29,528 nucleotides of DNA from a virus. Location: positions 1-29,528 of the IMG/VR virus record IMGVR_UViG_3300034198_013568. One strand, 5' to 3'. The notes under the pieces were generated by a model. That model saw only the letters and a program-made list of their open reading frames with translations. It ran no database searches and was not told the DNA's origin. The position numbers and the translations under genes were made by a program. Numbering within the stretch: position 1 is the stretch's first letter; every line of letters starts with the position of its first letter. Positions 1 to 29,528 of this stretch are shown in pieces.

Positions 1-136
1 CGTCTATTCCGAGCTGTCAGCTACATCGAAGGGAATTCTTTATCCTCACTGCTTCTTACAGAGGCTACGATAAAGGTTTCTTCTTTGATTTACGCGGGTG
101 TAAGTTGCGCCTTCTTCTTTAGTCAGACTGACTATA

Positions 137-211
137 CCCCGAAGCCTTGCTCTGATAATAACTTGAGAATTTAAGCCCTCAAGAGGCGTTTAGAGTATTG
201 GACTTTCGGGG
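137..211. ncRNA. Nested stem-loop, structured RNA element
   Basis: CCCCGAA (137-143) pairs perfectly with TTCGGGG (205-211). Directly inside, GCCT (144-147) pairs with AGGC (184-187), and a perfect 6-bp hairpin CTTGAG/CTCAAG (162-167 with 178-183) lies within that. A 17-nt single strand (188-204) sits on one side only. Three nested perfect helices are unlikely by chance in A+T-rich phage DNA. The coding strand of the RNA is not decided by these pairs alone. Confidence 0.45.
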
Positions 212-268
212 CTTATTCTTTGCCTAGTTGTATTTTAATTTTATTTGGATAAATTAAGATACCTTAGG

Positions 269-318
269 CCCGCCATCTTCCCCCTTGAAATATAGGTGAC
301 TAGAGGGCGGGTATTTTT
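269..318 (+). terminator. Possible rho-independent terminator, rightward
   Basis: CCCGCC (269-274) pairs with GGCGGG (306-311). After one A/G mismatch the stem continues with TCT/AGA (276-278 with 302-304). The plus strand then reads GTATTTTTTG, a short U-run. The 23-nt loop is long for a classical terminator, so this may instead be one helix of the structured RNA region. No rightward gene lies upstream within the window. Confidence 0.35.
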
Positions 319-423
319 TGCCCAGTTTTTTCACTGTTAGGGTCATCAGAATCTAGTCTTTCCTAAAAGTCAAAAGCAATTTTTTATTCGAGTTGTCCCT
401 TTTGTCTATTCTCGATCGTATGT

Positions 424-549
424 CCCCCGCTGGTGCGATCCTTTCGGAGTCGTTCGGGGGCACTTTTCCCGCTCTATCCCCCGCTACGCAGTGAATAGAA
501 CCTAACGCATTTCTGCGCTTTTCTATGCACATTTTTTGCATATGCATAG
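424..549 (-). ncRNA. Group of hairpins with GNRA tetraloops
   Basis: Three hairpins lie close together. (1) CCCCCG/CGGGGG (424-429 with 455-460) encloses an inner stem (436-441 with 446-452, one bulged base) whose loop on the minus strand is GAAA. (2) CGCA/TGCG (506-509 with 514-517) also has a minus-strand GAAA loop. (3) CTATGCA/TGCATAG (523-529 with 543-549) is a 7-bp stem with a 13-nt loop. The 9-mer TCCCCCGCT occurs twice (423-431 and 477-485). GNRA loops on one strand only argue for a minus-strand transcript. The RNA class is unknown. Confidence 0.4.
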
Positions 550-598
550 AAATACGAAGAAATTAAACATAACAACCGAACGTGTCGATTGAGTAATA

Positions 599-704
599 GG
601 AAAAGGAAGGATTTGAACCTCCGATTAGAGCGTTGCCGCTCATTGTTACCATCCACAACCTAAGTTGCTTAGGAGCTTTTCAAGGCTCTCCACATTACTT
701 TTCC
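599..704 (-). ncRNA. tRNA-like RNA with six stem-loop arms
   Basis: Read on the minus strand, the element opens with GGAAAAG and closes with CTTTTCC, a perfect 7-bp acceptor stem. Just inside the 3' strand is a canonical T-arm: GGAGG, loop TTCAAAT, CCTTC. Between them, after a 9-nt linker, come four stem-loops with no spacer at all: GAGC-CTTGAAAA-GCTC (688-673), CTAAG-CAA-CTTAG (672-660), GTTGT-GGATGGTA-ACAAT (659-642) and GAGCG-GCAA-CGCTC (641-628). Then come TAATC and the T-arm. At 106 nt it is longer than normal class II tRNAs and has no recognisable D-arm. The last hairpin sits where the long variable arm of tRNA-Ser or tRNA-Leu would be. The first loop contains CTTGAAA, as in tRNA-Ser(UGA) anticodon loops, though with one extra base. 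No CCA is encoded; the 3' flank is TATT. It may be a highly divergent tRNA, an interrupted tRNA, or a tRNA mimic within a larger RNA. Confidence 0.5.
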
Positions 705-713
705 ATTGAATCT

Positions 714-785
714 ATTCGACTCAGCGAGAATGTCTTTCTTCCTAAAACATTCTCACAAAGGCGAATCCGGGGATTTTAACCCCCG
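714..785 (-). ncRNA. Two-hairpin RNA element upstream of the tRNA-like RNA
   Basis: ATTCG/CGAAT (714-718 with 762-766) encloses two 7-nt internal-loop strands and a perfect 8-bp stem GAGAATGT/ACATTCTC (726-733 with 747-754) with a 13-nt loop. Two bases further is a 5-bp G+C hairpin CGGGG/CCCCG (768-772 with 781-785) with an 8-nt loop. On the minus strand this last arm reads somewhat like a T-arm followed by an acceptor strand, but no matching 5' acceptor is present, so I do not call it a tRNA. It lies just 5' of the tRNA-like element on the same presumed transcript. Confidence 0.4.
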
Positions 786-790
786 AACCC

Positions 791-841
791 AAAAAATCAA
801 TACTTAAACAGAAAAGTTCAAAAATCGTGAAGTTAAGTATT
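791..841 (-). terminator. Possible leftward terminator after the accessory genes
   Basis: A perfect 9-bp inverted repeat, AATACTTAA (799-807) with TTAAGTATT (833-841), is followed on the minus strand by GATTTTTTGGG, a U-run directly after the stem. The stem is A+T-rich and the loop is 25 nt, so it would be weak. It lies about 110 bases beyond the stop of the last leftward gene and before the structured RNAs. It could end the accessory transcript or only attenuate it. Confidence 0.35.
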
Positions 842-949
842 AAGAAAAAGATTAAAAAGTTTTTTTCTATAATACAAGGAAAAAGTAAAAAAGTTTACCA
901 GGTTGCTACATCTAGTAAAATCAAGGCTTGGTCTATACTACATTCTTTA

Positions 950-1438
950 CTACATTCCTTTGGTAAAAGGATCCGATACAAAAAGTCCGGTGAATTTATT
1001 TGAAGCCATTGGAATATTGGCTGTTATGACAGTTTGGCCATCTTTTGTGATACAATTTGTTAGAACATCAGAGGCTGGCACACTAAGTGCTGGGGTTACT
1101 ACATCATTGACCGCGTCTGTTTTCTTTTTGCGAGATTCTTTTAATTTTAAAACTGCAGCTTTGAGTTTTTCTCTAGTTAGCAAGAAGAAGTTGATCGAGC
1201 GTTGTCTAGTTATTAATAAAAATCTGATCGAGCGTTCTTTAAGTTTGAATTGATTTAATTCTAAGACAGCCGATCTAGCGTCGACTGTGTCAAAGCCAGT
1301 GTGTTTTAAAACATTTTGCGCTTGAAGAATTCGCTGAAGACAAACTTCTGCGCCGTCTCTAGCTCCTGGCAATTTTGGATTTTTTAAGTAAATCAAAAGA
1401 AGTTTGCGATTGATGCTGATGTATTTTTTAATTTTCAT
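950..1438 (-). CDS. Chimeric protein with a tail-fibre-derived C-terminus
   Basis: The product has 162 residues. Residues 1-70 look globular and helical and match nothing I recognise. Residues 65-105 are basic and contain two 11-residue repeats (RSIRFLLITRQ, RSINFFLLTRE). From about residue 113 the protein changes character: VTPALSVPASDVLTNC matches VTPALGTPASGVLTNC in the large tail fibre encoded at 26532-28115. The following DGQTVITANIPM with KFTGL is a motif widespread in phage tail fibres. The frame then stops soon after. The similarity also shows in the DNA, so this is a fibre fragment lying in the opposite orientation to the fibre genes. The start is 6 bases after the stop of the upstream gene. 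It may be a live chimera, a recombination remnant or a decaying gene. The opposite-strand frame over the same bases also resembles the opposite-strand frame of the fibre, as expected for DNA homology. Confidence 0.6.
   Translation of the reverse strand: MKIKKYISINRKLLLIYLKNPKLPGARDGAEVCLQRILQAQNVLKHTGFDTVDARSAVLELNQFKLKERSIRFLLITRQRSINFFLLTREKLKAAVLKLKESRKKKTDAVNDVVTPALSVPASDVLTNCITKDGQTVITANIPMASNKFTGLFVSDPFTKGM
1173..1236. repeat. Two tandem 33-bp units (CTAGTTA ... GATCGAGCGTT)
   Basis: CTAGTTA occurs at 1173-1179 and 1206-1212, and GATCGAGCGTT at 1193-1203 and 1226-1236, both with a period of exactly 33 bases. A degenerate third GATCTAGCGT begins at 1272. The period equals 11 codons, so the repeat shows as two 11-residue repeats in the overlapping leftward gene. 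The conserved boxes could alternatively be protein-binding iterons; the middle of each unit is not conserved. Confidence 0.55.
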
Positions 1439-1444
1439 TTTGTT

Positions 1445-1675
1445 TTAATTAAATTTAGGAGCGTGGTAATATTTGTTGGTCAATTCCTCTCCGATTCTGT
1501 CGAATTTGTCATCCTCTAAGAATTTTTGGCAGTTGTGAGCGTTCAAATCTTCGTGAGCTAGAAAATATCCAGCAGCAAAAGAGACTGCGGCGAGTATAAT
1601 AATCATTAAAATTAAATTTTCTCCATTGTTTTTTTCGATTACTGTCCATTTTCCTGGGGTTGCTTCGTTTCTCAT
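1445..1675 (-). CDS. Small single-pass membrane protein, function unknown
   Basis: The product has 76 residues: a short charged N-terminus (about 20 residues), one strong hydrophobic segment LILMIIILAAVSFAAGYFLA (residues 21-40) and a soluble acidic C-terminal tail rich in D, E, K and N. It is probably anchored in the inner membrane with the tail on one side. It belongs to a leftward run of very small membrane proteins (1445-2641). No family is recognised. In phages such genes are often early host-takeover, superinfection-exclusion or lysis-timing functions, but nothing here decides among them. Confidence 0.65.
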   Translation of the reverse strand: MRNEATPGKWTVIEKNNGENLILMIIILAAVSFAAGYFLAHEDLNAHNCQKFLEDDKFDRIGEELTNKYYHAPKFN

Positions 1676-1686
1676 GTTCTTAAAAA

Positions 1687-1803
1687 TTAAAGTTTTTTGT
1701 CAATTAGCTTTTCAAGTTTGTAAATCTCACGACTAAGCGCACGCCTAGCTTCAATTTTTTCTTTTCTTGCTTGTAACAGTTGTTTTAAAGTAAGTTTTTT
1801 CAT
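1687..1803 (-). CDS. Very small basic coiled-coil protein, 38 residues
   Basis: This short frame begins MKKLTLKQLLQARKEKIEAR and ends in LIDKKL before TAA. It is basic and looks like one amphipathic helix with regularly spaced leucines and isoleucines, so it may dimerise. AAAGGGA lies a few bases before the ATG, a fair ribosome-binding site. It lies tightly between two other leftward genes, and without it the gap would be about 150 bases in an otherwise packed operon. No family is recognised. Confidence 0.55.
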   Translation of the reverse strand: MKKLTLKQLLQARKEKIEARRALSREIYKLEKLIDKKL

Positions 1804-1826
1804 ATTTCCCTTTTTAGTTTTTAAGA

Positions 1827-2060
1827 TTAACAGATTTTGAATTTACGACCAGAGCGGCCTTTTCTTCCAACACGTGGAATCCCAAGGCGGTAAAGCATGT
1901 TGTAAACAGTACGTTTGCAGACTTTTTTGCTTGTCAATTCCTCTAATTCTTTCGCTACTTTTTCTATTGTGTGGTTAGATTTTAAAAGAAGCTCAATTTT
2001 TTCTTTTATTTCTTTTTGTTCTTTTGTCAGTTCTTTTGTTTGCTCTTGTGTTGTTTTCAT
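1827..2060 (-). CDS. Small helix-turn-helix DNA-binding protein
   Basis: The product has 77 residues. Residues 1-22 are highly charged (K, E, Q). Residues 24-61 read as a helix-turn-helix: LLLKSNHTIEKVAKEL, then a turn, then a recognition-like helix KRTVYNMLYRLGIPR, resembling the resolvase/transposase-type HTH where a repeated step is followed by R-T-V-Y. The C-terminus is very basic (VGRKGRSGRKFK), suiting DNA contact. It may regulate the leftward accessory operon or a host promoter. The start lies 3 bases after the stop of the 18-residue frame upstream, suggesting translational coupling. Confidence 0.6.
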   Translation of the reverse strand: MKTTQEQTKELTKEQKEIKEKIELLLKSNHTIEKVAKELEELTSKKVCKRTVYNMLYRLGIPRVGRKGRSGRKFKIC

Positions 2061-2063
2061 GTT

Positions 2064-2120
2064 TTAAGCTGTTAAAATTAAGTAAAGAAGCCAAGCCGCT
2101 ATAATTATTAAGACTGTCAT
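2064..2120 (-). CDS. Possible 18-residue transmembrane micropeptide
   Basis: The frame encodes MTVLIIIAAWLLYLILTA and a TAA stop, which is essentially one membrane helix. It starts 3 bases after the stop of the upstream 39-residue gene and ends 3 bases before the next start, both junctions reading TAA-AAC-ATG on the minus strand. This exact, repeated spacing is the main reason to believe it. It has no clear ribosome-binding site and would depend on coupled translation. Confidence 0.4.
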   Translation of the reverse strand: MTVLIIIAAWLLYLILTA

Positions 2121-2123
2121 GTT

Positions 2124-2243
2124 TTAAATTGTAAAAATTAGATAAGTAAACCAACTGGCAGTAAGCATAAAAGCAAGAACAACGCAGGAAACTGCTATTG
2201 TTAAAATTGGGGATTGTTCAAGTAGTTCGTCAAAGTTTTTCAT
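2124..2243 (-). CDS. Small membrane protein, 39 residues
   Basis: The frame starts MKNFDELLEQSP and continues with one hydrophobic helix ILTIAVSCVVLAFMLTASWF, then a short tail TYLIFTI. It is a short acidic cytoplasmic head with a single membrane anchor. It starts one base after the stop of the 46-residue upstream gene (TAA-A-ATG), typical of coupled translation. No family is recognised. Confidence 0.55.
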   Translation of the reverse strand: MKNFDELLEQSPILTIAVSCVVLAFMLTASWFTYLIFTI

Positions 2244-2244
2244 T

Positions 2245-2385
2245 TTATTTTTGTTTTAAGATTAAAGAGTTGCATTCGTTTGTGTGGTTGTAGTTTTGTT
2301 TTTTTGCGTAGAAATCTACAAGGGCAATAATTAGAAAAAGCGGGATCATGATCCAAAGAATAATGTTTTTTGCGTCGTTTTTCAT
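2245..2385 (-). CDS. Small membrane protein, 46 residues
   Basis: The frame starts MKNDAKNIILWIMIPLFLII, so it has a short polar head and a membrane helix (about residues 8-24), followed by a polar tail (residues 25-46: DFYAKKQNYNHTNE and onward). Its stop is one base from the next start and its own ATG is 4 bases after the stop of the 83-residue upstream gene, so it fits exactly into the operon. No family is recognised. Confidence 0.55.
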   Translation of the reverse strand: MKNDAKNIILWIMIPLFLIIALVDFYAKKQNYNHTNECNSLILKQK

Positions 2386-2389
2386 GTTA

Positions 2390-2641
2390 TTATTGTTTAA
2401 GGTTAAATCTTGGTTTTGTTAAAATTATTCCTGTTCTTTCGCCAATTTTAAAAGGATAAACGACATAACCAGCAATACTTTGCGGCTTTGCTTTAGCTTT
2501 ATTAATAAAAAATAAGCGAGTTTCCTCGTGTGGATGAGTTCCTATGGCCAATCCGCCAATAATTCCAATCATAAATTGTGTTATTATAACCATAATAATC
2601 AGCAGTTTGATTTTATCTTTGGCTGCAATTTCTGTTTTCAT
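2390..2641 (-). CDS. Small membrane-anchored protein, 83 residues
   Basis: An N-terminal polar stretch (MKTEIAAKDK) precedes a hydrophobic helix (about residues 12-33, LLIIMVIITQFMIGIIGGLA). The remaining roughly 50 residues are soluble, ending in a predicted beta segment GYVVYPFKIGERTGIILTKP. The C-terminal part is compatible with a small periplasmic or cytoplasmic beta domain. It is the largest of the membrane-protein cluster. Its function is unknown. Confidence 0.6.
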   Translation of the reverse strand: MKTEIAAKDKIKLLIIMVIITQFMIGIIGGLAIGTHPHEETRLFFINKAKAKPQSIAGYVVYPFKIGERTGIILTKPRFNLKQ

Positions 2642-2654
2642 GTTAGTTTTTTAA

Positions 2655-3140
2655 TTAAAATTGCGATTGATCCCAGATTTCAATCGGTAAAAATTTGCGG
2701 CATATGTCAGCCGTTTGCTTTTGATTTTGTTTTTTAGCATTAGCGGCATAAACATAAATATCAGCAAGAGCAGCAGCAGAAGCAACAGAAGCAGCAGCAG
2801 AATAAGCAGCATGAGCAGCAGAATAAGCAGCATGAGCAGCAGCATGAGCAACAACATTTAACTCTTCTTTCGTTGCCCTGCCTTCACCGAAAGCGATTGC
2901 CACATCGACAGCTTTGACACTTCTCTCATCAGTCATCAAGTGTCTCACTGTGTTGGCGCAATGTGCTTTTGCTAGTGTTAATTCCTTCAATGATTCGGGA
3001 TTTGTTCTTGCAAATAGCCATAAAATCCAGTTTCCGCGCTCACAAGTTTCTAGAAATTGCTCAAGCGTTAGATCTTTCGCGAATTCAAAGCTGTTCAAGC
3101 AAGCGTTGCGTTTTTCTAAAAAAGTTTTTAGTGTTTTCAT
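2655..3140 (-). CDS. Alanine-rich Imm5-like protein
   Basis: The product has 161 residues. The N-terminal half (MKTLKTFLEKRNACLNSFEF..., then CERGNWILWL at about 34-43 and LTLAKAHCANTVRHL) matches a family common in phages and bacteria, often labelled putative immunity or Imm5-like. These proteins have a helical N-domain with a C-x-x-G-x-W-x-L-W motif followed by an alanine-rich tract. Residues 97-132 are the tract, with AHAAYSAAHAAYSAA and related units. The C-terminus (ADICRKFLPIEIW) is also typical of the family. The biochemical function of phage members is not established, and the immunity label comes from gene context in toxin loci. Confidence 0.6.
   Translation of the reverse strand: MKTLKTFLEKRNACLNSFEFAKDLTLEQFLETCERGNWILWLFARTNPESLKELTLAKAHCANTVRHLMTDERSVKAVDVAIAFGEGRATKEELNVVAHAAAHAAYSAAHAAYSAAASVASAAALADIYVYAANAKKQNQKQTADICRKFLPIEIWDQSQF
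2768..2852. repeat. GCA-type trinucleotide low-complexity tract
   Basis: The plus strand repeats AGCAGC, AGAATAAGCAGC and ATGAGCAGC units. It encodes the alanine-rich tract of the Imm5-like protein on the minus strand. Such slippage-prone tracts vary in length among relatives. The apparent Leu/Met-rich frame overlapping it in another minus-strand frame is a by-product. Confidence 0.7.
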
Positions 3141-3240
3141 GTTAGTAGTTTTTAAATTATCAAGATTGGAAGTGATCTTGATTTCTGAAGTGTGCTGCTT
3201 GTTTTTAATGTTGCAACTATTTATTTAAGTTTTTTTAAAT

Positions 3241-3777
3241 TTATTTTTTAGACAGCGCAAGCATTAACACGCCCATTTCGCCCATTTTTTTTTCTGTTTT
3301 GTCGTCAAAAATTTGCGCAATATTATTTTTGATTTTTACAGTTACGAAATTGGTACTCGTGAAATGTTTAAAAAGTTGAGGATCGACACAAAAAGAAAAC
3401 TCCGCTTCTTCGCACGGAAAAGGGTTCATCACGCGCGTGATGTCGGGGACTTGGCCAACATTTGCGGCGTTAATTACTAAAGCGCCGTTGCTTAAAATAA
3501 GCCCGTCTTTTCCAGCTTGTGAGATCTCTAAATTAGATTTGTCGTTCAACATTTTCAAAGCAGAAAAGCTCAATTGGAAGCGTTCGACGTTTTCAAGTGT
3601 TGCATTCAGTTCTAGCCTAATCGCGACGTGGCCATTTGTTGCTAACGCCTCGGCGTTGTAGCCGCGCTTTATGATTAAAAAATTAGAGAGGTAAGGACGC
3701 GTTTCATCTTTTTTAAAAAGCTTCGCAGCGTCTTTGAGTTTTTTAATGTCAGAAGTTGTGATTGTTGTAATTTTCAT
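3241..3777 (-). CDS. Possible sliding-clamp-like (DnaN-domain) protein
   Basis: The product has 178 residues. The opening pattern (KITTITTSDIKKLKDAAKLF, then RPYLSNFLI) and ATNGHVAIRL at residues 46-55 resemble the first domain of the bacterial beta clamp, where an A-T-D-G-H-R-L-A loop follows a strand; the second D is N here. The remainder alternates beta strands with a helix at about 70-85 (FSALKMLND), again clamp-like. A full clamp has three such domains and about 370 residues; this has at most one and a half. It could be a mini-clamp, a clamp decoy or an unrelated beta-rich protein. No polymerase gene lies nearby in the window. Confidence 0.4.
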   Translation of the reverse strand: MKITTITTSDIKKLKDAAKLFKKDETRPYLSNFLIIKRGYNAEALATNGHVAIRLELNATLENVERFQLSFSALKMLNDKSNLEISQAGKDGLILSNGALVINAANVGQVPDITRVMNPFPCEEAEFSFCVDPQLFKHFTSTNFVTVKIKNNIAQIFDDKTEKKMGEMGVLMLALSKK

Positions 3778-3811
3778 GATTTTGTTTATTTAGTTTTTTT
3801 TAATTTATTTT

Positions 3812-4057
3812 TTAGAAAATAATCGTGTGAGGAGAAGAACAAAGGCCCACAAAATATTTTATTTTCAATCCTTTGTCTTTCGCAATTGCTGCAATGTAGC
3901 GCGAGGCGAAAACTTTAGAAGAAGAGCCGCAAACTTTAAACGATGAAGAAAAAAGAAATTGGTCTTGTTCTGTTGTTTTTTCAATCTTGAGCCGATTATT
4001 TGAAAATTGACTTAAATCAAAATTGCTTTGCAAAATGTAATTTATTGAATTTTTCAC
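3812..4057 (-). CDS. Conserved-looking unknown protein with a GTG start
   Basis: I place the start at GTG (4057-4055), two bases after the stop of the upstream gene, giving 81 residues beginning VKNSINYILQSNFDLSQFSN. A longer reading begins further upstream inside the neighbouring gene, but its first ~45 residues are Phe/Leu/Arg-rich and look like an out-of-frame artefact. The retained part looks globular, with FLFSSSFKVCGSSSKVFASR then YIAAIAKDKGLKIKYFVGL, a beta-then-helix pattern with small residues. No family is recognised. Confidence 0.5.
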   Translation of the reverse strand: MKNSINYILQSNFDLSQFSNNRLKIEKTTEQDQFLFSSSFKVCGSSSKVFASRYIAAIAKDKGLKIKYFVGLCSSPHTIIF

Positions 4058-4059
4058 AG

Positions 4060-4386
4060 TTAGAAGTAATTTTGTACAAATTGAAGATTGAAACTTTTTT
4101 CGGATTGTTGGCCGCCGTAATAAAAAAAGTCGTTGACAGAAAAAAAGCAGTCGAATTTTGCGGCAATATCTCCAGAAAAAGCGCAATAAGAATGGCAACT
4201 TGGCTCACCAACTAGAAACGCTGTGCCGTGCATAGCTTGCGGCGGTAAAACTCCGAGCATCTCGTAATAGTGTTCTTCTGTTACTTGTTTTTGCCCCAAT
4301 TCTGCTAATATTTCAATGTAAGGCTGGGCTTCTTGTCTGAGTGTTTTTGTCTGGCCGTCTTTTAGTGTGATCTGGATAGATTTCAT
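4060..4386 (-). CDS. Unknown protein with an LPP-to-VGEP motif
   Basis: From the ATG at 4386 the product has 108 residues. A frame opening 48 bases earlier exists, but the 4386 start shares its CATGATT plus-strand context with the clamp-like gene. Residues 1-16 form a beta hairpin (KSIQITLKDGQTKTL). Residues 20-47 include PYIEILAELG and HYYEMLGVLPP, then AFLVGEP (about 57-63), and FFYYGG sits near the end. The EML-VLPP-x-GE arrangement is faintly like DUF1419-type proteins, but I would not assign it. It is the first gene of the leftward block. Confidence 0.5.
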   Translation of the reverse strand: MKSIQITLKDGQTKTLRQEAQPYIEILAELGQKQVTEEHYYEMLGVLPPQAMHGTAFLVGEPSCHSYCAFSGDIAAKFDCFFSVNDFFYYGGQQSEKSFNLQFVQNYF

Positions 4387-4755
4387 GATTCTGTTTTTTA
4401 AATTGTCGATCTCGGAAGTGATTTCGATGTGCATACTTTAAAGCCCGACAAATTATCATGCAAGTATTATTTCACTTATTTATGAACTTTTTATTTATTT
4501 AATTTATCCAGCACTGGCGCGGGTTCAGGCTATACACTAGAGCGCGAGGCTTACAGCAAGCGGCAATTCGAGAGGTGAGAAGCTGGGGAGACTAGAGAGA
4601 GAGGGGCGCGCAAATGTCAACAAAAAAGATTTAAAAAAATAGTTGCTTTTTAAATAAAAAAAGTTTTAATAATTGCGCGGAAAAAAATGAAAATTTTAAG
4701 GGATTAGAATCGTGCGTTTAGCATGTGTTTTTTTCCGCAAAAAAATCTAATAAAG
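4387..4755. promoter_or_regulatory. Divergent intergenic region between leftward and late genes
   Basis: The leftward accessory genes and the rightward late operon diverge here, so promoters for both are expected, but I find no good consensus sigma-70 pair on either strand. The flanks (4450-4505 and 4618-4700) are very A+T-rich. The core (4508-4612) is G+C-rich with GCGCG at several places and a nearly pure purine run on the plus strand (4570-4606). A short hairpin GCTT-ACAGC-AAGC lies at about 4550. The position next to the small terminase fits a packaging or replication signal. Nothing here codes for protein. Confidence 0.45.
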
Positions 4756-5295
4756 ATGAAAGAAAAAAAGCTAACTAAGAAAGAAAAAAGCGTTTTAAAT
4801 AAAGCAGTTTTTGCAGCAACAAAAAGAAAAAAAGTTGTGCAAGAAATTGTGAAAGTTGAGCGAGAGATTGAGAGCAATTTGAAGAGATTGACGCAAGCAG
4901 AGATTTTAAATTTGAACGCTGATGAAGTGATTGAGATGATTAGACAAGCTAAGAGCTATGAAGAGATTCAAAAGAGATTTTGTGTTTGTGCTGATGCGTT
5001 GTTTAGATTCGTCGCTCAATCAGAGCATTCCCCGCGCGCACGCGAAGCACAAAGACAATCAGCGGAAACAATCGCAGAAAAAGCGGAAAATTCTTTATTG
5101 CAAATTCAAGCAGATGACACACAAGCAAGTGTTACTAGACAGAGAGAACTGGCTTCGCATTATCGCTGGCTTGCTGCAAAGAAAAACCCGGCAAAGTTTG
5201 GTGATTCAACAAAGATTAGTGCAGAAATAAAAGACACAAGTTCAAGCAAAGCGTGGCTCGAAGAGACTTTAGCGACTATCGACAAAAATAAATAA
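4756..5295 (+). CDS. terS: Terminase small subunit (TerS)-like
   Basis: The product has 179 residues from the ATG at 4756. A frame opening at 4723 adds 11 unlikely residues (MCFFPQKNLIK). The N-terminal part is very basic (KKLTKKEK); residues about 55-90 (QAEILNLNADEVIEMI, then YEEIQKRFCVCADALFRFVA) form a helical DNA-binding-like region. The C-terminal half is characteristic of phage small terminases: RAREAQRQSAETIAEKAENS, then RQRELASHYRWLAAKKNPAKFGD. It should recognise the packaging site and feed DNA to the large subunit encoded at 6763. The distance to TerL (about 1.5 kb of small genes) is larger than usual. Confidence 0.7.
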   Translation: MKEKKLTKKEKSVLNKAVFAATKRKKVVQEIVKVEREIESNLKRLTQAEILNLNADEVIEMIRQAKSYEEIQKRFCVCADALFRFVAQSEHSPRAREAQRQSAETIAEKAENSLLQIQADDTQASVTRQRELASHYRWLAAKKNPAKFGDSTKISAEIKDTSSSKAWLEETLATIDKNK

Positions 5296-5318
5296 TTTTA
5301 ACAAATTGGAGAAATGAA

Positions 5319-5540
5319 ATGGAAAAGATAACAAAAGAAGAATTTTTAAGAAGACTCAACAGCGCAGAAGCGGCGGGAATAGTTTTAAACAATGAACGCA
5401 AAGATGAGAAACTTTTGCAGAATATCAAAGAAATTTTGATAGGTGATTTTTATCAGAAAGAAGGCTTTGAGTGTGTAGTAGTAAGCATCGACGGAAATTA
5501 CGTTGAGATAAATTGCAACGAAATCAGAACAAATAACTAA
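5319..5540 (+). CDS. Small acidic protein, function unknown
   Basis: The product has 73 residues; GGAG 7 bases before the ATG is a good ribosome-binding site. Residues 1-50 are predicted helical and charged (EKITKEEFLRRLNSAEAAGI), and the end is beta-like (GFECVVVSIDGNYVEINCNE). It lies between the small terminase and a 200-base intergenic gap. No family is recognised. Confidence 0.55.
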   Translation: MEKITKEEFLRRLNSAEAAGIVLNNERKDEKLLQNIKEILIGDFYQKEGFECVVVSIDGNYVEINCNEIRTNN

Positions 5541-5740
5541 ATAAAATTTCGCTTAAAAGCGAGGCGAACGCATACAGCAGTAGCCTAACGCAGCTAGCGT
5601 TTCTACTCCCCCCACCCCCTCATTTTTCAGGAATGTTGTCAAGTAAAATCTTTTGTTTTTCTTTTGTCAAGAACTATTTTCGCTTGATTGCTAAAACTTA
5701 AAGAATTAACTTCGAAGCACAAAAACAAAATGAGGAAATT
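5541..5740. other. Intergenic gap with hairpins and a pyrimidine run
   Basis: This 200-base gap interrupts an otherwise tightly packed operon. It holds a hairpin TCGCT-TAAA-AGCGA right after the upstream stop, a second hairpin AACGC-AGCTA-GCGTT near 5588, and a C-rich run (CTCCCCCCACCCCCTC) at 5606-5621. AGCGAGGCGAACGC near 5560 loosely recalls the G+C core of the other gap at 4508-4612. Plausible roles are a terminator or attenuator, a promoter for the following genes, or part of the packaging site. Confidence 0.4.
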
Positions 5741-5968
5741 ATGATCGACATTAAAAGAATCGAAGCAGATCCCGCCGCTTTTGATGAAGCGATGAAAGCG
5801 CGGGGATTGACTGATTACGAACATAGTAGCGCATATCTGCTTGCACTTTATGAAATACAAAAACTAGATGCTCAAATCGAAGAGCTAGAAAACTCAGTCA
5901 AAAAAATAGACGCAAAACTTTTTCACAAACTAAAACAAGCAAGCGAAATCTATGACATTCAATGTTGA
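5741..5968 (+). CDS. Seryl-tRNA synthetase N-terminal-arm-like small protein
   Basis: The product has 75 residues and follows a strong GAGGAAATT ribosome-binding site. Residues 1-23 (MIDIKRIEADPAAFDEAMKA and RGL) closely follow the start of bacterial seryl-tRNA synthetase, typically M-x-D-I-x-x-I-R-x-N-P-x-A-x-D-x-A-L-x-x-R-G. The rest (YLLALYEIQKLDAQIEELEN SVKKIDAKL) resembles the first helix of the antiparallel coiled-coil arm that grips the long variable arm of tRNA-Ser. The catalytic domain is absent. It might bind a class II tRNA or tRNA-like RNA, or be a coiled coil of unrelated use. It overlaps the next gene by 17 bases. Confidence 0.5.
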   Translation: MIDIKRIEADPAAFDEAMKARGLTDYEHSSAYLLALYEIQKLDAQIEELENSVKKIDAKLFHKLKQASEIYDIQC

Positions 5969-6077
5969 TATTGACGAAAGAAATTTCGTAGATATTAAAA
6001 AACTTTTAGAAATTATTCAAATGGCTGAAAAATTGGGTCACACTAAATTTCATTTAGTCAGTATTAATCCGAAATGA
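5952..6077 (+). CDS. Small protein, 41 residues, translationally coupled
   Basis: This short frame starts at ATG 5952 inside the end of the SerRS-arm-like gene and reads MTFNVDIDERNFVDIKKLLE, ending FHLVSINPK. Its stop overlaps the next ATG as ATGA (6074-6077), which with the upstream overlap supports real, coupled translation. It is predicted as a short beta strand, one amphipathic helix and another strand. No family is recognised. Confidence 0.55.
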   Translation: MTFNVDIDERNFVDIKKLLEIIQMAEKLGHTKFHLVSINPK

Positions 6078-6280
6078 AACACAACAGCAAAGCATTAAAA
6101 AAACTAAACGTAACAAGCTACGTAATGAATCTCGAAAACTTGCCGAACGATTTTCAAATTATCAGATTTACAGATGATAAAAAATTTGCAGTAATTGAAG
6201 AGCGAGAAGATTTTAAAAGACTGGTTAAAGTTGAGATGCTGCAAGAAATGCTTTGTAATAAAGAATTAATCAAAAGCTAA
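6074..6280 (+). CDS. Small unknown protein, 68 residues
   Basis: The start overlaps the preceding stop (ATGA). The sequence has a basic N-terminus (MKHNSKALKKLNV), a central mixed region (NLENLPNDFQIIRFTDD) and a helical C-terminus (VEMLQEMLCNKELI). No recognised domain. It is part of the run of small genes between the two terminase subunits. Confidence 0.55.
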   Translation: MKHNSKALKKLNVTSYVMNLENLPNDFQIIRFTDDKKFAVIEEREDFKRLVKVEMLQEMLCNKELIKS

Positions 6281-6284
6281 TGGA

Positions 6285-6512
6285 ATGAAACACGACGAAG
6301 CAGATGATGCAACTTTTAAAGACTTGCAACATCAAGAAACAATGATTGAAAGATTGAGAAACTTAACAAAAATCAAAGGCAGGGATTGGTGCAATCTTTC
6401 AGCGCGAGAGAAAGAAGAATTGAATAGATTCGTCTTAAGCTTGTCTGATCATGAGATTGAAAAGCAAGCTTGGCTTGAAGGCTGGCGCGGCTACGGATTG
6501 GGCGGTAAATGA
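6285..6512 (+). CDS. Small acidic protein, function unknown
   Basis: The product has 75 residues, four bases after the preceding stop. It is mostly helical and charged (DEADDATFKDLQHQETMIER, then LSAREKEELNRFVLSLSDHE) and ends EGWRGYGLGGK. No recognised domain. The glycine/tryptophan-rich tail is unusual for so small a protein. Confidence 0.55.
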   Translation: MKHDEADDATFKDLQHQETMIERLRNLTKIKGRDWCNLSAREKEELNRFVLSLSDHEIEKQAWLEGWRGYGLGGK

Positions 6513-6547
6513 AACTAATAAAAATAAATAACAATTGAGGAAATAAA

Positions 6548-6766
6548 ATGAAGACGATTAACCCTGATCTAGTGCATTGTTACAATATCAACGATATAGT
6601 TTCTTATAAAGCGCATAAAACTGAAAAAGTTGGCAAAATTGAAAAGCTTACCCATCGCAGTATTGCTCTTTCGAACTTAAAAGCTCCATGCTATATAATT
6701 GACAATCATAATTTTCCGGTGGAGCAAAGAGACATAATCGGATTGCATAAAGAATTGTTGAAATGA
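6548..6766 (+). CDS. Small beta-rich protein upstream of TerL
   Basis: The product has 72 residues after a strong GAGGAAATAAA ribosome-binding site; its stop overlaps the TerL start (ATGA). The pattern DIVSYKAHKTEKVGKIEKL then SIALSNLKAPCYIIDN looks like a small beta-barrel (SH3-like) fold. It might be a terminase accessory protein because it is coupled to TerL, but no family is recognised. Confidence 0.55.
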   Translation: MKTINPDLVHCYNINDIVSYKAHKTEKVGKIEKLTHRSIALSNLKAPCYIIDNHNFPVEQRDIIGLHKELLK

Positions 6767-8289
6767 AGCATAGCCCTGAAGCATTAGATCAATTTAAAAA
6801 GAATCTAGCTTCAAAAGAGTGGCGATTGTCTAACTTGTATTACTGCAAAGACGAAAACGGTAGAGAGTTTCAATTCAAACCCAACGCTTGTCAGCTTAAA
6901 CTAGTAAACGAAACGCATCCGTTGAACATTGTCTTGAAAGCCCGACAGCTCGGCATCACAACTTACTACTGCATAAACTTTCTCGATGACTGCCTTTTTA
7001 ATAGCAACATCACAGCCGTTCTGATTGGTGACGACTTAGAAGACGCAAAGAAGCTACTACGAGACAAGGCCAAATATGCTTACGAACGCTTACCCGCAGA
7101 AATTAGAGAACTACGAAAACTAATCTCAGACTCAACAGAAATCATGCGCTTTAGTAACGGATCAAGTTACGCAGTCACAACATCAGCACGGTCGGGCACT
7201 GTCCAACGCTTACACATTACAGAATTTGGCAAGATTTGCAGAAAGTCACCAGACAAGGCCGAGGAAATCATCTCTGGATCTTTAAACACGGTACACATCG
7301 GCCAGCAAATCGTGATCGAATCAACGGCACAAGGCGCAAGCGGCGAGTTTTTTAATCTATGCACGGTTGCAATGAGAAAGCAAAGACTCGGAGAAGAACT
7401 TAGCGCGATGGATTGGAAGTTTCATTTTCTTGGTTGGCAAGAAGATAGGAAATACCAACTGGCTGGAGAGCTAAACCTAAACCAACTCCAGCATGATTAT
7501 TTTCACGAGCTAGACAAGATCGGCATTAAACTAACTAACGCGCAAAAACTTTGGTACGTTAAAAAAGAAGAGACACAAGGCGACTTAATGAAGCAAGAAT
7601 TTCCTTGCACGCCCGAAGAAGCATTTCAAAAAGCAATCATCGGCGCGTACTGGTCAAAAGAACTAATCGCAGCGGAAAAAGATAGAAGAATTGGAAGGAT
7701 CGGAGTGGATGGATCTTTACCCGTTCATACTGCTTGGGATTTAGGAATTAATGACACGACCTGCATTTGGTTCTTCCAGAAAAGGGGCTTTGATTTTACA
7801 CTGATTGACTTCTACGAAATGAGCGAGGAACCACTGCCGCACTATTTCAAGATAATCAAAGAGAAGAATTACTTCTACGGTAAACACTTCGCCCCTCATG
7901 ATATTGCCAAGCGCTCTTACTACGACGGGAAAGATGGCGTGGAAGTGGCAAGAAGCTTAGGCTATCAATTTGAAAAGATTGAAAGGCCGCAAAACAAAAT
8001 GGACTCAATCAATGAAGCCCGCTTAATCTTGCCACGTTGTTGGTTTGATGCTCGTAAATGTGAACAAGGTTTGACTCGATTAAGAGAATACAAGAAGGCA
8101 TGGAATGACAAACTCGGTTGCTTTCATGATCGACCAGTGCATGACATTAACTCCAACGGTGCAGACGCTTTCCAAACATTTGCTTTGGCCGCTTCTAGGC
8201 TTGAAACTTTTGACGATAGCCGCGAATATGTTAACGAATACGAATATGAAAATTATGTTGGAAATAGGAACTCAATCACGGGGTATTAA
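6763..8289 (+). CDS. terL: Terminase large subunit (packaging ATPase and nuclease)
   Basis: The product has 508 residues, normal for the family. The ATPase domain shows the Walker A-like KARQLGITT (residues 59-67), Walker B RLHITEF (149-155) with catalytic E154, and a coupling motif STAQGASG (187-194). The nuclease domain shows AWDLGINDTT (324-333) with D326, a central FAPHDIAK (377-383) and NGADAF (465-470) with D468, the expected acidic metal-binding residues. It drives DNA into the prohead through the portal and cuts it. It is coupled to the preceding gene by ATGA. Its last codons lie in a 29-bp sequence repeated 287 bases downstream. Confidence 0.95.
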   Translation: MKHSPEALDQFKKNLASKEWRLSNLYYCKDENGREFQFKPNACQLKLVNETHPLNIVLKARQLGITTYYCINFLDDCLFNSNITAVLIGDDLEDAKKLLRDKAKYAYERLPAEIRELRKLISDSTEIMRFSNGSSYAVTTSARSGTVQRLHITEFGKICRKSPDKAEEIISGSLNTVHIGQQIVIESTAQGASGEFFNLCTVAMRKQRLGEELSAMDWKFHFLGWQEDRKYQLAGELNLNQLQHDYFHELDKIGIKLTNAQKLWYVKKEETQGDLMKQEFPCTPEEAFQKAIIGAYWSKELIAAEKDRRIGRIGVDGSLPVHTAWDLGINDTTCIWFFQKRGFDFTLIDFYEMSEEPLPHYFKIIKEKNYFYGKHFAPHDIAKRSYYDGKDGVEVARSLGYQFEKIERPQNKMDSINEARLILPRCWFDARKCEQGLTRLREYKKAWNDKLGCFHDRPVHDINSNGADAFQTFALAASRLETFDDSREYVNEYEYENYVGNRNSITGY

Positions 8290-8290
8290 A
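8262..8290 (+). repeat. Direct repeat, copy 1 (end of terL)
   Basis: This 29-bp sequence matches 8549-8577 at 27 of 29 positions (core AACTCAATCACGGG then TATTAAA). It covers the last codons and stop of TerL. The two copies bracket the 8290-8595 gene. Confidence 0.85.
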
Positions 8291-8595
8291 TGAAAGGAAT
8301 TGAAACGCAATTTTGTCCACCATCGATCGACGGCGTAAAAGCATTGGGGGCTGACGTAAAAAAAGCTCTCTGGATTTCATTTGCCGACAACGGAACGCCT
8401 CATGATTTTGATAACAAAGTTTTTATGGATGCTAGAGAAGCTTTAGCAGCTTATCGTAAATTTAAAAAAATTACAAAATACAAACTTCAAATTTCTAAAG
8501 TTTGGGCTTTCTACCAATTGGGAAGACTAACTTGGCTTCCTATGTCAAAAATAGAAACTCAATCACGGGATATTAAAAAACAATGCTTTCAATAA
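8290..8595 (+). CDS. Unknown protein bracketed by direct repeats
   Basis: The product has 101 residues; its ATG follows the TerL stop directly, so it relies on coupling. Segments FCPPSIDGVKALGADVKKAL, VFMDAREALAAYRKFKKI and YKLQISKVWAFYQLGRLTW suggest an alpha/beta domain. The last 15 residues (SKIETQSRDIKKQCF) are encoded by the second repeat copy and overlap the next gene in another frame, so the natural C-terminus may have been altered by recombination. No family is recognised. Confidence 0.5.
   Translation: MKGIETQFCPPSIDGVKALGADVKKALWISFADNGTPHDFDNKVFMDAREALAAYRKFKKITKYKLQISKVWAFYQLGRLTWLPMSKIETQSRDIKKQCFQ
8549..8577 (+). repeat. Direct repeat, copy 2
   Basis: It matches 8262-8290 with two differences. 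It is followed after five bases by the ATG of the 8583 gene, as though the TerL end had originally stood directly before that gene. The shift of 287 bases is not a multiple of three, so the copy is read in a different frame. Confidence 0.85.
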
Positions 8596-8846
8596 AAAAA
8601 AATTTATTAAAATTCCGACATAAATGTAATTATGAGGACGATAAAGATTATGTCGAATATTATTTTGATTTAGATTGCGTCCCAATTATGGAGTTGCATG
8701 TCTCCGAGAAAGGTTATACTATTATCATGACTGGAAATAATAGGTATTTTGATTTTTTTCCGCCAGAAGGCAGAAATGACGCTGAGATTGAAATAATTAC
8801 AAAACATTTAAAAAGAAATAAAATGCCATGGAAACCTTTAAAGTAA
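8583..8846 (+). CDS. Small unknown protein, 87 residues
   Basis: It overlaps the preceding gene by 13 bases. The sequence is beta-rich (YVEYYFDLDCVPIMELHVSE, then GYTIIMTGNNRYFDFFPPEG) followed by a basic helix (EIEIITKHLKRNK). It could be a small DNA- or protein-binding beta sheet; no family is recognised. The overlap of its end with the next start supports expression. Confidence 0.5.
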   Translation: MLSIKKNLLKFRHKCNYEDDKDYVEYYFDLDCVPIMELHVSEKGYTIIMTGNNRYFDFFPPEGRNDAEIEIITKHLKRNKMPWKPLK

Positions 8847-9109
8847 GTGCAAAAACTTTACACATTCCGGGAAGCGCGTTTCCGGAAAACGCGTTAGTTG
8901 GTGAAGAACTTTTTGTTTTTTATTTTAATGGAATAACTACTTTAGAAAAAACAAAAGAACTAGTAACGCATGTGCCACGTTTTGATGAAAATTATTTTTC
9001 AAAATATGAGATTACTGAACATTTAGAAGGAATCGAATTAAACACAAAAAACAAATTAAACGGCAAGGAAATTACATACTTTTTTCTTACAGACAAAAAA
9101 AACACTTGA
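8828..9109 (+). CDS. Small unknown protein, 93 residues
   Basis: It overlaps the preceding gene by 19 bases. Segments FKVSAKTLHIPGSAFPENAL, ELFVFYFNGITTLEKTKELV and GKEITYFFLTDKK indicate a mixed beta/alpha domain. No family is recognised. It is the last small gene before the portal. Confidence 0.5.
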   Translation: METFKVSAKTLHIPGSAFPENALVGEELFVFYFNGITTLEKTKELVTHVPRFDENYFSKYEITEHLEGIELNTKNKLNGKEITYFFLTDKKNT

Positions 9110-9158
9110 CAAACAAATCCAACTAAGAAATAAAGACCGCAAAACCAAGTTAAGGCAC

Positions 9159-9173
9159 TGAGGAAATAAGCTG
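9159..9173 (+). promoter_or_regulatory. Ribosome-binding site indicating a CTG start for the portal
   Basis: The string TGAGGAAATAAG followed by CTG repeats the context used at other starts here (GAGGAAATAAAATG before 6548, GAGGAAATAAATATG before 13166). The CTG at 9171 is in frame with the portal, and no stop lies between it and the TTG at 9213, which itself has no ribosome-binding site. Confidence 0.55.
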
Positions 9174-11471
9174 AAACGGACGTTAGCAAAAACAAAAACG
9201 CTAGACCTCCCCTTGCCCAAAAAGATTATAGTTACTCCGAAAGCAAAAAAATCAAAGAAGATCACATTCGAGACGATTCTTGCTACCGATAATTTGGCAA
9301 CGGTTCTTGATGAAATACAAACCTCTCGCGTTACTTCGCAAGTGATGGAGCGTTACAACACAGATTTGCAGTCGCGTTCACAAAAGCAATACCAGCTTAA
9401 AGAAATCATCAAACTAGTACTAGCAACAAACGAAAAGAGATCATTCCCATTTGAAGGGGCAAGCAATGTTATCTTTCCGCTTATTGCTACCGCTTGCACA
9501 GAGTTTGGTGCTAAATGTTACCCTGAAATTTTCAAAGACGGCTACATTGTCAAAGCTAAGGTGATTGGCAATGATGACGGCCAGATCATGAAAGATCCCG
9601 AAGGCAACGAAATGGTTGATGAGAATGGCAACCCCGCAATATTAGACGGCACAAATCTTTTGGCCATTGAAAACCAAGGAGCTAAGCTAAAACGTGGCGA
9701 AAGAGTTGCTACAGTAATAAATTACCAGCTCAACGAAGAAATGGAAAACTACGAGCCAGACATGGACGCTTTGTTTCATGCTTTGCCTGCAATTGGCACG
9801 TTGTTTAAAAAGGTTTACTACCATCCCGAAACTAAGTCCCCTTGTAGTGAATTAGTTTATCCTGACAAGCTGATTATTAATGATTTTGCCTCTTGCTTAG
9901 AAAAAACTCCAATTACTCACATCATTGAGAAATATCCACAAGATGTAATCATGATGATTCGTCGTGGTGATTACGTTGATTTTAATTTTGATCCTGAGTC
10001 GATGGATTCAACCACTGCACAAGGTGGACTTGACGACACTGATGACCAAAAAAACGGAGATTCTGCACAAGCGGGACTTTATCAATTTTTAGAGCAACAT
10101 TGTTGGCTAGATTTAGACGAAGATCACTTTTTAGAGCCTTACATTGCAACTATTCACCAAGCAAGCGGCACTTTAGTTAGTCTAGTAAAGCGTTTTGACG
10201 AGATTGACGTTGTAAGAAACAAAAAAGGCGAATTACAAGAAATTAAATCACAAAACTTTTTTGTGAAATACATCTTTTTGCCTTCTCCTGACGGTTCTTT
10301 TTACGGAATTGGACTTGGTCACTTACTATTTAACATTAATTCCTCTGTTAATAGCTCGATTAACCAATTAATTGACGCAGGAACCCTACAAAATACTGGT
10401 GGTGGATTTATTGGCAAGAATTTAAAGATGGCGGGTGGCATGAAGCCTTTCCGCCTTGCTGAATGGAAAATGGTTGATTCTTTTGGTGGAAATATTCGCG
10501 ATTCAATTGTTCCGCTTCCAGCTCCAGACCCTTCGCAAACTCTATTCACCCTACTTTCTTACTTAGTAGAATCCGGCAAAGCTCTTGGCTCTTTCCGTGA
10601 TGTGTTGAGCGGTGAGGGTGCCGCTAATATGGCCGCCACTACTTACATGGGAATGGCTGAAAACAACATGAAGCAATTTAAATCAGTTTTTAAGCGGATT
10701 TATTCTTCAATGAAGCAAGAGTTTAAGAAAATTTACCAAATAAACGGTGAATATTTAGACCAAAAGAAATATGCCGAGATTTTGGACATGACATTGATGG
10801 AAGTGCCTAATGTTAAAGAGGATTTTAGCAAAGGTGGGTATGATATTGTGCCTGTTGCTGACGTTGAGACTATTAATTCAGCCCAAAAATATGCTAAAGC
10901 TCAATTTTTGATGAGTTTTGTTGGTTCTCCAAATGTAGATCAGGTTTTAAACCTTAAAAAGATTTTTGAAATTACAGGTATCCCAGACATTGATAAATTA
11001 GTAATTCCAGCTCCTCAAATGAGCAATCCGCTTCTTGAAATTGAACAACTCAAGCAACAAGGAGTAATGCAAAAATTGCAAGCGGAGCAGCAATTAAAAA
11101 TTGCGGAAATGACCGCCTCAAATGAGTTACTTAAAGCACAAATTTCTAAAATTGAAGCTGAAACTAACGCCGTTCAGACTCAATCAATGGTTAATTTAGC
11201 TACTGCTGGCAAAATTGCTAAAGATACAGAATTAGCAGAAAGCAAAGAGCAATTAGACGTGCTAGATAATCAAATTGACGCAATGGCTAAACAGCAAGAA
11301 ATCAAAGACCGCCAAGCAGAAAGGGAGTTCCAAACTAAAATGAAATCCGCTGAATTCTTGCACGATGCAATGAAAGAAAACGAATACATAAAAATTGAGC
11401 ATAGAAAGCTCAATCAAAAAGAACAACAGGCTCAGTCCCAACAATCAAAAAAAATTAAAGGAGACGTGTAG
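9171..11471 (+). CDS. Portal protein, P22-like
   Basis: From the CTG at 9171 the product has 766 residues (752 from the TTG at 9213). It resembles the large P22-type portals: the N-terminal region includes KRSFPFEGASNVIFPLIATA, with clip and wing regions after it. There is an acidic linker near the centre (STTAQGGLDDTDDQKNGD), then SFFGI-like FYGIGLGHLLFNINSSVNS, and a C-terminal helical barrel rich in Q, K, A and E (from about LKQQGVMQKLQAEQQLKIAE to the end). Twelve subunits form the DNA channel at one capsid vertex, bound by TerL during packaging and by the adaptor afterwards. Its position between TerL and the scaffold is typical. Confidence 0.85.
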   Translation: MKRTLAKTKTLDLPLPKKIIVTPKAKKSKKITFETILATDNLATVLDEIQTSRVTSQVMERYNTDLQSRSQKQYQLKEIIKLVLATNEKRSFPFEGASNVIFPLIATACTEFGAKCYPEIFKDGYIVKAKVIGNDDGQIMKDPEGNEMVDENGNPAILDGTNLLAIENQGAKLKRGERVATVINYQLNEEMENYEPDMDALFHALPAIGTLFKKVYYHPETKSPCSELVYPDKLIINDFASCLEKTPITHIIEKYPQDVIMMIRRGDYVDFNFDPESMDSTTAQGGLDDTDDQKNGDSAQAGLYQFLEQHCWLDLDEDHFLEPYIATIHQASGTLVSLVKRFDEIDVVRNKKGELQEIKSQNFFVKYIFLPSPDGSFYGIGLGHLLFNINSSVNSSINQLIDAGTLQNTGGGFIGKNLKMAGGMKPFRLAEWKMVDSFGGNIRDSIVPLPAPDPSQTLFTLLSYLVESGKALGSFRDVLSGEGAANMAATTYMGMAENNMKQFKSVFKRIYSSMKQEFKKIYQINGEYLDQKKYAEILDMTLMEVPNVKEDFSKGGYDIVPVADVETINSAQKYAKAQFLMSFVGSPNVDQVLNLKKIFEITGIPDIDKLVIPAPQMSNPLLEIEQLKQQGVMQKLQAEQQLKIAEMTASNELLKAQISKIEAETNAVQTQSMVNLATAGKIAKDTELAESKEQLDVLDNQIDAMAKQQEIKDRQAEREFQTKMKSAEFLHDAMKENEYIKIEHRKLNQKEQQAQSQQSKKIKGDV

Positions 11472-11510
11472 CCTGTTTGTACCCCCAATATCAACAATTT
11501 GAGTAAAATT

Positions 11511-11789
11511 ATGAGTCAGAAATTAGAAATGGAAGAATTAAAGGAATGGATCGTGCATCCAACTACTTTAAAGTTTAGACAAATTATCCGTAAAACCCGC
11601 GAACGTCTTTTAGAAGACATGAGTGAAAATTATAGCAATAGAGATTTAACTCTTGCTGGATTTGGAGGCTGCGAAGCACTTCAAAGAATCTCAGATAATA
11701 TTAGCGAAGGATCTAAAGAGGATAATCTTAAAAACTTACTAGAAATCTTTCATTTTAACGCTGACAAAGGGGTACAAAATGAAAAATAA
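11511..11789 (+). CDS. Small unknown protein, 92 residues
   Basis: I prefer the ATG at 11511, which follows GAGTAAAATT as at the scaffold gene, over a TTG 12 bases earlier. The product is helical: MEELKEWIVHPTTLKFRQII, then KTRERLLEDMSENYSNRDL, a glycine turn AGFGG and CEALQRISDNISEG. The WIVHPTTLKF start is common among small phage proteins found beside portal or capsid genes. Its role is unknown. It overlaps the GroES gene by 11 bases. Confidence 0.55.
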   Translation: MSQKLEMEELKEWIVHPTTLKFRQIIRKTRERLLEDMSENYSNRDLTLAGFGGCEALQRISDNISEGSKEDNLKNLLEIFHFNADKGVQNEK

Positions 11790-12117
11790 ATTAAATCACT
11801 CAGGCTGGAGAGTTCCTGAGTATAAAGTTCTTTTAAAACCTGACGTTGTAGAAGAAAAAACAAAAGGCGGCATCATTCTTACGCAAAAAATACAAGAAGA
11901 TGAGCAAAATGCCAAGCTAGAAGCGACGATTGTTGGAATTGGAGCTAAATCTTTTGATTCTGGCACTTGGGAAGATAAGCCAAATTTAGGCGATAGAGTA
12001 ATGATCCGTAGATATGCGGGGATTATTCTTTCAAAAGATCAAACTGCGGATAGCCATGAATATCGAATCGTGATGGATCGTGAGATTGTCGCAATTAAAG
12101 AAAATAATAAAAAATAA
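11779..12117 (+). CDS. GroES-like co-chaperonin
   Basis: The product has 112 residues, close to the length of phage Cpn10 proteins (host GroES is about 97). VLLKPDVVEEKTKGGIILTQ (residues 18-36) matches the first strand and mobile loop, with GGIIL (30-34) corresponding to the GroEL-contacting G-G-I-V-L. ATIVGIGAKS and LGDRVMIRRYAGI match the central barrel strands, and EYRIVMDREIVAI (about 94-106) the conserved C-terminal strand. A phage-encoded GroES likely caps host GroEL to fold the capsid protein, as T4 gp31 does. Its place between portal and scaffold supports this. Confidence 0.85.
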   Translation: MKNKLNHSGWRVPEYKVLLKPDVVEEKTKGGIILTQKIQEDEQNAKLEATIVGIGAKSFDSGTWEDKPNLGDRVMIRRYAGIILSKDQTADSHEYRIVMDREIVAIKENNKK

Positions 12118-12131
12118 ACTGAGTAAATATT

Positions 12132-13151
12132 ATGACTGAAATTTTAGACACATCAACAGAAATCGACATTGATTTAGGAATTGGTTCGTCGCCAATTGAT
12201 TCAATTGAGGTTAAAGAAGAAGTTAAAAAGATTCCACCTAATCCGATATTTGAGGATATGGAGGAAGATGAGATTGAAGAGGAAGAATTTGCTAAATCTC
12301 CAACTCAAATCAGAAAAGAAAAAGAACGCGAATTTTATCAAACTCTTTCTGGAGCGGAAAAAGAAGCCTGGAATGAAGGCTGGAGAAAAGGGTCGTTTTT
12401 TAAAGGTTTAAACAAAGACGGAACTCCACGATCAGAAATTTCTGCTGAAGAGTTTTTAGAAAGACGTAAACAAATTGCACCGATTAATAATGAAAGAACT
12501 CGAACATTAGGCAGAGAAAAAGCAGAAGCCGAAGAACGAGCAGCCGCTTTAGAAAGACAGGTCCAAGAGCTTCTTAAGTACAATAAAACTAGAGAAGAAA
12601 GAGAAATGAAATCTTCTCGATCAGTTTTAGATCAACAAGAAGACCAAGCAATTCTTGAAGGCGACATTGAAAGAGTTAGAGCAATTCGCGCACAAAGAGA
12701 ATCACTTGAAAGAGAAAAATTTACTTTTTCAGAAGAGCCTAAGCAAGAAGCAAATGTTTTTACTCCAAGAGAACAAAACATATTTAAAGAATGGGCTGCA
12801 GAAAATATTTGGTTTCATAGAGATCTAAAACTTCAAGCCTATGCGTCTAATATGTTTAATGAGTTACACGAGAACAATCCTCGTCAGTCATTAATTGAGA
12901 AATTGGAAATGGTGCAAGAAGAAATTGAAAACCGTTTTGGCGATAAAATTGGAAGAACTACACGAAAACCAATTAGAGTTGATTCAGGTTTAAGAGGAAT
13001 GCAATCCAGCCAGCCTCAAACTTTAAGTTATAACGAAATACCAGCCGACGCAAAAGCAATGTGTGAAGGATTCATTAAAAAAGGAAAAATGAGTCCTGAA
13101 GCAGCCAAAAAGCTTCGTGCCGAGTATGTAAAAGAATATTCAACTAATTAA
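12132..13151 (+). CDS. Scaffold (capsid assembly) protein
   Basis: The product has 339 residues and is strongly charged, with an acidic N-terminus (EDMEEDEIEEEEFA) and long helical stretches (REKAEAEERAAALERQVQEL) of coiled-coil character. The C-terminal part is basic and helical (AAKKLRAEYVKEY), where scaffolds typically contact coat protein. It has no catalytic motif. The position between portal and capsid genes and the composition fit an internal scaffold that guides prohead assembly and then leaves. A protease motif is not apparent. Confidence 0.65.
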   Translation: MTEILDTSTEIDIDLGIGSSPIDSIEVKEEVKKIPPNPIFEDMEEDEIEEEEFAKSPTQIRKEKEREFYQTLSGAEKEAWNEGWRKGSFFKGLNKDGTPRSEISAEEFLERRKQIAPINNERTRTLGREKAEAEERAAALERQVQELLKYNKTREEREMKSSRSVLDQQEDQAILEGDIERVRAIRAQRESLEREKFTFSEEPKQEANVFTPREQNIFKEWAAENIWFHRDLKLQAYASNMFNELHENNPRQSLIEKLEMVQEEIENRFGDKIGRTTRKPIRVDSGLRGMQSSQPQTLSYNEIPADAKAMCEGFIKKGKMSPEAAKKLRAEYVKEYSTN

Positions 13152-13165
13152 TTGAGGAAATAAAT

Positions 13166-13726
13166 ATGCCTAGAGGAATCCCTAACAAAAGCCCAGTAAA
13201 CTTAATCGAAGACGATTTTGTTTCAAGAGAAGACATTTCACAATCTTACTCTTCAAGAGACGAAAGAGTTGATGAACAACGCGCTCCTAGACCAGTTGAT
13301 AGAGATGTAGAGGAAATAACTATGCCAGACGGCAAAAAGTTTACTCGCGTTGCTAGAACTTCGGTTCGCAATGATAACCCTTCTTTGTCATCTGATTCTA
13401 AAGCTGGTTGGAAAAGACGCTGGATTTCAGGTGCAAAACCAGGTAGATTACAAGAAGTAATTGATTTGGGATACCTTCCTGCAACAGATGAAAACGGAAC
13501 TGCAATCAAACCAAGAAAAGGCGGATACAAAGATGGTCAAATGTACCAAATGTATCTAATGGAAATATCTGAGGAAATGGACGCAAAACTCGAAAGAGAT
13601 AATGCGGAAAAAGTGAGTAATTTAAATCAAAAAGTCATCAATGAGAATGTTGGTCAAAGTTTGGGGCATAATTCCTCAACCTACCTAGCACAAGATGATT
13701 TTAGATCCGTAACTAAACAAAATTAA
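13166..13726 (+). CDS. Head-associated protein, function unknown
   Basis: The product has 186 residues after a strong GAGGAAATAAAT ribosome-binding site. The first 60 residues are polar and probably disordered. The middle holds a basic, proline/glycine-rich segment (GWKRRWISGAKPGRLQEVID LGYLPATDENG, then KPRKGGYKDGQMYQMYLMEI), and the end is helical. The combination W-K-R-R-W-x-x-x-x-K-P-G-R recurs in proteins encoded between scaffold and capsid genes of related phages. It may be a minor head or portal-vertex component. Confidence 0.5.
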   Translation: MPRGIPNKSPVNLIEDDFVSREDISQSYSSRDERVDEQRAPRPVDRDVEEITMPDGKKFTRVARTSVRNDNPSLSSDSKAGWKRRWISGAKPGRLQEVIDLGYLPATDENGTAIKPRKGGYKDGQMYQMYLMEISEEMDAKLERDNAEKVSNLNQKVINENVGQSLGHNSSTYLAQDDFRSVTKQN

Positions 13727-13738
13727 ATAAAATAAATT

Positions 13739-14347
13739 ATGGCAAACGCCAATACCCCAATGGGATTAGTCCCGATCCAAAACAGCCCTGGAGTAGAAAT
13801 TCAAAAAAATTACTACTACATTCCGGCTTCTTACGCAACCGCTTTGTTTAAAGGCGATCCTGTTATTAAAACTGGAACTGCAAACTCTGCTGCTGTTATT
13901 TTTGGTAAACAATATGCTCCTGGCTCTCTTCCTGAAATTAACAAAGCAACTGCTGGAACTACCAACTTGATTACTGGCGTTATTGTAGATTTTGTCTTTA
14001 ATCCAGACAATCTCAACAGAACTTACAACCCAGCTTCAACCGAATGTATTGCTGTTGTAGCCGATCACCCAGATCAACTTTTTGAAATTCAAGAAGAAAC
14101 TGCTGGCACTGCATTAGCTATCACTGACGTTGGCCTTAACGCTAACCTAGTTTATGCAGAATCTGGCAGCACCGTTACTGGTCTTTCAGGTGTTGAACTT
14201 GACACAACTACTCCTGCAACAACTCAAGGCTTCCAACTTCGTCTTAAAAAAGTTGTTGATCGTCCAGACAACGCTCTAGGTCAACATTGTAAGTGGGTCG
14301 TTAAGATCAATCAACATTCAGAAGGTCTAAACACCGCTGGAATCTAA
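13739..14347 (+). CDS. Head decoration (structural cement-like) protein
   Basis: The product has 202 residues. The opening MANANTPMGLVPIQ, then YYYIPASYATALFKGDPVIK, matches a family of phage structural cement proteins encoded just before or after the major capsid protein. The rest is rich in T, A, G and V and appears all beta, with no charged coiled coil. Such proteins bind the capsid exterior and strengthen it. The location immediately upstream of the capsid gene fits. Confidence 0.65.
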   Translation: MANANTPMGLVPIQNSPGVEIQKNYYYIPASYATALFKGDPVIKTGTANSAAVIFGKQYAPGSLPEINKATAGTTNLITGVIVDFVFNPDNLNRTYNPASTECIAVVADHPDQLFEIQEETAGTALAITDVGLNANLVYAESGSTVTGLSGVELDTTTPATTQGFQLRLKKVVDRPDNALGQHCKWVVKINQHSEGLNTAGI

Positions 14348-14370
14348 TTTTAATTTTTTAAATAAATACT

Positions 14371-15276
14371 ATGTCTGTTATTATAACTGGGACTATCCCA
14401 AAGGCTTTAAAGCCTGGCGTTAAAACTTTTTGGGGTGAATACTCTGAAGACGATCTTATAGCCGCTAAAATGGTAAGAATGGAAACAACTGATGAAGCAT
14501 TTGATGAAGATGTGTTAATCAGTCCATTTGGTCTAATGTCACAAAAAACTGAAGGCGCAGGCGTTGCTTACGATTCAATGACTCAAGGCTACGTTTCAAG
14601 ATATAACCAAAGAACACGCGCTTTAGGTTTCCAAGTTTCTTGGGAAGCTCGTAAATATGGTAAATATTTAGATGTTGTGTCTAAAGGTCAAAAATATTTA
14701 GCTAACTCTGCAAAAGAAACCAAAGAAACGGATGTTGCAAACTTGTTTAACAATGGGTTTTCAGCTTCTTACGTTTTTGGTGATGCTAAAAGTTTTTTTG
14801 CAACTGACCATCCAACTCGTGCAGGTTCTTTTTCTAATAAATTAGCTACTCCAGCCGATTTGTCAGAAGCTGCCCTTGAAGATTTGGCTATTCAAATTAG
14901 ACAAGCAACTAATGATAGAGGTCTTAACATGAAATTAAAACCTTTATTGTTGGCTGTAGCTCCTTCAAACATGTTTGAAGCTCAAAGAATTTTGTATTCT
15001 GAACTTCGTGTTGAATCTGCTAACAACGATCTAAACGCAATCAAGTCTCTTGGCTTGTTTTCTGAAGGATTTATTGTTAATGAGCATTTTACCGCAAATG
15101 ATGCTTATTTTATCAAAACTAACGCCCCAGAAGGTGCTAAAATGATTACTTCAGTTGAAGGTGAATTTAGCAATGACGGAGCTTTTGAATCAGGAGACCA
15201 TAAATATAAATTTATGACTGCTTATGCAATTGGCGTTACTGATCCACGCGGTTACTACGCTTCAGAAGGTGTTTAA
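14371..15276 (+). CDS. Major capsid protein (Mu gpT-like, HK97 fold)
   Basis: The product has 301 residues, the size of Mu-like gpT capsid subunits (about 300). Recognisable parts are an N-terminal DDLIAAKMVRMETTDEAFDE, a central VSWEARKYGKY, the FFATDHPTRAG loop and a gpT-like LLLAVAPSNMFEAQRILYSE (roughly residues 190-210). The end has PRGYYASEGV. Codon use looks typical of a highly expressed gene, and a strong G+C hairpin follows. It forms the icosahedral shell. The gpT-type capsid with a P22-type portal and tail is a mosaic combination. Confidence 0.8.
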   Translation: MSVIITGTIPKALKPGVKTFWGEYSEDDLIAAKMVRMETTDEAFDEDVLISPFGLMSQKTEGAGVAYDSMTQGYVSRYNQRTRALGFQVSWEARKYGKYLDVVSKGQKYLANSAKETKETDVANLFNNGFSASYVFGDAKSFFATDHPTRAGSFSNKLATPADLSEAALEDLAIQIRQATNDRGLNMKLKPLLLAVAPSNMFEAQRILYSELRVESANNDLNAIKSLGLFSEGFIVNEHFTANDAYFIKTNAPEGAKMITSVEGEFSNDGAFESGDHKYKFMTAYAIGVTDPRGYYASEGV

Positions 15277-15315
15277 TCTTCTTTAGCTTTTCTAACTATG
15301 TTCCTATTGGGTAAA

Positions 15316-15334
15316 GGGGGGTGAAATTCCCCCC
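15316..15334 (+). terminator. Strong hairpin after the capsid gene
   Basis: GGGGGG-TGAAATT-CCCCCC forms a perfect 6-bp stem 40 bases after the capsid stop. A long U-run does not follow (AGCATTAAATT), so it may protect or process the capsid mRNA or partly terminate it. As a perfect inverted repeat it could also act in the other direction. Confidence 0.5.
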
Positions 15335-15356
15335 AGCATTAAATTAAAATAAAAAA

Positions 15357-16055
15357 ATGGGTACTACAAATTATTCAAAGGGATTAACAAATAACACAGC
15401 GCAAAACATTTTGGGACAAATGGTTCAATTAGATCCAACCAGAATGCACACTTATTTTAATGATTTTGACGAATATCACGCAGGCAATTGGACGGTTACT
15501 GAAACACAAGCTGGAGCAACTCAAGCTCTAACTAATGTTGATGGTGGCGTGCTTTTGCTTACTAACTCAGCGGCAGATGATGATTTAAATGCTTTGCAAA
15601 AAGTTGGTGAATCATTTAAATTTGAAGCGGGTAAAAAATTATTCTTTAAAGCTAGATTTGCCGTTTCTGACGCAACACAATCTGATTTTGTAATTGGTCT
15701 TCAAATTACTGACACAACTCCTTTAGCAGTAACTGACGGCGTTTATTTTAGAAAAGACGACGGCGATGCTAACCTAGATTTTGTTGTAATTAAAGACTCA
15801 ACTGCATCAACTGCAACCGCAATTACTACTGTTGTAGCTGCCACTTACATTACTGTAGGCTTCTATTACAATGGCGTTGATGAAGTAGTTTATGCTGCTT
15901 CAACTAATAGTTTAAATCCAACCGTTTTAGGCAAATTGGCAATAACCAATCTTCCTGACGACGAGGAATTAACTGTTTCCTTTGCTATTCAAAATGGCGA
16001 AGCAGTTGCTAAAACTATGTCTGTTGATTACATTCTTGTAGCTAAAGAAAGATAA
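15357..16055 (+). CDS. Beta-rich virion surface protein
   Basis: The product has 232 residues. After about 35 N-terminal residues, the rest reads as a beta-sandwich of concanavalin/LamG type: HTYFNDFDEYHAGNWTVTET, LLLTNSAADDDLNALQKVGE, KKLFFKARFAVSDATQSDFV, VIGLQITDTTP and FYYNGVDEVVYAASTN. Such modules are found in head fibres and capsid decoration proteins that bind carbohydrates. The position just after the capsid gene suggests a head-surface role. The N-terminus probably attaches to the capsid. Confidence 0.5.
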   Translation: MGTTNYSKGLTNNTAQNILGQMVQLDPTRMHTYFNDFDEYHAGNWTVTETQAGATQALTNVDGGVLLLTNSAADDDLNALQKVGESFKFEAGKKLFFKARFAVSDATQSDFVIGLQITDTTPLAVTDGVYFRKDDGDANLDFVVIKDSTASTATAITTVVAATYITVGFYYNGVDEVVYAASTNSLNPTVLGKLAITNLPDDEELTVSFAIQNGEAVAKTMSVDYILVAKER

Positions 16056-16068
16056 TTTTAGGAGCAAA

Positions 16069-16692
16069 ATGCAAACAACAAGATTAAGTTTTACCCCAGC
16101 AGATGCAAATTTAACTGGGTTTGCAAGTAACGTAACAGGTGCAACTTGGACTTTGACAGCAAAAGCTTGCACGGATGCTTTGGCTCATAGAATTTCAATT
16201 AAAAACGATTCTATAACAAGTCATTCGGGCAAAACTGCGTTATTAACTGGGACAGACGTTGACGGTTATGTTTTAACTGAAACCATTACTCTTCCAGGAG
16301 TTTCGGCAACAGTTGAAAGTTCAAATTACTTTAAGACTTTAACTTCTGTTGTGCCTTCGGCCACTATTGGCGCGGACACGATGGATATTGGCTGGGTTGA
16401 TGAATTTATTTCACAAACTATTCCAACTAAAAGAAGTAGGTCTTCAAGAAGTCAGGCTGCTCTTGCTTTAAGAGTAATTGTGACTGGAACAATCAATTAC
16501 ACCGTTCAGCAAACTTTGGATAATGTTCAAACGCTAACTAATCGAGTGTTCGATTGGGCAAATCATGATTCTGGTTCAGTTGTTGCGGCTGCAATTTCAG
16601 CTAACGCAAACTACCTTGTAACTCCTGAAGCTTCTAGGCTAAAAGTTAATTCGTATAGCTCTGGCGCAACAATTCAATACATCATCGACTAA
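16069..16692 (+). CDS. Virion structural protein, probably head surface
   Basis: The product has 207 residues after an AGGAG site. It is rich in T, S, A and V and all beta, with a basic linker KRSRSSRSQ at about residues 122-131 separating two domains. The second domain contains VIVTGTINYTVQQTLDN and IQYIID. No enzyme motif is seen. It is likely a partner of the preceding beta protein in the capsid exterior. Confidence 0.5.
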   Translation: MQTTRLSFTPADANLTGFASNVTGATWTLTAKACTDALAHRISIKNDSITSHSGKTALLTGTDVDGYVLTETITLPGVSATVESSNYFKTLTSVVPSATIGADTMDIGWVDEFISQTIPTKRSRSSRSQAALALRVIVTGTINYTVQQTLDNVQTLTNRVFDWANHDSGSVVAAAISANANYLVTPEASRLKVNSYSSGATIQYIID

Positions 16693-16693
16693 T

Positions 16694-16906
16694 ATGGATT
16701 ACTTAGTAATTTGTGATAGAACCGGATTTAAGAAATGGCGTTCAGAATGCCGCTACGAATGGGATGGAAAATTGGTCTGGAGCAAAGTTTGGAGAAGAAG
16801 ACAACCGCAAGACACTCCAATCGTTGCTCCAGCTCCAGTAAAAATACCCGACTCAAGACCAGAGACTAACGATGTATTTATCGTTGCTCCTGCTGTAACT
16901 TATTAA
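16694..16906 (+). CDS. Small phage protein with an RSECRYEWDGKLVW core
   Basis: The product has 70 residues, starting one base after the preceding stop. The core KKWRSECRYEWDGKLVWSKV with WRRRQPQD recalls a widespread family of small phage proteins found near head genes, usually with the pattern S-E-C-R-x-E-W-x-G-L then W-E-P-R-H-P-Q-D. The zinc-binding cysteines of many relatives are mostly missing here. The C-terminal 40 residues are proline-rich with VAPA twice. Its function is not known. Confidence 0.5.
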   Translation: MDYLVICDRTGFKKWRSECRYEWDGKLVWSKVWRRRQPQDTPIVAPAPVKIPDSRPETNDVFIVAPAVTY

Positions 16907-16919
16907 AAAGTAAAATAAT

Positions 16920-17015
16920 ATGAAAAAAACAATTAAAAAATCTTCTGACAAAAAATCAGAAACAAAAATGGCCGCAAAAAAATACGACACAAAACCAAAA
17001 AGCAAAAAAAAGTAG
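16920..17015 (+). CDS. Very small lysine-rich protein, 31 residues
   Basis: The frame starts MKKTIKKSSDKKSETKMAAK and ends PKSKKK; 14 of its 31 residues are lysine. It lies right after the 70-residue gene in the head region. So basic and small a product could neutralise packaged DNA or bind RNA. It could also be a random frame in poly-A-rich DNA, but it begins within 15 bases of the upstream stop and fills a gap in a dense operon. Confidence 0.4.
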   Translation: MKKTIKKSSDKKSETKMAAKKYDTKPKSKKK

Positions 17016-17047
17016 TTGTAATGTTAAAAACAACATATTAAAAATAA

Positions 17048-17081
17048 CTCAGCTACTTTTGAGTAAATGTAGTAAGCTGAG
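17048..17081 (+). promoter_or_regulatory. 7-bp hairpin between head and ejection genes
   Basis: CTCAGCT (17048-17054) pairs with AGCTGAG (17075-17081) around a 20-nt loop containing GAGTAAATG. The string AATAAC...AGCTACTTTT just here reappears at 26492-26510 upstream of the tail fibre. No U-run follows, so it is more likely an mRNA processing or translation-control element than a terminator. Confidence 0.35.
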
Positions 17082-17107
17082 ATTTAAAATTAAATTCTCA
17101 AGAAAAG

Positions 17108-17590
17108 ATGGATTGTTTCAATCTACCAGTTATAGCAGACGAATATGGCAAAGATCTTGCTACTTTATCTAATGTTGAAAAAATAGAATTAACGGAATTT
17201 TATTTAAAAAATTATTTTGAAGGTTCTGAGCAAACAGCAAAAGAATTGCCGTTAGAGCATTTTATTTGCAATAAAACATACGTTAGACAAATAACGCTTC
17301 CTAAAGATATAATAGTAACTGGTAAAGTTCATAATTTTGACCATACTAGCATTATATCTAAAGGCGATGTAACCGTTATGACTCCCGAAGGAGTTACCCG
17401 CATAAAAGCCCCAGCAACATGGATTTCAAAAGCAGGTACAAAACGCTTAATTTATGTGCATGAAGAAACAATTTGGGCAACTATTCATCAAAGTGAAAAC
17501 ACTCTTGTAGAAAATTTAGAAAAAGAGATAGTCCACGATAGCGATTTGTCCTGGATCAATAAAGAAAATTTACTAGGAGATAAACAATGA
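17108..17590 (+). CDS. Cupin-like phage protein
   Basis: The product has 160 residues. The middle follows a pattern I associate with a frequent podophage protein: YVRQITLPKDIIVTGKVHNF, then ISKGDVTVMTPEGVTRIKAP, TWISKAGTKRLIYVHEETIW and TIH, i.e. a double-stranded beta-helix (cupin) fold. The N-terminal 50 residues are helical. The H-F-D-H region (about residues 77-80) could supply metal ligands, but an enzyme activity has not been shown for these proteins to my knowledge. It is encoded next to the ejection proteins, so a virion role is possible. Confidence 0.5.
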   Translation: MDCFNLPVIADEYGKDLATLSNVEKIELTEFYLKNYFEGSEQTAKELPLEHFICNKTYVRQITLPKDIIVTGKVHNFDHTSIISKGDVTVMTPEGVTRIKAPATWISKAGTKRLIYVHEETIWATIHQSENTLVENLEKEIVHDSDLSWINKENLLGDKQ

Positions 17591-18270
17591 CTTTTGCAAC
17601 AGTAGCAGTCGGTGGCGCAGCGGTAATTGGTGGCGGAATGGCAGCTCAAGGTTATTTTGGCAATAAAGCTTCAAAAAAAGCCTCAAGAGCAGCAGCAGCA
17701 GCAGCCGAGGAAATACGTCGTAGCAAGCAAGAAGCAATTGGCTATCTTGCTCCTTATCGTCAATCTGGAAGCTTAGCTTTAAGCCCTTTAACGGGTCTTC
17801 TTACAGGCAATCAATATGATCCTAATACTGGACAAACAACTGCAATAAATTCCGAACAACAACAAGCTCTTTTTCAAAAAAGTCCTGGCTATCAATTTCG
17901 TATAGACCAAGCAATGAAAAACGTACAAGCCTCTCAAGCTGCAAAAGGCGGATTGTTATCTGGTGGAGCTATGAAAGAGCTTTCTGATTATGGCTCTGGA
18001 ATGGCCTCAAGTGAATATGGAAACTACATTAATCAATTAATGGGTCTTTCTGGCATAGGAGAACGAGCCGCTACAAATTCAGGCAATTTTGCTACTGGAG
18101 CAGGTGCGCAAATTGCTGATTATACTCAAGAACAAGGCATGGCTATGGCAAATAGAGATGCTCAATTAGGTAATATTATTGGCGGCGGTCTTTCTGATGT
18201 GGGCGGGCTTGCAATGATGTTTGGAGCTAAAGGAAAGATGAACCAGATGAACCAAGGGAGCAAGTTTTAA
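17587..18270 (+). CDS. DNA ejection / internal virion protein (P22 gp7-like type)
   Basis: The product has 227 residues. It opens with a glycine-rich hydrophobic segment (VAVGGAAVIGGGMAA), then an alanine-rich helix (ASRAAAAAAEEIRRSKQEAI). Next come APYRQSGSLALSPL and the hallmark SPGYQFRIDQAMKNV, AAKGGLLSGGAMKELSDYGS and EYGNYINQLMGLSG. This string is shared by many podophage internal proteins expelled with the DNA to form a channel across the cell envelope. It overlaps the flanking genes by 4 bases and 1 base, so the three ejection genes are co-translated. Confidence 0.65.
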   Translation: MTFATVAVGGAAVIGGGMAAQGYFGNKASKKASRAAAAAAEEIRRSKQEAIGYLAPYRQSGSLALSPLTGLLTGNQYDPNTGQTTAINSEQQQALFQKSPGYQFRIDQAMKNVQASQAAKGGLLSGGAMKELSDYGSGMASSEYGNYINQLMGLSGIGERAATNSGNFATGAGAQIADYTQEQGMAMANRDAQLGNIIGGGLSDVGGLAMMFGAKGKMNQMNQGSKF

Positions 18271-19397
18271 TGGCAACCCAGTTAATCCAACAACAAAATC
18301 CGAATTATTTTAATTCTATTTCTAAAGGATTGGAAGCTGGCCAGAATATGCGTGCTAATGACGTAAAAATTCAAGCTGCTGAGCAAGAAATGGCTCTAAA
18401 ACAAGAATCTTATCAAATGGATCAAGGCTCAAGAATACTTGATGGTTTTTTTGCTTTGCCAGTTTCTGAGCATTCACAAGAAGTTTATGATAAATTACAC
18501 GCAGATTTTAAAAAAACTACTGGTCACGAATTACCAGCCCCAATGAATTATTCCGAACAAGGATTAAAAGGTCTTAGAGCTTTTCAAACTCGCCTAAAAG
18601 GCAGAGAGCAGGAATTGAAAGAACAAAAAGCGTTTCAAGATACTCAGACAGATTTAAGTGTCGAAGAGACCGGCAAGGGATTGATGACCTTTGATAAAAA
18701 AACCGGTGAATTTAAGCCGGCCCAATTAAGCGGGCAAAATATACCTGTTTATGTTAAACCTCCGACCTCTGTTGTGAATGTTAATAATGGTGAACAGCCA
18801 GCTTTCAGAAAGAAATTAGAAGAGACTTACGGAACAAAAATAGCAGAAAAGTTGGATAAGGTAAACTCCGATGCTGAAAACGCCGTTCAAACCAAACAAT
18901 GGCTAGGCGTTCAAAGGGAGGCTTTGGCTAACCTTCCTAACACAGGCGTTCTGGATAGCTCTAAAATCTATCTAGGGAATTTAGCAAATCAGCTTGGGGT
19001 TAAAGTTGATATGAAGAAAATTTCAAGCTTAGAGCAATTAAGTGCTGCCGGCAATACAATCACTATCCCTCTTGTTAAACAACTTGGTTACAACCCAACA
19101 GATGCTGATGCTCGCTTAATTGGGTCTACAATAGCTAACATTGGAAAAGGTAAAGCGACCAACTTACAATTAAATGATTTAATCGATCAAGCTGCTGATA
19201 AACAAATTGCTAAAGCTCAAATTGCTGATTCTCTGAGGGCGCAAGGAAGAGAATCAGAGCTTACGCAAGAGCTTAGAAATTACGATTTGAAAAATCCAAT
19301 CAAGATTCGCAATCTTGAAAAATCTTCTATTATCAAAACTCAAAAACCAATTAGTGAAATGAGTACAGAAGAATTAATAAGGTTAAGAAATAAATAA
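18270..19397 (+). CDS. Probable ejection / internal virion protein
   Basis: The product has 375 residues. It begins with NPNYFNSISKGLEAGQNMRA and continues with glutamine-rich helices (IQAAEQEMALKQESYQMDQ), a pattern typical of podophage internal proteins. Most of the rest is helical with A, Q and K, and no transmembrane segment or lysozyme motif is seen. Its start and stop overlap both neighbours by a single base (TAATG). By order it corresponds to the middle ejection gene. Confidence 0.55.
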   Translation: MATQLIQQQNPNYFNSISKGLEAGQNMRANDVKIQAAEQEMALKQESYQMDQGSRILDGFFALPVSEHSQEVYDKLHADFKKTTGHELPAPMNYSEQGLKGLRAFQTRLKGREQELKEQKAFQDTQTDLSVEETGKGLMTFDKKTGEFKPAQLSGQNIPVYVKPPTSVVNVNNGEQPAFRKKLEETYGTKIAEKLDKVNSDAENAVQTKQWLGVQREALANLPNTGVLDSSKIYLGNLANQLGVKVDMKKISSLEQLSAAGNTITIPLVKQLGYNPTDADARLIGSTIANIGKGKATNLQLNDLIDQAADKQIAKAQIADSLRAQGRESELTQELRNYDLKNPIKIRNLEKSSIIKTQKPISEMSTEELIRLRNK

Positions 19398-21796
19398 TGG
19401 TTTACGAATATTCTCAAGCCGACATCGACGCAGAATTAGCCAAAAGACAACCCTCTGCTGCGTCAACTGCTCAGCCTCTTGAGCAATCAACCATTCCGCC
19501 TGAAGCGGTTTCTCAATCTTTTGAATATTCTCAAGCCGACATCGACGCAGAATTAACCAAAAGAAATCCTAACAATTTAGAATCTCAAGCTCCAATAGAT
19601 AAAATGGAAGCTGTAAAGAATAAGTTACTTGAAAATATCCTAAGACCAGCCGCTCGTGCTGCTAGAACTGGGTTATCTGGAATAGCTTCAATAGCCGATC
19701 CGGTTAATATGGCTTTACAATTACCCCTAGCTTCAGAACAAACTAAGCAATTATTTGACAAAGCAACTGGTGGATTTGCAGCTCCAAGAAATACAACGGA
19801 ACAATTAGTTGATACTGCTGGAGAATTATTTACTGGTGGTGGAGCATTTGGTAAAGGCGCTACATTGGCTGCTAAAGGTGGTGGAAAAATTGCACAAGCC
19901 GTAGGTAAAACATTTGGTGTAGAAACTGGTCAACAAGCCGCTGGATTAGCTGGGGCTTCAACGGCTATGCCAATTGCCCAATCAGCAACTCAGCAAGGCT
20001 TAGATGTTTTAAATGTCTCTCCTGATAGCAAATTGAGAGAGGCCGCTAATGTAGGCGTTGGTTTACTATCTGGCGTTGCAGGTGGTGTAGCTGGTGCAAA
20101 AACAGCCAATATTCCTGTAAATCTAAAAAACTGGCGCATTAAAAGTACTTTACCAGAAGCTAAAACTAATTTACTTGGCAGGGCTAAAGTTGCTAATCAA
20201 ACAATCAAAGACCTAGAAACGAAAGGAATTAGCCCGCAAGAAATTGACGCTGAATTGAAAGGTGATGGCGGAATTGGCTTAGATCCAATTGACGTGAGCA
20301 AATCAAACCTAAGCAATATTCAAGATTTAGCACAAATTGCAGCTTCAAGAAAGATTCTTCAAAACTCGTTTGATATTAGGGAACAAAGAATTATTAAGGA
20401 GCAAAACAATATTTTGAGAGGCGTAACACCAGATGAAAACGCTTTGCCTCAACTTACTCAAGAATATTTAGGCTCTCTAAAAGATAAGATGCAGAAAAAT
20501 GCAAAGCCACTGTATGAAGAAACTTTTGCTAAAGCTCCTAAAGAAATCTCGTTGGAATCCAAAATTACCAATATGGATGGTCAGGAAATAGTTTTGCAAG
20601 ACGTTCTGTCTCGCCCAGATATAATTGAGGCTTTAAAGAAAAGTCGCATGGCTGCCGTGAATGCAGAAGGAACTAGTGCGGGTAAATTTTTCCAGAAGGC
20701 TACAAAAGATTTACCAAATAATAATCCTGTAGTTTTACACAATTTACAGAGTTATTTGAGAAGGAATTCTGGCAATCTTGATAAATTTATTGTTGATGCT
20801 GATGAGGCTTCTATGATGGCTAAGAGAGGTGATATTTTGCAATTCCTAGATAATAATCTACCAGGTTACAAAGACGCTCGCAGCACTTACAGCGCTGATT
20901 TAGAAGAGTTAATGAAGGCACAAAAAGGCACAAAAGGAATCATCGCCAATTTACAAGGCGACAAAGGTGCGGACGCTATGGCAAAACTTTACAAACTAAG
21001 CCCTTTTGAGATTTCTAAAGTTAAAGCGCAACTAATGGCAATAAGCCCTGAGAAATACTCTAGCGCAGTTAAATCTTTTGTAGATCAAAAAATATCCACC
21101 TTAAGAGAAAATCAAACTCTTGCTAGTCTAGTTAAAAGTCCACAAGAAGCCGCTAAGTTAAAAGCAATGTTCCCTTCTGCTAAAACTTATGATGGATTTT
21201 CCAAAGCTCTTACTTATATCGAAAAAACTAAGCCAGTTCAAGATGTTCTAAAACGAGCTTTGGATCAAGATATTAAATCTACGCCTCTCACTGAATCAAT
21301 CGCGCAAGGGGAAAGTATGCTAGGAAAAAGCATAAAAGCCGTTCCTCGTGCCGCAGGTAGAATGTTTATTGATCCTCTTTCTAAAAAGATTAGCTCTCAG
21401 ATCATGTTGCAAGAAGGAATAACTGGCAGAAGCGTTAAATCCGTTGATGTTAAGCAAGCTGAAACAATGGCTAAATATGCTTTTACTGATGAAGGAAGGA
21501 TGCTATTTAATCAATTAGCTAAAACTACTAAAAAGGCCGATGTCGATAATTTAATGACTCAAATTTATTTACAATCAGGTTTTTTAACAACTCTTACAAA
21601 TTCCGTAGGAGGCAACAAAGATTTATCTTTAATCTCAGAAGCCGAAGCAAAAGAACCACAAATGTCTGAAGAACAAATTCGTCGTCAACTTATTCAACAA
21701 AGTCAACAATATCCTATGCTATCTAATGGGCAACCAATAGATTCTGAGCAAATAAACGCGGAAGCACAACAAATCAAACAACGCTATTTAAAATAA
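19397..21796 (+). CDS. Large ejection / internal virion protein
   Basis: The product has 799 residues. The N-terminus carries a repeated module, EYSQADIDAELAKR (near residue 4) and EYSQADIDAELTKR (near residue 43). A glycine/alanine-rich stretch follows (about 95-250: TGLSGIASIADP, FTGGGAFGKGATLAAKGGGK, GVGLLSGVAGGVAGA), which may insert into membranes. The remaining 550 residues are helical and charged, resembling the long internal proteins of podophages (P22 gp16, T7 gp16 class). I see no transglycosylase active-site motif. It would be injected with the DNA and form part of the trans-envelope conduit. Confidence 0.6.
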   Translation: MVYEYSQADIDAELAKRQPSAASTAQPLEQSTIPPEAVSQSFEYSQADIDAELTKRNPNNLESQAPIDKMEAVKNKLLENILRPAARAARTGLSGIASIADPVNMALQLPLASEQTKQLFDKATGGFAAPRNTTEQLVDTAGELFTGGGAFGKGATLAAKGGGKIAQAVGKTFGVETGQQAAGLAGASTAMPIAQSATQQGLDVLNVSPDSKLREAANVGVGLLSGVAGGVAGAKTANIPVNLKNWRIKSTLPEAKTNLLGRAKVANQTIKDLETKGISPQEIDAELKGDGGIGLDPIDVSKSNLSNIQDLAQIAASRKILQNSFDIREQRIIKEQNNILRGVTPDENALPQLTQEYLGSLKDKMQKNAKPLYEETFAKAPKEISLESKITNMDGQEIVLQDVLSRPDIIEALKKSRMAAVNAEGTSAGKFFQKATKDLPNNNPVVLHNLQSYLRRNSGNLDKFIVDADEASMMAKRGDILQFLDNNLPGYKDARSTYSADLEELMKAQKGTKGIIANLQGDKGADAMAKLYKLSPFEISKVKAQLMAISPEKYSSAVKSFVDQKISTLRENQTLASLVKSPQEAAKLKAMFPSAKTYDGFSKALTYIEKTKPVQDVLKRALDQDIKSTPLTESIAQGESMLGKSIKAVPRAAGRMFIDPLSKKISSQIMLQEGITGRSVKSVDVKQAETMAKYAFTDEGRMLFNQLAKTTKKADVDNLMTQIYLQSGFLTTLTNSVGGNKDLSLISEAEAKEPQMSEEQIRRQLIQQSQQYPMLSNGQPIDSEQINAEAQQIKQRYLK
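19406..19564 (+). repeat. Direct repeat of a 42-bp coding unit
   Basis: Bases 19406-19447 and 19523-19564 are identical except for one G/A difference, 117 bases apart (39 codons). They encode the duplicated EYSQADIDAEL module. Near-identity at silent positions suggests a recent duplication or ongoing gene conversion. Confidence 0.85.
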
Positions 21797-21798
21797 TC

Positions 21799-22998
21799 AT
21801 GGCACAAAGATACCCACTAACAATTTCAAGAGAATTTACCAACGCAGGAGTTGTTGGAGCTGGATTTAAGAAATATTTTTATATAACGGGCACGTCAACC
21901 CCAACTACAACTTATTCAAATAATGCTTTAACCATTGCCAATACAAATCCAGTTATTGCCGATGCAAATGGTCGCTTTGCTGAAATGTTTGTAAACGATT
22001 GGTCATTAGTAAAAGAAGTTTTAAAAGACGCTAGTGACAATATAATAAACGGCGCAACAGTTGACCCAGTAAGCCCAAGCGGTTCAAGCACTGTTACTCT
22101 AAATGATTTAGGTGTGCGTCCAACTTCTTATTGGGGATTAACTGCTGGAACTGCAGCAGCTTATACTTTGGTTGCAAATCCAACTATTTCAGCCTACGCG
22201 AATACTCAAACTTTCTTTTTTCAGCCACATGTTGCAAATAACGCAGCACCTACTATGGCAATTGATGGATTAACCGCTTTTAATCTTAAAAAATACTCTG
22301 GACAAGGCACTAAAGTTGCCTTGCAAGCTGGTGATTTACAAGCTACCGAAAGATACGAGGCAGTCAATGATGGTGTGGATATTATCATTTTGAACCCAAG
22401 AAACAAAAATACTTACCTTGGAACTAACGCAGCTCTAACAATCGCGGCTGGCGCGGTTACGATTACCAACGGCGGGAGTCTTTACGCTTTAGATACAGAA
22501 AGTGCGGCAGCAACGGACGATCTTGATACTATTAACGGTGGAAATGATGGACAAGAAATCTTTGTGTCGAATACCGCGGATGCAAGAAATGTTGTTTTAA
22601 AACACAATACAGGAAATATTTTTAATCCAAACTTGTCGGATATTACTATTGATGTCACATCTGATAAGATTAGATTAATCTATAATTCAACTTTGGCAAA
22701 ATGGATTGTACAAAGTCAGGCTAATAGACTTGGATTTTTAACTGCTAAAACAACAAACGGATACACTTATTTACCCAATGGTTTAATTATACAATGGGGA
22801 ACGGGCACTGCTTCCACGCTTGGTTTTTCTAACTTATTTCCAATCGCGTTTCCAAACGCGGCTCTTGTAGTTACTGCAATAAATACTAATCAAACTAATC
22901 CGCCAGCGCCTAGTTGCAGCGGTCTTACTACTTCTAGCTTTCTTGCCACAGTTTCTTCTGGTGGGCCCACCATAATGTACATAGCAATAGGCTACTAA
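21799..22998 (+). CDS. Tail fibre with a gp53-like C-terminal domain
   Basis: The product has 399 residues. The N-terminus (SREFTNAGVVGAGFKKYFY, then NTNPVIADANGRFAEMFV) is a particle-binding module found in many phage fibres. The middle is T/N/A-rich beta. The C-terminus, GYTYLPNGLIIQWGTGTAST then FPIAFPNAALVVTAINTN, and ending MYIAIGY, matches the receptor-binding domain of gp53-like tail fibres. It is followed directly by a DUF4376 gene, a pairing repeated at 26532-28692. Confidence 0.75.
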   Translation: MAQRYPLTISREFTNAGVVGAGFKKYFYITGTSTPTTTYSNNALTIANTNPVIADANGRFAEMFVNDWSLVKEVLKDASDNIINGATVDPVSPSGSSTVTLNDLGVRPTSYWGLTAGTAAAYTLVANPTISAYANTQTFFFQPHVANNAAPTMAIDGLTAFNLKKYSGQGTKVALQAGDLQATERYEAVNDGVDIIILNPRNKNTYLGTNAALTIAAGAVTITNGGSLYALDTESAAATDDLDTINGGNDGQEIFVSNTADARNVVLKHNTGNIFNPNLSDITIDVTSDKIRLIYNSTLAKWIVQSQANRLGFLTAKTTNGYTYLPNGLIIQWGTGTASTLGFSNLFPIAFPNAALVVTAINTNQTNPPAPSCSGLTTSSFLATVSSGGPTIMYIAIGY

Positions 22999-23014
22999 TT
23001 ATTAATTACACAAT

Positions 23015-23539
23015 ATGATAAAAGTAAATTACGACACAAAAACAACTTTAGTTTTAGGATACTATCCTGATTCAATTAATTACGCCTCAATCCCTGAGCC
23101 GTTTATTGAAATTGAAAACGGCACGCAAAACTACACAAAACAAATGTGTGTAATTGATGGGGTATATCAAGAATACATTCTACCTATAGCACAACAGATT
23201 ATTGATGCTAAAAATGTCAAAATCAATCAACTTAATCAAAATAGAAGTGATTTTTGTTTAATCCCTATTGAGTATAACGGCAACACCTACGCCACTACTC
23301 TTGAAGCTAAAAATGCAATCAATTTTTACATTGCATCATTATCGACTTTGGCATCTGTTGGGGACTATTACACATTAACTGGGGAAAAAGTTAGTTTAAC
23401 TAAAGCCGATTTCAAAGCGTTAGCTGTTTTAATCCAAACAAGAGAAATTGAATCAAGAGATAAAAGAGAGAATTTATCAACTGAAATAGAATCTTGCATT
23501 ACTTTAGAAGAAGTAGAATCAATTAATATAGATTTTTAA
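23015..23539 (+). CDS. DUF4376-type tail fibre accessory protein
   Basis: The product has 174 residues. The N-terminal 80 residues start with a beta segment; the C-terminal 95 (PIEYNGNTYATTLEAKNAIN, then ALAVLIQTREIESRDKRENL and ITLEEVESI) follow the DUF4376 pattern seen in proteins encoded right behind tail fibres. They are thought to be fibre chaperones or fibre components, though the exact role is not firmly known. Its stop overlaps the next start (TAATG). Confidence 0.6.
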   Translation: MIKVNYDTKTTLVLGYYPDSINYASIPEPFIEIENGTQNYTKQMCVIDGVYQEYILPIAQQIIDAKNVKINQLNQNRSDFCLIPIEYNGNTYATTLEAKNAINFYIASLSTLASVGDYYTLTGEKVSLTKADFKALAVLIQTREIESRDKRENLSTEIESCITLEEVESINIDF

Positions 23540-24480
23540 TGACAGTCAGCACTTCAAACGATTTTACCCAGACCAGAAACGACATCATTAACAGAGCCTT
23601 GTCAATTCTTGGCATTAAGAACCGAGGAAGGGCTTTAACTGCCGAAGAGGTAACAGACGCTTCAACAGCTTTAAATCTCTTTGTAAAGGGTCTAAAAGCC
23701 AACGGAACTTACCTTTGGAAATATGCTGAAGGCACTTTGTTTTTAGTTTATGGGCAAGCTCAATACATTTTAGATGGATCAACAGCTAATGCCACAGAAA
23801 GTTTTGCCCAAACAACTACTACAGCGGACGCATCTTTAGGGGCAACCACTATTGCGGTTACAAGCACTTCTGGCTTTGTTGTTGGTTACAATATTGGCGT
23901 TATTCAAGACAACAATACTATTCTTTGGACAACAATTACTAACATTGCTTCGCTTACAATTACTTTAAACACAGCACTTACAGCGGCGGCTACAAGTGGA
24001 AATACTGTTTTTGTTTACCAAACTAAAATTAGTCGCCCCGAAAGCATTACTTCTTGCAGAAGAAGAGATTCAAGCAATTACGATACTGCAATGAGTGATT
24101 TGGCAAGATCAGATTATTTTAATCTTTCTCAAAAAGACACTGCGGGCAAACCAACTCAATTTTACTACGATAAGCAATTAGCTTCTGGTTCTCTTTATCT
24201 TTACAGTACGCCTGACATAGTAACCGACACTATAAAATTTACATTTCAAAAAATGTTTTTTGATTTTGACGATTCAACAAATAATCCGGATTTTCCTGTG
24301 GAATGGATGGAAACTTTAGCTTTTGGTTTAGCAAGTAGATTGTGTTATGATTATGGTATTGATCCAACTAAATCCGAAATGATTAAAAGAACGGCTGACG
24401 AAATGATTCTTAATCTTCAAGGATATGATCGTGAAGACTCTGTTTATTTTGCCCCTCAAATTAATTTGTACAGCAGATAA
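23539..24480 (+). CDS. Head-to-tail adaptor (P22 gp4 / tail tubular A type)
   Basis: The product has 313 residues. The N-terminal helices (TRNDIINRALSILGIKNRGR, then ALNLFVKGLKANGTYLWKYA) and the C-terminal part (FPVEWMETLAFGLASRLCYD, then MIKRTADEMI) are typical of adaptor proteins that dock under the portal. In the middle, residues about 88-160 form an extra threonine/valine-rich beta domain (ATTIAVTSTSGF, TITLNTALTAA) absent from short P22 gp4 (166 residues). It should form the ring to which the gp10-like protein attaches. Confidence 0.7.
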   Translation: MTVSTSNDFTQTRNDIINRALSILGIKNRGRALTAEEVTDASTALNLFVKGLKANGTYLWKYAEGTLFLVYGQAQYILDGSTANATESFAQTTTTADASLGATTIAVTSTSGFVVGYNIGVIQDNNTILWTTITNIASLTITLNTALTAAATSGNTVFVYQTKISRPESITSCRRRDSSNYDTAMSDLARSDYFNLSQKDTAGKPTQFYYDKQLASGSLYLYSTPDIVTDTIKFTFQKMFFDFDDSTNNPDFPVEWMETLAFGLASRLCYDYGIDPTKSEMIKRTADEMILNLQGYDREDSVYFAPQINLYSR

Positions 24481-25904
24481 TGGGATCAACTACGCCAATA
24501 CATTTTGCTATTAATTCTTACAAGGCTAAGTCAGGGCTTGTTTCCGCTGAAAGAGCTGTAAATTGTCGCGCAGAAATTACGCCTGAAACTAGTCCTTTTA
24601 GAAGTCTTTTGTCTGGAACAGAAGGATTAACAGTTTGGAAAGATACTGGCGTTTCATTGCCCATTTATGGAATGCGGGTAATGGGAGAAAATCTTTACGT
24701 TGTAGCTGGAAACTATGTTTTTAAAATAGATTCAACTAAAACTCAAACTACACTCGGCACTATTGCATCAAGCCCCGATAGAGTTATGATGACAGACAAC
24801 GGAACTCAGGTCACAATCCTTAACGCTGGCGGCACTGCTCATTATTGCACTTCTACAGCAGCTTCTTTAACACAAATTACCGATGGGCAATACGAACTTT
24901 CTGATTCGGTAACAAATCTTGATGGCTATTCAGTTTTTACAAAACAACAAAGTAGAACTTTTCAGTTTTCAGATTTAAATGATACTTCTGTTTATGCACT
25001 TTCAGATAAGCAAACAGTAGAAGCAAACTCAAGTAATATTGTAAGAGTTGCAATGAATAATTTAGAGCTTTGGTTTTTTAAAGAAGATATTATTCAGGTC
25101 TATTACAATTCTGCTCGTCCTGGATACATCTTTGACAGAAAAGACGGAGTTTTTATTCAAAAGGGCTGCGCTGCAAAACACTCGGTGGCAACACTAGATA
25201 ATGCTTTTTATTTTTTAGGTGACGACAGAATTATTTATAGAACTATCGGATACCGATTAGAGGCAATTTCAACTTTTCCAATTTCTCAAGAAATACAGGG
25301 ATATTCTACTGTTTCCGATGCTTTTGGGTTTACTTATGTTGAAGGCGGACATAAAATTTACGCAATAACTTTTCCTACAGCAAATACTACTTGGGAATAT
25401 GACATTACAACTGGAATTTGGAACGAGAGATCAAGCATTAATTCCGCTCAAGTCTCAGGAAGATGGCGTGCTAATTGCCATGTTTTTTTTAACGGAAAAA
25501 ACCTAGTTGGGGATTTTGAGACTGGAATTATTTACGAAATTGATCCTGATGTTTACACTGAAAACGGAACCAGAATTTTAAGAAAAGCAATTGGCACAAC
25601 TATTTTTAAAGATTTTGCTCGCGTTACAGCAAGCCGTTTTGTAATAATGATGGATACTGGTGTTGGCATTGCAACTGGTCAAGGCTCTGATCCTCAACTT
25701 ATGCTACGTACTTCTCTTAATGGCGGCAAAACTTGGTCTGATGAGTTATGGAAATCTGTTGGCGCGATTGGGTCTTATTTAACAGAGGTGCATTGGGGTC
25801 AATTGGGACAATCTAGGTCTTTTATTATGGAGCTAACTTACAGCGAACCAACTAAATTTAATATTGTTGGCGCATTTATTAACTTAGAAGAGGGGTACTC
25901 ATGA
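24480..25904 (+). CDS. Packaged DNA stabilisation protein (P22 gp10-like)
   Basis: The product has 474 residues, almost the same length as P22 gp10 (472). Family-like features are the start (INSYKAKSGLVSAERAVNCR AE, then SLLSGTEGLTVWKDTG), the AFYFLGDDRIIYRTIGYRLE region and repeated beta-blade segments (GIWNERSSINSAQVSGRWRA). It forms a beta-propeller-like tail hub that seals the DNA after packaging and carries the needle and fibres. Its start overlaps the adaptor's stop (TAATG), consistent with matched amounts. Confidence 0.8.
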   Translation: MGSTTPIHFAINSYKAKSGLVSAERAVNCRAEITPETSPFRSLLSGTEGLTVWKDTGVSLPIYGMRVMGENLYVVAGNYVFKIDSTKTQTTLGTIASSPDRVMMTDNGTQVTILNAGGTAHYCTSTAASLTQITDGQYELSDSVTNLDGYSVFTKQQSRTFQFSDLNDTSVYALSDKQTVEANSSNIVRVAMNNLELWFFKEDIIQVYYNSARPGYIFDRKDGVFIQKGCAAKHSVATLDNAFYFLGDDRIIYRTIGYRLEAISTFPISQEIQGYSTVSDAFGFTYVEGGHKIYAITFPTANTTWEYDITTGIWNERSSINSAQVSGRWRANCHVFFNGKNLVGDFETGIIYEIDPDVYTENGTRILRKAIGTTIFKDFARVTASRFVIMMDTGVGIATGQGSDPQLMLRTSLNGGKTWSDELWKSVGAIGSYLTEVHWGQLGQSRSFIMELTYSEPTKFNIVGAFINLEEGYS

Positions 25905-26476
25905 TTTTTGGTATTCCGTCAACAACACAGGCAATCTCGGACGAAACTTTTACAATAAGCACTCCTTGGTTTTCTTTCTTTCAAAATCTTTGGCGTTCGA
26001 CTAGAGCTGCTTTAGATGTTAGATTAGGTGGCGTTTTAAATATTAACACATCTTCAATTAGTAACTCAGGAACTTCCGAAACTGACTTAATAAGTTACAC
26101 TTTATTTAAAAATTCTTTGATTACTAACGGCGATTTAATCGAAATTGATGCCTGGGGAATTTTTGCTTCAAATGCTAATAATAAGACAGTTGCTTTAAAA
26201 TTTGGCAGTCAAACTATTCTAACAACTGGGGCAATAGCTGCTAACGGTGGATCTTGGCATATTAACGCAAAGATTATTAGAACTGCCGCAACAACGCAAG
26301 AAATTCTAGGAGAAATAATTTCCAGCAATTCTACTGTTTCTGATTCTAACACAAGAACGGCTGGAACTCAAGACTTGGCAACAGATTTAGTCATTAAATG
26401 CACTGGAACTAGCGGCACGGCTAGCTCAGACATTACGCAATATTCTTTAATTGTAAAACTAACACCTTACGATTAA
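25901..26476 (+). CDS. Tail needle- or fibre-tip-like knob protein
   Basis: The product has 191 residues and overlaps the gp10-like gene by 4 bases (ATGA). The first 40 residues contain STPWFSFFQNLWRSTRAALD, an attachment motif typical of short phage tail appendages. The rest is a beta knob (DLISYTLFKNSLITNGDLIE, then NNKTVALKFGSQTILTTGAI, ANGGSWHINAKIIRT). By position it would be the gp26-like plug or a tip, but it lacks the long trimeric coiled coil of the P22 needle. Confidence 0.55.
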   Translation: MIFGIPSTTQAISDETFTISTPWFSFFQNLWRSTRAALDVRLGGVLNINTSSISNSGTSETDLISYTLFKNSLITNGDLIEIDAWGIFASNANNKTVALKFGSQTILTTGAIAANGGSWHINAKIIRTAATTQEILGEIISSNSTVSDSNTRTAGTQDLATDLVIKCTGTSGTASSDITQYSLIVKLTPYD

Positions 26477-26531
26477 TTCTTTACAACTTAAAATAACAAA
26501 GCTACTTTTTTAAAGTCAACAAACTGAGTAA

Positions 26532-28115
26532 ATGAAGGTTGACTTATTAATTATTGCTACAATTCATTTACTTACTATGGGGGGTTTTTCCTTTGATCAA
26601 AAAGGTTTCTCGGGCGTTGATCTAAAAAACAATACAACAACTTCTGCGCCAACAGTCAACGATGACAGTTCAAAAGGTTATAGTTTTGGTTCTTGTTGGT
26701 ATAACCAGTCTTCAGGAAAACTTTACATTTTAGTTGATTCATCTGAAGGAGCGGCAAACTGGATTTCTATTAATGGCGAAAACTACAAAGGATCTTGGAA
26801 TGCCTCTACCAATACGCCTGCCCTTGCTGATGGCTTTGGAATTAGTGGCGATAATTATAAAGTTTCGGTTGCTGGTTCGCAAAATCTAGGAAGCGGCATA
26901 ATTGCTTTTACCGTTAGTGATTTAGTTATTTATAACGGCACAATTTGGGAAAAAATTGAAGGCGGCGTTTCTTACGTTCCAGAAGATGTTGCCAATAAAA
27001 GCACTGATGGAACGATGACAGCTAATTCTACTACATTGTACCCAAGCCAAAGCGCCGTAGTGACTTACGCTAGTGCAAAAGTAGCGGATTCTATTACCGA
27101 TGGCGTTACAGCTATCGCCCCTTCGCAGAATGCGGTCTTTGATGCGTTAGCTTTAAAACAAACCATCGCAAAAGACACAAGTGGCGGTTACGCTGGCCTA
27201 ACTCTTTTTAAAATAAATTTTAAAAACGTAGCCAATACATTTACAAGTTTTTTCACAAATTCAAACACGGCCGCCAGGACATACACTTTTCAAAATCGTA
27301 ATGGTACAATTTTAGATGACACTGACTTAGCAGATATAAATTTAGCTTTATCAGTAAAGCAAGACTCTGATCCCACCCTTACCGGTTTGGCCGCAACGTC
27401 TATTGCAGCCGATCAACTTTTTTATGGCTCAGGAGCAGATACTTTTTTAACTACTCCTTTTACAAGCGCGGCTAGAACCGTTCTTGATGACACTACAGTT
27501 GCTGCAATGGTCAATACGCTAGGCGGCGCAACTTCAACTGGCTCTGGTGGTTTAGCTCGTGCAACTTCTCCTGTTTTTGTAACCCCAGCACTCGGTACAC
27601 CCGCCTCCGGTGTTTTAACGAATTGTACAGGATACACATCAGCCAATTTACCCGCAGGAACTTGTCTTCAAGTAGTTTCTGTTGCTAAATCTGATACCGC
27701 TTCAACCACTTCTTCAACCTACGCAGCAATAACAGGAATAAGTGCATCAATTACTCCGGTTTCCACTAGTAGTACAGTTTTAGTAAATGTTGTTTTAAAC
27801 GTCGGTGGCGTTGCTTTAGCGCGTGCAAATTTCCGACTGTTCAGAGGTGCTACACAAATAGCTCTTGGAGACGCAGCGGGTCTCAGAACTCGAGATTCAG
27901 CAGTTTTTTTCTCTGGTAACGCTGGTTATATGGCTTCTGTTAATATCTCATTTTTAGATAGTCCTGCTTCAGCCGCATCGGTTACATATTCGGTGCAATG
28001 GTCATCTTCAGACAACGCTTCTGCCGTGTACATAAATAGAACTTCTACCGATACCAGTGCTGCTATTATACCAAGAACGATTAGCAGCATAACCCTTCAA
28101 GAATTCCACGGATAA
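26532..28115 (+). CDS. Large tail fibre protein
   Basis: The product has 527 residues. The ATG at 26532 follows CTGAGTAA, as at other genes here. The N-terminal third (GSCWYNQSSGKLYILVDSSE and following) is beta, with NYKGSWNASTNTPAL and IYNGTIWEKIEGG, typical carbohydrate-binding-like fibre modules. Then repeat-like segments PEDVANKSTDGTMTANSTTL and SITDGVTAIAPSQNAVFDAL follow, and the common fibre motif VTPALGTPASGVLTNCTG. The C-terminal 140 residues (SDTASTTSSTYAAITG to ISSITLQEF) form a beta receptor-binding tip. The VTPAL region is homologous to the fragment on the opposite strand at 950-1438. Confidence 0.75.
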   Translation: MKVDLLIIATIHLLTMGGFSFDQKGFSGVDLKNNTTTSAPTVNDDSSKGYSFGSCWYNQSSGKLYILVDSSEGAANWISINGENYKGSWNASTNTPALADGFGISGDNYKVSVAGSQNLGSGIIAFTVSDLVIYNGTIWEKIEGGVSYVPEDVANKSTDGTMTANSTTLYPSQSAVVTYASAKVADSITDGVTAIAPSQNAVFDALALKQTIAKDTSGGYAGLTLFKINFKNVANTFTSFFTNSNTAARTYTFQNRNGTILDDTDLADINLALSVKQDSDPTLTGLAATSIAADQLFYGSGADTFLTTPFTSAARTVLDDTTVAAMVNTLGGATSTGSGGLARATSPVFVTPALGTPASGVLTNCTGYTSANLPAGTCLQVVSVAKSDTASTTSSTYAAITGISASITPVSTSSTVLVNVVLNVGGVALARANFRLFRGATQIALGDAAGLRTRDSAVFFSGNAGYMASVNISFLDSPASAASVTYSVQWSSSDNASAVYINRTSTDTSAAIIPRTISSITLQEFHG

Positions 28116-28116
28116 T

Positions 28117-28692
28117 ATGGGAATATTTAGTTTTATTAAAAATCTTTTTTCAACAGGGCAAACGATTGCGGATATTCCTATGGATATTCAAACCATCTTA
28201 GCCTACAAGTTTCCAGGGGCAAAATACTCTATTAATGAGGATTATGATTCCTTAGTTTGGTACGATGATAACACAGTTTCAAAACCAAGCAAACAAAATT
28301 TGCAAAACATGTGGTATGATGTTCTTCTTACCATAGCCAAAAACGAAAAAAAGGAAGAAATTAAAAACTTAAGGGCGGCTAGTCTTGGGGGCGATCTTTT
28401 GGCAAAAGTCGAAAATGGAAATTCTTATTACGTTAAGACCAGGCCAGAAATTAACATTTTCCAGTCTGCTTTGCTTGTTGCTGATGATAGCTCCAGGCGG
28501 TGGGGGGGCTACCTTAATGGCGTTAAAGTCCCACTTGTTTTGACTAAACAAGAGCTTCGAAATCTATCGAACCACTACGAAGAAAGAAAGAATTTGGCTT
28601 ATAATCTTTGCGACGACCGCAGAGCTGCCGTGGACGCTCTTTCTACAATAGAAGAAGTAGAAGCGTTTGATATTAACGAGGTAATTATTTAA
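28117..28692 (+). CDS. DUF4376-type tail fibre accessory protein, second copy
   Basis: The product has 191 residues and starts one base after the fibre stop. The N-terminal half is unlike the first DUF4376 protein, but the end (LNGVKVPLVLTKQELRNLSN HYEERKNLAYNLCDDRRAAV, then STIEEVEAFD) shares the V-x-L-T-x-x-E/D-L...R...L-I/A...I-E-E-V-E layout. A fibre gene followed by a DUF4376 gene therefore occurs twice in this genome. Confidence 0.55.
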   Translation: MGIFSFIKNLFSTGQTIADIPMDIQTILAYKFPGAKYSINEDYDSLVWYDDNTVSKPSKQNLQNMWYDVLLTIAKNEKKEEIKNLRAASLGGDLLAKVENGNSYYVKTRPEINIFQSALLVADDSSRRWGGYLNGVKVPLVLTKQELRNLSNHYEERKNLAYNLCDDRRAAVDALSTIEEVEAFDINEVII

Positions 28693-28695
28693 AAT

Positions 28696-29016
28696 ATGAT
28701 TGAAGAATCTAAATTTGTTTCTTGGCATGACTTTTCTTTGGGATTGTGGAGCATAATTGCTTTGAGTGGAGTTGGAATATTAAAATTTTTAAGCTGGTTT
28801 TCTACGCGCGAAATAAAATCTTTTTGGGAAAAAATTGACAAATTACAAACAATTAAAATTGAATCTTTAAAAGCAGAAATTGATTCTAAATTTAGTTCAC
28901 TTGATGAAAAAGTGAGCAAAATTGCCAAAGCTACTCATGGAAAAACAGAAACAGAAGGAACTGTTTTATTAGAAGTATTGGACCAATTAAAAAGAATTAA
29001 TCCTAAAAATGATTAG
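28696..29016 (+). CDS. Membrane protein with coiled coil, lysis region
   Basis: The product has 106 residues. One hydrophobic helix (about residues 16-35, GLWSIIALSGVGILKFLSWF) precedes a charged coiled coil (KIDKLQTIKIESLKAEIDSK) and a soluble end. It may be a holin-class or virion membrane protein; position before the spanin genes favours the lysis group. Residue content does not decide. It overlaps the next gene by 8 bases. Confidence 0.5.
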   Translation: MIEESKFVSWHDFSLGLWSIIALSGVGILKFLSWFSTREIKSFWEKIDKLQTIKIESLKAEIDSKFSSLDEKVSKIAKATHGKTETEGTVLLEVLDQLKRINPKND

Positions 29017-29281
29017 GAAATTCTTAAATGCTTTTTTTCCAGACATTGAAAAACTTTCTGAAAAAGAATCTCCAGTGTCTACAAAACGTTATGCTGACCT
29101 TAGAATTATCAATCATTTTGTGGCTCAAAGTTGGATAATTCTTGCTTTCTTAATTTTTACAGGGCATTGGGAAGAGATGAGATTTCACATTGTGATTTTA
29201 GGAATCTTTGCTTTTGCTCGTGGAGTACTAGCTACCGAGAAATTTAAAAACTTTATTAAAGATGATAAAAATTCTAACTAG
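29009..29281 (+). CDS. Holin candidate
   Basis: The product has 90 residues. After a polar N-terminus (about 35 residues) come two hydrophobic stretches (SWIILAFLIFTG, about 41-52, and HIVILGIFAFARGVLA, about 59-74) and a charged tail (KFKNFIKDDKNSN). Two closely spaced membrane helices in 90 residues next to spanin genes suit a class II holin, which would form the inner-membrane lesions. It overlaps the i-spanin gene by 20 bases. No endolysin is in the window; it is probably encoded to the right. Confidence 0.5.
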   Translation: MIRKFLNAFFPDIEKLSEKESPVSTKRYADLRIINHFVAQSWIILAFLIFTGHWEEMRFHIVILGIFAFARGVLATEKFKNFIKDDKNSN

Positions 29282-29483
29282 CTTTTTGGTTGTAGCTTCT
29301 GCAATTATTGCTTTTTTTATTCCTTTCTTGAAAAGAAAAAACCAAGTTCTTGAAATTAAAAATGAAACTCTTGTAGAAGAAAATAAATCAAACAATTCTC
29401 TAATTAAATCCGTAAAAAATGCCGAAGAAATTAAAGCCAAAAACTCTAAACTTTCTAAGTCTGATCTTATTTCTGGCTTGTAG
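29262..29483 (+). CDS. i-spanin (Rz-like)
   Basis: The product has 73 residues. An N-terminal membrane anchor (KILTSFLVVASAIIAFFIPF) is followed by a periplasmic helical part (NQVLEIKNETLVEENKSNNS) with heptad-like spacing. This topology and the presence of an embedded lipoprotein frame (29419 onward) identify it as an inner-membrane spanin. With its partner it bridges the periplasm and fuses inner and outer membranes at the last step of Gram-negative lysis. It is short compared with lambda Rz (153 residues). Confidence 0.65.
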   Translation: MIKILTSFLVVASAIIAFFIPFLKRKNQVLEIKNETLVEENKSNNSLIKSVKNAEEIKAKNSKLSKSDLISGL

Positions 29484-29528
29484 TTCAAGCTGTAGCTCTA
29501 AGGTAAAGCCTGAAGTAAAATACCAAAC
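29419..29528 (+). CDS. o-spanin lipoprotein (Rz1-like), embedded and cut by the window end
   Basis: In the +1 frame inside the i-spanin gene, ATG 29419 opens 36 codons without a stop up to the window edge. The start reads MPKKLKPKTLNFLSLILFLA and then Cys21, followed by SSSCSS and KVKPEVKYQ. This is a basic head, a hydrophobic core and a signal peptidase II-type cysteine (FLAC, a variant lipobox), then serines. It is the first ATG after a stop in that frame. Overlapping Rz/Rz1 genes of this kind are a known arrangement. The C-terminus lies outside. Confidence 0.7.
   Translation, partial: MPKKLKPKTLNFLSLILFLACSSSCSSKVKPEVKYQ

Follow-up and report, generated by a model that had tools for sequence, protein, structure and literature searches.

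Phage tRNA clusters can carry extra stable RNAs, for example RNAs C and D of T4. GOLLD RNAs are phage-borne, large and ornate, their function is unknown, and they lie near tRNAs or contain them; phage tRNAs are sometimes found in their linkers (PMC12286853). ROOL RNAs are also phage-borne, several hundred bases long and often situated near tRNAs (PMC12286853).

The window analysed here is the whole 29,528-nucleotide stretch (29.5 kb) of IMG/VR record IMGVR_UViG_3300034198_013568, a phage record that encodes terminase, portal, head and tail proteins. From the sequence, its positions 1-890 had been predicted to hold a large structured phage RNA, possibly a member of GOLLD or ROOL or a new class. 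Membership of these families was not borne out. No GOLLD or ROOL match was obtained with the Rfam 15 covariance models at gathering thresholds in the window and its relatives, or at E<=10 in window positions 1-1000. HEARO, group I introns and group II introns gave no Rfam match in strict or relaxed mode, and tmRNA was matched neither by Rfam nor by ARAGORN. The sole Rfam match in 1-890 was a marginal tRNA at 598-704. Relaxed-mode matches to miRNA, plastid 3'UTR, isrG, SmY, U6 and Trp_leader were below their cut-offs and were rejected as chance or repeat-driven. A title and abstract search of the open-licence literature returned no description of comparable phage RNA arrays. The broader idea of a large phage RNA locus stood in part: the region is structured, conserved and covarying and has tRNA-like parts, with real tRNAs in relatives, but a single molecule is the less likely form. 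Region 1-890 is probably the 5' minus-strand part of an accessory island in which small structured RNAs form an exchangeable array.

The non-coding region and its modules

Region 1-890 forms one end of a longer non-coding island, its 5' part on the minus strand. The island is truncated here, because base 1 of the window is the contig end and falls inside module A. The nearest relative, L052, extends about 45 bases beyond this point and reaches the end of the END hairpin (L-numbers are loci of related IMG/VR records; module names are our own). The window possesses modules T1, tRNA-like, M5, CC, HP, LK and A. The features are as follows.

1-132, minus strand: module A, truncated at the beginning of the contig; the pseudoknot comes first, followed by a covarying 7-bp helix
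109-133, minus strand: H-type pseudoknot AGUC-A-GUCU-GACU-AAAGAAGA-AGGC, with a 4-bp stem, a 1-nt loop, a second 4-bp stem and an 8-nt A-rich loop
130-218, minus strand: block closed by the long-range helix GACTATACCCCGAA / TTCGGGGCTTATTC (inverted repeat I4, 79% complementary), kept in L052
219-316, no strand assigned: insert of the window, missing from L052 (window/L052 alignment)
318-420, minus strand: linker module LK, common to L052 and partly to L018
420-467, minus strand: HP hairpin GUGCCCCCG...GAAA...CGGGGGAC with a GAAA tetraloop; model match in 13 loci
475-495, minus strand: CC module TTCACTGCGTAGCGGGGGATA
502-563, minus strand: M5 module, a 13-bp hairpin and a CGCA-GAAA-TGCG hairpin
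598-704, minus strand: tRNA-like module (Rfam tRNA, 30.3 bits; fold)
712-802, minus strand: T1 module, made of a pair of hairpins, with T-arm-like GGGGGTTAAAATCCCCG in the first; 83.5% identity in L018, also present in L052
795-841, minus strand: terminator-like inverted repeat (I15, 100% complementary) with a T-run, after gene 950-1438
950-1438, minus strand: nearest credible upstream gene, 162 aa; weak PHROG match only, no Pfam match

A protein-coding reading of the region was rejected. None of the six open frames in or touching it found a PHROGs match, even at E<=1, and no reading frame is kept among the homologues, since single-base and other non-triplet indels separate the homologous modules. 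Compared with shuffled sequences, the region showed an MFE z-score of -7.1 on the minus strand and -5.8 on the plus strand. The original prediction of a structured non-coding region of about 900 bases was thus upheld, and its count of at least eight perfect helices was about right, as the region has seven clusters of perfect hairpins of at least 6 bp where shuffles give 2.6 (5 of 200 shuffles reached seven). GNRA tetraloops had been expected in one orientation only. Two with at least four Watson-Crick closing pairs were located on the minus strand (GAGCG-GCAA-CGCTC and CGCA-GAAA-TGCG; 0.19 expected), but the plus strand also has one weak case in which all closing pairs are A/T, so that the expectation is nearly, though not strictly, true.

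Module A of the window is 89% identical to that of L018 and 84% to that of L002. The covariance models of A and HP scored the window at 149.9 and 77.3 bits, respectively, values which are partly by construction because the window is included in the model alignments. The terminator-like repeat at 795-841 has counterparts in L052 and L018, as read from the sequence. Within the insert, a plus-strand terminator-like hairpin is situated at 269-311 and is followed by a T-run, with another at 305-323; this 269-323 element runs opposite to the island RNA strand. A hammerhead core picked out by eye in LK (CTGATGA...CGAAA) was dropped as stem II is missing. An alternative GUGC/GCAC pairing in HP, a candidate pseudoknot also noticed by eye, is broken in L040.

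The predicted tRNA-like module was recovered on the minus strand of 598-704. On folding, it shares an acceptor stem, a T arm and a D-like arm with tRNA (RF00005) and differs from it in an extra hairpin, an 8-nt anticodon-type loop GGATGGTA in place of the 7-nt loop required, the lack of U33 and the absence of an encoded 3' CCA (the sequence ends CTTTTCC-T-ATTAC); its variable arm is capped by GCAA. The missing CCA is a weak criterion, since CCA may be added post-transcriptionally. The Rfam score of 30.3 bits exceeded the cut-off of 29 in E-value mode, while the element was not listed as a tRNA in gathering mode over the whole window, and no tRNA gene was called there by ARAGORN with default settings. 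Its reading as an intron-bearing tRNA was rejected, as relaxed ARAGORN intron settings gave mutually inconsistent models. The element is a marginal, aberrant tRNA match. It is intact but diverged in L052 and internally deleted in L018, which retains only its closing stem. L052 also possesses a tRNA-Cys, found by both ARAGORN and Rfam (55 bits), and a degenerate tRNA-like element with a CAU anticodon and encoded CCA. Other forms were seen elsewhere. In the islands of L038 and L048, minus-strand tRNA-like elements with an encoded CCA and a very large middle part are about 145 nt long, and mini elements of about 54 nt, limited to an acceptor stem, a single hairpin and a T arm, occur at L005 3718-3772 and L011 5832-5885.

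Two protein genes of the window may be mentioned here. A phage GroES-like co-chaperonin (PHROG 3188) is encoded at 11779-12117, downstream of the portal gene. The gene at 2655-3140 on the minus strand, present also in L039 and L055, contains GCA/GCT-type triplet repeats, and similar repeats in those two loci draw the below-cut-off isrG match.

Related islands and module exchange

The first relatives were identified through the terminase and further ones by pattern scans with conserved stretches. Terminase relatives yielded homologous non-coding DNA at four loci (L002, L005, L011 and L018). Besides the window, 19 IMG/VR records of uncultivated phages were reached with an island or END motif; some of them, such as the record holding L047, have the END motif only. 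Comparable islands were not found in cultured phages, plasmids or the bacterial genome collection at the sensitivity used, and diverged copies may exist in those genomes since the scans used exact patterns. The A and HP models gave no match in the terminase relatives L010, L015 and L031, which may therefore lack the island.

The islands measure 0.6-2 kb and are composed of about 20 recurrent RNA modules with fixed order and orientation and variable presence, each phage having a subset. The order is (M10, M9, CC) - M5 - (K1, GS, M4, DG) - HP - (LK, RV, RG, A, AV, GT, GA) - KP - END, after which some islands add M2 and a second END. The same slots are also occupied by genuine tRNAs and small protein genes, one of which, in L048, resembles an HNH endonuclease by eye. 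Between the window and L052 the backbone stretches are nearly identical and the differences are whole elements gained or lost: the tRNA-Cys, the degenerate CAU element, M4 and DG are confined to L052 and the insert at 219-316 to the window. In L018, a gene at 3154-3759 between two END copies has a weak Haem_oxygenas_2 match, just under the Pfam cut-off.

Fixed module order, the 0.6-2 kb size, the phage context and nearby tRNAs would also suit one large ornate RNA like GOLLD or ROOL, with the modules as domains of a single fold and the inserts in permissive linkers, the more so as GOLLD linkers are known to accommodate phage tRNAs (PMC12286853). This is unlikely given the lack of any Rfam match to either family, the protein genes with their own starts between modules, and module sets which are too different and show no apparent common core beyond HP, M5 and END. 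A pairing of the 573-591 region with LK in the window is, moreover, not kept in the L052 sequence. An array of small RNAs fits better, because relatives gain and lose separable modules, among which genes and tRNAs are interspersed.

Cassettes RV, DG, HP and M5 reach 98-100% nucleotide identity between phages (RV 99-100%, DG up to 100%), while the DnaB proteins of the same record group share only about 27-37% identity with the L005 protein. RV, for example, is common to L005, L051 and L053, and the DnaB proteins of the latter two are 36-37% identical to that of L005. The terminase family of the window was found in 6 of the 19 other records; in two long island-bearing records (41 and 55 kb) it was not detected, though records may be incomplete. 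With modules of such identity beside such divergent helicases, the cassettes would either move between phages or be extraordinarily constrained relative to the proteins. Recent exchange seems the simplest reading of the module identity, extreme constraint being the other.

The island lies within a minus-strand gene block. Where the downstream side on the minus strand is visible, a DUF6291 or DUF1376 protein and DnaB helicase are encoded there. In most loci a leader after END contains two copies of a 6-7 nt word, the second of them adjoining the start codon, with the complementary sequence in a hairpin loop between the copies (L002 3170-3260, L052 from 13113, L011, L018, L038, L043, L047, L053, L055 and L056). 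The word differs between phages (AGGGGAC, GTGCGG, GTTCGG, GTTAGG, GTGCAG). Such a copy-complement-copy triplet was present in 15 of 22 leaders compared with about 2 in shuffles, a count in which L049 has it at an unrelated place and L056 is counted twice. This leader, which lies outside the window, resembles a switch of two competing pairings that would control translation of the following gene. Its position shortly after the END hairpin and its ending beside a start codon, with the island upstream of DUF6291/DnaB, could mean that the whole island serves the replication operon as a long cis-regulatory leader, its modules controlling downstream transcription or translation. We consider this unlikely: the array varies greatly although the gene order downstream stays similar, CCA-bearing tRNAs and whole genes lie inside the array, and in L018 it is separated from the replication genes by a further gene.

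RNA strand, pseudoknot and covariation

By alignment folding, consensus folds were more stable on the minus than on the plus strand in all seven modules tested. The whole-island MFE was lower on the minus strand in 14 of 14 loci and its z-score lower or equal, the z-scores being rough with 16 shuffles per locus. The RNA strand of the island is, on these folding predictions, the minus strand.

The best support for structure and strand comes from a small H-type pseudoknot of unvarying geometry (two 4-bp stems, a 1-nt loop and an 8-nt loop opening ARAGA), which stands at the beginning of module A and recurs in RG and AV, giving three module contexts. Its strict form was counted 14 times across 20 kb of island sequence and not once on the opposite strand, compared with 3 occurrences in total over 100 shuffled sets. 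Ten distinct versions show 100% of cells paired, a figure biased because the versions were picked partly for pairing, with 19 double-change cells; the covariation score was 0.80 against 0.37 when shuffled and <=0.16 when slid. Of the homologues identified from their sequence, L005 and L038 pair incompletely and L040 has one extra base.

The original prediction had proposed a search for covariation among related phages. It was found in the pseudoknot, in A and in M5, and weakly in HP; for most modules the sequences are few and closely related to each other. Module A showed six double-change pairs over six sequences (0 of 500 shuffles reach that), three of them in the 7-bp helix present in every sequence. 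M5 showed 3 (3 of 500 shuffles) and HP 2 (21 of 500 shuffles), so that the covariation of HP alone is weak evidence. The END hairpin has no compensatory changes, folds in consensus on the minus strand only and contains many G.U pairs; it could be a DNA promoter motif.

A DNA-level element, either a replication origin or a recombination hotspot with inverted repeats acting as DNA hairpins, might be proposed as the island adjoins replication genes, exchanges modules and is rich in inverted repeats. The strand asymmetry (G.U pairs on the minus strand and folds favouring that strand) and the covarying pseudoknot with its 8-nt A-rich loop make it quite improbable. Covariation also largely contradicts decay. 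That the island is a decaying tRNA cluster, made of functionless pseudo-tRNA remnants and spacer, is highly improbable, because the non-tRNA modules are the best conserved and covarying ones, even if the tRNA-like elements are aberrant and one has collapsed in L018.

Proposed role and comparison with known systems

The island shows homology from one phage record to the next, modules that keep their order and orientation but vary in presence, a preferred RNA strand, covariation, and either exchange or extreme constraint relative to the proteins; it is probably an array of small structured RNAs. Such an array may be transcribed early as a polycistronic RNA, which host RNases would cut at the tRNA-like and hairpin modules into stable small RNAs. 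Phages would swap the cassettes by homologous recombination in conserved modules, so that each phage would have its own set of small RNAs, which may act in trans, either on the host's translation or against its tRNA-targeting defences. The presence of both tRNA-like and true tRNA members would point to translation or tRNA-cutting defences. As a whole, a modular RNA system with a shared cassette pool, one island upstream of the replication genes, recombinational exchange and each set serving as a toolkit against host translation control or defence is put forward tentatively.

Several of the structured RNA modules in the islands are new to Rfam, and some of these are clearly supported by covariation. 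The islands suggest that phage RNA can be modular and be traded between phages whose helicases are about 30% identical. The recurring pseudoknot is a clear object for structure work. The function of GOLLD and ROOL is an open question, and with a naturally varying array the importance of individual parts can be tested directly.

Compared with known systems, the islands resemble GOLLD in being phage-borne, large, ornate and near or with tRNAs; they differ in having no sequence or structure match and no detected conserved 3' domain of the GOLLD type, and in modules that come and go with protein genes interspersed. With ROOL they share the phage context, the size of several hundred bases and the nearness to tRNAs, but neither a covariance-model match nor a common single architecture. 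Phage tRNA clusters such as that with T4 RNAs C and D are likewise one-strand tandems of tRNAs and small RNAs with gene inserts, whereas the islands are dominated by about 20 recurrent, unrelated non-tRNA modules, possess a recurrent pseudoknot and appear to exchange modules across very diverged helicases. In the proposed reading, RNA cassettes would be exchanged between phages as morons and integron cassettes are for proteins.

Follow-up and report, generated by a model that had tools for sequence, protein, structure and literature searches.

A tRNA-like, apparently non-decoding RNA element in the structured non-coding islands of uncultured tailed phages

Results and discussion

A 106-nt element on the minus strand of a tailed-phage record (positions 704 to 599 of the window, which is the whole 29.5-kb stretch of DNA analysed) is, judged by its letters and predicted folds, tRNA-like and non-decoding, and it is probably derived from a tRNA. 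Comparison with its relatives shows a homologous element with a closing helix that compensatory change appears to have preserved and a body that can be lost. The element lies in an island of exchangeable structured modules. This island is of greater interest than the element itself and may represent a new class of large, tRNA-associated phage RNA.

Structure of the element

The minus strand of positions 599 to 704 (GGAAAAGTAATGTGGAGAGCCTTGAAAAGCTCCTAAGCAACTTAGGTTGTGGATGGTAACAATGAGCGGCAACGCTCTAATCGGAGGTTCAAATCCTTCCTTTTCC) starts with GGAAAAG (698-704), which pairs with CUUUUCC (605-599) in a perfect 7-bp closing ('acceptor') helix. Abutting this helix is a 5-bp T-arm (GGAGG-UUCAAAU-CCUUC, 606-622), which contains one G-U pair and has a canonical loop of the form UUCRANY. 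The closing helix is followed by U-AUU instead of an encoded CCA. The perfect helix, the canonical T-arm and the missing CCA are as a first-pass annotation of the DNA had read them.

The same annotation proposed a six-arm architecture, with four stem-loops packed without spacers between acceptor and T-arm. From 5' to 3' these are a possible D-arm-sized hairpin (GAGC-8 nt-GCUC, 673-688), a possible hairpin at the position of the anticodon arm that lacks an anticodon loop (CUAAG-CAA-CUUAG, 660-672), GUUGU/ACAAU (642-659) and a variable-arm-like hairpin (GAGCG-GCAA-CGCUC, 628-641). When the 106-mer was folded alone, the six-helix arrangement was indeed recovered as the minimum free energy (MFE) structure (-30.7 kcal/mol, z = -2.2; reached by 4 of 200 shuffles), though its share of the ensemble is 2% and the centroid differs. 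The four hairpins abut one another in this structure. The arms are not spacer-free throughout, as 9 nt precede the first hairpin (2 nt are expected in a tRNA) and 5 nt precede the T-arm. Only GAGCG/CGCUC among the four has a pair probability near 1. Whether there is no D-arm, as had been stated, is a matter of definition: the GAGC hairpin is of D-arm size, but its loop lacks the G18-G19 of a D-arm (CUUGAAAA in the window, CUUAAAAA in the homologue L169).

The T-arm competes with an alternative pairing. The rod helix, whose 5' strand is GGA-GAGCCUU (682-691; partners 621-615 and 611-609), is kept in both copies, where the partner of GAGCCUU is (G or A)AGGUUC, the 5' half of the T-arm itself; the rod helix is incompatible with the D-arm-sized hairpin. 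Its ensemble probability is 0.47 to 0.70, against ~0.3 for the T-arm.

The window holds a single canonical T-arm that abuts a perfect 7-bp helix, and 300 dinucleotide shuffles of the full window produced none; this test is somewhat generous because it was defined after the element had been seen. Rfam model RF00005 (tRNA) scores the element at 30.3 bits (cut-off 29) with 48 nt inserted at the anticodon arm; this match appears only under laxer filters, and default filters gave no match in the window. Together, the shuffles and the RF00005 score indicate that the tRNA-like geometry is real. ARAGORN found neither a tRNA nor a tmRNA in the window.

The 3' half of the element resembles tRNA-like genes with a long arm that lie in phage tRNA arrays (77% identity over 52 nt), and the genes matched contain GCGGCAACGC and GGAGGTTCAAATCCTTCC. 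The label 'tRNA-like' thus stands, both for the non-random acceptor/T-arm geometry and for this 3' half. A variable-arm-like hairpin beside a T-arm also occurs at three other loci (L002, L034 and L038). A 7-nt anticodon loop with U33 is missing from both the window element and the L169 copy. As this loop, the D-loop GG and CCA are all absent and the 3' half is tRNA-like, the element is described here as tRNA-like and non-decoding.

Homologues of the element

Searching IMG/VR with a conserved 17-mer led to L169, in which the one intact homologue found (12101-12218) is 88 to 91% identical to the element and placed as in the window, behind module U (see below). This independent copy rules out an artefact. 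The earlier argument that sequence error is excluded by abutting helices was illogical.

A deleted copy is present in L137, as a stub (GTAACGGGGAAAG-TGATGTGGAGAGCCTT-CCTTTCCCCGTTAC) that has lost ~80 nt of the body and kept the closing helix. It can be derived from the L169 sequence by removing ~80 nt between two CCTT repeats, and its flanks are 93 to 99% identical to L169. A covariance model built from the two intact copies scores the stub at E = 3e-6. Across 46 loci the model gave no further clear copy; L140 (E 0.003) and L126/L127 (E 0.21) were rejected as weak hits that fall on ARAGORN-called tRNAs, and L212 proved a false relative. In L126 (3093-3175) and L127 (3542-3624), both on the plus strand, ARAGORN calls a tRNA-Ile directly after the terminase gene, with an unusual anticodon (AAU) and a T-loop of UUAAAAU; the anticodon assignment is doubtful.

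Other searches were negative. INPHARED phages gave no match to the window or L169 sequence, and GTDB genomes none to two exact patterns. In IMG/VR, GGATGGTAACAATGAG was found in L169 and otherwise in unrelated stretches, GTRATGTGGAGAGCCTT in L169 and L167 (same record as L137) and otherwise in unrelated stretches, and GTGGAGNGCNTTNAAANGCNCC in L169 plus two unrelated stretches. Among the matches listed for a T-arm pattern search, most were tRNA-rich contigs. No description of this element was found in the literature on tRNA-like phage elements. Represented elsewhere in these searches by a single intact homologue and a single deleted copy, the element would be a rare tRNA-derived form.

Helix by helix, the comparison favours the outer part of the structure. 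Between the window and L169 the closing helix carries two two-sided changes (A-U to G-C and U-A to C-G), which support it. It reaches 13 bp in L137 as well as L169, and the perfect 7 bp of the window continue, past a one-nucleotide bulge, into an AAU/AUU extension; a limit of 7 bp is not confirmed. The T-stem has one change, from G-U in the window to A-U in L169. The stems of GAGCG/CGCUC (identical hairpin in L169, with a pairing probability of ~1 in both copies) and GAGC/GCUC are invariant; the latter has pair probabilities of 0.40 in the window and 0.30 in L169. The CUAAG arm (0.51 and 0.13) becomes CUAAA-CAACU-UUUAG in L169, with a longer loop; strictly by the alignment it is broken, and it re-forms with a small shift. 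The GUUGU/ACAAU arm (0.44 and 0.06) has a C-A mismatch in L169 and is not supported. The four packed stem-loops are therefore not upheld as a set. As the middle arms are unsupported in the only intact homologue, 'six arms' is not established. Covariation is thin throughout, because only two intact copies, 91% identical, are available.

The island and its modules

The window encodes terminase, portal and head-closure proteins, and the best portal match in the phage collection has 33% identity. The element sits in a gap of ~950 nt that has no large conserved frames and lies downstream of genes, probably early ones, on the minus strand. Relatives were gathered through their terminase; in these, small genes come after the equivalent gap on the same strand, along with genes for replication, one of which encodes a DnaB-like helicase (named from sequence).

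These gaps are non-coding islands of 0.7 to 1.45 kb in a group of uncultured phages. Eleven loci (window 1-949 on the minus strand, L121, L124, L130, L137, L153, L157, L159, L160, L161 and L169) share short structured modules in changing combinations, together with real and degenerate tRNAs. All module coordinates below are on the minus strand of the window. Module U (712-806), upstream of the element, consists of two strong hairpins with a consensus fold and is kept in L169 and L137 (84 to 87% identity); at 724-792 a GGGG-GTTAAAAT-CCCC hairpin is followed by a long hairpin. Module M2 (497-563), a hairpin plus a GCGCAGAAAUGCG hairpin, is present in 9 of the 11 loci. Module M1 (471-505) has a conserved loop (ACUGCGUAGCGGGG, near-constant ACUGCGUAGCG) on a covarying stem in which changes are matched: stems paired with their own partners give 48 pairs summed, against a maximum of 45 in 729 re-pairings. 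Module M3 (416-463), CCCCCG...CGGGGG around CGAAAGGATCGCACCAG, is present in 11 of 12 aligned loci and absent only from L137; in L157 its helix is CCCCCA/UGGGGG. Modules X0 and X (1-217) reach the window edge and are 97% identical to L169, and X is also common to L137, L159, L121 and L160. Module Y is found in most of the loci long enough to reach it. The interval between M2 and M3 holds exchangeable cassettes (C1, C2, C3, C4 and C7) or tRNA-like genes, the window version being the shortest.

Non-coding blocks are 87 to 97% identical between the window and L169, two phages whose alignable genes are mostly ~72 to 82% identical, and it is for this reason that the island is put forward as a candidate RNA class. 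The high identity may come from constraint, recent exchange or both. Rfam identified no family other than tRNA in the islands.

Sense-strand T-arms number 3 in 12.2 kb of island and 7 in 296 kb elsewhere. There is a real tRNA-Cys inside the L169 island (12333-12407), and three islands carry degenerate tRNA-like genes that end in CCA. The one in L169 (12647-12726, plus strand) is tRNA-Met-like, with a CAU anticodon, an encoded CCA and a non-standard T-loop (RF00005, 18.1 bits). The one in L121 (3857-3778, minus strand) has an acceptor, a T-arm and an encoded CCA with no recognisable anticodon arm, and weakly matches the tRNA-Sec model (20.9 bits). The one in L157 (~146 nt, minus strand, downstream of M3) starts with GGCGTGA, ends with CCACGCCACCA and looks like a long-insert tRNA. 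In L130 there is a minimal element of ~56 nt (approximately 5869-5814, minus strand), in which a 10-bp helix (GCCAGCGCAG/CTGCGCTGGC) abuts a 4-bp T-arm with a canonical T-loop (UUCGAAU).

Possible roles of the element

Our preferred explanation, favoured tentatively and at somewhat less than even odds, is that the element is a tRNA-derived, non-decoding hairpin domain of the structured island that marks or protects an upstream RNA end rather than reading codons. It would be transcribed from the minus strand together with module U just upstream. The closing helix and T-arm could then present an acceptor/T-arm minihelix to host RNase P or RNase Z, or might do no more than give the RNA a stable 3' structure; both would mark or protect the end of the RNA upstream. 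In L169 a terminator-like hairpin and U-tract lie ~40 nt past the element, and L137 has the same sequence, which fits an end-of-RNA role; this hairpin is absent after the element in the window. The shuffles, the RF00005 score of the window element, the L169 homologue, the L137 stub, the closing-helix changes and the match of the 3' half to long-arm phage genes all argue for such a domain, as do the tRNA-Cys and degenerate tRNA-like genes in other copies of the island and the frequency of sense-strand T-arms there. Against it are the thin covariation, an outer helix of more than 7 bp in the relatives, a T-arm present in ~30% of the ensemble, the missing CCA and the L169 copy, which gave no RF00005 match at E ≤ 1. 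The natural 80-nt deletion in L137 also counts against it: the T-arm is removed, so that the L137 phage does without one, and given the loss of the body the tRNA-like part may be functionless. With its closing helix kept, L137 is a ready-made deletion and a useful natural test.

Two readings are close rivals of this domain with an end-marking role. The element may be a rod-like domain of a larger phage RNA, built from the closing helix, then GGA/UCC and GAGCCUU/AAGGUUC, with the GAGCG hairpin as cap; its resemblance to a T-arm would then be incidental or left over. The MFE and centroid structures of L169 and the centroid of the window are rods, the rod is more probable than the T-arm in the ensembles, the G-to-A change in the T-stem preserves the rod pair as well, and L137 retains only the base of the rod. 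We rate this reading slightly below the preferred one. A T-loop that exactly abuts the closing helix is very unlikely to arise by chance, and the islands are enriched in tRNA-like genes. Among listed complete structures, the window also favours the tRNA-like model (-29.4, the rod having -24.4), the two being about equal in L169 (-36.1 and -35.0). Decay of a tRNA gene to a relic without present function is the less probable of the two rivals. It would account for the body missing from L137, apparently by deletion between repeats within well-conserved flanks, and for the degenerate genes elsewhere in the islands; compensatory changes in the closing helix speak against it. So do long stretches of body that are identical in phages with diverged genes, although recent exchange could also explain these.

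The first-pass annotation had suggested a phage tRNA mimic, a divergent serine-type tRNA or a tRNA with an insertion. As a mimic or decoy, the acceptor/T-arm half of this phage element would occupy a host tRNA-binding protein or a tRNA-cleaving defence enzyme. This is improbable: an anticodon nuclease would have no anticodon loop to cut, the element is lost in L137 and the partner is purely putative. A working tRNA, whether divergent (the serine type included) or insertion-bearing, is largely refuted despite the RF00005 score above the cut-off, as ARAGORN makes no call, neither copy has a 7-nt U33 loop, loop length differs between the copies and the D-like loop lacks GG; it is given very little credence. 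Least credible of all are a coding sequence or chance hairpins. A 60-aa GTG-started frame (474-656) overlaps the element, but by inspection the positions that differ in L169 do not track codons, and shuffles fail to reproduce the arrangement.

Comparison with known RNAs

The element shares with class II phage tRNAs and the RF00005 model a canonical T-arm that abuts the closing helix (7 perfect bp in the window), as well as a variable-arm-like hairpin of the GCGGCAACGC type. It differs from a tRNA in having no anticodon arm, GG-bearing D-loop or CCA, in ~19 extra nucleotides and in an outer helix that exceeds 7 bp in its relatives. The features of tRNA-Sec are not found either, and the RF01852 model gave no match to the window element.

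In tmRNA an acceptor and T-arm occur without an anticodon arm, together with a G3-U70 pair and a tag reading frame. The element has the same acceptor and T-arm combination; however, it is far too short, lacks a tag frame and has A-U (G-C in L169) as its third acceptor pair. With no ARAGORN tmRNA call in addition, tmRNA was rejected. Mitochondrial t-elements are tRNA-like processing signals. As in the element, tRNA-like acceptor/T-arm halves lie in non-coding spacers and decoding is not required; they belong to other organisms, and a processing role for the element is only proposed here.

GOLLD and ROOL are large structured phage RNAs that are often found near tRNA islands (PMC12286853). GOLLD has a conserved 3' region and a less conserved, variable 5' region, with tRNAs sometimes in the linker (PMC12286853). 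The islands match neither Rfam model and are known here as sequence, not as one RNA or fold. A further mark of GOLLD and ROOL is their multimeric, RNA-only cage. The layout of the islands resembles that of GOLLD, with core modules, variable cassettes and tRNAs nearby. By this analogy, and as an unlikely extension, the element could be an exchangeable domain in large mosaic phage RNAs of a class not yet described, which would work like GOLLD or ROOL. Such an RNA would have a conserved core (M2, M1, M3, X and Y) and interchangeable cassettes; among these would be real tRNAs as well as tRNA-like domains without an anticodon, which host tRNA-maturation enzymes may cut or cap.
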